From positions 1-54,823 of the forward strand of contig QWPB01000160.1 of assembly GCA_003671275.1 (NCBI GenBank): a stretch of 54,823 bases of DNA, written 5' to 3'. The position numbers and the translations under genes are program-made. A model generated the notes under the pieces. That model saw nothing but the letters and a program-made list of their open reading frames with translations, had not been told where the DNA came from and did not search any database. This document shows, in pieces, positions 1-54,823 of this stretch. This DNA comes from Planctomycetota bacterium. Its GTDB lineage: Bacteria > Planctomycetota > Planctomycetia > Planctomycetales > Planctomycetaceae. Within the stretch, counting starts at the first letter, position 1. Every line of letters begins with the position of its first letter.

Positions 1-37
1 ACAGTTTTTTTTCTGCCGGGCCGATTTATTCGTTCTC

Positions 38-74
38 ATAATAAAAATGCGAAGCTCTGCTTGGCAGGCTTCGC
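38..74 (-). terminator. Intrinsic terminator downstream of the HTH-receiver gene
   Basis: Bases 49-55 (GCGAAGC) pair with 68-74 (GCTTCGC) and 57-60 (CTGC) with 64-67 (GCAG), with a one-base bulge and a 3-nt loop. Read on the minus strand the stem is followed by ATTTTTATTAT, so it looks like a rho-independent terminator for the minus-strand gene ending at 201. A repeat lies between that gene and this hairpin. Confidence 0.55.
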
Positions 75-106
75 GTCGAGTTACTCACACAGACGGGTGG
101 AGTCCG

Positions 107-200
107 CAGCCTGTTAAAAAACGCCGTGGGATCGGCTTTCAGCCTGTCCCTTCAGAATGTCGACAGGCTGGAAGCCGATCCCATGTTTTTCAACGGACTG
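107..200. repeat. Intergenic nested inverted repeat (MITE/REP-like), copy 1
   Basis: Outer arms CAGCCTGTTAAAAAAC (107-122) and GTTTTTCAACGGACTG (185-200) are imperfect inverted repeats. Inside, 127-148 pairs with 162-183 over 22 positions with a single G-T mismatch, leaving a 13-nt loop. The outer right arm ends one base before the stop codon of the minus-strand regulator (201-203). The outer-arm sequence TTTTTCAACGGACTG recurs at 13241-13255, which points to a dispersed family. No transposase is nearby. Confidence 0.6.
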
Positions 201-773
201 TCAGGCAAGAACCTTGTCTGTCATGCTTTTGATGCGGACCGCCAGCAAGGCCGGGTCGAAGGGCCGACGGAATGTTTCGTCGAAAATTCCCATGATGGAC
301 GGATCAGCGATCTGGTCGTCGGAGACCAGTCCAACCACACGCGTGGCTGCTTCACGTCCACCGCTGCGGAAGTAGCGAGCGATCATCCGGGCTTCGGGGA
401 GGCCCACCGTGCCATCGATGATGACACATTGTGGTCTTTGTTCATTTGCCAACGCGCCCGCCTCAAAGGCGTTGTCGGCAGCGACCGTAATCAGGCCGGA
501 TACCTGGAGCAGGTTCTCGACGGGAAAGCGGTCTTCCGTGTGCATACCGATCAGCAGTACTTTGCCAATGGCTCCCGCAGCCAGCTCACCCAGTGGCATG
601 CCATGGGAACGCATGAACTCAACGAGAGCGACATGCGGGATACGGCGATCCAGGGAGCCAGGAATGCGATATCCTTTGAGTCGACCACTGTCGAACCACT
701 TACTAACCGTCCGAGGAGCGACTTGGCAGATGCGCGCGACATCGCCCGTGGTATAAATCGAAGTTTCAGCCAT
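201..773 (-). CDS. HTH DNA-binding protein with degenerate receiver domain
   Basis: A 190-aa two-domain regulator. Residues about 6-58 form an excisionase/MerR-type helix-turn-helix (TTGDVARICQVAPRTVSKW, then a basic RLKGYRIPG wing). Residues about 70-185 look like a response-regulator receiver: D120 sits at the phospho-acceptor position (CVIID), S151 at the switch position, but the conserved Lys is Arg (R170 in FRRPFDP) and the first acidic pair is shifted (TED). It may therefore be a weakly or non-phosphorylated receiver. ATG 773 is preferred over an upstream TTG at 785. It is divergent from the TadE/TadG pair, whose expression it might control (inference). Target unknown. Confidence 0.75.
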   Translation of the reverse strand: MAETSIYTTGDVARICQVAPRTVSKWFDSGRLKGYRIPGSLDRRIPHVALVEFMRSHGMPLGELAAGAIGKVLLIGMHTEDRFPVENLLQVSGLITVAADNAFEAGALANEQRPQCVIIDGTVGLPEARMIARYFRSGGREAATRVVGLVSDDQIADPSIMGIFDETFRRPFDPALLAVRIKSMTDKVLA

Positions 774-1065
774 GGCCACACTCAAGACAGAACAGGCTCA
801 GATAAGCCAGTAGGCGTTCGCCTCCTGCGCAGAAAACCAGCGCACTGTCCCTCGTGAGCCAAAGATACGTATGCACACTGTGTGCCGAATCAGGGATAGA
901 CCGCTCCGATGAAGTGCCCGGTAGCCACAAACTGCCATTATTTATTGAGTTACTATCGCCAACGGGGTGTCGTTCATGGCATAATCGCCCTCACGGACTG
1001 TTAGTCGGGTTGAACACAGTTGTAACAGTTGCAGTGTTCGAAGCATTACATTCGCGACAGCTGAC

Positions 1066-1959
1066 ATGACCCCAGCTTATCCACCACTGAATGTTTCCAT
1101 CGCATCGCCGGAGAATACTCCCGCGACCCCGGCCCCGGTCTGGCGGCGAGTTCATCGGTGCGATGATGGCGGGGTCCAGAGTCTGTCCTTTGTGTTGACG
1201 CTGCCGATCTTTCTGGGCGCGGTGCTGATGATTGTGCAGCTGTGTCAGATGCTGCTGGGAGTGATGACGGTTCAGTACGCGGCGTTTGCGGGAGCGCGGG
1301 CCGCTGTAGTCTGGATTCCCGCGAACACGGAGGAAGCTTCGCAGAACAATCTGCCGTGGGGGAATGGCCGTGAGAATGTGGTGTCGCTCGACGTTGGAAA
1401 CTTGCGGAATTCACGAAAGTATCAAGAGGTCTTTGGTGCCGCGGCGCAGGTCTGCGTGGCAATTTCGCCGGCTCGACTGGTCCGTGGTCCCCGCACCAGT
1501 ATGGCCGCAGTGGCGGAACCGGTGGAGGCGTTCCTGACGCTGCAACAGCTGATGTCTGATCCCCGGATTGCGCAGTGGCGCACCGCGACGGGAAATCGCT
1601 GGAGTTATGCTCAGGCGAATACGCGAGTGCGAATTGCCTGGTTGGCGGAGACGGCAATCACTCCGACCTATAACCCGATCGGACATCCGGTGGTGGAGTA
1701 TGAGCCCGCGGAGGTGTCATGGGATGATGCGGTTACGGTTGTGGTCTCGCACGAGGTTGCACTGGTGCCAGGTCCGGGTCGCTGGTTCTTCCGCAGTATG
1801 AGGTGGGGCCGGGTGCCCCAGAATCTGGACCAGGACTGGACGACTTCAGAGCGACTGGATCGAGTTCCGGTGGTGGGGTCGGCCACACTGTCGGTCGCCG
1901 GGATCAAGTCGCAGCGACCACTGCGCTACCGCGACAATGCCGGAGGGGTGGACCGATGA
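1066..1959 (+). CDS. TadE-like pilus assembly protein
   Basis: A 297-aa protein with a short cytoplasmic N-terminus, the DDGGVQSLSFVLTLPIFLGAV signature typical of TadE/TadG-like proteins ahead of a single transmembrane helix (about residues 40-65), and a large exported C-terminal domain. TadE proteins are pseudopilin-like minor components of Flp/Tad pili processed by the prepilin peptidase. The stop overlaps the start of the next gene as ATGA, so the two are translationally coupled. The upstream 280 bases hold two ACAGTTG direct repeats at 1016-1022 and 1025-1031 but no clear promoter or strong Shine-Dalgarno. The main pilus genes lie 18 kb away. Confidence 0.7.
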   Translation: MTPAYPPLNVSIASPENTPATPAPVWRRVHRCDDGGVQSLSFVLTLPIFLGAVLMIVQLCQMLLGVMTVQYAAFAGARAAVVWIPANTEEASQNNLPWGNGRENVVSLDVGNLRNSRKYQEVFGAAAQVCVAISPARLVRGPRTSMAAVAEPVEAFLTLQQLMSDPRIAQWRTATGNRWSYAQANTRVRIAWLAETAITPTYNPIGHPVVEYEPAEVSWDDAVTVVVSHEVALVPGPGRWFFRSMRWGRVPQNLDQDWTTSERLDRVPVVGSATLSVAGIKSQRPLRYRDNAGGVDR

Positions 1960-3281
1960 TGCATGTCGTGACCTCCCCGTCCGAGAGCCTTCCCACCTCA
2001 AAGCCTCGGCGATCTCGACTCATGCGAATGTCGCACTGGACCGCATCGCAGATCCAGCGAGTGCATCGGAATGAGTGCGGCGTGATTAGTCTGCTCACGG
2101 TGTTTGTGATGCTGGGGTGTACCTGGCTGCTGTTGTGGGTCATTAACAGCGCAAAGCAGCTCGACGCCCGTGTGCGGATGCAAAACGCAGTGGATGCTGC
2201 CGGGCACAGCGGCACGGCTGTGCTGGCGCGAGGGATGAATGCTATCGCGTTTGCCAATCAACTGGAATTTGATCTTCTGGCTGCGGTGGCAACATTGCGG
2301 GTGAGTGCGGCGGGGAATGTCCCTTCGCCGCTGGTGCGATTACTGCCCACGTTTGAGGAGTTGCTGGAAGGATCGCAGCCAGGCACCCCCCCGTCGCAGC
2401 GACCGATCCCGGCCTTTCGATATGCGGTCGTGGAGCGGATGCCGGGGCAGGCCAGTGAAATGGTTCGCGATATTGCGAGGTCCAGTGGGGCGTGGCGGGG
2501 GCCAGACGCGGCCACCAATCCGGATGGTCCTCAAGGTCCGCTCGTGGCGGTCCTGTGGACTTCGCAAGGGCGGCAGGTAGGACAGGGGAGCGAACAAGAT
2601 CCTTGGCAACGCGTATTGCCAGTCATCGATCCGAGTGCGGGAGGCTGGGATGAACCGTGGTTGCCAGACGATTCGTTACAACAGGCGGCCCGGCGGGAGC
2701 GGCGGCAAGCGGCCCGAAGGTATCTGATTCCCTGGGCTCAGGATATTGCCCGTCGGACTCCCAGTTTGACGAATCGGGTTGTCCAGCTGGCGGAGCTGGA
2801 GCTGGACCGGATGTTCGATAATGAGTTCGTGGATAACAACCTGCCGATGATGTTACGTCCCCGCCGCACGGAGCAGGAAGCCGTCGAGATGGACTTGATG
2901 TTTGTGGCGACCGCGTATCGCCTGCACCCGCGTTCGATGGCCCCGAATCTGTTTCGCAACCCGAATGCGGGGATTGCTCCGGCGATGGCGGTGGCACAGT
3001 CCACAATGTTCCTGCCCCGGTCACGCTACACCTGCTGTCCATGGGCAGAGGAACGCTATGATCCGGTGACCCGTGAACCGTATCTGGTGGTACACACGGA
3101 TGGATGGCCCAATGAGTGGGGCAGCAGTATTCAGAACTGGCAATCCAAACTGGTCCCGGCCACCGCGGACGTGATTGGTTCGCTTCTGCGGGTGGAGGTC
3201 GATCCCGGAAATGGGCAGGGAATGCTCCCCCAATGGGGGATGCTGACTCCCGAACAGTGGGACGCACTTTCGCACCAGTAG
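1956..3281 (+). CDS. TadG-like Flp pilus-associated membrane protein
   Basis: A 441-aa protein starting at the ATG that overlaps the TadE stop (ATGA). After a basic leader of about 45 residues there is ECGVISLLTVFVMLG, a single membrane helix, and RVRMQNAVDAAGHSGTAVLARG, which matches the TadG pattern in which the segment after the helix carries a Q-A/V-D-A-A core. The remaining roughly 350 residues should be outside the cytoplasmic membrane and match no domain I recognise. The frame is open further upstream to 1803, but coupling favours 1956. Its role in pilus assembly is inferred from the N-terminus and the TadE neighbour. Confidence 0.65.
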   Translation: MMHVVTSPSESLPTSKPRRSRLMRMSHWTASQIQRVHRNECGVISLLTVFVMLGCTWLLLWVINSAKQLDARVRMQNAVDAAGHSGTAVLARGMNAIAFANQLEFDLLAAVATLRVSAAGNVPSPLVRLLPTFEELLEGSQPGTPPSQRPIPAFRYAVVERMPGQASEMVRDIARSSGAWRGPDAATNPDGPQGPLVAVLWTSQGRQVGQGSEQDPWQRVLPVIDPSAGGWDEPWLPDDSLQQAARRERRQAARRYLIPWAQDIARRTPSLTNRVVQLAELELDRMFDNEFVDNNLPMMLRPRRTEQEAVEMDLMFVATAYRLHPRSMAPNLFRNPNAGIAPAMAVAQSTMFLPRSRYTCCPWAEERYDPVTREPYLVVHTDGWPNEWGSSIQNWQSKLVPATADVIGSLLRVEVDPGNGQGMLPQWGMLTPEQWDALSHQ

Positions 3282-3307
3282 GCTGGTCCGGGTGAGCTGG
3301 TCCCGGG

Positions 3308-4405
3308 CTACGAGAGCTGATTCACGATTTCGGCCAGCGCGATCAGGCAGGTGTCGATCTGTTCGTCCGTACCGATCGTGATCCGTAGACCATCGAGCAG
3401 TTGGTCGGTCCCGAATTGTCCCGTGGGGCTGATACCGGGGAAACGCATGTAACGGACAAGCACCTTGCGGGACTTGAGCTGTTCATAGATGGCGTTGTGC
3501 TGACCGGTCGGGTGCGTTGCCCAGATGAAATTGGCCTGGCTGTCGACGGTCTGGAATCCGAGCTTCCGCAGGGCCGCATTCAATCGAGTCCGGGTGGCAA
3601 TGATGCGGGCGCGGTTGGCGAGCATCCAGTCCTGATCGCGGAGGGCTGCTTCGGCAGCTGCCAGCGACAGGGCATCGCAGTTATAACTGTCTTTGACTTT
3701 GCGCATACCGGCGATCAGATCAGGATGGGCCACCGCGAAGCCGAACCGCATCCCTGCGAGACTGTAACTCTTGCTGAAAGTTCGGGTGACAACCATTTGA
3801 TGGCCGACGGGAGAGGCCAATTGCTCCATCCGGTGTGGCTGGTCGGCAAAGTCACCATAGGCTTCGTCCAGTACCAGGATTCCGCGTGGGGGGACGAGTG
3901 CCCGAAGGGTGTCGTCCGACCAGCGGTTGCCGGAGGGGGAGTTGGGATTGGGCGTGAAGACCATTTTGGCCCGGCGGGTGACGAGCGAGGCCGCCTCCCG
4001 ATCCCAGCTCCAGTCCGGACGGAGTGGGATCCGCTGGTGCGAGGCTCCCTGAAGCTCGGCCAGGGTTTCGTACAGAATGTAGCTGGGGTACGGATAGGCG
4101 ATGAGCTCGCCCGCGTCGACAAAAGTCCGAACGAGAATTGTCAGGATTTCATCACTGCCGTTCCCCGGCAGGATCCATTCGGGATCCAGTCCAAACAATT
4201 CCGCGGCAGTCTTCCGAAAGGAAGTCCCCAGCGGGTCCGGATAGACATGCAGGCGTTGGGCGGCGGTGGCGATTGCTTCCGCCACCAGCGGGGAGGCGGG
4301 GTAGGGATTCTCATTGGTATTGAGTTTGACCCAGCCGGTGTCCTGTGGCTGTTCTCCAGGGACATAACCAGCGATGCGATCGATATCAGGACGGAAGAGA
4401 GACAT
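3308..4405 (-). CDS. hisC: Histidinol-phosphate aminotransferase
   Basis: A 365-aa fold-type I PLP enzyme converting imidazole-acetol phosphate and glutamate to histidinol phosphate and 2-oxoglutarate in histidine biosynthesis. Family marks are KLNTNENPYPASP near residue 27, GNGSDEIL at 81-88, the substrate/cofactor segment NPNSPSGN at 153-160, VLDEAYGDF (D180, Y183) and the PLP-binding Lys K212 in TFSKSYSLAGMRFG. Full length. It ends 27 bases from the convergent TadG-like gene and follows the protease gene on the same strand by 116 bases. No other his gene is in the window, so the histidine genes are dispersed. Confidence 0.93.
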   Translation of the reverse strand: MSLFRPDIDRIAGYVPGEQPQDTGWVKLNTNENPYPASPLVAEAIATAAQRLHVYPDPLGTSFRKTAAELFGLDPEWILPGNGSDEILTILVRTFVDAGELIAYPYPSYILYETLAELQGASHQRIPLRPDWSWDREAASLVTRRAKMVFTPNPNSPSGNRWSDDTLRALVPPRGILVLDEAYGDFADQPHRMEQLASPVGHQMVVTRTFSKSYSLAGMRFGFAVAHPDLIAGMRKVKDSYNCDALSLAAAEAALRDQDWMLANRARIIATRTRLNAALRKLGFQTVDSQANFIWATHPTGQHNAIYEQLKSRKVLVRYMRFPGISPTGQFGTDQLLDGLRITIGTDEQIDTCLIALAEIVNQLS

Positions 4406-4521
4406 TCCAGAAACTCAGGAGCAGGGTGGCAAAGTCAAGCTGTCGTGTCGACAGCATGTCGCTCGCCGGTAAACACAGGTCCGGCGGTCGACAGAAATTT
4501 CCGACAGAGTTGCAGCCGATG

Positions 4522-5958
4522 TTACAGCCCGTACTTAAGCGTGGTGGGAAAGAAGGGGATGCGGGCCGCCTTCTTGTCATCGGCGGGCTTTTCGTCGTCC
4601 TTTTTGTCATCGGGGGCCGGATCGGAGTCCGCCGGCTGCGCCGGGGCTGCGGCCTTGACGATCTCCTGTTCGATGACCTCGCGGGCTTTTTTCAGCTGGA
4701 TGTCATCGAAGGTGCTGGGGATCGGCTCTTTGGTGATGACATCGCGTTTGGCGCGGTCAAAGTTGTAGACGCGCATCTGTTCCATGGTGAATTCGATTTT
4801 CAGGCCGTCATTGGGCATCACTCCCCACTTGTCGGATTCCGTCTCACCGGGAAAGCGGTGAATTTTTTCCTTGCTGGGGCGGTAGTACGACGCGGTTGTC
4901 AGTTTGAGTTTGCTCTTGCCATCTTCGACATCCAGGGTGTTCTGGACGCTGCCTTTGCCCCAGGTGCGTTCGCCGACGACGACCCCGCGTTGATGGTCCT
5001 GCAAAGCAGCCGCGAGAATCTCGCTGGCGGACGCGCTATATCGGTTGGTCATCACCACAATCGGGAAGCCCGTGAAGGTTCCGGCCTTCTTGGCCGTACG
5101 GACCACGGGGCGGCTGTTGCGGCCTTCCGTTGAGACGATGACGCCGTCTTCCAGGAACAGGTCCGCGATCTCCACGGCCGTCTGGAGGTAGCCGCCCGGA
5201 TTGAAGCGGACATCAATGATCAGGCCCTTGAATCCATCGGACTTGAGCGCCTTGAGTGCCTGGCGCATTTCCGCACCACTGCGGCTGGTGAAGTGGGTCA
5301 GCCGGACGTAGCCGATTTTCTTTTCGGGGTCGAGCATGAAGTTCCAGGAGCCGTCCGCTTTGTAGGAGTCGCCCAGCACCGAATCGAGCTGGATCACTTC
5401 CCGCTTGAGATCGACGTAGTTGATCTCGGTCGAGTCCCCTCGCGTATAACCGACCTTTACGATTTCGCCGGGTTTGCCGCGGAGGATGGCAATGGCGGAC
5501 TCCATCTCGCGGTTCTGTTCGAAGTCGCTGACTTTCTTGTCGGCCACTTGGACGATGCGGTCCCCGGCTTGGATTCCGGCCTTGTAGGCGGGGCTTCCAG
5601 GGAGCGGAGTGGAGACTTCGATTGCCCGAATGCTTTCCAGGAAACGCACCTGAATACCAACGCCGACAAATTCCTGGTCCACCGACTCATTGAACTTGGC
5701 TAGCTCTTCGGGACTGATGTAGTCGGAGTACGGGTCGAGATCGGACAGCATGCCGCGAATCGCGGATTCGATCAATTGGCGCCGGTCGACATCCTTAACG
5801 TAGTTCTGGTCGATCTCGTCGAACGTGTCGACGAAGACCTGCATCAGTTCGAAGTATTCATCCTGATTTTTTGGGGTGTCTTCGGCCTGTGCCCAGCTGG
5901 CGAGACTGCAACCTGCCAATAGCCCCAGGCCCGCGATGCGTGTCCAAACAGTCCGCAT
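4522..5958 (-). CDS. S41 C-terminal processing protease (CtpA type)
   Basis: A 478-aa exported serine protease. It has an N-terminal signal sequence with LAGC around residue 17, which would also fit a lipoprotein box, an alternative AQA cleavage site, a PDZ domain (about 95-170) and the S41 catalytic core. The Ser-Lys dyad is S310 (NRYSASASEI) and K335 (GERTWGKGSVQ), with the 25-residue spacing known for CtpA. The C-terminus is rich in Asp, Lys and Pro. ATG 5958 was chosen because a Shine-Dalgarno-like GAAGGAC precedes it and the signal peptide starts there; an open frame runs to 6105. Such proteases trim C-termini of envelope proteins. Confidence 0.9.
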   Translation of the reverse strand: MRTVWTRIAGLGLLAGCSLASWAQAEDTPKNQDEYFELMQVFVDTFDEIDQNYVKDVDRRQLIESAIRGMLSDLDPYSDYISPEELAKFNESVDQEFVGVGIQVRFLESIRAIEVSTPLPGSPAYKAGIQAGDRIVQVADKKVSDFEQNREMESAIAILRGKPGEIVKVGYTRGDSTEINYVDLKREVIQLDSVLGDSYKADGSWNFMLDPEKKIGYVRLTHFTSRSGAEMRQALKALKSDGFKGLIIDVRFNPGGYLQTAVEIADLFLEDGVIVSTEGRNSRPVVRTAKKAGTFTGFPIVVMTNRYSASASEILAAALQDHQRGVVVGERTWGKGSVQNTLDVEDGKSKLKLTTASYYRPSKEKIHRFPGETESDKWGVMPNDGLKIEFTMEQMRVYNFDRAKRDVITKEPIPSTFDDIQLKKAREVIEQEIVKAAAPAQPADSDPAPDDKKDDEKPADDKKAARIPFFPTTLKYGL

Positions 5959-6188
5959 GATTTGTCCTTCGTCCGTGTGTCGACACGCTCCGGGTACCCT
6001 CAGCGTGGCCAGCGAGAAATCGTCGCCTCCGCACGGGGTGATCTTACGCCGCTGGTCTCTGACCAGCAAGACGGAGGTGATCGTGTCGGGGCTGCGCAGT
6101 CTCACCCGGGGGAGCGTTCAGCCACGGGTGGTGGCCCCCCCTCGCGTTGAATCCCACGCGAGACGCCCCCGACCATGAGGGAAGGGGG

Positions 6189-7022
6189 TCAGGCGACTTT
6201 ACGAATCACTGGAGCAACGGAAGGGCCGGTCAATTCCAGGGGCGTGTTCGCAATCTGTTGAACGTTGGCGGGGGCGGGGCCACGACTGCTCCAGGCAATC
6301 TGCCAAAGCTCCCACGGGGCTTTCAGGAAGTCGGTGGCCTTTAAGCGAGACCCCCCGACTTCAACCCAGGTGTCGAGTGGCTGTTCATACAACGAAGAGA
6401 TGAGACAGGGAGCGCCAAGGGCTCTCAGCTGCCGCCAGCGGGCCAGCAGCTCGACATCGAAGATCCAGCGAGACTGGAACGGCTGTTCGAGGACAGCCGC
6501 CAGAAACCGGGAACGACGGAACATCTTGGCCCCGCACTGGGTGTCCTGCAGGCGAATACCGAGAACGAGCGAAGCCGCAGTGGCGAAACATCGCCCCAGC
6601 AGACTACGTTTGGGGTTTCTTTGGACGGAATGGCCGAGCAAGGTGAGTCGTGATCCAACGACCATTTCGATTTCGGGGTAGCGATTGAATGCCCGGATGA
6701 ACGCTGGGACTTCATCGAGGGGCGTCGCAAGATCCGCGTCCCAAAAGCCAATCAGATCGGCACCACTGGCGAGCGCGTGTCGCATGCCGTGACGGACCGC
6801 TTCGGCTTTGCCCCCATTCTTGGGCAGATCGACGATGTCGATATGTCCGGGCTGGCAGGCGGACTGTAATTCCTGAAGCCGGGCCAGGGTTCCATCGCGG
6901 CTGCCGTCATTCACAAAGACGAATCGGACTCGCAATTCGTCCGACAGAAAGCGGTGAAAGGCAAATCGGTTGAGCCGCTGCTCTTCGTTGTAGCACGGAA
7001 CGACGATCGCGACGGGACGCAT
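6189..7022 (-). CDS. GT2 glycosyltransferase (dolichyl-phosphate sugar synthase-like)
   Basis: A 277-aa GT-A family 2 enzyme: VPCYNEEQRL at the N-terminus, FVNDGSRDGT, the metal/nucleotide DxD in FWDADLATP and DTQCGAKMFRR, which resembles ALG5/DPM1-type polyprenyl-phosphate hexosyltransferases. It likely moves a sugar from a nucleotide sugar to a lipid phosphate on the cytoplasmic face of the membrane. The start at 7022 has AGGAG eight bases upstream. The gene lies 32 bases after the DUF374 acyltransferase, so the two probably share a transcript and a role in envelope glycolipid formation (inference). Donor and acceptor cannot be read from the sequence. Confidence 0.85.
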   Translation of the reverse strand: MRPVAIVVPCYNEEQRLNRFAFHRFLSDELRVRFVFVNDGSRDGTLARLQELQSACQPGHIDIVDLPKNGGKAEAVRHGMRHALASGADLIGFWDADLATPLDEVPAFIRAFNRYPEIEMVVGSRLTLLGHSVQRNPKRSLLGRCFATAASLVLGIRLQDTQCGAKMFRRSRFLAAVLEQPFQSRWIFDVELLARWRQLRALGAPCLISSLYEQPLDTWVEVGGSRLKATDFLKAPWELWQIAWSSRGPAPANVQQIANTPLELTGPSVAPVIRKVA

Positions 7023-7054
7023 CGCAGGGACTCCTGACTTGAATGGAATGCCGC

Positions 7055-7795
7055 CTAGGCAGCCAGCTGCGATTCCTGTGAGGTCTGAACCCAATCCAGG
7101 TGTGTGGGATTCTCGACCGTTTCGCCGAGCATCATGCGGTCAGCGCGGGATTGCAGATCGTCCATGGCGGCCTGCAGCCGATCGCGCCACGGGCCGAGCT
7201 GGGAAGGGGTGAGGTCTGGGGGGACGTTGATGGGCGTCCCGCTGAGGATCGTTACGCGGCTGAACGGAAGAGGGATCACGAGATCGGTCCAGCGCCCGCG
7301 AGGACGCCAGGCCCAGGCTGCGGCAAAGACAGTTGGGACAATCGGGCGTCCCGAGTGCGAGGCCAGGTAGACGATGCCGTCTTTGACGACCCGCCGCGGC
7401 CCTCGTGGTCCGTCGGTTGCGATGACCACATGATACTCGTCGACAGCGGACAGCATCTGCCGGACAGCTGCGGCGCCGCCTTTGCTGCTGGACCCGCGAA
7501 TGGGTCGAATGTCGACCGCATCGAGAATGTCAGCCACGATCGAACCATCGGTATGCTGACTGACCAGCGCTGCGGAGTTTCGAGGCCGGGCACAAAAGAT
7601 GGGACCGAGAATGCCATCATGCCACAGGCAAACCAGCGTGCCGGTCTTGGGTGGCTCCACAATCAGCGGGGAATACTCCGGAGCAGCAAACAGCAGTTGC
7701 TTGCGAAAGGTCGCAAACAATCCGCGAAACAGTGCAGCAGCCCCTCGGGCTAGCCAGCGAATCAACGTGCGATTGCGAATCTTCACGGCTTCCAT
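7055..7795 (-). CDS. DUF374 lysophospholipid acyltransferase-like protein
   Basis: A 247-aa protein of the DUF374 family, related to the LPLAT acyltransferases often found near lipid A or Kdo genes. Visible marks are LVCLWHDGILGP, SQHTDGSIVADIL, GSSSKGGAAAVR, ATDGPRGPRRVVKDG and a Pro-rich GRPIVPTVFAA strand. The N-terminus (about 8-30) is amphipathic and probably membrane-associated. ATG 7795 is preferred because the frame upstream to 7951 runs into the preceding gene. It is followed closely by the GT2 gene. The fatty-acyl donor and acceptor are unknown. Confidence 0.8.
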   Translation of the reverse strand: MEAVKIRNRTLIRWLARGAAALFRGLFATFRKQLLFAAPEYSPLIVEPPKTGTLVCLWHDGILGPIFCARPRNSAALVSQHTDGSIVADILDAVDIRPIRGSSSKGGAAAVRQMLSAVDEYHVVIATDGPRGPRRVVKDGIVYLASHSGRPIVPTVFAAAWAWRPRGRWTDLVIPLPFSRVTILSGTPINVPPDLTPSQLGPWRDRLQAAMDDLQSRADRMMLGETVENPTHLDWVQTSQESQLAA

Positions 7796-7881
7796 TCCGT
7801 GACCAGGTGGTGGTTCAGGCGGGAGGGTATCAGTTTTCGGTCGAGTCCCCCAAGACCAGATGCTTATTCGGATTCTCAGAG

Positions 7882-9150
7882 TTACCGCCAGCGATCGAGG
7901 GAAGGCATTTGTCTCGGTGGCGGCGGGTACTCCGGTCGGCTGGCTTCCCACGGAATCGAGCTTCGTGGCTGTCGAGCCACTGGAGTCAGGTGCGGCGGGG
8001 AAGTGTCTCGCGGATTCCCCGCGATCACTTTCTGGAGATCACACAACAGCTCGCTGCCGTATGCCGAGTGCCCTAATTCCAGCCACTCGAACCCGATGGA
8101 TGTGGCATCCACCACATCGATCCATTCGTATCCTCGGATGGAGTTCCAATGGGGTCCGCGCTGACCGAGGCGGAACGTGCGATGCCACATCCGGGAGGCC
8201 CACAGAGCCAGATCGCTTCCCGAGGAATAGACTGTGACTCGACGGACAACCGCTTGAATTTGCGGGGCGAGCACTTCGGCGAACTGGACCGCATCCAGAT
8301 CCGGTGCCGCAAAGACGACTTCGTCGAACACTCGCGATGAGCGTGATGGACGGGTCGTCAGCTGGGCCAGGGCTCCCACCAGTGCGTGATTGCCCAGGCT
8401 GTGAGCGACCAGATGAATTCGCCGGGCTCCCGAGTCCCGGGCCAGCGTTTCCAGAAACTCCGCGACGCATCCCACCGAGGCATCCGCCACGCGGACATCC
8501 CGGCCATAACTGGTGATCCGTCCATCGCTGGGCCAGCTGTAGAACACGGGGACGCCGGAATAATGCAAGTCGTACGCCATTTGGGCTGTTCGCTGTGCCG
8601 CCTCGGCGAAATCGAAGTTATAGCCATGCACAAAGACGAACAGATCCGGGTCGCGGGAGGCACCGAGATCCCGGCGGAGGTGAGACAGGCAGACCTCGCG
8701 GTCAAGCAACTGGGCTGATTGCAGGACCACGTGTCGACGGACGGATTCGCGAAACTCAAGTCGCCACACGCTGGGGCGTTCGAGTTCGCCCCACTGATGA
8801 CGAAGGGGAATGGAAACAACGCATTCCCCGTATTGGTTATTCTCGATGCGATTCGTGGAACGGTCGACACCCCCGCGCCGCGAGAAGTCTCGATTGGATC
8901 CAAAGTACACCCGAACCGAGGCGTGGGCTGCGGGTGTCGGGAGTCCCTGTTCCTGAGAAGCCGTAGTTTCTGCCGAAGCGAGAGCCTGATCCGATCGATC
9001 ATCAATCTGCCGTTCGCTCGGTGGGACCAATGCGAAGCGAGGGAGATCGTCCGTGGAGGGACGTTCCACCGACCAGGATTCGTGGTTCTGCACCGCCGCA
9101 CAGCCCATGCCGCTCATCACCAGCCAGATCCACAACATTGGACAACGCAT
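7882..9150 (-). CDS. DUF900 alpha/beta hydrolase lipoprotein
   Basis: A 422-aa predicted lipoprotein: a short hydrophobic leader ending in SGMGC gives a lipidation Cys near residue 17. The folded part begins near residue 80 and has the DUF900 pattern: RVYFGSNR, FVFVHGYNFDFAEA (oxyanion region), FYSWPSDG, and the nucleophile elbow VAHSLGNHALV with the catalytic Ser. ATG 9150 was chosen; an in-frame GTG lies two codons upstream. Substrate unknown; probably an esterase or lipase acting in the periplasm. It is 87 bases upstream of the DUF374 gene on the same strand and might be co-transcribed. Confidence 0.8.
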   Translation of the reverse strand: MRCPMLWIWLVMSGMGCAAVQNHESWSVERPSTDDLPRFALVPPSERQIDDRSDQALASAETTASQEQGLPTPAAHASVRVYFGSNRDFSRRGGVDRSTNRIENNQYGECVVSIPLRHQWGELERPSVWRLEFRESVRRHVVLQSAQLLDREVCLSHLRRDLGASRDPDLFVFVHGYNFDFAEAAQRTAQMAYDLHYSGVPVFYSWPSDGRITSYGRDVRVADASVGCVAEFLETLARDSGARRIHLVAHSLGNHALVGALAQLTTRPSRSSRVFDEVVFAAPDLDAVQFAEVLAPQIQAVVRRVTVYSSGSDLALWASRMWHRTFRLGQRGPHWNSIRGYEWIDVVDATSIGFEWLELGHSAYGSELLCDLQKVIAGNPRDTSPPHLTPVARQPRSSIPWEASRPEYPPPPRQMPSLDRWR

Positions 9151-9281
9151 GACCACTCATTCCGCAGGAATTGCAATGCGGGAGGCTGATCCTTGGAGAA
9201 CTTGCACGAAAACAACCGCCCCCACCACTTTTGAGAGGGGGATGCAAAGACTGGGCCAATTGTCTGAGTGGTGTCCGGGAG

Positions 9282-11996
9282 CTATGGCAAAAAGTGAACC
9301 GCATCGAGGTTCATCAGTCCGCCCTGACGCTGTTCATTCACGAACCGGACATACAGGTCGTGTCGCCCGACAGTCTCGGGGATTTCGATCGTTTTGTCGT
9401 AGAACTCCTCCCACTGACCATTCACTTCTACGGAGGTGCTACCGAGCAGCTCGCCATCGGGACTCCCCTTGCGAATCTCGATCGAGCCACCCGCACCGGC
9501 CGAGGCGACACGGACGGTGATCTTCCGAATCCGGTCGAGGTTCAGATGGGAAAACTTCAAATGGTGTCCGTGATCGATCGCACCGATGAATTGCTGACCT
9601 GAGGCCTTTCCTGAGCCCAAGACCCGCGCCCCGTGAATCTCATCAGCCGACTCGGCTTCGACCAGCCGTTTTCGCAAATGGATGGTGGCGTTCGTACTGA
9701 TTGCAGGAATGTCCCCCGCGCCCCGGTCGGTATAGCTGGCTTCGAGAGTGTAGTGTCCTGGTTTGGCGGCCTCCTCGGGTGAGACGGAGATCGTTCCATT
9801 GAACCCTTCGAAGACGCGAACCAGTCCAGCGGGTTGCAATTGGTAGACCCAGGTGACCATTTCGCGGACTTCTTCCTCCGTGTGCTGAGCGTGGGTAATC
9901 ATGGGGATCTTGCCCCAGACGCCGGTGGAACCTTTCAGGACGCGCTGGACAGAAGCCTCGAAGGCCCCCTCGACATTGCGGTATTTGTTGGCCACATCCA
10001 GGAGCGGTGGGCCGACCCGCTTCTGATTCACCGCATGGCAATTGAAACAGTCTGTCTTGCGCATCAGCTGGAGGCCGCGGGGCCCCGTCTCTTCAACGGG
10101 AGTCTGCCCCTCTGAGCGGGGGATGGGGCCTTCGGCAAACGCGGCACTCAATGATGTTCTGCGGGGCGAGTCCACATCGAGGTCATCCAATCCTTTGGCA
10201 TCGGCCTCCTCGGGGTCGTTCGTTCCGTCTTCGGGATCGGTCACGTAGAGCCGGAATGGAATTGGCTGTTCGGCGTCGAAAAAGTCACCGTTCTGGGGGT
10301 CGATAAACTGGAGTGTGGGCCGGGCATTCCCCACCAGAACCGGGACCGAAGCCAGGCGACTGGCCCCGGAGGAGTCGGTCACAACCAGATCCACATTAAA
10401 GACACCGGGTTCGTCAAAAGTGATGGTCGGATTTGGCTCGGTGGAAATCACGCGGGCAGAGGCCCCGGGCGTGGAAGCGGAGACGACCTGCCAGGTGTAG
10501 GTCAGCGTATCGCTAGTATCTTTGTCGTTGCTTCCGCGGCTGGAGAAGTTCACCGTCAGCGGATGCTTGCCGATATTATTCTCCACGGAGGCGATTGCCG
10601 TGGGAGAGCGATTCCCCCGGACGTAGTCGATACGGATCAGTCGCGAGTCGGTATTAACGCCCCAGGACTCTCCGTATTCCACGACATACAGGGCCCCTTC
10701 GTTGCCGAAGTCGAGATCGACCGGGCGGACGAATTTCTGCTGCGGCATGAAGTGTTCAATTTGCTTGAGCTTTTGTTCGCCATCGAGATGAACCGCTTTG
10801 ATCCAGTGTCGGGACCACTCGAAGATAAACAGGGTTCCGTCGTACGCTGCGGGGAATTTCACATTTGACACCAGAGCCTCATCATAGTGATAGACCGGCC
10901 CGGCACAGGCCGTGCGCCCGCCACTGCCGAGTTCTGGGAACTCTTTGGACTCGCCACCCGGGTAATAAAGCATGGCCGGTTGGGGTACGGGTAACAGCTT
11001 CTCACCGGTATTGTTGGGCGATTCGTTGATCGGGCCGTTGGCATCGAACAAAGGGCCGATTTGCCCCGTCGTGTAGTCCACATCGTGATACGGCAGATTG
11101 TTGGCAATGAAGTACGGCCAGCCAAAGTTTCCGGCAGCGCGCGCCTGATTGATCTCGTCATAGCCGCGCGGGCCGCGGTCTCCATCCCCTCCGGCATCGG
11201 GCCCGACTTCTCCCCAGTAGACAATGCCGGTGGCTTCATCCACGGACATTCTCCACGGATTACGACACCCCATCACATAAATCTCGGGAAGCCCCTTTGA
11301 TCCGTCTGGGGGGAACAGGTTGCCTTCCGGGATTTCATAGGTGCCGTCCGGCAGAGGTTTGATACGGAGGATCTTGCCGCTGCCGCTGCGCGTGTTGGCG
11401 GCGGACTTCTGGGCATCCCAGGGGGCCCGGTCGGGGCGCTCGTCAATGGGGGCATACCCGTTGGAATCCGCATGCGGATGGGTGTTGTCGCCTGTAGAAA
11501 TGAACAGCTCCCCCCGGGGGCCAAATTCCAGCGTCCCCGCGTGATGACAGCATTCCTTTCGTTGTTCCTCGAACTTGAACAGCAGCTTCTCGGATGTCAG
11601 GTCAAGCTGGCCATCGGCGATGGTAAATCGGCTGATGTGCTGCCCCGGGTAGTTGGGTGGCGAATACTGCAAGAAGATCCAGTGCGTTTCGGCAAAGTGA
11701 GGGTCGAGAGCCATACCGATCAGACCATTTTCCTGCTCCGTCGTGATGGGGATTTCGCCGACCAGCTGGATCTTGCCGGTCTGTGGGTCGAACCGCTGAA
11801 GTTTGCCATCGAGTTCGATGTAAAAGATCGAACCATCGGGAGCGACCTCTAACTCCATGGGGCGGACCAGACCCGTAGCGAGCACGGTGACTTCGAATCG
11901 ACTCGGGTCGACAACTTCGGGTTCTGCGGCCCAGGAAACGGCTGCTGCGACCAACACGTACGCAACACTCAACAGCGAACGAGAGAGGCGGGGCAT
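9282..11996 (-). CDS. PVC-type dehydrogenase: beta-propeller, PKD, cytochrome c, CBM6-like
   Basis: A 904-aa exported protein. A signal peptide (about 1-24, ending WAA) is followed by a glucose/sorbosone-dehydrogenase-type beta-propeller (about 30-455; NGLIGMALDP, GELFISTGDN, GSGKILRI, GCRNPWRMSVD), a PKD domain (about 460-557), a single-haem cytochrome c segment with CFNCH at 650-654 and a likely distal Met (KIPMITHAQH), and a C-terminal CBM6-like beta-sandwich (about 777-904). This order is common in Planctomycetes and suggests oxidation of a sugar-like substrate with electrons passed to the fused haem. Substrate and cofactor are inferred. Start chosen at the signal-peptide Met; an ATG frame is open to 12071. 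Confidence 0.85.
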   Translation of the reverse strand: MPRLSRSLLSVAYVLVAAAVSWAAEPEVVDPSRFEVTVLATGLVRPMELEVAPDGSIFYIELDGKLQRFDPQTGKIQLVGEIPITTEQENGLIGMALDPHFAETHWIFLQYSPPNYPGQHISRFTIADGQLDLTSEKLLFKFEEQRKECCHHAGTLEFGPRGELFISTGDNTHPHADSNGYAPIDERPDRAPWDAQKSAANTRSGSGKILRIKPLPDGTYEIPEGNLFPPDGSKGLPEIYVMGCRNPWRMSVDEATGIVYWGEVGPDAGGDGDRGPRGYDEINQARAAGNFGWPYFIANNLPYHDVDYTTGQIGPLFDANGPINESPNNTGEKLLPVPQPAMLYYPGGESKEFPELGSGGRTACAGPVYHYDEALVSNVKFPAAYDGTLFIFEWSRHWIKAVHLDGEQKLKQIEHFMPQQKFVRPVDLDFGNEGALYVVEYGESWGVNTDSRLIRIDYVRGNRSPTAIASVENNIGKHPLTVNFSSRGSNDKDTSDTLTYTWQVVSASTPGASARVISTEPNPTITFDEPGVFNVDLVVTDSSGASRLASVPVLVGNARPTLQFIDPQNGDFFDAEQPIPFRLYVTDPEDGTNDPEEADAKGLDDLDVDSPRRTSLSAAFAEGPIPRSEGQTPVEETGPRGLQLMRKTDCFNCHAVNQKRVGPPLLDVANKYRNVEGAFEASVQRVLKGSTGVWGKIPMITHAQHTEEEVREMVTWVYQLQPAGLVRVFEGFNGTISVSPEEAAKPGHYTLEASYTDRGAGDIPAISTNATIHLRKRLVEAESADEIHGARVLGSGKASGQQFIGAIDHGHHLKFSHLNLDRIRKITVRVASAGAGGSIEIRKGSPDGELLGSTSVEVNGQWEEFYDKTIEIPETVGRHDLYVRFVNEQRQGGLMNLDAVHFLP

Positions 11997-12100
11997 GAAA
12001 CAACCACTCGGGAAGGCGGGACGGGTAAGGCAAGACCAGAGAGTGTGACGCATCAAATGCCATGAATTCAATCCAGTCGCGGCGAGGCGAGCCCCGATGA

Positions 12101-12152
12101 ACGCTCAGTGATAGACTGAGCGTGTGCTCTCACGGCCGGTTCCCTCGTGAGA
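12101..12152 (+). promoter_or_regulatory. Two perfect tandem hairpins in the leader of the AcuI-like gene
   Basis: Bases 12101-12109 (ACGCTCAGT) pair exactly with 12115-12123 around a 5-nt loop, and 12127-12134 (CTCTCACG) pair exactly with 12145-12152 around a 10-nt loop. They lie in the 181-base divergent gap, 25-77 bases before the start at 12178. Neither is followed by a T-run, so a role in RNA stability, attenuation or protein binding is more likely than termination. Function unknown. Confidence 0.45.
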
Positions 12153-12177
12153 GGTTCCTTCACTTCAGGACTGAACG

Positions 12178-13179
12178 ATGTTGCCCTCTGTATTCGCGGC
12201 ATTCGTTGTCGAGAAAGACAAAGCCGGGCAGATCACTGCGGGCGTGCAACGTCGTCACTATGACGAGCTGCCCGCCGGTGACGTTGTTGTGCAGGTGGTC
12301 TGGACCTCGCTGAACTACAAGGATGCACTGGCGGCGACCGGCCATCCCGGAGTGACGCGACGGTTCCCTCACGTGCCCGGGATTGACGCCGCAGGGTATG
12401 TCGTGGAGAGTGCCTCGCCCGACTTTCCCGTGGGGACCGCCGTGATCGCCACCGGCCATGAGCTGGGGGTCGAGCGCTGGGGCGGCTGGTCCGAATTGAT
12501 CCGCTTACCAGCCGAGTGGCTGGTCAGGTTGCCTCCAACCCTGACTCTCGAGGAGGCTATGCTCCTCGGGACCGCTGGGTTTACCGCAGCGCAGGGCGTG
12601 ATGGCCTTGCAGCGGTCGGAGATCCTGCCGGTTTCCGGGCCAGTCGTCGTGACCGGGGCGTCTGGGGGAGTGGGATCTCTGTCTGTGGCAATGCTTGCTG
12701 GCCTGGGGTATGAGGTCGTTGCGGTTTCCGGAAAGCCGGACCGTGGGGAGTGGCTGCGGGACTTGGGGGCCAGACGGGTCATTGGTCGTAACGAGTTTTT
12801 GCAGACCGCCGAACGTCCGCTGCTGAAGTCCCAGTGGAGCGGAGGGATCGATACGGTGGGCGGAGAGATGTTGTCGACGCTGGTTCGCGGTCTGATGCAT
12901 CGCGGGTGTGTCGCGGCCTGCGGCGTCGTGGGCGGAGCTGAACTTCTGCTGACCGTCTATCCCTTCATTTTACGAGGGGTCACGCTGGCCGGGATCGATT
13001 CGGCCTGGTGTCCGGACTCGCAGCGGCAGCGGATCTGGCACAAGCTGGCAACCGACTGGAAACCGGAGAGATTGGACCGCTGGCGATCCGAAACCACCTT
13101 GGACGAATTGCCGGGGGCTGTGAGGCGTATTCTGGCTGGCGAGATCGCGGGGCGCACGATCGTGCGAATCAATCGATAA
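12178..13179 (+). CDS. AcuI/YhdH-type acrylyl-CoA reductase, MDR family
   Basis: A 333-aa zinc-free medium-chain reductase of the YhdH/YhfP/AcuI family. It shows LNYKDALAATG, the HVPGIDAAG segment, GTAGFTAAQG and the NADPH-binding VVTGASGGVGSLSV (about 158-171). Characterised relatives reduce acryloyl-CoA to propionyl-CoA with NADPH. The start has AGGA eight bases upstream. It is divergent from the PVC-type dehydrogenase and has a leader with two hairpins. No acrylate or DMSP genes are adjacent, so the physiological substrate is inferred from family only. Confidence 0.85.
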   Translation: MLPSVFAAFVVEKDKAGQITAGVQRRHYDELPAGDVVVQVVWTSLNYKDALAATGHPGVTRRFPHVPGIDAAGYVVESASPDFPVGTAVIATGHELGVERWGGWSELIRLPAEWLVRLPPTLTLEEAMLLGTAGFTAAQGVMALQRSEILPVSGPVVVTGASGGVGSLSVAMLAGLGYEVVAVSGKPDRGEWLRDLGARRVIGRNEFLQTAERPLLKSQWSGGIDTVGGEMLSTLVRGLMHRGCVAACGVVGGAELLLTVYPFILRGVTLAGIDSAWCPDSQRQRIWHKLATDWKPERLDRWRSETTLDELPGAVRRILAGEIAGRTIVRINR

Positions 13180-13219
13180 AGGCTGTGATGGAGTCGTATG
13201 CTCACCCTGGGTGGCCTAA

Positions 13220-13255
13220 CAGTCTGTTGAAGATCCTACGTTTTTCAACGGACTG
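13220..13255. repeat. Short inverted repeat, copy 2 of the CAGTCCGTTGAA family
   Basis: CAGTCTGTTGAA (13220-13231) and TTCAACGGACTG (13244-13255) form a 12-bp stem with one G-T pair and a 12-nt loop. The right arm with its leading T-run is the same sequence as at 186-200. It lies between two convergent genes and could end transcription from either side. Confidence 0.55.
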
Positions 13256-13340
13256 CCATGCAATTCGACAATCATACATGAGGCACTCTTTTCAGGAGTG
13301 TTCCCTGACCGTGGAGGTATTTCGTTCGCGGGCGACTTCG

Positions 13341-14519
13341 CTAGAACTCAATGTCCACGTAGCGAGCTTGGCACGCGGTGTCATAGGCCACTCTCATCCG
13401 CCGCGTTTGCGGGAAGAACTGCAAACAGGCTGTTGTCTGCCAGTAGGAGCTGTGAACGCAGGGGGAGTCGGCATTCGGAGTGTTTGTAGAACCATGGTCA
13501 GCCATCAGAGCGGCGAGTTTTTCGGCATCGAGAAGTTCGCCGTGATCCAACAATTCTTTGAAACGCTGATCCCGCGATTCGGAAGACTGATGGAGTCGCC
13601 GCCCCCGCAACGCGGTCGGTGCGGAGTCAGCGTACACCGCGTCCCGAGGTATCTGGACCTGTTGCATGGTGTCGTTGAAAAATGCATTGCTGTGATGCAA
13701 TACATCGACCCCTTCTTCAGGGCGGCGAAGGTGACTGCGAGTGCTTGATAGCTCCAACGAGGCGATATCTCCGGTGGCGTCGCTCAGCATCAGTAGTCCG
13801 CCACCCCAACGCGGCCGCTGGGAGATCCAATCCGCAGCTTCGGAGACTGTCTGACAACGACCGAGGGCCTCGGAGATCACCATCGAAATCGGCGCAGCGG
13901 GGGCCGAGGGCGTGTCCGTGGTGAAGGCGTAGTCAAAGGTGATACACAAGCCTGTCTCGTTCATTCCGTCCACAGCTCCCGCCAAGGGGGCGGATGTAAA
14001 CTCGACGGCCCGCAGTCTCCCTTGGGGGCAGCTCTCCCGCACCAAATACAATGGCTGGATCAGTGGCAGGTAGTCAAAGTTTCGAGCCACCATCGGTTCG
14101 CCCGTGGCCGAGCGTCGTCCTCGCACGGCCACCGCCGAACACGCTCCGGGACACGCTGTACATCCACCGACCGAGGACAACAAAGGCTCGATGGCGTTGT
14201 AGAGGCAGATGGCATTCAGGCTGACACCAGCGCCCTCGGCAATTCCGGCCAGCCGCTGGTTCATCGCGATGCTTTCACGGCATTGGGCGAGATAGCGTCG
14301 CGATTTGATTTCGGCGAGCCAGCGGTAGACCGGATACGGCAGCCACCCCGGTTGTTGCAGGCGAAATGCTTCCAGGTGAGAGAGGATCTGACTCGCAGCG
14401 TGAATCTTATCACGTACACCAGCCCCCTGATCGAAGCCCATCTCTCTTGGAGTTCCCTGACAACGAATCTTGACCACGTTGGCTGTCGTCGGCTTTGTAC
14501 GTGAAATCGATGCGGGCAT
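13341..14519 (-). CDS. C45-type autoproteolytic acyltransferase/hydrolase
   Basis: A 392-aa protein resembling the C45 Ntn-hydrolase family (isopenicillin N acyltransferase-like). It has the early segment IRCQGTPREMGFDQG, then GACSAVAVRG where C127 is the likely nucleophile exposed by self-cleavage, followed by ATGEPMVARNFDY, AGAVDGMNETGLCITFDY and a late HSSYWQTTACLQFFP. In this family the Cys becomes the N-terminal residue of the large subunit. The start has GGAG seven bases upstream. Known members move acyl groups onto or off amines; the substrate here is unknown. No signal peptide is apparent, so it is probably cytoplasmic. Confidence 0.75.
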   Translation of the reverse strand: MPASISRTKPTTANVVKIRCQGTPREMGFDQGAGVRDKIHAASQILSHLEAFRLQQPGWLPYPVYRWLAEIKSRRYLAQCRESIAMNQRLAGIAEGAGVSLNAICLYNAIEPLLSSVGGCTACPGACSAVAVRGRRSATGEPMVARNFDYLPLIQPLYLVRESCPQGRLRAVEFTSAPLAGAVDGMNETGLCITFDYAFTTDTPSAPAAPISMVISEALGRCQTVSEAADWISQRPRWGGGLLMLSDATGDIASLELSSTRSHLRRPEEGVDVLHHSNAFFNDTMQQVQIPRDAVYADSAPTALRGRRLHQSSESRDQRFKELLDHGELLDAEKLAALMADHGSTNTPNADSPCVHSSYWQTTACLQFFPQTRRMRVAYDTACQARYVDIEF

Positions 14520-14764
14520 TTTCGGCTCCTGCCGTAGGACGAGGAAGTGTGTCAGAAATCAGGCCGGGGAGGAGTTGATCCACGGAGCAAGACACGGAAG
14601 CACGGAGAAAGTCACACCCTGTTCACTTCCAATCATTCAGGGGCAATCGAGGTGTATCCGTTGAAAATCCTCTCCGGCCACAAATGTGAGCTTGTTGTGA
14701 TCCAATGGTGGAATGCAATGTTCGAATGACGGCGACCGCGTCTACTCGTGTTCAGGATCGCAGG

Positions 14765-14809
14765 TGGGACTGAGAGATCACCGTCCCATGTGGCGGTCCG
14801 CTTACCGCC
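14765..14809 (-). terminator. Candidate double hairpin at the end of the lactone-oxidase gene
   Basis: GGCGGT (14792-14797) pairs with ACCGCC (14804-14809) across the stop codon, and TGGGAC (14765-14770) pairs with GTCCCA (14783-14788) just beyond. There is no T-run, so intrinsic termination is uncertain. Confidence 0.3.
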
Positions 14810-16223
14810 TGCAGGGCTGATCATCCATGAGTGAGCTGAGCCAGGCATTCCGGAAGACTCCGGCGGGATCCCTCGATTGGCAGGTGTCCCGAAACGTTGG
14901 AAAATGCGGATAGAGCGAGACCAGTGACTGGGGCGGTAGCGACAACCACTTTCCCCAATGGGGGCGAGCCTGGAATTTGTCCGCCATCGTTTTCATGAGG
15001 TACGTGGCAACGAGTTGAAATCCCTGTCGATCTGTGGGGCGTGCGTAGCTGATCAGACTGATGGTGTACCAGATCGTTTCCTTTCCCGCCGCCATCGAGA
15101 TCAATGTGTCGTCGGCCAGGACTCGCCGAACGCAGATGGGATAGTGATGGCAATAGGTCCCCCGCAGAGCCTCCAGGGCCTCGGTCTCAGCGGTTGTCAT
15201 CGCGGATCTGAAACCCCGAGATTCCGGAACGTCCGCTGCGACGGTCAATACTTCTCGGAAATGCGCCAAGGCGGCAGGTAGATGCCGGGCTTCGATGAAA
15301 ATCTCCGTTTCGATATGCCGAAAGAGCTCGTGTTTCATGACCAGCATGGCGGATGATTCATCCGTGACTTTCCATCCACGAATCACGGCTGCGGGAATCA
15401 GGGAGCGTAAGAGGAGCCTGACCAGCGAAGCACTCTGGAGCCAGCGGGCTGCCAGGATCAACAGTAAATGCATTCCCAGATCGATGCACAGAAACCAGTA
15501 CACCCGGTAGAGTCCCGCCAGTCGTGAGCGAGGTGCGCTGGATTCCCGACGATGCTGAGCAAGTAATGTCCACCGCCAGGGGACCAGGAAAAGCTGCTGC
15601 AATGGAAACTCTTTTTCAGCGGCGAGTGCCGCATCGATATCGGCATGTTCCCGCCAGTGTTCTTCAATGCGATACAAATCGCGGCAACGAATCCTGACGG
15701 CGAGAATGATCCCCAGGCAGCCCAATGAACAGCGGGCGGCTTGCAAGACCTCTCCGCTGTCGATTTGTTCAATGAAGGCTTTCCCGGTCGCCTGATCGAA
15801 TCGAGCCACTCGGACTGCTTCCACGTAATGGGAGAGACTATGACGTCCCGAACCATGCGTGCCTGTCGAGATGGCTCCGGCAATGGTTTGCTCCGTAATG
15901 AGTCCGACCGAAGGAAGTGTTTTGCCGTGCCGCCTCAAGTATTCGAGCAGCGTTTTAATCTGACACCCGGCTCCCACTGTGACCTCTTCCCCGGCATGCT
16001 CAGCCGGGAAGTGGCACTGTTGCAGGTGCTTCAAACAAATCACCACACCCTCGCAAGCGGGAGCTGCGCTCCAGGAATGCAGACTGCCGATGGCCCGGAT
16101 CTGTTCTCCGGGATGCCGGTTCAGAATGTCGAGGAGTTCGTTTTCGTCACGAGGTTCGTAATACGCAGACGGCTTCAGCGCGATGTTATGCCCGAAATTC
16201 CAAATCGACGGTGATTGGGCCAT
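14802..16223 (-). CDS. FAD-linked aldonolactone oxidase (gulono/arabinono-lactone oxidase family)
   Basis: A 473-aa VAO-fold flavoprotein. The N-terminal FAD domain has AIGSLHSWSAAP, with His at the position used for covalent FAD in this family, then the ISTGTHGSGRHSL loop and SLGCLGIILAVRI. The C-terminal ALO domain carries RPHWGKW, the HWGK signature of D-arabinono/L-gulono-lactone oxidases, and a DPAGVFRN ending. Such enzymes oxidise aldonolactones or sugar alcohols with oxygen. ATG 16223 was taken because the longer frame begins with TTG at 16253. A hydrophobic stretch near residues 240-275 may be membrane-associated, which is unusual for soluble bacterial members. Confidence 0.8.
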   Translation of the reverse strand: MAQSPSIWNFGHNIALKPSAYYEPRDENELLDILNRHPGEQIRAIGSLHSWSAAPACEGVVICLKHLQQCHFPAEHAGEEVTVGAGCQIKTLLEYLRRHGKTLPSVGLITEQTIAGAISTGTHGSGRHSLSHYVEAVRVARFDQATGKAFIEQIDSGEVLQAARCSLGCLGIILAVRIRCRDLYRIEEHWREHADIDAALAAEKEFPLQQLFLVPWRWTLLAQHRRESSAPRSRLAGLYRVYWFLCIDLGMHLLLILAARWLQSASLVRLLLRSLIPAAVIRGWKVTDESSAMLVMKHELFRHIETEIFIEARHLPAALAHFREVLTVAADVPESRGFRSAMTTAETEALEALRGTYCHHYPICVRRVLADDTLISMAAGKETIWYTISLISYARPTDRQGFQLVATYLMKTMADKFQARPHWGKWLSLPPQSLVSLYPHFPTFRDTCQSRDPAGVFRNAWLSSLMDDQPCRR

Positions 16224-16366
16224 GGTGGTTTTGCTCTCAGGAAGAGTGGGCAAGACGGTTTTCCCGTCACGGACAACAAGTCAACCTGACTCTCGAAGCG
16301 AGATTTCCATGGACGGGGATGCGCGCGAATTCTTCAGATTGTGGACCTTTCCTTAAATTCTCGTCG

Positions 16367-16387
16367 GCAGCCCTCGGTATGTGAGGG
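16367..16387 (+). promoter_or_regulatory. Short perfect hairpin upstream of the sigma gene
   Basis: AGCCCTC (16367-16373) pairs with GAGGGCT (16381-16387), loop of 7 nt, about 125 bases before the sigma-factor start. It could be an operator or leader hairpin. Chance occurrence cannot be excluded. Confidence 0.25.
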
Positions 16388-16513
16388 CTCTCGCCGGTTT
16401 GACTCGCTGTATTCTCTGGCAATTCCGGGAAATGACTGCAATTTGGCCGTTCGTGCCCTATTCTGCGCATCTGGCACTCTCCGAATTCGCTCAACCCCAG
16501 TGAGGGAGTACCC

Positions 16514-17086
16514 GTGCTGGACTCTTCCAACGACGGTGCGAGGCTGGCCGCGTTCCTGCTGCGAATGCGGCCAGCATTAGTCACGCTGGCGGAGGCTTTG
16601 ATCTCGCCCGCCTTTCGCTCCGTACTCGACGCGTCTGATCTCGTTCAGCAGACATTGTTGGAAGCCCACCGGGACCGAAGCACCTGGTCGATCGCCTCGG
16701 AGGGGCAAATCTTTTCCTGGCTCCGGGAAGCTCTCCGGCATAACGTCATCGATGCCGCACGGCAATTGAAATCACAAAAGGGAGATGTGCGGAGAACGCA
16801 GCGGCTGGAAGATCTGCATTCCACCGTGGCTCGCATTGCGGACCGGCTCGCGGCGGACCAGTCCTCGCCCAGTCAGCGCGTGGAGCGTGAGGAACAAGTG
16901 GCCAGACTTCTGGAAGCCATTCAGTCGCTCACAGAGGGACAGCGACGTGTTGTCATCTTGAAGCACTTGCGGGGCTGGACTCTGGAAGAGATTTCGCAAG
17001 AACTGGGACAAACCGAGACCGCTGTGGCGGGCCTGTTACATCGAGCCCGGCAGTCTTTATGCCACCTGCTGGGAGAGCGGAAGTGA
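16514..17086 (+). CDS. ECF-type sigma factor coupled to a Ser/Thr kinase
   Basis: A 190-aa sigma-70-family factor with region 2 (SVLDASDLVQQTLLEAH and a WLREALRHNVIDAAR helix) and region 4 (LTEGQRRVVILKHLRGWTLEEISQELG, then the recognition helix ending HRARQSL). The linker is short and Ser/Glu-rich. It starts with GTG, supported by GAGGGAG seven bases upstream. Its stop overlaps the GTG of the kinase gene (GTGA), so both are made together. It resembles planctomycete ECF groups whose activity is thought to be set by a linked kinase rather than a classical anti-sigma factor; that control is inference here. Confidence 0.85.
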   Translation: MLDSSNDGARLAAFLLRMRPALVTLAEALISPAFRSVLDASDLVQQTLLEAHRDRSTWSIASEGQIFSWLREALRHNVIDAARQLKSQKGDVRRTQRLEDLHSTVARIADRLAADQSSPSQRVEREEQVARLLEAIQSLTEGQRRVVILKHLRGWTLEEISQELGQTETAVAGLLHRARQSLCHLLGERK

Positions 17087-18747
17087 CGACATTTCCAGGC
17101 AACCGTCATGAAGATTCCAGCGTCACGCTGGACGAGGTGCTGGCCGTCTGTGAACGGTCGATTGAACGCCACGATCCCACCGTTGAACAGTCATTGACTC
17201 TGCGGTATCCCCAGTACTCCGATGAGATTCAAGTATTCTTTCGGTGCCAGGGCGTGATCGAGCGTGTTGCGGAACCAGTTTTCGCGGCACTGTCCGGTGT
17301 CCGCCCACCCCCTTCCCTGAGCGAATATGAATCGTTGGTGGAGGTCGGTCGTGGTGGAATGGGTGTCGTTTACAAAGGTCGTCATCGAGCGACAGGTCGG
17401 ATGGATGCCGTAAAATTCATCCATCCGGATCGCGTGTCATCACTCTCGAAAATGGACGGCGAAGGGCTCGTGGCCCGGTTTCGTCGAGAATGCCTGATGG
17501 CCGCTCAAGTGGCTCATCAGAACATTGTGCCGGTCTATCATGTGGGAGAATGCGAGCAGGGAGTCTATTACTCCATGCGATTTGTGGATGGTCCGACACT
17601 CCACGATTTGATGACTGATCCCTCCCTTTCTCCCCAGCAGTCAGCCCGGTATATCGAACAAGTCGCCAGAGCGATCGAAGCTCTCCACCAGCACGGCATT
17701 CTTCACGGCGATATCAAGCCTCATAACATCGTGGTCGACTCCGAAACGGAGATTCCATTGATCGGAGATTTTGGACTCGCCGCCATGGAGAGCAGCGGCT
17801 GTTTGGATACTTCCAGCGAATTCATGGGGACGCCAGGCTACCTTCCTCCGGAGGTCGTCCAGTCACTTCGGGAAGACGCTCCCGGAAATGTTAACGCGGT
17901 ACTGGGAGCCACGATCTCGGCGGATGTCTACGGCCTGGGTTCGACGCTGTATGCCCTGCTCACGGGGGGGCCACCGCATCCCGGTGAAACCGCGCAGGCA
18001 CGTCTGGCGTCCACGCTGGCCAGAGATGTCGTCTCCGTGAGAACCCATAATCCGAAGATTCCGCGGTTATTGGCTGAGATCTGCCAGAAAGCCCTGGCCC
18101 GTGATCCGAGACATCGCTTTTCCACAGCTGCTGAATTAGCGGACGCCCTCGAGATCTGGCTCAACCAGCCTGACTGGTCTCGGCACTTTCCCAAGCTCGG
18201 GCACGTCTTGTTTGCGGTGGCACCGCTGCTGTTGCTCAGCAACATGGCGGTCTATTTCATGCTGCGGTCGGCGTACTGGCAATCGCTGGTATGGATGCCC
18301 GTATTCGCGAGTTACATCCCCTTGTTTGTCGGATTCTCACTGAGTGGTCATGCCTTCACGCCCGCAGGGCGTCCCGCACTCCGCGCACTCTGGTCGACTT
18401 GGATTGGACATTTTGCGGCATCAGCGAGTAGTTACATCAGCCTGAGACTTTTGCTGGCACCTGATCAACATCTCGTGATGGCCGCCTTCTACGCATGCTT
18501 CGCAGCCATCTCTGCACTCACATTCTTTGTCAATTCCGCGCACTTCTGGGTCAGCTATCGGTGGATCGGGTTCGGTTGGATGTGGATCGCGGTGGGAGTT
18601 TCGGTCGTCCCCGACGGGGCTCCCTTGATTATTGGAATCGGCTCATCCCTCACAGCGTGTGTGATCGCGATTCAGGAGCGACGAGCGCAGACCATCAGTT
18701 CCTCGCTTCGATACCCAGAAAGCAGCCTTGATTGCTTGTCCAGATGA
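17083..18747 (+). CDS. Membrane Ser/Thr protein kinase (PknB-like) with non-RD HGD loop
   Basis: A 554-aa protein with an N-terminal linker (1-80), a Hanks-type kinase domain (about 82-365) and about six hydrophobic helices (about 372-540). Kinase marks are VGRGGMGVVYKG, K111 (DAVKF), the catalytic loop HGDIKPHN (208-215; D210, K212, N215), DFG (229-231) and GTPGYLPPE. The usual HRD Arg is Gly, so it is a non-RD kinase. GTG 17083, overlapping the sigma stop and preceded by GGAGAGCGGAA, is preferred to ATG 17059. It has no extracytoplasmic sensor domain, so any signal would enter through the membrane bundle. Phosphorylation of the partner sigma is inference. Confidence 0.85.
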   Translation: MTTFPGNRHEDSSVTLDEVLAVCERSIERHDPTVEQSLTLRYPQYSDEIQVFFRCQGVIERVAEPVFAALSGVRPPPSLSEYESLVEVGRGGMGVVYKGRHRATGRMDAVKFIHPDRVSSLSKMDGEGLVARFRRECLMAAQVAHQNIVPVYHVGECEQGVYYSMRFVDGPTLHDLMTDPSLSPQQSARYIEQVARAIEALHQHGILHGDIKPHNIVVDSETEIPLIGDFGLAAMESSGCLDTSSEFMGTPGYLPPEVVQSLREDAPGNVNAVLGATISADVYGLGSTLYALLTGGPPHPGETAQARLASTLARDVVSVRTHNPKIPRLLAEICQKALARDPRHRFSTAAELADALEIWLNQPDWSRHFPKLGHVLFAVAPLLLLSNMAVYFMLRSAYWQSLVWMPVFASYIPLFVGFSLSGHAFTPAGRPALRALWSTWIGHFAASASSYISLRLLLAPDQHLVMAAFYACFAAISALTFFVNSAHFWVSYRWIGFGWMWIAVGVSVVPDGAPLIIGIGSSLTACVIAIQERRAQTISSSLRYPESSLDCLSR

Positions 18748-18850
18748 CTTGAGTGAGGCGAGCGCTGACTCGCAACGTCTACGCTGGGGACCAGGCACCA
18801 TCCTGCGAACGAACGTGGCTGCCAGCGGTGACCTCGTCACCCGGTACTCA

Positions 18851-19291
18851 TCAGGGGATGGCCGGGCTGATCCCCGACGACTGATGTCCGGGAGAGGGGG
18901 GATAGAGCGGGGGAGCAACAGGTTCATTCGGGGTGACAGCTGGCGCTGCTGACGGCGGTGTCGTTCGCCACATCCAGGCTGTTCCTCCCAGGATCACCAG
19001 AGACAGCAGTCCCAAAGCTGCCCAGATGACCAGGGATGATCGCATGGGCGGTTGTGATTGTCTGGCCATGATGCGGGCTTCGACTTCCGGCCAGAGGCTG
19101 TCGATGGTGTCGTATGTCTGGGGCACTTCGAGAGAGCCGAGGGCCACCAGTGAGGCTTTGAGGGCCTTGGCCCGCTGACCACAAACGGGGCAGATCGCTA
19201 CGTGCCGACGGAGCGTCTCGATCCGTACGGGATCGGTCAGGTCTTGACCAACCCACAGAGCGAGTTCTTGTTGGGCCTCACCGCAATTCAT
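18851..19291 (-). CDS. Zinc-finger anti-sigma factor-like membrane protein
   Basis: A 146-aa protein with an N-terminal zf-HC2/ZAS-type motif (C3, then HVAICPVC as HxxxCxxC), a linker, one membrane helix (about residues 85-107) and a short Pro-rich outer tail. This is the layout of membrane anti-sigma factors that hold an ECF sigma in the cytoplasm. The gene is 67 bases downstream of an ECF sigma gene on the same strand. ATG 19291 has AAGGTG eight bases upstream; a GTG at 19300 lies too close to that site. Sigma specificity is inferred from adjacency. Confidence 0.8.
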   Translation of the reverse strand: MNCGEAQQELALWVGQDLTDPVRIETLRRHVAICPVCGQRAKALKASLVALGSLEVPQTYDTIDSLWPEVEARIMARQSQPPMRSSLVIWAALGLLSLVILGGTAWMWRTTPPSAAPAVTPNEPVAPPLYPPSPGHQSSGISPAIP

Positions 19292-19358
19292 GCCGAACAC
19301 ACCTTGCCTGCGAAGACGAATGGAACACGACCCACGGCTGACTGCAGCCGGGATCGAG

Positions 19359-19982
19359 TCACTTGGTCAGCCGACGCTCCCAAAACTCTTGAAAACGATT
19401 GCGAGCCTCCGCCAGGCGCCACCGGATGGTGGCCTCCTTGCGGTCAAGGATCGCGGCGATTTCGCTGGTGGAGAAACCCTCCAGATCACGGAGGATGAGT
19501 ACCAGCCGAAACTGCTCGGGGATCCGGTCCACGACTTGTCGGACTTCTGCTTCCAGTTCCTGTGACTCGCGCGGATCTGGTGTCGCCGGGTCCAGTGGGC
19601 GTTCACTGCGGCTGTCGGAGAAGAAGAAGGACCAGATCTTCCGTCGACGTTTCTGTTTGCGGTGATAGTCGAGAGCGAGATTGACCCCAATCTGGAACAG
19701 CCAAGGAGCAAATCGCCGGGAGGGGTCGAACTGCTCCAGACGCTCATAGACCCGGAGAAAGGTTTCCTGAGCCAGATCTTCGGCGGCATCCGCGTCTCGT
19801 ACAAAGCGACCGATGACTCGGAGCAATCGCCTTTCGTACCGCCGCACCAACACTCCGAAGGAGTCCCGTTGCCCGCGACGCGCCTCTTCCACGAGTCGGG
19901 CATCCCCGGCCCGATCGTCGCCATCGAGAATCGTCTGGTCGGTCGTCATGGGAGTGGGAGTCACACGTGTGGCTGTCCTCAT
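19359..19982 (-). CDS. RpoE-like ECF sigma factor
   Basis: A 207-aa ECF sigma factor. Region 2 reads FGVLVRRYERRLLRVIGRFVRD then DAAEDLAQETFLRVYERL, with RRFAPWLFQIGVNLALDYHR. Region 4 reads IPEQFRLVLILRDLEGFSTSEIAAIL with EATIRWRLAEARNRF. ATG 19982 was chosen because GAGGAG sits eight bases upstream; a later ATG at 19949 lacks a Shine-Dalgarno sequence. It forms a probable operon with the zinc-finger anti-sigma gene downstream. The regulon is unknown. Confidence 0.9.
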   Translation of the reverse strand: MRTATRVTPTPMTTDQTILDGDDRAGDARLVEEARRGQRDSFGVLVRRYERRLLRVIGRFVRDADAAEDLAQETFLRVYERLEQFDPSRRFAPWLFQIGVNLALDYHRKQKRRRKIWSFFFSDSRSERPLDPATPDPRESQELEAEVRQVVDRIPEQFRLVLILRDLEGFSTSEIAAILDRKEATIRWRLAEARNRFQEFWERRLTK

Positions 19983-20192
19983 TGCCGGCACTCCTCACCG
20001 TGATGGCCGGTGGACAAATCCATCGTACCGTATGGGATACGTCACGGGAGAGTGGGATGTTGGGAGAATTCCGGGATTTCACACGACTCGGAGTTGTCCG
20101 AGGTGCCCTGGACTGGACAGAGTCTGTCCCAGGCTGGACATTCTGGAAATCACACCCGCTGGCCTCGCCCCGACTGGAATCGGAGAACGCCC

Positions 20193-20837
20193 ATGCCGCA
20201 CATTGTCTCGATTCAGGTGGGAACGCCGGTGCAGTATGGAACGGAAACCGCGACTGATCCGATGGACACTCCGTGGGTGACAAGCTTTTTCAAACTACCG
20301 GTCACTGGTCCGGTCCGGGTGGAAACCGAGGGGATCGAGGGAAACCTTCAGGCTGATCTTCGATTTCACGGGGATGCTGACAAAGCCTTGTTGCTGTATT
20401 CCGCGGACCATTACCCGCTGTGGCAAGAGGAATTAACGATTCCCGAGATGGCGGGGGGCGGATTTGGCGAGAATCTGACCATCCGTGGTCTGACGGAACA
20501 ATCGGTTTGCATTGGCGACCGCTATCAAATCGGAGAAGTGATCGTCGAAGTGACTCAACCCCGCCAGCCGTGCTGGAAGCTGGGGAGGCGTTGGCGGATC
20601 GTTGATCTACCGAAGCAGGTGATCCGCACGAGTCGTTCCGGGTGGTATACCCGTGTGATTCATCCGGGGGTGATCGAAGCTGGGATGAATGTGGAACGGG
20701 TTTCATGCCCCCACCCGGACTGGACGATTCAGCGAGCGAACCGGGTGTTCTATCAGCAGCCAGCAGGCGATCTGGAACGCGGTGAACTGGCCATGCTGCC
20801 GGAACTGGCGAACGCTTGGCGGGAAGAGCTGGTTTGA
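20193..20837 (+). CDS. MOSC domain protein (YiiM-like)
   Basis: A 214-aa MOSC-domain protein. It has ADLRFHGDADKALLLYSADHY, GGGFGENLTIRGL (the GENL turn of MOSC/YiiM), and TQPRQPCWKLGRR, whose Cys is the conserved residue expected to meet the molybdenum cofactor. YiiM-type proteins bind Moco and reduce N-hydroxylated compounds, so that is the likely role. The start has GGAGAA close upstream; the longer frame to 20010 has no support. It stands alone between the divergent ECF sigma gene and the pilin. Confidence 0.85.
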   Translation: MPHIVSIQVGTPVQYGTETATDPMDTPWVTSFFKLPVTGPVRVETEGIEGNLQADLRFHGDADKALLLYSADHYPLWQEELTIPEMAGGGFGENLTIRGLTEQSVCIGDRYQIGEVIVEVTQPRQPCWKLGRRWRIVDLPKQVIRTSRSGWYTRVIHPGVIEAGMNVERVSCPHPDWTIQRANRVFYQQPAGDLERGELAMLPELANAWREELV

Positions 20838-21125
20838 GAGGGGCTGGTGGGGGGAATGATTGGATCGGGTAAGCTGGAAACTGTTTTTCAAAGAATCTCA
20901 AAGATTTTTTGACTCTTGGAAAATCGGACTTAAGTTTGATTGTTCCGGCCGCGAGCTATCACCAGAAGGTGAGGCGAAGCCGACCCGGAACCTCCCTCGT
21001 TCTGGTGAACGGGAGAGAACCCAGAGGTGGCGGATCGTTGAATCTGTATGGGAATTCCCAGCAGACGCGGTCCACATGACTGAAACGTGTGAGAGCGCGA
21101 CAACCGATCGAGAGAGGACAGAAGA

Positions 21126-21293
21126 ATGCTCAGCTCCATCAAGAAGTTCCTGAAGAGTGAAGATGGCCCGACCGCAGTCGAGTACGCGGTCATGCTCGCT
21201 CTGATCGTCATCGTGTGTATCGCCGCCGTTCGGGCGATCGGTACCTCGGCCAATGCCCAGTTCACGAACATTGCTGGCCAGATTGCACCGTAA
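21126..21293 (+). CDS. Flp/Fap-type pilin
   Basis: A 55-aa type IVb prepilin. A basic, Lys-rich leader ends in SEDG, followed by PTAVEYAVMLALIVIV: cleavage after Gly gives a mature pilin with the canonical Glu5-Tyr6 pair and a hydrophobic helix. Position +1 is Pro. A purine-rich GAGAGAGGACAGAAGA precedes the ATG. It is the first gene of the pilus locus and is followed by a strong terminator-like hairpin, which would fit high pilin output with weaker expression of the downstream genes. It is too short for most ORF cut-offs and easily missed. Confidence 0.9.
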   Translation: MLSSIKKFLKSEDGPTAVEYAVMLALIVIVCIAAVRAIGTSANAQFTNIAGQIAP

Positions 21294-21324
21294 TCTGGTC
21301 CGGGATCTCCTGATCCCACGAAGC

Positions 21325-21364
21325 AAGAGCCGTCCGGTTGGGTTCGCCCGGTCGGGCGGTTCTT
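21325..21364 (+). terminator. Strong terminator/attenuator after the pilin
   Basis: Bases 21330-21342 pair with 21347-21359 around a TTCG tetraloop, and 21325-21329 extend the stem with 21360-21364, giving 18 bp with five G-U pairs. The descending strand ends in TTCTTTTC. This suits a partial terminator that lets pilin mRNA outnumber the downstream pilus genes. Confidence 0.7.
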
Positions 21365-21416
21365 TTCATTCCCTCTGAGTGCAGTTCGGCGGGCCAGATC
21401 CTGGCCAAGGAAGATC

Positions 21417-21515
21417 ATGATTCCCTTTTGGCTTCCCTTTGAACTGACTCCGCTCCTGGGAGCGGCCTCTCTATCCGCCATGAGCCTGTTCTGGTTCCTG
21501 ACGGGGAGTCGTTAG
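21417..21515 (+). CDS. Possible 32-aa hydrophobic peptide in the pilus locus
   Basis: An ATG with AAGGAAG upstream opens a 32-codon frame ending in TAG. The predicted peptide starts MIPFWLPFELTPLLG and ends SLFWFLTGSR: one membrane-spanning stretch with several Trp/Phe and almost no charge. It lies between the pilin terminator and the prepilin peptidase gene. I recognise no family. The Shine-Dalgarno site and position argue for translation, but a frame this short can arise by chance. Confidence 0.4.
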   Translation: MIPFWLPFELTPLLGAASLSAMSLFWFLTGSR

Positions 21516-21637
21516 CTGAACACCTTCCCGGTGAGCCCTGCGTGACTCACCACTTCCTGGTTGAACTCGTTGTGGCAGGAGGCCCCCGAACACCTGCGAA
21601 GCCGATTATCCCCTCATCATTCTGAAAGGTCGGACGC

Positions 21638-22186
21638 ATGGACTGGAATATTCTCCTCGAAAACTGGCACGTCAAACTGGTGGCAGCCATCATGATCTGG
21701 GCCGCCTGGATCGATGGCAAGGAACTGAAAGTTCCCAACTGGCTGACGTTTCCGATGGTCCTGACGGGACTGATTTATGGTTTGGCCTCGGGTGGCTGGA
21801 ACGGTTTGGGCCTGGCACTTCTCGGGATGACCGTGGGTCTGGCTACAATGCTCCCCATTTACTCCGTCGGAGGAATGGGTGCGGGCGACGTGAAACTGAT
21901 GGCAGGTCTGGGGGCCTGGCTGGGCTGGGAAGTGGCCTGGAACGCGTTCATCTGGACGACGATTACCGGTGCAATCATGGCCCTGATCATGGTGGCCTAT
22001 ACGGGTCAGTGGAAGAAGCACTACGGCAACTTCCTGATGATCTGGAATGAATTGACCACCATCCGTGATCCCAAGAAGCTGACCGACATTGCCGCCGAGC
22101 GTAAGCCGCGGATGTTCCTGCTGCCTTATGGGATCCCGATGACCGTGGCGTCGATCGCCTACTTCTTCTACTCGGGCATGCTCTAG
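21638..22186 (+). CDS. cpaA: A24 prepilin peptidase (CpaA/TadV)
   Basis: A 182-aa membrane aspartyl protease that removes the leader from Flp pilin and TadE/F-like pseudopilins. The two catalytic aspartates are D26 (AAWIDGKELKVPN) and D84 in the GxGD motif (GGMGAGDVK). Several hydrophobic helices are present, and a longer soluble insert (about 125-160) separates the last two. It lacks the N-terminal methylase domain of PilD, as is usual for CpaA. Likely substrates in this window are the pilin at 21126 and perhaps the TadE-like protein at 1066. Confidence 0.88.
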   Translation: MDWNILLENWHVKLVAAIMIWAAWIDGKELKVPNWLTFPMVLTGLIYGLASGGWNGLGLALLGMTVGLATMLPIYSVGGMGAGDVKLMAGLGAWLGWEVAWNAFIWTTITGAIMALIMVAYTGQWKKHYGNFLMIWNELTTIRDPKKLTDIAAERKPRMFLLPYGIPMTVASIAYFFYSGML

Positions 22187-22214
22187 GCCCGCTGCTCATC
22201 GGCAGAATTCGCCG

Positions 22215-22247
22215 ACCCCGTGCCGACCATCGAGGTTCGCACGGGGT
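22215..22247 (+). promoter_or_regulatory. Hairpin between cpaA and cpaB
   Basis: ACCCCGTGC (22215-22223) pairs exactly with GCACGGGGT (22239-22247), and the loop can pair further (GACC with GGTT). No T-run follows. It may be an RNA processing or stability element within the pilus transcript. Confidence 0.4.
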
Positions 22248-22425
22248 TGAGCAACGCCTGGGTGGCAGAGTTCATCCAATCTGAATGATTGATCCGATCA
22301 ATCCAACCGTCACAACCCGCATAAATTGAAGCAACCGGCCCAGTGATGCCGATGTCTCTCCGGGATCGAAGTGTCTTTCGACTCCGTGAGAGGACGGTCA
22401 CCCCGTTGCTCCCGGAGTTACAGGC

Positions 22426-23529
22426 ATGAAACCCAAAGCGTTGATGTTGTTGGCCGTGGCAGTGGGCTGCGGCCTGGTGGCCATGCTGGGAGTTCAGCAG
22501 GCGATGCAGGGCAGCCAAGGCAAGGCCGCTCCCGTCGAAACCGTGAAGGTCCTGGTGGCCCTGAAGGACATTCGCCCCGGCGAACGTCTTTCGGAAGAGC
22601 TGGTGGTCTTCAAGGAGTTCCCAGTGACATCACTGGCCGTGTTCAAGGCGGACCTGATTCGTGATCCGAAGGAATACGACAATCGGGCGCTAACCGTGAG
22701 CGCGGCCATCGACGAGCCCATTCGCAAGAGCAAGCTGGGTGAGCCGGGGATCTTCGGTGCATCGGGCATGATTCCGCCAGGCAAGCGGGTCGTGACGATC
22801 ACCGCGAACGATACCCAGACACACGCGGGCATGCTTCGTCCGGGGGACAAGGTCGATCTCGCCGTCAACTACAAGACCAAGAACGGCTCCAACGTCACCA
22901 AGGTGCTGCTGGAGTTCATTGAAGTCTTTGCCACGGAGAACAAGACCCTCTCAACCGCACAATCAGAAACTGGCAAGGAAGAGAAACGGGCCAAGAGTAT
23001 CTCCCTGCTGGTCACTCCCGAGCAGTTCACGTACGTCCAGGTGGCACAGGCCAAGGGACAGATTTCCCTGAGCCTGCGTAATCCGGACGACGACGAACTC
23101 ACGAACCAAAACGGACTCAATTCATCGGTCCTGGACGAACTTCAGGGATCGGTGGGATCAGGATTGGATGGCGACCTGCCGCTGTATGAACAGGGACGGA
23201 TGGTGGACGACGATGCTCCGCAACAGGGGCCCTTCGGCCCGCCCGCTCCGATCCCCGCTCCTGCCGGTGGGGACACAGCTCCTCCGGCAGACAGTGGAGT
23301 GAATGGTTTCCTGGGAACGGGAGGAACTACGGCTACCGCTCCGGCACCCGCCGCGGCGATGGCCACCACTTCACCAGCCACACGATCGGTGGAGACGCGG
23401 CCCAAGTGGACCATCAAAGTCTACAACGGCAACCAGCCGGTCACTGTGGAAGTGGAAGACAAGCCTGTTCCAGAATCCAAGGGAGTCCCTGGATTCCTGA
23501 AAAACCTGTGGTCAGCGGGGCCCAAGTAA
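22426..23529 (+). CDS. cpaB: Flp pilus assembly protein CpaB/RcpC
   Basis: A 367-aa protein with one N-terminal membrane helix (about 5-25), a SAF domain (about 42-110; VLVALKDIRPGERLSEELVVFKEFP), the RcpC-type region (about 115-215; GKRVVTITANDTQTHAGMLRPGDKVDL, SISLLVTPEQFTYVQVAQAKGQISLSLRNPDDD) and a Pro/Ala-rich C-terminal third of low complexity. CpaB proteins act in the periplasm with the secretin. The 239-base gap to cpaA contains a hairpin, so the two are separated more than is usual for coupled genes. Confidence 0.9.
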   Translation: MKPKALMLLAVAVGCGLVAMLGVQQAMQGSQGKAAPVETVKVLVALKDIRPGERLSEELVVFKEFPVTSLAVFKADLIRDPKEYDNRALTVSAAIDEPIRKSKLGEPGIFGASGMIPPGKRVVTITANDTQTHAGMLRPGDKVDLAVNYKTKNGSNVTKVLLEFIEVFATENKTLSTAQSETGKEEKRAKSISLLVTPEQFTYVQVAQAKGQISLSLRNPDDDELTNQNGLNSSVLDELQGSVGSGLDGDLPLYEQGRMVDDDAPQQGPFGPPAPIPAPAGGDTAPPADSGVNGFLGTGGTTATAPAPAAAMATTSPATRSVETRPKWTIKVYNGNQPVTVEVEDKPVPESKGVPGFLKNLWSAGPK

Positions 23530-23603
23530 CCGCTGCCCCTGTTCTGTGGTCGAAGGATCGACCGCACTCATTTTACGTTGTGGTGCCATGAATCTGGTGC
23601 GAG

Positions 23604-23636
23604 AGGAGTGTCTTGACGATCTGTCGAGACACTCCT
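23604..23636 (+). promoter_or_regulatory. 14-bp hairpin in the cpaB-cpaC gap
   Basis: AGGAGTGTCTTGAC (23604-23617) pairs with GTCGAGACACTCCT (23623-23636) around GATCT, with one G-U pair. It ends 35 bases before the cpaC start and has no T-run, so it is more likely a processing or mRNA-protecting element than a terminator. Confidence 0.5.
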
Positions 23637-23671
23637 TGAAGCCATCTGCGGCATCACATTGAGGTGCAAGG

Positions 23672-25252
23672 ATGTCAACCTCGTCACGACTCAGCTGGTG
23701 TCTCGGAGCCTACTCCGTGATCGCCTGCGCTGCGCTGATCAGCAGCGCGGACACCGCTTCGGCGCAGGCCCCTCTGACGGCACCGGGAGCCAATCCTGCT
23801 TCAGAAGTTCGTGATACGGAATCGTTATTTCATGTCGTCTCGCCCGACTCGCGAGTCTCGATCATCAATCAGCAGGTCCGCGTTCTGGAATTCGCCGAAA
23901 AGATTGTGGAAGTAGACGGTCATAACCCGGATGTGATTACCGTTGAGCCGGTTTCCTATAATCAGATTCGTGTCCGGGCTGAGTCCCCGGGCGTCACGTC
24001 GATGACTATCCGTGACCATACCGGGGCCAGTTACAAGGTGGAAGTCTTCGTCGAAGGCGATGTGCGTGAACTTCAGGCCTACCTGCGGCGACTGTTCCCG
24101 GGAACCAACATTGAAGCTGTCGCCCTGCGAGACACCGTGGTTCTTCGAGGCTGGGTGACCGAGCCTGACCTGATTCCCCAAATCATGGCGATCACCCGCC
24201 AGATGTACCCGACCGGAGTGCATAATCAAATGCGGGTCGGAGGGGTCAACATGGTTCAGCTGCACGTGAAGATCATTGAGGTGCAGCGTTCCAAACTGAA
24301 GCAGATGGGTTTCAACTTCCTGGCATCGGGGCAACGGTACGCCGTCAGTAACGCGGTGGGCGGGCTGGCTCCCTTGAGTGAATTGTCGGTTCCCTTCGCG
24401 GGAGCTCCCGATCCCGTGGTCACGCCATCGGCCCTGGCCCGGATTCCGATGCAGTTCGCGATTACAGGCAACTCGGATCGATTCCAGGGATTCCTGGATG
24501 CCCTGGTCACGGAGGCCTTGGCGAAGACTCTGGCAGAACCCACTCTGGTCACCGCCAGTGGTCGCCCGGCCAATCTGTTGTCCGGGGGAGAGTTTCCGAT
24601 TCTGGTTCCGAGCGGTATCGGGAACGTGTCGATTCAGTTCCGAGAGTTCGGTGTCCGCATGGAAGCCATTCCATTCGTGTTGGGCAATGGTCGGTTGCGA
24701 CTCGATATCGCACCGGAAGTCAGCGAACGCGACTTCAGCAGTGCCGTGAACGTCAATGGTTTCGTGGTTCCCGGGATCAATACTCGGCGAGTGAATACTC
24801 AGGTTGAAATGAACTTTGGCGAAACGCTGATGATTGGGGGATTGATCTCCCGGCGTCGGACAGCCACCGCCAACAAGATTCCGGTGCTGGGTGAATTGCC
24901 GCTGATCGGTGCGGCCTTCAGCCGCAAACAGCACGACATGGGGGAGACCGAACTCCTGATCATGGTGACTCCGGAAATGGCCGGACCGATGCGTCCGGAC
25001 CAGGTTCCGCAGGATGTCCCGGGCTGGCTCCAGGACGAGCCCACCATGAATGAACTGTTCTCGGGCGGGCTTCTGGAAGTGCCTGCGTATGGTTCGGATT
25101 GCGAAACCTGTCCGCCGGGTACTGGTTATCCCATCGGGGGGCAGCCGGGCTATGCGGGTGGCGGAGTGGGGGCGAACTGTGCTCCCCAGGCAACTCAAGA
25201 TTCCGGGCCGGTCACCGACTCAACAACGGCCAGTCCTCCAGAGACCGAGTAA
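23672..25252 (+). CDS. cpaC: Outer-membrane secretin CpaC/RcpA
   Basis: A 526-aa secretin forming the outer-membrane channel of the Flp pilus. A signal peptide ends near residue 32 (ASAQA). An N-terminal pilus-type domain (about 58-130) and a BON-like domain (about 130-180; RELQAYLRRLFPGTNIEAVALRD as a broken stretch) precede the secretin core (about 285-440) with LAEPTLVTASGRPANLLSGG, FGVRMEAIPFVL and the VEMNFGETLMIGGLISRR ending. A Gly/Pro/Ser-rich tail with several Cys follows. Neighbours CpaB and CpaE confirm the call. Confidence 0.92.
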   Translation: MSTSSRLSWCLGAYSVIACAALISSADTASAQAPLTAPGANPASEVRDTESLFHVVSPDSRVSIINQQVRVLEFAEKIVEVDGHNPDVITVEPVSYNQIRVRAESPGVTSMTIRDHTGASYKVEVFVEGDVRELQAYLRRLFPGTNIEAVALRDTVVLRGWVTEPDLIPQIMAITRQMYPTGVHNQMRVGGVNMVQLHVKIIEVQRSKLKQMGFNFLASGQRYAVSNAVGGLAPLSELSVPFAGAPDPVVTPSALARIPMQFAITGNSDRFQGFLDALVTEALAKTLAEPTLVTASGRPANLLSGGEFPILVPSGIGNVSIQFREFGVRMEAIPFVLGNGRLRLDIAPEVSERDFSSAVNVNGFVVPGINTRRVNTQVEMNFGETLMIGGLISRRRTATANKIPVLGELPLIGAAFSRKQHDMGETELLIMVTPEMAGPMRPDQVPQDVPGWLQDEPTMNELFSGGLLEVPAYGSDCETCPPGTGYPIGGQPGYAGGGVGANCAPQATQDSGPVTDSTTASPPETE

Positions 25253-25291
25253 AAATTCGTCCCCACCGCCCCTCCGGAAGAATCCCAGGCA

Positions 25292-25540
25292 GTGATCCAG
25301 ACGATGAGCGGTACTGGAAGCAGTCGCCGAGTGGTTCCGGCAGGCGGAACCAGCGAGACCTACCGGATACCCGCTCGCAAAGAGATTCCCGTGACACGTC
25401 CCGCGACGTCGTCATCGGGGCAACGCTCCCGATCGACCCCACTCCCGGGGATGATCGGACCGCAAACCAGCACTCGACCGACCGGTCGCAGTGATGCCAC
25501 GGCTCCCCATCCAGACGATGTTCGCAATCTCTCGCGTTAG
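25292..25540 (+). CDS. Small Ser/Arg/Pro-rich protein of unknown function
   Basis: An 82-codon frame beginning with GTG (or ATG at 25304, 78 aa) between the secretin and CpaE genes, in the same direction. The product is basic and low-complexity, rich in Ser, Thr, Arg and Pro, with no signal peptide or membrane helix. Codon choice looks like the neighbours, but no clear Shine-Dalgarno sequence is present. Small genes are common at this place in Tad loci, which supports it slightly. It may instead be a long intergenic stretch. Confidence 0.35.
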   Translation: MIQTMSGTGSSRRVVPAGGTSETYRIPARKEIPVTRPATSSSGQRSRSTPLPGMIGPQTSTRPTGRSDATAPHPDDVRNLSR

Positions 25541-25605
25541 GGCTGGGCCAGCCTTGTCATCCGTCCGTTCGTCCGTTGGTTCGAAGTTTTGAAGGATCTT
25601 TCACC

Positions 25606-26826
25606 ATGAGCAGTGTCGTTCGACTCGCGATTGTCGATCCCAGCGACGGCACACGGAACTCCGTTAAGAACCTGCTGCTCGGAATCGACAGTGTCTGGTT
25701 GGAGGCGGAGTGTTCGCGCTATGAGTTCTTTGCCGATCTCATTTCCCAGACGAAGCCGGACATCGCACTGATCTCTCTCGACGCGGATCAGGCCAAGGGA
25801 CTGGCGCTGATTGTCCAGATCAATCAGCTACTTCCGTCGTGTCATATTCTGGTACTCAGCCGGTCCACAGAAGGCAGCCTGATCCTTCAGGCCATTCGAA
25901 ACGGTGCGAAAGAGTTCTTAAACGCCCCGCTTCGCCTCGACGACTTCATGGCTGCACTCGATCGCCTGCAACTGTCGGGGGGCGGTCGCAAGGGCGGCAA
26001 ATCGGGTAGCGGTTCGAAAGTCGTGACAGTCGTCGGGGCGAGCGGAGGCGTGGGGTGTACATCTCTGGCCATCAATCTGGCCTGCATCGAGGCCCAGAAC
26101 AAAGACAATTCGGTCGCGGTCATCGACCTCGATCTGGGTCTGGGCGATGCGGATGTGTGGCTGGACATCATTCCGGACTACACCATTCAAGACGTGGCGG
26201 ACAACATCACGCGGCTGGACTATTCACTGCTGAAACGATCGCTGACGCAACATGCCAGCGGCGCGTTTCTCCTGCCGCGACCGGTTCAGATGGATGACCA
26301 TCCGCCAATCACGCCCGATCAGCTGCAGCGTGTTGTGGCGTTGTTGAAGGCGACATTTACGCATCTGATTATTGACGTCAGCAAGAGTTTTTCCCCGCTG
26401 GACATTGCTGCGATGCAGGTGTCGGATATGGTGCTGATGGTCACTCAACTGGATCTGCCCTGCCTGCGTAATGTGGTTCGGGTCATGCAGTTCCTGGAAG
26501 AGCGGGAGCTGGCCAGCAAGGTCAAGGTACTCGTCAACCGCATCGGGCTGGAAGATAGTCAGATCAGCCTGAACAAGGCTCTCGATACCATCGGGCGGGA
26601 AGTCTTCTGGCAAATCCCGAACGACTACGCGTCCATGATTGAGTCGCGAAACAATGGCGTTCCCCTGATCGAGCAGGCTCCCAAGTCGAAGGCCACGAAA
26701 GCCATCGAGCATCTGGCGAATCTGATCGACCATGGCGACCATACCACCTCATCCTCGGGAGAGGCTGGTGCCGTTCCGGCGGAAAAACCCAAGCGGGGGC
26801 TGTTCAGTATTTTCGGCAAGAAATAA
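25606..26826 (+). CDS. cpaE: CpaE/TadZ-like protein with atypical receiver and P-loop
   Basis: A 406-aa protein with an N-terminal receiver-like domain (about 3-120) and a MinD/ParA-like domain (about 138-370). TadZ/CpaE proteins place the Tad machine at the pole. The receiver is degenerate: LISLDAD replaces a clear phospho-site and the conserved Lys is lost (FLNAPLR). The deviant Walker A reads GASGGVGCT (144-152): both lysines of KGGxGK are gone (S146, C151), though VIDLDLGLGDAD is kept. ATG 25606 has AAGGAT upstream. It is the last pilus gene here; the CpaF ATPase and TadB/TadC normally found next are absent. Confidence 0.85.
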   Translation: MSSVVRLAIVDPSDGTRNSVKNLLLGIDSVWLEAECSRYEFFADLISQTKPDIALISLDADQAKGLALIVQINQLLPSCHILVLSRSTEGSLILQAIRNGAKEFLNAPLRLDDFMAALDRLQLSGGGRKGGKSGSGSKVVTVVGASGGVGCTSLAINLACIEAQNKDNSVAVIDLDLGLGDADVWLDIIPDYTIQDVADNITRLDYSLLKRSLTQHASGAFLLPRPVQMDDHPPITPDQLQRVVALLKATFTHLIIDVSKSFSPLDIAAMQVSDMVLMVTQLDLPCLRNVVRVMQFLEERELASKVKVLVNRIGLEDSQISLNKALDTIGREVFWQIPNDYASMIESRNNGVPLIEQAPKSKATKAIEHLANLIDHGDHTTSSSGEAGAVPAEKPKRGLFSIFGKK

Positions 26827-26852
26827 CCACCACCGTCAGCCAGTGGGTGAGG

Positions 26853-27302
26853 TCAAGGCACGGAGTCGGGCGGCCCATTTTTCTGCCGTAAGGCATCAGC
26901 GGCGAAGGCTTCCCGTTCGAAGGGGTTGTCCAAGTACGGGTGCTGTCCGGTGATCCAGAGATACGCGGATGCCCCCAGGTAGGCCGGGAGAAAAAACGGT
27001 CCCCACCGCTCGTACTGGCGAACGTGGACCCATTCGTGATGCCGGACCTGATCCAGATCGGCAGCCGTGACACCCAGTATCACATGCCCCAGTGTCATGC
27101 CGCGGGCGCGAATCCACCGGGATCGTAAGAGCCCGGTGACGAGCGCCCCCCAAAACTCGAGGGTGGGCCCAACCCTTCGTACACTGCCGCCACAGCAGCA
27201 CCCGACCAATCCCACGCTCAGCCCCAGTAATGTCGAGGGAGCCGCCCACCCCCAGCGAATCAGCTGGGAAAGGAATCTCAGGCACAGCGAATCAGACTTC
27301 AT
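26853..27302 (-). CDS. Small membrane protein with HExxH motif (putative zincin)
   Basis: A 149-aa protein with two or three hydrophobic segments (about 20-38, 48-60, 101-118). Between them HHEWVHVRQYERWG contains HEWVH (89-93), an HExxH zinc-protease motif, and NPFEREAFAAD (126-136) offers a third Glu ligand. The arrangement resembles small membrane minigluzincins. Several Cys (GCCCGG) lie in the first helix region. Protease activity is inferred from the motif only. It is convergent with cpaE, 26 bases away, and its link to the pilus is unproven. Confidence 0.65.
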   Translation of the reverse strand: MKSDSLCLRFLSQLIRWGWAAPSTLLGLSVGLVGCCCGGSVRRVGPTLEFWGALVTGLLRSRWIRARGMTLGHVILGVTAADLDQVRHHEWVHVRQYERWGPFFLPAYLGASAYLWITGQHPYLDNPFEREAFAADALRQKNGPPDSVP

Positions 27303-27766
27303 GGGATATGTGGATTTGAGCGGTTGATTAGCCAGAGGAATGTGTGTGCGTCAGGAAAGGGGGTATAACAGACAATCTTGTCTGTCGCGCGTCTCACAGG
27401 GCATCGTTTTCCTGGAGATCATGGAGCCGGCAAGATTGCCTATCCGGCTACCGATCCTCGGGCCGGCTTTCCTGACTCACACCCCCGGGGAATCTCGTGC
27501 GGTGCATGGTTGATGAGTCCGGTTTCAGATTGGATGGCCAGGGGCCAGGGGGTTCTGTGACGATTTCGAGAAGCCGGGGTTTCCCGGGTTACGTCCCGCC
27601 TCGGAAGTGGTCCCTGGTCCGGCTCGCCAACGCCGTTTGACGGACTGTTCCAACACGGGTATTCTCGCTGTCAGACTCGACGAAATGTGGGTTTCAGGAA
27701 GTCGGAGACTACTGTCGCGGATCGTAGTCTCGTCTCTCGTCGGGCATCAACGTTTGGCTCTGACAC
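27303..27766. other. 464-base intergenic region
   Basis: No convincing gene; a 60-codon open frame at 27378-27560 has neither ribosome site nor recognisable product. It holds the palindrome at 27368-27385 and must contain the promoters of both the HExxH gene and the TPR gene, since these diverge. No clear -35/-10 pair was seen. Confidence 0.5.
27368..27385. promoter_or_regulatory. Perfect 8+8 palindrome
   Basis: ACAGACAA TC TTGTCTGT is a perfect palindrome with a 2-nt centre in the divergent gap before the large TPR gene. Its CAGACA/TGTCTG core is shared with the hairpin at 34459-34480. It could be an operator or a short dispersed repeat. Confidence 0.4.
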
Positions 27767-30700
27767 ATGGTCAATCGAGTTTGGATCGGGGCTCTGTTGA
27801 GCCTGCTGTTCTGGTGCCTGCCAACACAGGCTGCGGAACCCGTGCAGGAGTTCTTGGAAGGACTCCGCGATCGGGGCTATTACGATATCGCGATTCAATA
27901 CCTGGACCAGCTGGAGCAGCGGCCGAGCCTGTCGCCGGAACAGCGGGAGTTATTGCCTTTCGAGCGGGCCCAGACGCTGAAGACCGGGGCCTTGCTTTTG
28001 AATAGTGCGGAGGCCCAGAGGCAACAACTGGATGCGGCCCGAGCGGCGTATCAACAGTTTTCGAAAGCTTCTCCCAATCACGCTCTGGCTGCCAAGGCGA
28101 ATACCTCCCAAGGGCAGATTCTCGTCAAGAAAGCCCGCATTGAGATTCATGAGGCCGATGACCCGGTCAATGCTTCGCTGCGCATCACACATCAGCAAGC
28201 TGCCCGCGATCTGTTGAAGCAGGCCACACAGGTCTTTCAAACAGCTGGGGACGCCTATAAGAAGGAACTCGACAAGTTCCCGTCCTTCATTCCCGAGGCG
28301 GAGGCATCCCGCGTGGCCGCCCGTCGTGCCGCGGAAGATCCATATTTGGAAGTGCGGCTCGAGCTGGCTCAATGTGCCTACTGGGAAGCTCACACCTACG
28401 ATCCTGACAGCTCGGAAAAGACCACTGCTCTGCAAACGGCCGCCACGGCGTTCGAAGAGATCTTCAACTCTTACCGCCTGCAGATCGTGGGGAAATACGG
28501 TCGGCTCTGGTGGGGCAAGTGCTATGAAGAACAGAACCAGATCACCCAAGCCTTGGGGATCTTTGAAGATCTGCTGCTGATTGAGCCCAACTCGCCCGCT
28601 ACGACGGCGCTGTACGACCTGACATTACGGTTCAAACTGATCTGCCTGAATAACCCCGCCAAGAAAGACTATCCCCTGGTGGTCACGTTGGCGGAAGAGT
28701 GGATAAAAGATGCCCGTGGGCGGGAGCGTACGGAAGTCGGACTGGGGATTCAGTGGGAGTTGTGTCGCGCCCAGGAATCGCTGGGAACGGACCGAAACAT
28801 CACCGAGTCCGCACGAAATCAGGCGTTGAATCAGGCGCTGAATCGAGGACGGATCTTGAACCGGACGTCCGGTGAGTTTAAAGCTCCCGCCGGGGCGCTG
28901 GTGCAGCGGGTACTGCTGGCCCTGAATCGTGATGCGAATGATCCGACCGACTTTGACGCCGCGTATGGACTGGCAGGCAAACTGCGGGATGAATTGCGAA
29001 CGCTGAGTCAGCAGGTGCAATCGGCTCAAAAGGCGGGCAACGCCGATGAAGTGAAGACCCGTCAAGCGGCGCTCCAGACGGCTTCCTCAGAGATGGTGCG
29101 AGTTTGTGATCTGGCACTCAAACTGACGAAGCCGACAACGGATGCGCGACTGGTGGATAACGCAACGCTGCTGCTGGCGTACGGATATCTGATCGACAAT
29201 CGGTCCATGGAGGCAGCCATCGTCGCCGAGCATTTGATGAAACGCTCGGGAACCAACAACCCGGATACGGCCAAACAGGCGGCCATCGTCACTATCACAG
29301 CGCTCGAAAAGAATTATCAGGCGGCCAAAGGGCAAGACCGGGAGTACGAGTCCAATTCTCTCCGGGACATGGCGATTCGTATTGAACAGTCCCAGCCGAA
29401 TACCGATCAGGCAAATCTCGCCCGTGAAACGATCGCCAAGGTCTACCGCGATCAGGGCCAGCTGGATGAAGCCGCGGTCTGGTGGAACAAGATCCCGGCT
29501 GGTTCCCCGAATTACGCCAGTTCTCAATTGATGGCTGGTCAGGCGTTCTGGGGACAAGTTGGCCAGAAGTCCGCTCTTCCCGATGGCGAACGTCCCGCGC
29601 CGGAGAAATTGCAGGAGTGGCAGGTGTTGGCGGTGAAGCATCTGGAGGCGGGAATCACCGAGCGGGCCAAGGGCCTGCCTGCGGATGCCGCCCCACCTGA
29701 CGATCTGATTCTGGCGAAGATGACACTCTCCCAGATTCGCAATCGCCAGGGGTATTACGTGACCCGTGACGGCGTGACGGGAGCGCTCGAACTGCTGACG
29801 CGGGATCCCCACTCGGTCATGACCGCCATTGATGTTCCCGAGGGCCAGCCCCGTCCGAAAATCGTGGGGCACCCCAAGAGCCGCCAGATGGCCAGTTTTG
29901 CCTACCAGCAGCTTCTCAAAGGGTACATTGGAATCAAGGATCTCAACTCGGCGCGGGATGCGCGATTGCAGCTGGAAGCCATTGCGGCGGGAGATTCCTC
30001 CGATGCGGAAGCGTTGACGCAAGTGTTCATTGAGTTCGGGAAAGAACTGGAAAACGAGCTGAAGCAACTGCGTGCCGAGGGCGACACGGTGCGGCTGGAT
30101 GAAGTGCGAGAGGGATTTGAGTCGTTTCTGAATGATCTGTTCCAGCGGGAAGATGGACAGAATTTTTCGTCACTATTCTGGATCGCCGAGACTTTTAACA
30201 GCCTGGCGGAAGGTTCCACGGATTCGCGTGCGAAGGCGGAGGGATTCCTGGCAAAGGCATCCGAGGCCTATGGAAAAATTGTCGATCGGACTGTGGCGGA
30301 TCCGAAATTCACGTCACTGGCCAACCTGGCTGCGATTAAGGTCCGGCTGGTCCATTGCCGCCAATCCCAGGGAAGCTTTGACGAGGCTGAAAAAGTCCTG
30401 CAGTTGCTGTTGAAAGATCCAGCCTCGAAGGATTCACCCAGCGTCCAGATGGCCGGGGCTGAGTTGTATCAGGCGTGGGCCGAAAACGGGGGCCCCACCG
30501 CGGCTGAGAAGTATCAGATCGCCATCGCGGGTCAGAGAGAACCTGTCCCGATGTGGGGCTGGGCAATGACAGCTCAGCGGATGCAGCGGGCCAACCGCTC
30601 TCGGAAGGACCCCAAGCTGGAAGCACTGGAGTACGAGTCCCGCTATCACCTCGCCCGGTGTCAGTTGGCGCTGTGGCGGTTGCAGACCGACGCGGTGGCC

Positions 30701-31267
30701 AAAAAGAAAACGATTGAGCAGGCCCGCTTTGGGCTGGAGGCATTCGCCCGGTTGTCGAATGCATTTCCCCCCGAAGAGTTCGACCGGTTCAACACTCTGT
30801 ATCGCAGTATTCTGAAGGAGCAGGGCGATCCGCTGACGGACTTGCCCGTCGGAGTGGGAGGCAAAGCGGCAACCGACCCGCTCGCGGGCATTGCCGTCAA
30901 CGGCGCTGGCACAAATGGAGACGGTGCTGTCAGGGCGACGACGCCTCTCCCCGCCACCCCGGCGGAGGCGGCCCCAGCTGCTGGCGGGGGCTCCAAGACG
31001 AACGTCGTCATGATCGTACTGTTGACACTGATCGGTCTGGTGGCGATTGTGGGTATCCTGCGAGTGGCGATGAAGCCGAAGGACAGATATGCAGGGCGGC
31101 GGGCGGTTCGCAGTTCTCCCGTGAAATCTGAGGCTCCCCTGTTCCCTGTGAATCCGAATCCCTCGGACGACGCCCCAGCGGCCTCCGAGATTCCCCCTGC
31201 TCCTCGACCGGCAAAAGCAAAACCGACGCGGCTCCCGGGGAAACCGTCCGCTGGCTCTGACCAGTAG
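27767..31267 (+). CDS. Large exported TPR-type protein with C-terminal membrane anchor
   Basis: A 1166-aa protein: signal peptide (about 1-22, ending TQAAEP), a very long alpha-helical solenoid of TPR-like pairs (about 30-1030), a Gly/Ala/Pro linker, one membrane helix (about 1080-1102) and a basic, Pro-rich cytoplasmic tail of about 60 residues. This places the solenoid outside the cytoplasmic membrane. No enzyme motif was seen, so it is likely a scaffold. It precedes a second exported TPR protein by 57 bases, and the pair probably forms an operon. No clear Shine-Dalgarno precedes the ATG; the signal peptide fixes the start. Confidence 0.75.
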   Translation: MVNRVWIGALLSLLFWCLPTQAAEPVQEFLEGLRDRGYYDIAIQYLDQLEQRPSLSPEQRELLPFERAQTLKTGALLLNSAEAQRQQLDAARAAYQQFSKASPNHALAAKANTSQGQILVKKARIEIHEADDPVNASLRITHQQAARDLLKQATQVFQTAGDAYKKELDKFPSFIPEAEASRVAARRAAEDPYLEVRLELAQCAYWEAHTYDPDSSEKTTALQTAATAFEEIFNSYRLQIVGKYGRLWWGKCYEEQNQITQALGIFEDLLLIEPNSPATTALYDLTLRFKLICLNNPAKKDYPLVVTLAEEWIKDARGRERTEVGLGIQWELCRAQESLGTDRNITESARNQALNQALNRGRILNRTSGEFKAPAGALVQRVLLALNRDANDPTDFDAAYGLAGKLRDELRTLSQQVQSAQKAGNADEVKTRQAALQTASSEMVRVCDLALKLTKPTTDARLVDNATLLLAYGYLIDNRSMEAAIVAEHLMKRSGTNNPDTAKQAAIVTITALEKNYQAAKGQDREYESNSLRDMAIRIEQSQPNTDQANLARETIAKVYRDQGQLDEAAVWWNKIPAGSPNYASSQLMAGQAFWGQVGQKSALPDGERPAPEKLQEWQVLAVKHLEAGITERAKGLPADAAPPDDLILAKMTLSQIRNRQGYYVTRDGVTGALELLTRDPHSVMTAIDVPEGQPRPKIVGHPKSRQMASFAYQQLLKGYIGIKDLNSARDARLQLEAIAAGDSSDAEALTQVFIEFGKELENELKQLRAEGDTVRLDEVREGFESFLNDLFQREDGQNFSSLFWIAETFNSLAEGSTDSRAKAEGFLAKASEAYGKIVDRTVADPKFTSLANLAAIKVRLVHCRQSQGSFDEAEKVLQLLLKDPASKDSPSVQMAGAELYQAWAENGGPTAAEKYQIAIAGQREPVPMWGWAMTAQRMQRANRSRKDPKLEALEYESRYHLARCQLALWRLQTDAVAKKKTIEQARFGLEAFARLSNAFPPEEFDRFNTLYRSILKEQGDPLTDLPVGVGGKAATDPLAGIAVNGAGTNGDGAVRATTPLPATPAEAAPAAGGGSKTNVVMIVLLTLIGLVAIVGILRVAMKPKDRYAGRRAVRSSPVKSEAPLFPVNPNPSDDAPAASEIPPAPRPAKAKPTRLPGKPSAGSDQ

Positions 31268-31324
31268 TCCGCCGATCTTCCACTCACCCCCTCCCTGTTT
31301 CCTGATTGTTCAAAGAGACCTCCG

Positions 31325-32389
31325 ATGAAGCGTGTCTGGCTGACCTCGGCGCTGTTGGGTTCCCTGTTCTGCTCCGTGACGGGGTGGGCCATCGATAGTG
31401 TCGAGCGGTTCGGTGCTGATAAACCCGTGGGTGGAGAAATCAAGTCGGTCTCCAAGACCGAAGTGGTTGTCTTTCAGAAGGTCGGGAACAAGGAAGAAAA
31501 AATTCCGGCCAATGAAGTGATCTCTATCGAATGGGATGGGGAGCCCGCCGCATTCGGTCTGGCCCGAGGTGCCGAGGCGGCCCGCAATTACCAGGTGGCC
31601 CTCGAGCAGCTGACGGAAGCTGCGGACGATGCCAAAGGTGGCGACAGCAAAATGCTGGCGGACATCAACTACTACATGGCGCGGGCGAGTGCCAAGATGG
31701 CGCTGGCCGACCCGGCACAGGCGGAAGCCGCGATTACGAGGCTCAAGGGATGGCTGACCGCGAATCGCGACAACTTCCGGTTCTACGAAGGCCAGGCCCT
31801 GCTGGCCGAAGTGGCTTTGCGGTCGAAGGATTATGTCGCTGCCGATACGGCCTACACCTCGCTTTCCACGGCCCCGTGGGCTGATACCAAGATGCTGGGG
31901 CAGATCGGCCAAGCCCGAGCAGCGCTGGCTCAGAATAATCTGGCGGAAGCCCAGAAGATCTTTGATACCGTGGCGGTCATTGACGCCAAGACGCCCTTGG
32001 AAGCTGCCCGCAAACAACAGGCAATGCTGGGACAGGCCAGCTGCCTGCAATCCGAAAAGAAGTATCCGGAGGCGATTAAGATTCTGGAACAGGTCATCGA
32101 ACAGGCCGACGCCGACGAATCCCGCATCCTGGCCGAGGCCTATGTCCGGCAAGGGGACTGCCTGAACGCGTTGGGGCAGAATCCGAAAGAAGCGATCATG
32201 GCTTACCTGCATGTCGATGTGATCCCGAGCCTCGCTTCGGAGGTCGACCTGCACGCGGAATCGCTTTATCAGTTGTCCAAGCTGTGGGGAGCCGTTGGCC
32301 AGCCGGGCCGCGTGGCGGAAGCGACTGCCAAACTGGAACAACTCTACCCCACCAGCGAGTGGGCCAAGAAACTGGCTCCAGGAACGTAA
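31325..32389 (+). CDS. Exported TPR protein
   Basis: A 354-aa protein with a signal peptide (about 1-22), a short beta-rich N-terminal part (GGEIKSVSKTEVVVFQKVG, with IPANEVISIEWDG) and TPR-like helical repeats (about 75-340) such as KMLGQIGQARAALAQNNLAEA. Sequences of this kind occur next to large TPR membrane proteins in planctomycetes. It lies directly downstream of the 1166-aa protein and likely works with it. A terminator follows. Binding partner unknown. Confidence 0.75.
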   Translation: MKRVWLTSALLGSLFCSVTGWAIDSVERFGADKPVGGEIKSVSKTEVVVFQKVGNKEEKIPANEVISIEWDGEPAAFGLARGAEAARNYQVALEQLTEAADDAKGGDSKMLADINYYMARASAKMALADPAQAEAAITRLKGWLTANRDNFRFYEGQALLAEVALRSKDYVAADTAYTSLSTAPWADTKMLGQIGQARAALAQNNLAEAQKIFDTVAVIDAKTPLEAARKQQAMLGQASCLQSEKKYPEAIKILEQVIEQADADESRILAEAYVRQGDCLNALGQNPKEAIMAYLHVDVIPSLASEVDLHAESLYQLSKLWGAVGQPGRVAEATAKLEQLYPTSEWAKKLAPGT

Positions 32390-32457
32390 TATTCAGCGCG
32401 GTGTCAGCCATGGCCTGGTACGGTCATTCCTGACGCCGCGTAATCGGTCCCAATGGA

Positions 32458-32485
32458 AAAGCCCCGGTGGGTTCACCGGGGCTTT
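32458..32485. terminator. Bidirectional terminator between TPR gene and serA
   Basis: AAAGCCCCGGTG (32458-32469) pairs perfectly with CACCGGGGCTTT (32474-32485) around GGTT. A-rich and T-rich ends on both sides allow termination of the plus-strand TPR transcript and the minus-strand serA transcript. Confidence 0.8.
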
Positions 32486-32522
32486 CGTATTTCAGGGCCT
32501 TTGAGTTGCTCTCCGCGTGACT

Positions 32523-34157
32523 TTAGATTCCGAGTCGCGGCAAGGCCGCTCCGGCCTTGGGCAACTGGACCAGCTGGACGCCGGTGACATCCGGATGGGC
32601 CGCCACTTCGGCGAGGGCTGCGGTGGATGGCGCACTGTCCAGGTTCAGGATCGCGATTGACTTACCACCGGGGGTGCTCTGTTCGCGACCCAGCGCCATG
32701 CATGAGATGTTGACATTATGTTTGCCGCAGGTCGTGCCGATGGCCCCGATCAGGCCCGGTACGTCGCGATGGCGATAAACCAGCATCAGCCCATCGAGGT
32801 AAGCGTCCATCTGGTAATTGTCGAGCTTCACGAGCCGCAGGAACTCGGTCCCGAACATCGTGCCAGAGGCGGTCAGCTCGCCGCCATCGGTTTCAATGGT
32901 GGCCGAGACCAGTGTGGAAAATGCACCGGCTTTGGCGTCGGTGCTGGTCGTGATGCTCAGTCCGCGATCCTTGGCCACGACTTCGGCGTTCACGATGTTC
33001 ACACCACTGTCGAGAGCCGCTTCCATCAGACCGGTGGTAAAGGCATTGGCCAGCAATTTGGCGGGTTTCGAAGCGGCTTCACCCCGGAGCTGGATTTTGG
33101 CGCCCTTGATGGCCTTGCCCTGGTTGAGCTGGGCCAGCAGATTTCCGAGGCGGTAGGAGAGATCGAGGTACGGCTTGACGCTCTTCATCTCGGCGGCCGA
33201 GATGCTGGTCATATTGACGGCGCTGCTGATCTCGTTTTTCACGAGGAAGGCCGTAATCAGTTCAGCGGCCTCGACGGCGACATTTTCCTGAGCTTCGTCC
33301 GTGGATGCTCCGAGATGTGGGGTGCAAAGAACCTGCTTGAGTTTGGGAAGGCGGTCTTCCGGCTTGAGCGGCTCGTTCACGAATACGTCAATCGCCGCCC
33401 CGGCGATGTGACCCGCTTCGATGGCATCGGCGAGGGCGTTTTCCTCGACGATCCCGCCACGGGCACAATTCACGATCCGGGCCCCCTTCTTCATGGAGGC
33501 CAGCCGGGTGGCGTTGATCATCCCGAGCGTTTCCGGGGTGGCAGGGGTGTGGACTGTCAGAAAGTCGCATTTGGGCAGCATCTGATCGATATCGCGATGG
33601 ATCTCGATTCCCAGCTCCGCCGCCCGCTCATCCGACATGAACGGCTCGATCCCAACGATTTTCATCTCCAGCCCCTGGGCCCGTTTCGCTACACATTGGC
33701 CGATTCGTCCCAGACCGATCACGCCGAGAGTCTTTCCAGCCAGTTGCACGCCGGTGTAGCTCTTGCGGTCCCATTTGCCTTCGCGAACGGACTGCGAGGC
33801 AGGGCCGATGTGCCGGGCCATGGCCATCAGCATGGCGACCGTCAGTTCGGCGGTACTGGTCGTATTTCCCGCCGGGGTATTCATGACGATGATCCCCTGC
33901 CGTGTGGCCGCCGCCAAGTCGATCGTGTCGACACCGACTCCGGCCCGGACAATCACCTTCAACCGGGTCTGACCTTCGAGGGCTGCCGCCGTCAGCTTTG
34001 TGGCACTGCGGACGATGATGCCGTCCGCATTCGCCAGTTCTGCCCGCAGTTCTTCGAGCGAACTCACCGACTTGTTCACGATTTCGATGCCTGGAGTTTG
34101 CTCCAGGATCTTGAGGCCAGCCTTGGACAAATTGTCAGTGATCAGAACGCGTGGCAT
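32523..34157 (-). CDS. serA: D-3-phosphoglycerate dehydrogenase
   Basis: A 544-aa long-form PGDH that oxidises 3-phosphoglycerate to 3-phosphohydroxypyruvate, the first step of serine synthesis. It begins MPRVLITDNLSKAGL as family members do, has VRAGVGVDTIDL, the NAD-binding GVIGLGRIGQCVA, the substrate Arg in NCARGGIVEE, the catalytic-region His in LCTPHLGAST, an intervening ASB domain and a C-terminal ACT domain (DVPGLIGAIGTTCGKHNVNI) for feedback by serine. ATG 34157 is preferred to GTG 34208. The ribosome site is weak. It is convergent with the TPR genes and divergent from the DUF1501 gene. Confidence 0.95.
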   Translation of the reverse strand: MPRVLITDNLSKAGLKILEQTPGIEIVNKSVSSLEELRAELANADGIIVRSATKLTAAALEGQTRLKVIVRAGVGVDTIDLAAATRQGIIVMNTPAGNTTSTAELTVAMLMAMARHIGPASQSVREGKWDRKSYTGVQLAGKTLGVIGLGRIGQCVAKRAQGLEMKIVGIEPFMSDERAAELGIEIHRDIDQMLPKCDFLTVHTPATPETLGMINATRLASMKKGARIVNCARGGIVEENALADAIEAGHIAGAAIDVFVNEPLKPEDRLPKLKQVLCTPHLGASTDEAQENVAVEAAELITAFLVKNEISSAVNMTSISAAEMKSVKPYLDLSYRLGNLLAQLNQGKAIKGAKIQLRGEAASKPAKLLANAFTTGLMEAALDSGVNIVNAEVVAKDRGLSITTSTDAKAGAFSTLVSATIETDGGELTASGTMFGTEFLRLVKLDNYQMDAYLDGLMLVYRHRDVPGLIGAIGTTCGKHNVNISCMALGREQSTPGGKSIAILNLDSAPSTAALAEVAAHPDVTGVQLVQLPKAGAALPRLGI

Positions 34158-34622
34158 GGGCAAATTCCGAGTGAGGTCGAGTTCATCGACCGGCGGTGAG
34201 AAAGGCACACCGGCTCACCGTAAAGCAGCCAGTGCATCCGTAGCATAGAGGATACGGGGATTCGGTCGAGTATCGGGACCGTTCCCAGAGGATTCGGTTC
34301 ATGGAATACGCCTTCAATTCCGGGATTCGGGAAGACCGGGGAGGGGTTTAGCATCTGCTGCGACAGAAACAGCCGAGACTTGCTGACCCCAGAGTGCTTG
34401 CATCAGAAAGTCAGGTCGGCCCCTCGATCTCCAGGGAAACAATGCCCTGCGAGATGTGCGGCAGACAAAAATGTCTGCCGTACCGAATTTCTGGACTCAC
34501 ATCCAGCCCCAGACAATGGAAGCTCAAGTCTCGACGACCCTCCTCCCGATCGATAGCATGAGAGATCAGTTGTTGTTGATCTGTTCGTGGTGTCGATCCT
34601 TCATGCTTGATTGCGGTCTGTG
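34158..34622. other. 465-base divergent intergenic region
   Basis: This gap separates serA from the DUF1501 gene and must carry both promoters. Apart from the hairpin at 34459-34480 I see no gene, RNA or recognisable regulator site. Minus-strand open frames here are short or run into the antisense of the DUF1501 gene. Confidence 0.5.
34459..34480. repeat. Perfect short hairpin CGGCAGACA-AAAA-TGTCTGCCG
   Basis: CGGCAGACA (34459-34467) and TGTCTGCCG (34472-34480) pair perfectly over 9 bp around AAAA. The stem shares CAGACA/TGTCTG with the palindrome at 27368. This looks like a dispersed intergenic repeat; it lies about 140 bases before the DUF1501 start. Confidence 0.45.
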
Positions 34623-36020
34623 ATGCATCGAAATCCAACTCGCCCTGGTGCCTGTGATGGCTCTCACCGTCGGGAGTGGCTGCGCTGGGGGGCGATCGCC
34701 GGGGGAGTCTGTGCCAGTTCAACCCTGGCGACATCTGTTCGAGCGGCCGGTGCGGAGACCCATGGTCCCAAGTTTGGCCGGGCGAAAGCCGTGATTGTGA
34801 TATGCCTGCTCGGAGGGCCGGGGCAACATGAGACATGGGATCCCAAACCGCAGGCACCCGTCGAGGTGCGGGGCCCCTTGGGGACGATCAGTACTGCCGT
34901 CCCTGGGATTACCGTCAGCGAATTGATGCCTCAAGCGGCGCGCCATACCGACCGGTTGGCTGTGCTGCGGGCCGTGGTGACTGGAGATAATGCCCACTCA
35001 TCCAGCGGTTACCAGATGCTGACCGGGGTGCCACACATCCCGATGAACATGGAAAATGCCACTCCCAAATTCCCGAATCGGCATCCCAGCTTCGCTTCGA
35101 TTGTCCGACATCATCAGCCCATCGTGAATGGGCTGCCTTCCGCGATCCAGTTGCCACAGCACATCGCCAACGATGGTGACATCCATTGGCCAGGCCAGGA
35201 TGCGGGCTGGCTGGGTCGAGCTGCCGATCCGTGGTTGATTCATTGCGATCCTTCGGCGGCCGATTTTCGAATTTCTGATCTGCAGGTGCCCGCCGAGGTG
35301 GGCCAGGACCGACTCAGCCGACGACAGCTGCTGCGGGAGCAGATGGATGGTCAACTCGCGGCGGTGCAGGGAGAGCGGCTCAATGGCTACTCGCAGCAGT
35401 TCGAAACCGCATATGGAATGCTGGCCTCGCCTCAGGCCCGGACAGCCTTTGATTTAACTACGGAAAAACCCGAGCTGCGCGACCGATATGGGCGGACCAA
35501 GTTTGGTCAAAGCATGCTTTTGGCCCGTCGGCTGGTGGAAGCGGGGGCCAAGCTGGTTCAGGTCAACTGGTCGCGACAGGAGGGAAACCCCCTGAATGGC
35601 GGCAGCTGGGATACTCATGCCCAGCATACGGAGGCCATGAAAAAGTACCTGATGCCCGAGTCCGATCGAGCGTTTTCCAGCCTGATGGATGATCTGCGGG
35701 AACGAGGTCTGCTGGACGATACTCTGGTTGTCTGGATGGGGGAATTTGGACGGACCCCACGATTTAATGGGAATGGAGGACGGGACCATTGGGGCCGATG
35801 TTTCTCGATCGCCATGGCCGGTGGAGGAATCGTCGGGGGGCAGGTCTACGGACAGTCCGATGGCGATGCGGCCTATCCGATGTCGGAAATTGTCCGTCCC
35901 GATGATTTGACAGCGACAATCTTCCATCTGCTGGGAATTCCCCCGGAGACCGAGCTGCGCGATCCGTTAAACCGTCCATTGCCGGTCAGTCGCGGGCGGG
36001 TGATTGATCAGATTCTGTAG
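34623..36020 (+). CDS. DUF1501 (sulfatase-like fold) exported protein
   Basis: A 465-aa DUF1501 protein with a Tat-like signal (RREWLRWGAIAGG then an Ala-rich stretch ending VRAAGAE). Typical segments are AKAVIVICLLGGPGQHETWDPKP, SSGYQMLTG, WDTHAQHTEAMKKYLMP, VVWMGEFGRTPRFNGNGGRDHWG and GGGIVGGQVYG. The family has an alkaline-phosphatase-like fold and is greatly expanded in Planctomycetes; its reaction is unknown. Most copies sit beside a DUF1549/DUF1553 cytochrome partner; none is adjacent here. ATG 34623 is preferred to TTG 34611. Confidence 0.9.
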   Translation: MHRNPTRPGACDGSHRREWLRWGAIAGGVCASSTLATSVRAAGAETHGPKFGRAKAVIVICLLGGPGQHETWDPKPQAPVEVRGPLGTISTAVPGITVSELMPQAARHTDRLAVLRAVVTGDNAHSSSGYQMLTGVPHIPMNMENATPKFPNRHPSFASIVRHHQPIVNGLPSAIQLPQHIANDGDIHWPGQDAGWLGRAADPWLIHCDPSAADFRISDLQVPAEVGQDRLSRRQLLREQMDGQLAAVQGERLNGYSQQFETAYGMLASPQARTAFDLTTEKPELRDRYGRTKFGQSMLLARRLVEAGAKLVQVNWSRQEGNPLNGGSWDTHAQHTEAMKKYLMPESDRAFSSLMDDLRERGLLDDTLVVWMGEFGRTPRFNGNGGRDHWGRCFSIAMAGGGIVGGQVYGQSDGDAAYPMSEIVRPDDLTATIFHLLGIPPETELRDPLNRPLPVSRGRVIDQIL

Positions 36021-36176
36021 TTGGAAATGCGCGGCTGGCCTGCGAGAGAGGCTGTCAGCCATCCGCATCAACTCCGGTGACTGTGTGGCATTTCGCTCGC
36101 TGTTCACCTTTCGAACGGCGCGGTATCGTTTGTAGATTGACCGATCACGTTCACAGGACCCGCCAAGGCTTTCACG

Positions 36177-37388
36177 ATGCAGAAGATCCAGGTTTCCGGA
36201 ACCGTTGTTGACCTCGATGGCGACGAGATGACACGGATCATCTGGCAATTCATCAAGGACAAGCTGGTCCACCCGTACCTCGACATCAACATCGAGTATT
36301 ACGACCTGGGCATGGAGAACCGCGACAAGACCCATGACAAGGTCACGGTCGATGCCGCGAACGCGATCAAGAAGCACGGCGTCGGGGTGAAGTGTGCCAC
36401 GATCACGCCGGATGAGGCCCGCGTCAAAGAGTTCAATCTTCAGGAGATGTGGAAGTCCCCCAACGGAACGATCCGCAACATCCTCGGCGGGGTGATCTTT
36501 CGCGAACCGATCATCTGTCAGAACGTGCCGCGACTGGTGCCGGGCTGGACGAAGCCGATCATCGTGGGGCGGCATGCGTTTGGCGATCAGTACAAGGCCA
36601 CCGACTTCAAGTTCCCGGGCAAGGGGACGCTGTCGATCAAGTTCGTCGGCGACGATGGCCAGGTGATCGAGAAGGAAGTCTTTAAGGCTCCCGGCAGCGG
36701 GGTCGCGATGGCGATGTATAACCTGGACGACTCGATCCGCGAGTTCGCGCGGGCCTCGCTGAACTACGGCTTGAACCGCAATTACCCGGTCTACCTGTCG
36801 ACGAAGAACACGATTCTCAAGCAGTACGACGGGCGGTTCAAGGAACTGTTCCAGCAGATCTTCGACGCCGAGTTCAAGGCCGAGTTCGACAAGCGCGGGC
36901 TGACGTACGAGCACCGGCTGATCGACGACATGGTGGCCAGTGCGATGAAGTGGTCGGGCGGGTACGTGTGGGCGTGCAAGAACTATGATGGCGATGTGCA
37001 GTCGGACACCGTCGCTCAGGGGTTCGGCTCGCTGGGTCTCATGACCAGCGTGCTGATGACGCCGGATGGAAAGACCGTGGAAGCGGAAGCGGCCCACGGC
37101 ACTGTGACGCGGCACTACCGCGAACATCAGAAGGGCAAAGAGACCTCGACGAACTCGATCGCTTCGATCTTTGCCTGGACCCGCGGACTGGCCCACCGGG
37201 CCAAGCTCGACCAGAACGCTGCTCTCGAAAAATTCTCACACACGATGGAGCGGGTCTGCATCGAAACCGTCGAGGCCGGATTCATGACCAAAGACCTCGC
37301 GGTCCTCGTCGGGCCGGATCAAAAGTGGCTCTCAACCACCGGGTTCCTCGACAAGGTCGATGAGAACCTCCGCAAGGCGATGGCATAA
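36177..37388 (+). CDS. icd: NADP-dependent isocitrate dehydrogenase, eukaryote-like subfamily
   Basis: A 403-aa homodimer-type IDH converting isocitrate and NADP+ to 2-oxoglutarate, CO2 and NADPH. It resembles eukaryotic IDH1/2 rather than the E. coli enzyme: [12 protein letters not shown] at the N-terminus, [13 protein letters not shown] and IFREPI for isocitrate, [19 protein letters not shown] with the metal-binding Asp residues, and [14 protein letters not shown] for NADP. Codon choice is more strongly GC-ending than the neighbours, in keeping with high expression. It is followed at once by a bidirectional terminator-like hairpin. Confidence 0.95.
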
Positions 37389-37425
37389 GTCCAAGTCAAA
37401 CGGCCACCGCGACAAACGGCATTTG

Positions 37426-37462
37426 GAAGAGGCGGAGCCACACCGGTGGCTTACGCCTCTTC
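37426..37462. terminator. Bidirectional hairpin between icd and FHA gene
   Basis: GAAGAGGCG (37426-37434) pairs with CGCCTCTTC (37454-37462), and inner AGCCAC (37436-37441) pairs with GTGGCT (37446-37451) around ACCG. The stem overlaps the stop codon of the minus-strand gene and lies 38 bases after icd. T-runs are short, so strength is uncertain. Confidence 0.5.
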
Positions 37463-40400
37463 TTGTGAGTCGGCCTCGTCGAAGTCGTCGTCCACCTGTG
37501 CGACCGTTTGCAGCTTTCGTAGACGCAAGGTCGTCCGCAAGACGTCCCCTCCCAGGAATGCCGTCGCAACGCCGGCTCCCAGAATCTCTACGAACAAGTC
37601 CCCTTTGCCGAACAACTGCATTACAGTCATTGTGGCTGTGACCGTGCCGCAAACGACCAGCAGAATCTTTTTCACCTGTACGGTGACTCGCAAACGCTTG
37701 ATCTCCGACACGGCCAGGTCAGCCCGAGCTTTCGTGTTGGCAATCGTTCGAAAAGAATCGAGATTGGCCCGCAGGGCTTCCCGGTTCTGCGGGACGGCTT
37801 TCTTGAAGGGGGCTTGCGATTCCGGCAATACGGGCTCCGGCATTGGAACCGGTTCTTCGACGGACTCGTCGTCGAACGCTTCCATCTCCGGTTCGTCGGG
37901 TTCCACTTCCACGGCAGGTTCGGGTTTCGGCAGTGCGGGCGGATTCGGAGAGGGCGTGTGCTGTACCTTGCGTGTTCTTGCCAGCAACTGCTCCATGTAC
38001 GCCGCGACAGGGTCATCAGATTCGCTGATCGGCTCGGGCGTTGAGACGGGGGCCGGAGGAGGGCTGGGGGGGCGGCTTGTGTCTCGGGTGAATAACGACG
38101 CAGCCTTCTCCACAGAATGATCCGGCAATTCGGGTTCGGACTCCTCCAGGTTCGAGGACGAGGGCGAACCGCCCCCCAAATTGATCCCAAACATTTCGGA
38201 CAATCGCGACCGAATCGCCCCCTCTTCGTCACGAGTCTTGCTCCCAGGCTTGGAATCCAGAGACTGTTTCGACACTCGCGTATCGGTTGACGGGGCGGTC
38301 ACATCGTCCACGACTTCCCACTGCGCGTCCGTTTCGTCCACGACCTCATACTGTTCGACGGCGACCGTTTCGGCGGCGGCCTGATCGATCAACGAAGCGA
38401 GCGGACGACGCAGCAGATCCTGCAATCGGGTCCCCTCATGCTGCGGACCGGAGGCTTTCGCTGCCGGGGCTGGGCTGGCGGTGATTGCTTTCGAAGAGTC
38501 AGCCTTTTTCAAGGGGAAGCCCAGTAAACTGGCAACCTCCGGGGGAATCTCTTCGTCGCTGGAATCATCGATAGACGAGAAGCTGGCAAAGCCTGCCAAT
38601 TCGTCGGAAAGCTCGGGTTCCAGATCTGTTTCGTCGTTCGCAGCTTCGAGTTCCGGGTCATCGAGTACGTCTTGATCCATCGCCGATGCAGGCGGGAATT
38701 CCGCTGCGGTTTCCTCATCCAGGGTGGCCGGTTCTTCGATCTCGCTGGTTTCGGTCAAACTCGATGGGGCCGACCTGCTTAAGGCCGCTTCCGGCTGGTC
38801 CGTGCTCAACTGATCGACCAATGACCGCAGTTCTTCCCGTTGAGCGTCCAGCTCAACATGTTCCAGGCGAAGGGCTTCCCAATCCTCGGTGAGCGACTGG
38901 CGTTGCCGCTCGATCCGCGTTCGCTCGACATCCAACTCCTCGCGAAGGACCGCCATCTCGCTGCGCTGTTTCTCGGCTTCGCTTTCGAGTTTTTGTACGG
39001 CCCGTTCCCGATCACCCATCGTCTGGCGTTCGGTGATTACCGCCTGTCGTTCGATGAGGTAGGTGTCCCGCTCTTCGGCAGACTCTTTGCGGAGGGCCTC
39101 ACACTCCGCTTGCAGACTCGCCAAGTCGGCCATCCGGTGGCGATATTCGGCTTGCTCGGCCCGCAGCTGAGCGTATTCCTGTTCGAGATCGCGAGACATC
39201 TGCTGAAGCGATTCTCGCTCATCAGGGGGAGGTGCCAGAGGCTCTCCCGGGTTCTGGGAGGCGGCTTGCATTGCGAGGGCCTGGTCGGTTTCCCATCGGT
39301 ACCGCTCGGATTCCAGTTCGGCCTGAGCTGCGGCCAGTTCCTGGGACTGGTTAAGCAGGCGGGCCTGCTCGGCCTTAAGTTCAGCCTTCAGCTCTTCCAG
39401 AGCCAGCCTCTGCTGCGAGGCGGCAAGAGCCATCGCTTCCGCCTGGGCGGTATCCCGGGAAGCAGTCTCGGACGCGACCGCCAAGCGTGACTGTTCCCAC
39501 TCGGCTTTTTCTTGTCGCAATGCGACCTGCAACGCGGTGATTGCCTGCATCGTCGCATCTTGTTCTGCCTGTCTTGCGACCAGCTGTTGCTCGCGCTGGT
39601 CCAGCTCCGCAATGCGTTGACTGGTCGCATCAGAAGTCCGCTCATCCGGTTTCTCAGCGAACTGGCGGGCTTCCGCAGCCAGCGACTCCTGCTGCAGTTC
39701 CAGATTGGCCTCACGAAGGGCAAGTGCTTCTTCGCGTTGGCGTAGCGTTCCCTCAAGTATTTGAGCTTTCGACTGGGCAGAACGCATGGCCGTTCGATCC
39801 AGTTGCAGCTGACTGTACTGCTGCTTCAAAGCTTCATCTTGAATGTCGAACTCAGAACGCAGGTGACGCAGTTCTCGTTCCCCTGTCACCAATTCTGCGT
39901 GGCGACTCTCCAGCCGGGCCGCTCTCTGGGACAATTCGTCGGATTGCCGGGACACAACCGCTTCGCGTTCAGAGAGCGTTTGCTCACGCGCAGCCAGATC
40001 GGATTCCACGGAGGTGGCGGTCTGCTGCCACTCTCGTAATTCGTTCATGGCACTGTCGATTTCGCGACGGCTGGCCTCGAATTTTCGTGTCTGTTGCTGA
40101 AGCTCTGTCTGGGCTTGGTGAGTTGCCCGTTCTCTCTGGGCCAGCTGCTGGAACCGGACTTCCAGCTGGGCAGATTCTTCCGCAACCTGCTGTTGCGTGG
40201 CATTGAGGGCGTCCAGACTACTGGCGAGTGTGGCTTCACGGCGGGTGATCCGTTGCTCGCGCTGAACGAGTTCATCCTCATCGCGGGTCGGTCGGGAATC
40301 CAGCGATACCGGGGGAACCCGTGTGGCCGCGGCCATCGCCTTACCACGTTCTTCGAGAGACTGCTCGCGCTGTACCAGTGCTTGTTGCTGCTGGTCGAGC

Positions 40401-41323
40401 TGACCCGCACGCTCTTCGATTTCTTGCCAGCGGCGTTCCAGTTTTTCCGCGAGTTGCTGGGCCTCCTGGTTCCGCGTGGTCAGACGCAGCGACTCTTCAG
40501 CCTCCTGCTGGGCAGTATTACGGGCAATGGCTTCCCGTTGTTCGGCGTTTCGCAGTCGCTCATCGGAAGCGGTCTCCTGTTGACGCAGGAGCAGATCCCG
40601 CTCGGTCAGTCGCTGTTCGGTGGAAATCAGCTGGGCTTCGCGCCGGGCCAGTTCCGTACCGAGATAGTCGAGTGATCGCGAGCGCTCTCGGATCGCCAGT
40701 TCCCGGTCGGCCAGTTCTGAAGTCGCCGTCGAGACCGGAGTGACTGGAGACAGCGCAGGCGGCAAAACCACAGGTTTCTCGGACCGGGGCGCAGCGTCTT
40801 CCACGCGGCGCGGTGATTCGAGTGACCACGACTCTGTTCGGGTTTGCTGAAGGTGTGTGCGTGCCTGATCGAGAAGTTCGTTGATCCGAGGCGGCTGATA
40901 CTGCTTAACGGGGGGCGACACCGCCGGGGGGGCTGTCGGCTTTGGATCAGCTGCCCGGTGCTCGGTCGCTTCGAGCCATTCGGAAACTTCCGGGCGGCGC
41001 AGGTGCATCTCAACGGGTCCCAGGATCAACCGTGACGTGATGGGGAGGACGGCTTCCGTGATCGGCCCGTCGTTGATCCAGGTCAGGGGGGAGAGCGCTT
41101 TTACGATCGTACGACTGGTCCCGACAATGATCATGCAATGCTGCTCGGCAACCCCCTCGACGGGGATCACGATGTCGCATTCCGACGACGATCCCACCAT
41201 GTGCCGTCCCAGTGCCAACGGGTAGACGGGCAAATCGAAAGACGAGCGTACCGCTTCCAAGACCAGCTTGGGGGCCGTGGTTTTGCGGTCCATGGTTCCT
41301 TCAAGGGCAGTCGGCGAAGGCAT
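37451..41323 (-). CDS. FHA-domain giant coiled-coil membrane protein
   Basis: A 1290-aa protein. An N-terminal FHA-like domain (about 20-110; LALGRHMVGSSSECDIVIP and the EQHCMI His) would bind phosphothreonine. A Pro-rich linker follows, then about 680 residues (about 200-880) of heptad-like, Gln/Glu/Arg/Leu-rich coiled coil (repeated LxxREQxLxER units), an acidic region, and two hydrophobic helices near 1219-1237 and 1244-1260 close to the acidic C-terminus. It is probably anchored to the membrane with the coiled coil in the cytoplasm, possibly as a structural element or a reader of kinase signals (inference). ATG 41293 is an alternative start with GAAGGA but very short spacing. Confidence 0.75.
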   Translation of the reverse strand: MPSPTALEGTMDRKTTAPKLVLEAVRSSFDLPVYPLALGRHMVGSSSECDIVIPVEGVAEQHCMIIVGTSRTIVKALSPLTWINDGPITEAVLPITSRLILGPVEMHLRRPEVSEWLEATEHRAADPKPTAPPAVSPPVKQYQPPRINELLDQARTHLQQTRTESWSLESPRRVEDAAPRSEKPVVLPPALSPVTPVSTATSELADRELAIRERSRSLDYLGTELARREAQLISTEQRLTERDLLLRQQETASDERLRNAEQREAIARNTAQQEAEESLRLTTRNQEAQQLAEKLERRWQEIEERAGQLDQQQQALVQREQSLEERGKAMAAATRVPPVSLDSRPTRDEDELVQREQRITRREATLASSLDALNATQQQVAEESAQLEVRFQQLAQRERATHQAQTELQQQTRKFEASRREIDSAMNELREWQQTATSVESDLAAREQTLSEREAVVSRQSDELSQRAARLESRHAELVTGERELRHLRSEFDIQDEALKQQYSQLQLDRTAMRSAQSKAQILEGTLRQREEALALREANLELQQESLAAEARQFAEKPDERTSDATSQRIAELDQREQQLVARQAEQDATMQAITALQVALRQEKAEWEQSRLAVASETASRDTAQAEAMALAASQQRLALEELKAELKAEQARLLNQSQELAAAQAELESERYRWETDQALAMQAASQNPGEPLAPPPDERESLQQMSRDLEQEYAQLRAEQAEYRHRMADLASLQAECEALRKESAEERDTYLIERQAVITERQTMGDRERAVQKLESEAEKQRSEMAVLREELDVERTRIERQRQSLTEDWEALRLEHVELDAQREELRSLVDQLSTDQPEAALSRSAPSSLTETSEIEEPATLDEETAAEFPPASAMDQDVLDDPELEAANDETDLEPELSDELAGFASFSSIDDSSDEEIPPEVASLLGFPLKKADSSKAITASPAPAAKASGPQHEGTRLQDLLRRPLASLIDQAAAETVAVEQYEVVDETDAQWEVVDDVTAPSTDTRVSKQSLDSKPGSKTRDEEGAIRSRLSEMFGINLGGGSPSSSNLEESEPELPDHSVEKAASLFTRDTSRPPSPPPAPVSTPEPISESDDPVAAYMEQLLARTRKVQHTPSPNPPALPKPEPAVEVEPDEPEMEAFDDESVEEPVPMPEPVLPESQAPFKKAVPQNREALRANLDSFRTIANTKARADLAVSEIKRLRVTVQVKKILLVVCGTVTATMTVMQLFGKGDLFVEILGAGVATAFLGGDVLRTTLRLRKLQTVAQVDDDFDEADSQEEA

Positions 41324-41649
41324 GGATCAATCCAATAGTCAGAGTGACAGGCCACTGAACAACAGTTTCGCGTGACACAGGTGTCATAATGCGCAGGGCT
41401 TCACATCATCCTTCGGTCGTACAAGTGCGTGAGACGCGATTGATCCGGGCAGACATCCGCGAAGGGCGAAATCCGCCGGTCAACGCTTGCGACCTTGCAT
41501 GTTGAAATCAGTTTGCGGGGAATAGTGATTCGCAGGGTGGCAACTTTTTTACGGATCGTGTGGATCGCACCAGGAGCGGCGACTGGCAAACGAAAAGGGC
41601 GTCCGTGTATACCTTATGTCCATGATCCCCGGTCTCGGTGAGGTGTGCG
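41324..41649. other. 326-base divergent intergenic region
   Basis: This gap separates the FHA and sulfatase genes. It holds the TGACAC-AG-GTGTCA palindrome next to CATAAT and no gene that I can support; a 62-codon minus-strand frame at 41401-41589 lacks support. Confidence 0.5.
41373..41386. promoter_or_regulatory. 14-nt palindrome abutting a possible -10 element
   Basis: TGACAC AG GTGTCA is a perfect palindrome; its right end overlaps CATAAT (41385-41390), a possible -10 for plus-strand transcription. No matching -35 is obvious. Candidate operator for the sulfatase or FHA gene. Confidence 0.3.
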
Positions 41650-43047
41650 ATGAAGTCTTCGGTGACATGGTTGTTTTGCCTCGGGTGCTTCCTGTGCCGC
41701 GTGGAGCTGTCTGCCGGGGAACGGCCGAATCTGATCTGGGTGATGGCGGACGATCTGGGCTATGGAGAACTGGGCTGTTACGGGCAGACGGTGATTCAGA
41801 CACCGCATCTCGATCGGATGGCCAGCGAAGGATTGCGGTTCACACAGTTCTACGCCGGGGCGACGGTCTGTGCTCCATCACGCAGTGTTCTCATGACCGG
41901 ACAGCATCATGGGCATACCCGTGTTCGTGGGAACGCGGGACCGAAGAACCCGCTTGCACAAGCCTTGCGGAAGGAAGACATCACCGTTGCTAAGGTGCTG
42001 CAAACCGCCGGATATCAGACGGTCCTTTACGGGAAATGGGGGCTCGGGGATGCAGGCTTCGCCGAATCCGGGTTACCACGCAAGCAGGGTTTCGACCAGT
42101 TCTGCGGCTATTTGAATCAGCACCACGCTCACAATCACTTCCCCGATTTTCTATGGGAGAATGAAACCCGAAGAGGTCTGCCCAATGAGGTTGTCCCGCT
42201 GGGGGCCGAAGGCGGCGGGTATGCCACCAAGGCCGTCGAGTATGCCGATGATCTGCTGGCCGAGAAGGTCGTCCAGTTTGTGTCCGCACCGCATCAGAAA
42301 CCGTTCTTTCTGTACTGGTCACTGGTCGTGCCCCATGCCAATAACGAGCGGACCCGCGAACTGAAAAACGGGGCTGAGGTTCCGGACTTTGGCCCCTATG
42401 CGGATCGCGACTGGCCCGAGCCCGATAAGGGCCAGGCGGCAATGGTGACCCGCATGGATACTCTGGTCGGCAGGTTGCTGGAGACGTTGCGGACGACCGG
42501 GCAGGACAAAAACACGCTCGTGATCTTTACCAGTGACAACGGACCGCATCAAGAAAGCAACCACGATCTGAAGCGGTTTCAACCTTCCGGTCCGTTTCGC
42601 GGGATCAAACGCAGCTTGACCGAGGGGGGAATTCGGGTGCCGTGCATTGCATGGTGGCCCGGGACGGTCACCGCTCACCAGACCTCGCCGCAGGTGGCCT
42701 ACTTCGGAGACTGGATGGCGACTGCTGCGGAACTGGCGGAGACGCAAACCCCGGACGGATGCGATTCACTCAGCCTGGTTCCCACACTGCTCGGACGTGG
42801 CGAGCAGGCCCAGCACGAATTCCTGTACTGGGAGTTTCACGAACGCCACTTTCAGCAGGCGGCCCTTCTGGCCGGGCGCTGGAAAGGGCTGCGAACAAGC
42901 CTGAGTGGTCCGTTGGAATTGTATGATCTGGAGACGGACATCAGCGAGTCCGTCGATGTCGTTGCCCGATATCCGGATGTGGCGGCAAAGATTGCGAACT
43001 ATCTCAACACCGCCCGGAGCGAGTCCGCCGACTGGCCCGCGAAATGA
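41650..43047 (+). CDS. Exported FGly-dependent sulfatase
   Basis: A 465-aa arylsulfatase-type enzyme with a signal peptide (about 1-25) and RPNLIWVMADDLGYGELGCYG, whose paired Asp binds calcium. VCAPSRSVLMTGQ has the CxPSR motif whose Cys is converted to formylglycine, followed by YGKWGLGD, and FTSDNGPHQES supplies further metal ligands. Sulfatases of this type cut sulfate esters from polysaccharides and are abundant in Planctomycetes. The substrate cannot be read. ATG 41650 is preferred to the GTG at 41638 because GAGGTG lies just upstream and the signal sequence begins there. No sulfatase-modifying enzyme is adjacent. Confidence 0.92.
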   Translation: MKSSVTWLFCLGCFLCRVELSAGERPNLIWVMADDLGYGELGCYGQTVIQTPHLDRMASEGLRFTQFYAGATVCAPSRSVLMTGQHHGHTRVRGNAGPKNPLAQALRKEDITVAKVLQTAGYQTVLYGKWGLGDAGFAESGLPRKQGFDQFCGYLNQHHAHNHFPDFLWENETRRGLPNEVVPLGAEGGGYATKAVEYADDLLAEKVVQFVSAPHQKPFFLYWSLVVPHANNERTRELKNGAEVPDFGPYADRDWPEPDKGQAAMVTRMDTLVGRLLETLRTTGQDKNTLVIFTSDNGPHQESNHDLKRFQPSGPFRGIKRSLTEGGIRVPCIAWWPGTVTAHQTSPQVAYFGDWMATAAELAETQTPDGCDSLSLVPTLLGRGEQAQHEFLYWEFHERHFQQAALLAGRWKGLRTSLSGPLELYDLETDISESVDVVARYPDVAAKIANYLNTARSESADWPAK

Positions 43048-43064
43048 TGGACCACGGCGGGGGA

Positions 43065-43469
43065 TCAGCCCGGCGGCATCGCGGGTGGGAACAGCAGTTC
43101 CTCGGTGATTCGCTGCACCTGTCCCTGACGATCAACGCATGCCAGCAGACTGCGTCCCGTAGCAACTAACAGGCCATCACGGAATACTTCGTATTCGTGT
43201 TCGAGCTTGGCGGGGGTCTGTCGCGAGATTTTCGCACGGATTGTCAGCAGATCGTCAAACCGCGAGGGAACGCGATAGTGGCACTCGATCTTCACCACGA
43301 CGAGGAAGTAACCCCGCTCTTCCATCTGCCGATAGGAACCGCCCTGAACCCGGAAGAGTTCCGTGCGAGCCATCTCGAAAAAGTTAATGTAATTACCGTG
43401 ATGCAAATACCCCATGGCGTCGGTTTCGCAGTACCGGACGCGGACCTCAATCTCATGGAACATCTGCAT
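43065..43469 (-). CDS. Hot-dog acyl-CoA thioesterase (YbgC/4HBT-like)
   Basis: A 134-aa single hot-dog-fold thioesterase. VRYCETDAMGYLHHGNYINFFEMAR holds the 4HBT/YbgC signature with catalytic Asp (TDAMG) followed by HHGNY. Such enzymes hydrolyse short or aromatic acyl-CoA or acyl-ACP. It starts four bases after the stop of the ketosynthase-like gene on the same strand, so the two are almost certainly co-translated and act on the same acyl chain (inference). It is convergent with the sulfatase gene. Confidence 0.88.
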   Translation of the reverse strand: MQMFHEIEVRVRYCETDAMGYLHHGNYINFFEMARTELFRVQGGSYRQMEERGYFLVVVKIECHYRVPSRFDDLLTIRAKISRQTPAKLEHEYEVFRDGLLVATGRSLLACVDRQGQVQRITEELLFPPAMPPG

Positions 43470-43473
43470 CGAA

Positions 43474-44775
43474 CTACGCCCCGACTCCGATCAGCACCGA
43501 AGCCTGGCCCCGGCGGGTGTAGCTCAGCTTCATGAAATGCTTGTTCTCGATCTTTCGTGGCTCACCCACGACCAGGTTCAGACCGCATGTGGGGTCTGGG
43601 GTCCGGCTGCCGAGGGCTGGGTAAAGCACCCCGTCACGCAGGGAGAGAAAGGTCGCCACCAGATCGATGGAACCGCTGCTGGCCCCGGCGTTGCCGTAGA
43701 ACCCCTTGTAGGCCGTCACCGGAACCGAGTGTTCCCCAAAGATCTCACGGATCGCTTCCGCTTCGAACTGATCTTCCAGCCGAGATCCCAGTCCGTGCGC
43801 ATTCACATGTCCGATGTCGGCGGGGGTCAGGCCGGATTGGCGCAGTGCAGCCCGCATTGCATTGACCAATGCCAGTTTAGGCAGCGGCGTACCGTCCCGC
43901 TCCGTCGCACAGGACGATGCCCCGGCAAGCAGGCGACCATAGACATGAGCCCCCCGCGCGGCAGCATGCTCGGAAGTTTCGACAATCACTGTCGCCGCTC
44001 CTTCGCCCACGACCTGCCCCGAACGCTCGGTGTCGAACGGTTTACAGCTGAGTTCCGGGTGAGCGGAATCGTAGCCGACCTGATCCCATTGGCGGGCGTG
44101 AATCGCCTTGGTGGGATGAATTCGGGTTCCGGTTGTCCCGACGATCATGGCGTCGGCGGCTCCCCGGCGGAGCACACTCAGGGCCTCTGCAGCGGTGGCA
44201 TTGGCGGAAGCCTCGTCCATCGTCAGCGAGTTGCTGGGGCCGCGGGCATCGGCGTTAATCGCGATGTGACAGGCAGGCATGTTCGGCAGGTACTTGAGCA
44301 GCCACAGGGGCTCCATCTTGGGCATGCCGATGCCGCCCCACTGCTCAAAGTGGAAATCTCCGTTCTCGTCGGTACAGGCCTTACACGGATCGCTCATCGC
44401 ATCCGGCATGAAGAACATGAGATTGGCCCCGAATTCGACTCCCAGACGGTGCCGATCCACTTTTTCGAGATCCAACCCGCTATCTGTCAGAGCCAGCGTT
44501 GCCGAGGCTGAGCCCATGGCAATCTCGCGGCACATGACTTTGATCCACTTTCGCTGGTCTTTCAACCAGTTCTTTTTCATGGACTCTTCGGTGAAGTCTT
44601 TGACCTCGCCGCCGATCCCGCCGGGAGAGGTGATCCCGTTGTACATGGTGACGGGAGCGATCCCCGACCGCCCGGTCCGCAGGCTTTCCGCAAAGGGCTC
44701 GATTCCGATTCCGATCGGACTCACGACACCCAGACCTGTAACCACTCCAGCGGTTTGAAATGCAACGGAACCCAT
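43474..44775 (-). CDS. Ketosynthase-like protein lacking the catalytic Cys
   Basis: A 433-aa FabF-like thiolase-fold protein (VVTGLGVVSPIGIGIEPFAESL; NADARGPSNSLTMDEASANA; VNAHGLGS; TAYKGFYGNAGASSG). Aligned by eye to FabF, the active Cys, eight residues after the GP, is E188, the first His is kept (H327), K357 is kept, and the second His is N362. The usual FGFGG gate near the C-terminus is also absent. It should not condense acyl chains; it may be a chain-length-factor- or decarboxylase-like partner. Start ATG 44775 has GAAGGTG eight bases upstream. No second, active ketosynthase is in the window. Confidence 0.85.
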   Translation of the reverse strand: MGSVAFQTAGVVTGLGVVSPIGIGIEPFAESLRTGRSGIAPVTMYNGITSPGGIGGEVKDFTEESMKKNWLKDQRKWIKVMCREIAMGSASATLALTDSGLDLEKVDRHRLGVEFGANLMFFMPDAMSDPCKACTDENGDFHFEQWGGIGMPKMEPLWLLKYLPNMPACHIAINADARGPSNSLTMDEASANATAAEALSVLRRGAADAMIVGTTGTRIHPTKAIHARQWDQVGYDSAHPELSCKPFDTERSGQVVGEGAATVIVETSEHAAARGAHVYGRLLAGASSCATERDGTPLPKLALVNAMRAALRQSGLTPADIGHVNAHGLGSRLEDQFEAEAIREIFGEHSVPVTAYKGFYGNAGASSGSIDLVATFLSLRDGVLYPALGSRTPDPTCGLNLVVGEPRKIENKHFMKLSYTRRGQASVLIGVGA

Positions 44776-45203
44776 GAAATCGGCACCTTCTTCGCGGCGT
44801 GGACACCGCCCCCACCCGACCTGCCCCGGAGGCAGACGACAGCGGATGGACGGATTCCACAGCAACCATCAGAGATTGTCCGGTGGTGATTTGCAAGGGA
44901 CAACCCCCAGCGGGCGGTCCCTTGGCAGAATTCTCAGACCGGGACGGGTCGTGCGACACGCATCTGTCAGATTCTGCCGGATGCATCCATGCGGAACAGT
45001 TGGGTTCTCCGGCACAATTCAGTCTGCCATGCTGGCAGTGAATGGCCCGCGAACCGGCTCCTGCCACTTCGTAACTAGCCGCATCACCATATTTTGTATA
45101 GTGTTACATTTCTGAATCGAGTGTTTCTTGATCGGGTACAGGGTTTGCTGATCGTTCTCGTTGGGCCGAAACACCATTCCTCTTCTGTCTGAGGAGCCAG
45201 ATT
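44776..45203. other. 428-base divergent intergenic region
   Basis: This gap separates the ketosynthase-like gene from the Hsp20 pair. It contains an imperfect inverted repeat CACCATA-TTTTG-TATAGTG (45085-45103) whose TATAGT may be a -10, without a good -35, and the hairpin covering the Hsp20 ribosome site. I see no CIRCE element and no gene. Confidence 0.45.
45177..45196 (+). promoter_or_regulatory. Candidate RNA thermometer at the first Hsp20 gene
   Basis: TTCCTC (45177-45182) pairs with GAGGAG (45191-45196), the whole Shine-Dalgarno sequence, around an 8-nt U-rich loop; the ATG follows seven bases later. A stem of 6 bp with one G-U pair is weak enough to open on warming. This is the layout of fourU/ROSE-like thermometers known for small heat-shock genes. 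The role is inferred. Confidence 0.45.
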
Positions 45204-45686
45204 ATGCGAGTTTTTCGTTGGGGCAGCGCCTTCGACGCGTTCCGCGATCTGGAGCGGGAGATGGACCGTCTCCTGCACAACGTCCACATGACCCATGAAG
45301 GGTTGCGAATTGGTCGCCCTTTTCCGGCGGTCAACATCTACGAACTTCAGGACGAGTTCCTCCTCACTGCGGAACTTCCCGGGACGCGCGTCGAGGATCT
45401 GGATCTGAGTGTCTCGAATGGCCTGCTGACCATTCGTGGCAGCCGGACGACCACCGCCGAGGTGGGTGATCACGAATTCCGTCGCAGTGAACGCCCCCAA
45501 GGACGCTGGGAACGCAGCTTTCAACTGCCGGAGCGGGTGCATGACACCGCGATGTTTGCCGAGTTGCAGAACGGGGTGTTGCTGCTCCACCTGCCCAAGG
45601 CCCCTTCGGCACTGGCCCGGCAAATTCCAGTCAGCGACGGAAGCGAAGCATTGATCGAGGCCAACGTCACCCCGGTTCCGGAGTGA
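45204..45686 (+). CDS. Small heat-shock protein Hsp20
   Basis: A 160-aa alpha-crystallin-type holdase that binds unfolding proteins without ATP. The N-terminal region carries FRDLEREMDRLL; the alpha-crystallin domain (about 40-140) has VNIYELQDEFLLTAELPG, the strand NGLLTIRGSR, ERSFQLPERV and AELQNGVLLLHLPKAP. The start has GAGGAG seven bases upstream, masked in a hairpin. It is followed after 69 bases by a second Hsp20 gene, a tandem pair that could form mixed oligomers. Confidence 0.92.
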   Translation: MRVFRWGSAFDAFRDLEREMDRLLHNVHMTHEGLRIGRPFPAVNIYELQDEFLLTAELPGTRVEDLDLSVSNGLLTIRGSRTTTAEVGDHEFRRSERPQGRWERSFQLPERVHDTAMFAELQNGVLLLHLPKAPSALARQIPVSDGSEALIEANVTPVPE

Positions 45687-45755
45687 ATGCCTCCCTCGCC
45701 TCACCCTCTTCCGAATCGTGATGCCATGCGGATCTCTGTACGAGGAGTGTCAGCC

Positions 45756-46166
45756 ATGACTGAATCTGAACCGACAGTTCCCTCAACGATGGCCGCGCCA
45801 CGGGCCGAGGCCACTGCCACCAATCTGCCGCAGCATTGGGTCTGTACTCCGCCGATCGACATCTTCGAAACCCCCGAAGGGCTGGTGTTGCGGGCCGACC
45901 TGCCGGGAGTCACCGCCGAAACACTCGATCTCCAGGTGCAGGACAACAAGCTGACACTTTTGGGTCGGGTAGTACCGCAGGCTCCCGAGGGGGCCCGTCT
46001 GATTCACCAGGAATATCACGTGGGGGATTACGTGCGATCATTCATTCTCAGCGATGATGTCGATCATGATCGAATCACCGCCAAGATCACGAATGGCGTG
46101 CTCGACCTGTTGTTGCCGCGCACTCCGAAACCGGAACCTCGCCGAATCCAGGTGCGAGCCAATTAG
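45756..46166 (+). CDS. Second small heat-shock protein Hsp20
   Basis: A 136-aa Hsp20 with an alpha-crystallin domain (about 28-128): [54 protein letters not shown] and [15 protein letters not shown]. It is quite different in sequence from the upstream Hsp20, so the pair arose long ago. ATG 45756 was chosen because GAGGAG sits eight bases upstream; ATG 45726 in frame is less well placed. No IXI/V tail is seen after the domain. Confidence 0.9.
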
Positions 46167-46178
46167 CATTCGGGGCCC

Positions 46179-46673
46179 TTACAGCTGCCCGCCAAACTGC
46201 CGGACACACTCATAGACCGCCGCATTCACCGTACTGGCCAGATTCAGGCTGCGAACTTCCGGATGCATCGGATACCGCAATTCGTGTCCCTGATGAGCCG
46301 CATGCAGCCTCTCGGGTAGCCCGCTCGACTCGCTTCCAAAGACGAGCACATCGCCACGTTGAAACTCTGCCTGCCACGGAGCCTGGGTGCCGTGTTTGGT
46401 AAACAACCAGAAGTTGTGACCGGCCAGCTTTCGTTCGATCTCATCCCAAGTATCAACAGCTTCCCAGTCGAGGTATTGCCAGTAATCCATGCCGGCCCGC
46501 TTCAGATACCGATCATCCAGGCGAAAGCCCAGAGGACGGATCATCCACAGCTTGGCTCCGATGGCCACACAGGTCCGTCCGATATTTCCCGTGTTCTGGG
46601 GAATCTCGGGTTGATACAGGACCACGTGCAACAGCGGAATTCGCTGGGGGAGAGAGGCTGCAGCTGCGTTCAC
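46179..46673 (-). CDS. trmL: tRNA (cytidine/uridine-34-2'-O)-methyltransferase
   Basis: A 164-aa SPOUT methyltransferase of the TrmL/YibK type, which methylates the wobble-base ribose of tRNA-Leu. It shows [16 protein letters not shown], the knot segments [11 protein letters not shown] and [22 protein letters not shown], as in characterised members. It starts with GTG overlapping the stop of the RidA-family gene (GTGA), so the two are translationally coupled. It is convergent with the Hsp20 pair, 12 bases away. Confidence 0.92.
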
Positions 46674-47134
46674 TCGCCCGTTACCTCAAAGACGAACTCG
46701 ATCTCGACCGGAGCATTCAGTGGCAATGCATTGACACTGACCGAGGTGCGGGCATGTTTGCCGGCATCCCCCAGCAGCTGCACCAGCAGATCACTGGCCC
46801 CGTTGGCAATCTGTGGCTGCCCTGTAAAACCGTCGATGCTCTGGACAAAGACGCCGATCCGCACCACCCGCCGGAGCTTTGCCAGATCTCCAATCTCAGC
46901 CTGCAGGGCTGCCAGCCCGTTCAGCACACACTGCCGCGCACAATCCTTGGCAGCTTCCGCATCCAGATCTCGTGGTACAGCTCCCTGTGCCACCAGCTGG
47001 CCATTGGCAAACGGCAGCTGTCCGCTGACAAAAACCAAGGCTCCTGTACGAACCGTCGGCACGTACGACGCGACCGGCTTGGCAGGAGTGGGAAGTACAA
47101 GTCCCAGTGTATGTAGTTGAGCTTCGATCGACAT
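46670..47134 (-). CDS. RidA/YjgF-family protein
   Basis: A 154-aa member of the YjgF/RidA family, longer than canonical RidA (about 128 aa) and closer to the subgroup starting [17 protein letters not shown]. It has [12 protein letters not shown] and ends [12 protein letters not shown]. Classical RidA deaminates reactive enamines using an Arg in CxxR; here no such Arg is obvious near the C-terminus, so activity is uncertain. GGGAG precedes the ATG. It is coupled to trmL. Confidence 0.88.
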
Positions 47135-47189
47135 CGTCCACTCCCAGACGCAGTCCGCTGACCACGTGACCGGGATTACCCCGTCGCGA

Positions 47190-47594
47190 TCAAGCAGCCC
47201 GCACCGCTTCCCGTTCCGCCGCAGTCAACACCCGGCGGCCTTCCGAGGTCAGACGATAACGTAACCCGACTTGCCGGTCGACCAATTGGAACTTCAGATA
47301 TCCCAGAGCAATCACCCGTCCATGCAGGGGCGACAACTCAATCATTTCGACCCCTTCCAGCTGGGATACGCGGGCCACCCAGCCTGTGGAGGGGTCATCG
47401 GACTCGGCATTTTCTGCCGTGGCAGTTTCGGTGAGGGATTCGGCGTCAGGAGGTGACAGTACGGCTGGAGATTTGGCAGCCGGAAGCTGGGACTTGCGAT
47501 CCAACGCAAGTTTTTCCTCGGATTCCGCATACGCGGCGAGGAGACGCAGCCAAGCCTCCCGGTTTTGGAGGCATCCCGTTTCAAAGTCGACCAT
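47190..47594 (-). CDS. Hypothetical protein, possible winged-helix C-terminus
   Basis: A 134-aa protein. An N-terminal helical part (about 1-35) and a Ser/Pro/Ala/Glu-rich linker (about 36-70) lead to a C-terminal region (about 70-130; SQLEGVEMIELSPLHGRVIALGYLKFQLVDRQVGLRYRLTSEG in parts) that looks like a small winged-helix or similar domain with a final basic helix. I recognise no family. No clear Shine-Dalgarno precedes the ATG. It is 55 bases downstream-side of the RidA-family gene start and on the same strand. Confidence 0.6.
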   Translation of the reverse strand: MVDFETGCLQNREAWLRLLAAYAESEEKLALDRKSQLPAAKSPAVLSPPDAESLTETATAENAESDDPSTGWVARVSQLEGVEMIELSPLHGRVIALGYLKFQLVDRQVGLRYRLTSEGRRVLTAAEREAVRAA

Positions 47595-47788
47595 GTCGGG
47601 GCTATCGACCGGTCGCGCTTCTCAACTTCGCCTTGCAAAACCCCGCCAGATCAACCCGCAAAATCGCTACGTCTGATTTGCCTGGGACGAACCTCTCAGG
47701 ACCATTGAAAGATGACTCTCACCATTGTGATCGGGTGATCGTGAACTGCGGGACACCTGTTCTCCGTGTACAGGGTGAACGGCCCGGT

Positions 47789-49288
47789 TTACATGGCCGC
47801 TCGTCTTCCCGGTTTGGCCTTCTCGATGTGTTCCATCCCGCAGCCGCCAGCGGTTGGGAGCAGTTTATGCGGGCTGCAGAGGCCATCGGGGTTGAAGACG
47901 TGGCGGATGCCGGACATCACTTCGATGTCGGTTCGCGTGAACAGGTAGTGCCGGTGTTCGTGCGGGGCGTGCAGTTTGCCGTGGGGCGGGGTTTCGCCGG
48001 GGGCGGGGGGGCACATGAAGCTGATCTTTTCGACGCCGATCCCGTGCTCGCCCGTTACGCTGCCGCCGAGTTCGATGCACTTGGATAGGATTGCGTCCCC
48101 GGCTTCGATGACGCGCTGGATCTGGTCCTGGTCCCGTTCATCGAATAGCAGGATCGGGTGGATGTTGCCGTCTCCGGCGTGGAACACGTTCACGATCCGC
48201 AGTTGGTACTTCTCGCCCGTGGCGATGATGAAGTCAAGAATCTGTGGCAGCTTGGTCCGCGGCACGACGCCGTCCTGAGTGCAGTAGCTCGGGGAGAGCC
48301 GACCGATCGCGCCGAACGCTTGCTTGCGGCACTTCCAGAGGAGAGCCCGCTCTTCGGGGGAGTTGGCCGCGCGGACCTCGCGGGCTCCGTTGGCCAGGCA
48401 GAGTTCGACGATCCGTGCCGCCTCGCCATCGACGGCGACTTCCAGACCGTCAACTTCGATCAGCAGCACTGCCCCCGCATCGAGCGGGAAGCCGAACGCG
48501 AACGCTTGTTCGAGAGCCTCGATGATGCCGTTGTCCATCATTTCGAGGGCTGCGGGGACGATCCCGGCCCCGATGATGGCGGAGATGGCCTCGGTCGCGC
48601 TGCGGACGGTGTCAAAGACCCCGAGCATCGTGCGATAGGCCACCGGGTCGCGCGATAGCCGGACCCAGACCTTGGTGACGACGCCGAACGTGCCCTCGCT
48701 ACCAACGAATAGACCGGTCAGGTCATACCCCGGTGTGTCCTCGCAAGGACTGCCGAATTGGACCAGTTCACCGGTCGGCAACACAACCTCGACGGCCAGC
48801 ACGTGATTGACGGTCACGCCGTATTTCAGTGTATGCGGCCCGCCCGAGTTGGTCGCGACATTCCCGCCGATGGTGCAGGCTCCTTGTGACGACGGGTCGG
48901 GGGCGTAGTGAAAACCACTCCCCTTCAAGTGATTCGTCAGATGCACATTGACCAGCCCCGGCTCAACGATCGCATACCGGTCGCGCAGATTGACCTCGAT
49001 GATCTTCCGCATCCGTGTCAGACAGATCATCACCCCGCCGCCGACCGTCAGCGTTCCGCCCGCGAGGCTGGTTCCCGCTCCGCGCGGGACGAACGGCACC
49101 TTGTGCTGGCGACAGACCTTGACGATCTGCTGGACATGCTCGGCGCACGTTGGAAAGACGACCAGGTCCGGCACCCGCTTCTCGACGACATAGCCGTCGC
49201 ACTCATAGACCAGCCGCTCATCGGCCTCGGTCAGAAGGTTCTCATCGCCAACAATCCGGCGCAGTTCCGACAGGAGTTCATTGTCCAT
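47789..49288 (-). CDS. FAD-linked glycolate/lactate oxidase subunit (GlcD-like)
   Basis: A 499-aa VAO-fold flavoprotein like GlcD, oxidising 2-hydroxy acids such as glycolate or D-lactate. FAD-binding marks are PFVPRGAGTSLAGGTL, GGNVATNSGGPHTLKYG and GLFVGSEGTFGVVTKV; the C-terminal region has FHAGDGNIHP and TGEHGIGVEK. Between EKISFMC and FTRTDIEV there is a Pro/His-rich stretch of about 21 residues (near 427-449) not expected from E. coli GlcD. ATG 49288 (GAAGG upstream) is chosen; the frame opens at 49387, next to the preceding stop. GlcE/GlcF partners are not adjacent. Confidence 0.88.
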   Translation of the reverse strand: MDNELLSELRRIVGDENLLTEADERLVYECDGYVVEKRVPDLVVFPTCAEHVQQIVKVCRQHKVPFVPRGAGTSLAGGTLTVGGGVMICLTRMRKIIEVNLRDRYAIVEPGLVNVHLTNHLKGSGFHYAPDPSSQGACTIGGNVATNSGGPHTLKYGVTVNHVLAVEVVLPTGELVQFGSPCEDTPGYDLTGLFVGSEGTFGVVTKVWVRLSRDPVAYRTMLGVFDTVRSATEAISAIIGAGIVPAALEMMDNGIIEALEQAFAFGFPLDAGAVLLIEVDGLEVAVDGEAARIVELCLANGAREVRAANSPEERALLWKCRKQAFGAIGRLSPSYCTQDGVVPRTKLPQILDFIIATGEKYQLRIVNVFHAGDGNIHPILLFDERDQDQIQRVIEAGDAILSKCIELGGSVTGEHGIGVEKISFMCPPAPGETPPHGKLHAPHEHRHYLFTRTDIEVMSGIRHVFNPDGLCSPHKLLPTAGGCGMEHIEKAKPGRRAAM

Positions 49289-49387
49289 GGGGGCCTTCAC
49301 CAGCAAATCATTCAGGGATAGCAGCGATCGATACAGTAGCTCGGATCGATACATCGGGCGAGCCGGGCGGGCAGTGGGAGGCGGCAA

Positions 49388-50704
49388 CTAGCGACGCAGA
49401 GCAGCCGGACCGACCAGCGGCTGGACCCAAGCCCGCTGCGGTTCGCCTGTCTCACTGGGGTTCGGATGGACTGCTGACGAGGTCACGCGGGCCCGAACAT
49501 ACAGTTCATCTCCGGTCAGTTTGTAGGTGGCTTCGGTCCCATCGATTGTGGCGAGGGTCTGGCCGATCTCTTTCGAGTACCGCCGCGTGGCCCGGACTTC
49601 TTGCCCGTCCTTATCAAGGACCGGTTCACTGGCCGGGTTGTACCCCTTGCGGGTTCCGATGAACTCAATCATATAGGTCTCTCCCGCCACCGGTTGGACA
49701 TGCACGGTCATCTCGGTTTCCGTGGTCGATACGCGTGACAGGGTCACCCCGCTGCTGGCGTAGAACCGTCCAGCTTCCAGCGACTCGATCAACGCCTCGG
49801 GCGTTAGTTCCTTGGCCAGAACCTGCACCCAGCCGCGACCGGGTTCGGCTCCCCGGCTGGGGATCTTGTGGTAGTCGTGACCATCGTCTGTGGCGATGCC
49901 ATACATCACCGGCAACCCCAGTTCGCCCAGTCGCTTGGTCAGTACGATGTCCCAGAACGGTTCGAGTCCCGCATGTGTGGCATCCCCGGTGTTATGCACT
50001 CCCGGGTGCCCGTTATAGACCTCGAAAAACCGTTCGCCGATCACGCGCATCAGGTCTTCGGCGGTCACACCATACCCGAAATTGGGATGATTCAAGTGAA
50101 TCATCATCGGCTGTCCGGTCCGCTCTCGCTGGGCGATCAGGGCGTTCACGTTGTTCTGCATGACATCCGACACGCTGGTTCCGCCCCGTGGTGCGATGGC
50201 TTCCCGCAGATTGCTGGCGTTCATGTGAATGGGAGCGGTCATAAACCGGTCGGTGATCTCCTCCCCCTGAATCAGCAGATACTTCCCAGGCTGATTGAAC
50301 CTCGCTGCCACTTCGTCATACCGCCGCAGCCGGACTTCCAACACACCCTCCCGGGTTCGCTCCTCGATCCAATCAGGGAATTGCTGTTTCAATTTGTCGA
50401 AAGCGGCTCGCTTGCCCTTGGTCTTGTCGACCACCACCCAGCGTTCGGTGTCAGCCAGCACGTTGTGATCCGTAAAGACCAGGAATTGATAGCCCGCCTG
50501 CTGATACCACCGGGCGATCGATTCCAGATAGTCATCTCCGTCACTCCAGTGCGAGTGCGTATGCATATTACCGCGATACCAGCGGAGGGTGGCGCTGGCC
50601 TCCAGAGTATCGGCTTGCGCAGGAGCAATCGGGGTGACCAAGGCCACACCCCCGCACAGGAGCAAGCCCAGAGCCAGCAGGACGAAACATGCTGAACGGG
50701 TCAT
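49388..50704 (-). CDS. Exported PHP-type phosphoesterase-like protein
   Basis: A 438-aa protein with a signal peptide (about 1-30, ending APAQA) and a PHP-like metal site: NMHTHSHWSDG, FTDHN, QGEEI, HLNHPNFGYG, YNGHPGV and GIATDDGHDYH provide the expected His/Asp/Glu ligands. The C-terminal third is beta-rich and may be a separate domain. PHP proteins are metal phosphoesterases; being exported, this one probably hydrolyses an external phosphate ester. ATG 50704 fits the signal peptide with GGAGAGG just upstream. It is 99 bases upstream of glcD on the same strand. Confidence 0.82.
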   Translation of the reverse strand: MTRSACFVLLALGLLLCGGVALVTPIAPAQADTLEASATLRWYRGNMHTHSHWSDGDDYLESIARWYQQAGYQFLVFTDHNVLADTERWVVVDKTKGKRAAFDKLKQQFPDWIEERTREGVLEVRLRRYDEVAARFNQPGKYLLIQGEEITDRFMTAPIHMNASNLREAIAPRGGTSVSDVMQNNVNALIAQRERTGQPMMIHLNHPNFGYGVTAEDLMRVIGERFFEVYNGHPGVHNTGDATHAGLEPFWDIVLTKRLGELGLPVMYGIATDDGHDYHKIPSRGAEPGRGWVQVLAKELTPEALIESLEAGRFYASSGVTLSRVSTTETEMTVHVQPVAGETYMIEFIGTRKGYNPASEPVLDKDGQEVRATRRYSKEIGQTLATIDGTEATYKLTGDELYVRARVTSSAVHPNPSETGEPQRAWVQPLVGPAALRR

Positions 50705-50895
50705 CAGCCTCTCCGAATCCGAGTGCGAACTTTCAGGAACCAACCTCTCGACGGACGCAGCTGGGCAGCCGGACCGCCTAGGAATCGATCCCAAAGGATA
50801 GCAGGTCTCGCCTAAAATGCCCCAGCGTGCATAGAATCCCAGCCGAGGTGGAACTGTCGCATGGGCATGCTCCCCCACTGAAGGAGTTGGCAGAG

Positions 50896-53235
50896 ATGGA
50901 CTTGATCCGTAACTGGGGATGGAGAGCCGCCTGGCTGAGCGTGGGGCTGGCCTGTGCCTCGAATATGGCCTGGGCAGAGACTGTCGATCCGGAAACGCCC
51001 GAGATCGAAACCCCGGTCATCCCCAATCCAAACGCTCGATTCAAAGAACAGATCGGCGACGAAGAGCCCGTCCCCGCTGACCCCAAGGCTCCGACAACTC
51101 CGGAACACCTCGCCCGCCGTAAGGCGATGACCTGGTATCTGTCCGGACAGCTGCAATTGAGCCGCTCCGAAATCCAGCCGGAACGGGCCCAGACCGCCGA
51201 AGACAGTTTTCGCAAGGCCGTGGAGCTTGATCCCACGTTCATGCAGGCGCAAGAGATGCTTGTCAGCCTGTTAATCGGCAGGAATAAACTGGATGAAGCC
51301 AAGGCTGTCTCGTTCACTGCTGCGGAAAAGACCGAGGCCGGGTTTGACCTGATCCGCAAACTGGCGGGGCAGATGGCCCGGAATAATGCGGAGTCGGGCG
51401 CGACCCTGCTGGTGGACGCCCTTCAAATCAAAACGTTACCACCGCAATCGGTGATGTTCTATCAGATTCAGCGTGATCTGGGTTTGCTCTATCGACTCAG
51501 TGGCAAGAAGAAAGAGTCTGCGGAATCCTACCGGCTGGTGTTTGACGCTGTAACTAGGACCGAGCCCGCAGTCCTGACGCCCAAGCAGATCCAAACGATC
51601 CTTGTCGATCCGGGGGCCTTGTTCGAAGAAATGGGGCTGGTCTTCCTGGACTCCAAGCAGCCGGAGCTGGCCCTTGATGCATTTAACCGTGCCTCGGCGG
51701 CGCGCGGCGAGCAGACAGCCGCCCACAGTTACAATCTGGCTCTGGTTTTTCGCGAAACGGGCAAACCCGATGTGGCGCTCGTCGAACTCAATAAATATCT
51801 CGACGCCCAGTTGCAGAATAAGGGACGCTCCGCTTACCAGTTGCTGAAGGATCTGCTGTCCGATTTGAAGCAGGAATCCGAGCTGATTGGACGGCTGGAA
51901 GAGCTGCGGGGCAAAGACCGCCAGAACAGCAAACTGTCCTACTTCCTGGCGGAACAGTATGTCGCGACTCAACGGCTGACTGAGGCCGAGACGCTGATCC
52001 TGAACGGCCAGCCGGAACCGCGCGACCCCTATGCCATCGTGGGGTTGATCCCCGTCTATCGTGGATTGAGCAAGGCACCGCAGCTGCTCAAAGTTTCGAT
52101 GATGGCGATTGGTCTGTTCGAGTCATTGAGCGAGAACGGGCGGAATGCCTCAATGCGGGAACGCGACCCCGACATTAAGGAACTGGTGGAACGGTTTGAG
52201 CACGAGCAGGAAGCCCTGATCGGCGACTCGGCGGCCATGGATGGTCTGGTCTCGCATGGGCGCGACCTGATGAAGGGGGACGAGCCGAAAATTCAGTTTG
52301 TCGAAGCGTACGTCCTCGGCAAATTGACCGGTGAAGCGGAACGTGTTGAGGATGCCCACGATTTCTATCGACAGGCAATCTCGATGCAGAATGACCCGCC
52401 GTTTGATCTATATAGCGAATTGGGGCAAGTGTACCTCAATGCCGACCGCTACGACGAAGCTGTCGCCATCTATCAGGAAGCGGTCAACCACCCCTCGACA
52501 AGCCTCCAGCGGAACAAGTGGAGAGCCCTGTACCTGTTGTCCTATGCCTTGGAGTTCGGCGGGAAAACGGATGCGGCGCTGGAAGCGATTACAGAGTCCC
52601 GCAAAGCATCGACGGAAGAAGGGCTCGATGAATTCACCGGTGGCATCCTGCATGCTCAAATCGGCTGGATCCACTCCCATGCCCATCAGCACGACAAGGC
52701 CATCGCGGTCTATGAGGAAGTCCTGAAGAAATATCCCAAAGATGCCCGGACACTGGAGAACACTCGTTTTGCACTGTCGAACGTCTATGTGATGAAAGGC
52801 GAAATGGCCAAGGGAGAATCGGTTCTGGAAGAGGTTTTGAAGGCCAGTCCAGACAACGCTCAGGCCAATAACGACTTGGGTTACTTGTGGGTGGATCAGG
52901 GCAAGAACCTGGAGCAGGCCCTGGCCATGATCCAGAAGGCCCTCTCCCTCGAACCGGAAAACGCCGCTTATATCGATAGCCTTGGTTGGACTCTGTTCAA
53001 GCTGGGACGTACCGAAGAGGCCGTCAAAGAACTGGAACGGGCTTGTCAGATGAAGCGGGGTGATGACCCCACTCTCCACGACCACCTGGGTGACTGTTAC
53101 CAAAAGTTAGACCGTAAGGCTGATGCCCAGAAGACCTGGAAAAAGTCCCTGGAGCTTCTCGACAAGAAGAAGTCCAACGACGACAAGCTGCGAAAATCAC
53201 TGATCGAGAAACTGGGACAGCCTGTCGCGAAGTAG
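50896..53235 (+). CDS. Exported TPR-repeat protein
   Basis: A 779-aa protein: a signal peptide (about 1-27), a Pro/Glu-rich linker, then TPR repeats over nearly the whole length, clearest in the C-terminal third (DLYSELGQVYLNADRYDEAVAIYQEA, broken by degenerate units; AQANNDLGYLWVDQGKNLEQA; IDSLGWTLFKLGRTEEA). It resembles bacterial TPR proteins of the BamD/PilF-like scaffold type without a recognisable enzyme domain. AAGGAG nine bases upstream fixes ATG 50896. It is divergent from the PHP-type gene. Confidence 0.82.
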   Translation: MDLIRNWGWRAAWLSVGLACASNMAWAETVDPETPEIETPVIPNPNARFKEQIGDEEPVPADPKAPTTPEHLARRKAMTWYLSGQLQLSRSEIQPERAQTAEDSFRKAVELDPTFMQAQEMLVSLLIGRNKLDEAKAVSFTAAEKTEAGFDLIRKLAGQMARNNAESGATLLVDALQIKTLPPQSVMFYQIQRDLGLLYRLSGKKKESAESYRLVFDAVTRTEPAVLTPKQIQTILVDPGALFEEMGLVFLDSKQPELALDAFNRASAARGEQTAAHSYNLALVFRETGKPDVALVELNKYLDAQLQNKGRSAYQLLKDLLSDLKQESELIGRLEELRGKDRQNSKLSYFLAEQYVATQRLTEAETLILNGQPEPRDPYAIVGLIPVYRGLSKAPQLLKVSMMAIGLFESLSENGRNASMRERDPDIKELVERFEHEQEALIGDSAAMDGLVSHGRDLMKGDEPKIQFVEAYVLGKLTGEAERVEDAHDFYRQAISMQNDPPFDLYSELGQVYLNADRYDEAVAIYQEAVNHPSTSLQRNKWRALYLLSYALEFGGKTDAALEAITESRKASTEEGLDEFTGGILHAQIGWIHSHAHQHDKAIAVYEEVLKKYPKDARTLENTRFALSNVYVMKGEMAKGESVLEEVLKASPDNAQANNDLGYLWVDQGKNLEQALAMIQKALSLEPENAAYIDSLGWTLFKLGRTEEAVKELERACQMKRGDDPTLHDHLGDCYQKLDRKADAQKTWKKSLELLDKKKSNDDKLRKSLIEKLGQPVAK

Positions 53236-53556
53236 AAGAGACACCGTCCGGAGCCCGCCGCTTTGCCGGGGCACGTAAACGCGCGCTCCGGCAATGCGGT
53301 ATGTTTGTTGCGCAGATCGATGGCGACGGCTCAACGGTTGCTGGCGATCAAGGTGTGTTCGGCGATGGAATTGAAAGCATTTGAAGCCTGTTGAAAGATT
53401 TTGTTGTTTTGAAAATCGCTCTCAGATTCCCGCGATTCACCGGATCTGAACGCCCTGAATGGACGTATAATCAAGAGGCGGGAGCGACGATTCGAAGCTG
53501 CCCAGCGGGGGCAGCCCCCATCATCGCACCACATGTCCCTGAAATTGGGGAAGACC
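53236..53556. other. 321-base intergenic region
   Basis: It contains a 7-bp inverted repeat (CCGGAGC near 53249, GCTCCGG near 53286) after the TPR gene, an AT-rich stretch near 53380-53415 and a TATAAT at 53466-53471, 86 bases before the HPF-like start. No good -35 is placed for that -10. No gene seen. Confidence 0.45.
53466..53471 (+). promoter_or_regulatory. Candidate -10 element for the HPF-like gene
   Basis: A perfect TATAAT preceded by GACG. The nearest -35-like hexamer is poor, so a regulated or extended promoter is possible. Confidence 0.35.
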
Positions 53557-53880
53557 ATGAGGATGACGATTTGTGGCGTTAAGGTGTCTTTGACCGATGA
53601 GGTTCGTTCGCTGGTCGAGCGGCGTTTTCAATACGCCCTGGCCCGGTTTGAGCACCAGCTGGATTCCGTTCGCGTGACGCTGCGTGACCTGAATGGTCCG
53701 CGTCAGGGGATTGACCACGAGTGTCGGGTCATGGCCCATCTGAGAAACGGAAGCCAAGTGATCGTTCGAGAGGTGCAGACCAACACTCCGGCTGCGGCAT
53801 CGCTGGCGGCAGACCGGCTGGTCTACAGCATTGGCCGAGCGATCGACAAACGCCGCCGGTTCGAACACACCGTGCCCTAG
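53557..53880 (+). CDS. Ribosome hibernation factor HPF/RaiA-like protein
   Basis: A 107-aa short-form protein that resembles HPF/YfiA: MTICGVKVSLTDEVRSLVERRF fits the first strand and helix, DSVRVTLRDLNGPRQGIDHECRVMAH the central strands, and a final helix ADRLVYSIGRAIDKRRR is basic. Relatives bind the 30S decoding centre and silence ribosomes in stationary phase. It lacks the C-terminal dimerisation domain of long HPF. ATG 53557 fits the family start; ATG 53533 in frame is possible. It precedes the DinB-like gene, to which it may read through. Confidence 0.75.
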   Translation: MRMTICGVKVSLTDEVRSLVERRFQYALARFEHQLDSVRVTLRDLNGPRQGIDHECRVMAHLRNGSQVIVREVQTNTPAAASLAADRLVYSIGRAIDKRRRFEHTVP

Positions 53881-53928
53881 TTACGGGTGTTCGCAACTGT
53901 TGATTGTGTGGGAAGTCGTTCCGTGGTT

Positions 53929-53995
53929 CCTCCATCAAGAGTGGTGATCCGTTATAATGAGAGCATCGCGTGGATCAATACACTCTTGATGGAGG
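53929..53995 (+). promoter_or_regulatory. Perfect 15-bp inverted repeat around a promoter, hiding a ribosome site
   Basis: CCTCCATCAAGAGTG (53929-53943) is exactly complementary to CACTCTTGATGGAGG (53981-53995). Between the arms is TATAAT (53953-53958), a likely -10. The right arm includes GGAGG, the Shine-Dalgarno of the gene at 54005. RNA that begins upstream can fold and hide the site; RNA started at this promoter lacks the left arm and leaves it free. Regulation is inferred. Confidence 0.6.
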
Positions 53996-54004
53996 TCGGT
54001 GGTT

Positions 54005-54496
54005 ATGGATGCTCGAGGAGCCATTCGCTGCGGGTTGGAAATGGCTGAATTCATCAGCTTGGGGTATCTCGAAGACCTGTCCGAATCCGATCTGTTTCAT
54101 CGCCCGGCCAGTGGTGCAAATCACATCAACTGGCAGGTCGGGCATCTGATCGTGTCGGAACACGACATCATCGAGGGCTGTCTGCCGGGTTCATCGCCCG
54201 CCCTGCCTCCGGGGTTCGCGGAACGCTATGGAAAACTCACTTCCAGTAGCGACGACCGTTCTCAGTTCTGTAGCAAGAAGGAACTCCTTGTCGCCTATCG
54301 AACTCAGCGAGTCGCCACCCTCGCGGCGCTCGATAAGCTGAGTGATGCTGAACTCGACACAGTCTCGCCCGAACCAATCGGCAGCTATGCCCCCACGTGG
54401 GGGGCCGCGATCTCCATGCAAGGCAGCCATTGGCTGATGCATGCTGGTCAATGGGCGGTGATCCGTCGCCAGCTGGGACGTGCTCCTCTGTTCTAG
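54005..54496 (+). CDS. DinB-family protein
   Basis: A 163-aa four-helix protein of the DinB/YfiT-like superfamily. Metal-ligand histidines are placed as expected: NHINWQVGHLIVSEHD (His near the first helix) and SMQGSHWLMHAGQWAVIRRQLG, where HxxxHxGQ marks the family. Members include metal-dependent thiol-S-transferases; the substrate here is unknown. ATG 54005 is preferred to GTG 53999 because GGAGGT lies eight bases upstream. Its ribosome site is part of a long inverted repeat. Confidence 0.85.
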   Translation: MDARGAIRCGLEMAEFISLGYLEDLSESDLFHRPASGANHINWQVGHLIVSEHDIIEGCLPGSSPALPPGFAERYGKLTSSSDDRSQFCSKKELLVAYRTQRVATLAALDKLSDAELDTVSPEPIGSYAPTWGAAISMQGSHWLMHAGQWAVIRRQLGRAPLF

Positions 54497-54551
54497 AGCA
54501 GTTCAGATTTCGTGTTCAGCCAAGTAATGGAAATCTCAACTTCACTGATTA

Positions 54552-54594
54552 AACGCTAATCCCATGCAGGATTTTCCTGGATGGGATCAGCGTT
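54552..54594. terminator. Long hairpin between the DinB-like gene and tRNA-Arg
   Basis: Arms 54552-54571 and 54575-54594 pair over 20 positions with two mismatches around a 3-nt loop. There is no T-run. It lies between convergent transcripts and may terminate either, or be an intergenic repeat unit. Confidence 0.45.
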
Positions 54595-54731
54595 GGCTGC
54601 CACCCAACGCCGTCGACCGAAACTGGTGAACGGAGACGTGACACCTTTGCCTTTTCTCTCGATATCGTCGAAATCACAAGAAACGCAGGGCATGCCGACA
54701 ATTAAGAAAGAACGTGATCGATGGAGTCGAG

Positions 54732-54805
54732 TGCGCCCGGGTGGATTCGAACCACCGACCGACGGATTAGAAATCCGTTGCTCTATCCAGCTGAGCTACG
54801 GGCAC
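54732..54805 (-). tRNA. tRNA-Arg(TCT)
   Basis: Read on the minus strand, a 74-nt cloverleaf: acceptor GTGCCCG pairs with CGGGCGC (one G-T pair), D-arm GCTC..GAGC, anticodon stem ACGGA/TCCGT with loop TTTCTAA giving anticodon TCT (54769-54771), and T-arm GGTGG-TTCGAAT-CCACC. The discriminator is A (54732). CCA is not encoded. It decodes AGA and probably AGG. Confidence 0.93.
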
Positions 54806-54823
54806 GAGGGGTGACATTTCACT

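Follow-up and report, generated by a model that had tools for sequence, protein, structure and literature searches.

Known read-through blocks and the planctomycete locus

In the insertion elements IS10 and IS50, according to what Davis, Simons and Kleckner reportedly described in 1985, an inverted repeat spans the promoter and the ribosome site, and RNA arriving from outside is not translated. In gene e of bacteriophage T4, early RNAs that read through from upstream are folded and yield ~100-fold less lysozyme, while the late promoters lie within the structure, just upstream of the ribosome site, and give rise to RNA that is devoid of the 5' strand and is translated (PMC3014915). In long transcripts of T4 soc, 49 and I-TevI, too, a hairpin masks the ribosome site; a sequence-only reading of the DNA analysed here, which had credited the design to insertion elements, was correct for IS10 but too narrow in treating it as their speciality, since T4 e and these three genes employ it too (PMC3014915). 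Structures carried by mobile elements may also be left upstream of unrelated genes, as in the mobile attenuators, which are families of intrinsic terminators (PMC2965389, a paper that also cites Davis et al. 1985).

We examined a candidate for such an arrangement in a planctomycete contig of 54,823 nucleotides (the window, meaning the whole stretch of DNA that was analysed). The features of the locus are as follows.

53533 to 53880, plus strand: gene for a short HPF-like protein (S30AE / sigma-54 modulation; Pfam PF02482, E 1e-7), an open reading frame with stop codon TAG at 53878-53880
53920 to 53928, plus strand: left copy of a 9-bp direct repeat, TCCGTGGTT, abutting the palindrome and 8/9 identical to 53996-54004
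53929 to 53943, plus strand: left arm, CCTCCATCAAGAGTG, from the repeat search
53945 to 53951, plus strand: left side of the inner stem, TGATCCG, from RNA folding
53953 to 53958, plus strand: TATAAT, a possible -10 element lacking a -35 element, with a predicted start near 53965
53971 to 53977, plus strand: right side of the inner stem, TGGATCA, from RNA folding
53981 to 53995, plus strand: right arm, CACTCTTGATGGAGG, from the repeat search, holding the Shine-Dalgarno (SD) sequence GGAGG at 53991-53995
53996 to 54004, plus strand: right copy of the 9-bp direct repeat, TCGGTGGTT, abutting the palindrome
54005 to 54496, plus strand: DinB_2 superfamily gene (Pfam PF12867, E 8e-14), with its ATG at 54005

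The sequence-only reading had described a perfect 15-bp inverted repeat around a TATAAT, with the ribosome-binding site of a DinB-like gene in its right arm and an HPF-like gene upstream. Each of these points was borne out. The arms are complementary at 15/15 positions with a spacing of 37 nt, and the right arm ends in GGAGG, 9 nt from an ATG that agrees with the start at 45/46 orthologous loci; both gene identities are those given by Pfam. The hairpin is in fact longer than had been claimed, as seven further pairs on the inner side of the 15-bp arms (53945-53951 with 53971-53977) bring it to 22. The resulting near-palindrome measures 67 bp and lies between the two genes. An assembly artefact seems an unlikely source of the repeat, whose centre is non-palindromic and which is separated from the end of the contig by >800 bp. 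Scanned against Rfam, the region and the whole window gave only a tRNA above its threshold. A tRNA-Arg(TCT) gene occupies 54731-54805 of the window on the minus strand, where the contig ends; it lies past the DinB-like gene and is transcribed towards it.

The locus resembles IS10 and IS50 in having an inverted repeat across a TATAAT and a ribosome site, and differs from them in possessing no transposase (the flanking genes are hpf-like and DinB_2) and no other copy of the repeat, and in that its gene is DinB-like. As in T4 gene e, any long read-through RNA is predicted to have its ribosome site buried in a hairpin; unlike those of the planctomycete locus, the T4 promoters and RNA ends have been mapped and similar leaders are found in related phages, and the planctomycete gene is cellular. 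As with mobile attenuators, a structured and possibly element-borne sequence immediately precedes a cellular gene to which it is unrelated, although the planctomycete palindrome is single-copy and carries no T-tract.

The repeat is rare in its genome

No perfect repeat of at least 15 bp arose in 60 simulated first-order Markov versions of the window. For genome-wide comparisons, ~1.2 Mb (1.23 Mb) of the same genome was sampled in stretches. Among the perfect repeats listed in this sample, 82 reached at least 12 bp and 18 at least 15 bp; most of the 18 are either tight hairpins resembling terminators or belong to multi-copy extragenic families. Among 883 sampled genes, no repeat overlapping a start region is longer than the 15-bp palindrome before the DinB_2 gene; the next-longest are 14, 12, 12 and 12 bp, each spanning only 28-36 bp. 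A second paired arm was not found anywhere in the genome, in which the palindrome is single-copy. The palindrome is a true and unusual sequence feature.

Read-through RNA is predicted to hide the ribosome site

The RNA of the palindrome folds with a computed energy of -35.5 kcal/mol (z -5.8 against dinucleotide shuffles). The cost of opening the region from -20 to +15, together with the probability that the SD is unpaired, was computed for many RNA 5' ends. For 5' ends from 53780 to 53929, opening was calculated to cost 27-30 kcal/mol with the SD 0.2-2% unpaired. From 53963 on, the computed opening cost is halved and the SD is 19-45% unpaired; an RNA beginning at 53965, ~7 bases past the TATAAT, gives 14.2 kcal/mol and 22%. 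The computed folding thus agrees with the earlier proposal that RNA entering from hpf hides the ribosome site and that a shorter RNA is freed (27-30 against 14 kcal/mol), and the SD of the long RNA is predicted to be paired (at most 2% unpaired), as is characteristic of the T4 gene e type.

By the same calculation, opening costs for 45 orthologous leaders range from 3.2 to 19.9 kcal/mol. The median for the 883 genes of this genome is 15.8, and the DinB_2 locus ranks only 33rd by opening cost, so starts with strong structure are not unusual in the genome. Furthermore, GGAGG stands near the start in only 21/621 upstream regions, which implies that this organism may depend less on the SD and that translation may not be governed mainly by its pairing.

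Read-through is possible since no terminator-like site separates the two genes in a terminator scan. If it occurs, the RNA would come from the HPF-like gene at 53533 to 53880 and, on entering the palindrome, would fold into the 22-pair hairpin; provided that folding outpaces ribosomes in the cell, the SD would be hidden and the DinB-like protein poorly made. We place the probability of this inhibition in cis at about 0.45. An RNA whose 5' end lies past ~53944, whether begun at the TATAAT or produced by cleavage in the loop, would escape the hairpin. The full switch between two transcripts, which needs such a shorter RNA to exist, is considerably less probable than the inhibition itself. Were the inhibition true, a cellular gene would be using the read-through block of T4 and the insertion elements, in a phylum whose leader control is little known, and the locus would exemplify how a gene can be insulated from a new neighbour through its translation.

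The TATAAT between the arms

The earlier proposal of an internal promoter holds insofar as a TATAAT does lie between the arms; beyond these six letters it does not. The best match to a -35 element for TATAAT 53953-53958 is 2/6, which we count as none, no extended -10 (TGn) accompanies the motif, and a promoter scan of the region found no sigma-70-like site. The genome sample contains few copies of TATAAT (24), and five of these lie in sense orientation within 150 nt upstream of predicted genes, two of the five probably corresponding to the hpf / DinB-like gene pair. With this pair left out, 621 upstream regions contain two sense and three antisense copies, which is no enrichment. A second TATAAT is located 61 nt before the hpf ATG. 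On its sequence context, an internal promoter at the TATAAT is possible, not supported.

On the minus strand, a promoter-like pair, TTGATC-16-TATAAC, is present at 53951-53977 of the window, inside the palindrome; no obvious gene lies on that strand for it to drive.

Repeat and gene order in relatives

Orthologues of the DinB gene were collected from 59 relatives and from a genome-contig database (46 loci, in other species, two of them of the same genus). At none of the 46 loci, those of the two congeners among them, does an inverted repeat of at least 9 bp overlap the ribosome site, and none has an hpf-like gene within the upstream DNA examined (the congener contigs are short, with upstream sequence present in both). 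Conversely, no DinB gene was found near other hpf loci, and no relative contains a homologous intergenic region. The exact arm was not encountered elsewhere in 170 family genomes by single-arm search, nor the exact two-arm pattern in the genome-contig database, and whole-element DNA searches of the 59 relatives and of plasmids recovered only the locus and chance-level matches. By sequence comparison, the hpf-dinB neighbourhood and the repeat are both restricted to this species among the genomes compared.

Relatives that keep the gene but lose the complementarity were what the sequence-only reading had named as counting against its proposal, and this is the situation at 46/46 loci. Because these loci are without hpf upstream too, they bear on conservation and not on function in this species. 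Structure that is kept or compensated in relatives, a supporting though not strictly defining trait of the T4 gene e type, was seen at 0/46 loci, where gene order is not shared either. The hairpin is real and lineage-specific, is probably recent, and may damp translation of read-through RNA. Any use as a switch by the cells would be putative, and we see no evidence of selection on any part of it. Phage T4 and insertion elements already provide examples of this kind of control, of which the planctomycete locus is one putative, unconserved instance.

Origin of the palindrome

The palindrome might instead be a small inserted element or its remnant (MITE-like, its terminal repeats being 15 bp long and its target duplication 9 bp) or the product of a template switch, with no selected role, in which case the SD and the TATAAT inside it would be fortuitous or have been taken over later. 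We judge this unlikely, yet it survives best among the alternatives. It is favoured by the direct repeats TCCGTGGTT and TCGGTGGTT, which abut the palindrome and are 8/9 identical. A flank match this good (lengths 4-12) arose at 186/400000 random positions (0.0465%), and this is the best flanking repeat among the 82 palindromes of the genome sample; even so, the chance that one of 82 palindromes would reach such a score is ~4%, which is not remote. The absence of the palindrome from every relative also fits an insertion, as does the occurrence in this genome of several further families of extragenic hairpins, multi-copy and of comparable size. But the palindrome is single-copy, neither the genome nor 170 family genomes containing another paired arm, and it shows no similarity to the local hairpin families and no related ends.

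In size, terminal repeats and possible target duplication the palindrome is like MITE and REP-like palindromes; it differs from them in being single-copy, with no partner transposase or related ends found. Of the features that define a MITE, terminal inverted repeats are present (15/15), several copies or a related autonomous element are not, and the target duplication is represented by flanks that are 8/9 identical with no empty site for comparison. Also against insertion, the sequence through the left arm aligns weakly, with the appropriate spacing, to the region 3' of hpf in two congeners (a borderline match, equalled by 103 and 130 of 3000 shuffles, ~3-4%); on this collinear similarity the left arm would be old. 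We regard the direct repeats as suggestive only of arrival as a small insertion, and template-switch copying of one arm as another possible origin.

That the 67-bp element jumped in between two unrelated genes carrying its -10 element, ribosome-binding site and shielding hairpin together, as a one-step mobile insulator, is highly improbable; if true, the cellular gene downstream would have been shielded from transcription coming from its neighbour while acquiring a start of its own.

Other explanations of the hairpin

Rather than inhibiting translation, the hairpin could form the 3' end structure of the hpf mRNA, as a terminator or exonuclease barrier whose overlap with the next SD is due to chance. 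It begins 48 nt after the hpf stop, and two congeners have a long hairpin and T-tract at about the same distance past hpf. The congener hairpin is, however, of different sequence, with similarity that is only borderline. Furthermore, the GC-rich stem followed by a T-run that marks an intrinsic terminator is not seen at the planctomycete locus, where a T-tract after the stem is absent on both strands and the terminator scan places no site. We consider this explanation improbable, and more so than an origin by insertion or template switch. In the congeners (L050 and L051), the nested hairpin downstream of the hpf-like gene has CCCCTTCCGG / CCGGAAGGGG arms and a T-tract, and is probably a terminator.

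It is very doubtful that the two arms serve as operators in the DNA, bound by a regulator that spans ~5 helical turns (52 bp between their centres) on either side of a promoter: their spacing and placement around the TATAAT would suit this, but the arms themselves are not palindromic, the genome has no other paired site, its single matches are close to the level of the reversed-pattern control, and no exact arm is found in 170 relatives.

Other hairpin families in the genome

When compared as a candidate member with the hairpin families of this genome, the 67-bp palindrome showed no homology to them. One multi-copy extragenic family has the form GTGGGATAGGCTTCCNGCCTGTC ... GACAGGCNGGAAGCCTATCCCAC with a loop near 17 and 14 arm matches in 1.23 Mb. 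Two more palindromic repeat families, ACGGCCTTTCCAGGCCGT... and AGACAGGAATGTCTG..., are ~45-60 bp long and lie mostly outside predicted genes. Their members are located as follows.

Family GTGGGATAGGCTTCCNGCCTGTC ... GACAGGCNGGAAGCCTATCCCAC: L136:18357-18421, L149:8709-8761, L167:5058-5106, L138:293-339 and window 127-183
Families ACGGCCTTTCCAGGCCGT... and AGACAGGAATGTCTG...: L134:19893-19953, L177:1101-1155, L167:3533-3592; L132:883-931, L141:12485-12530
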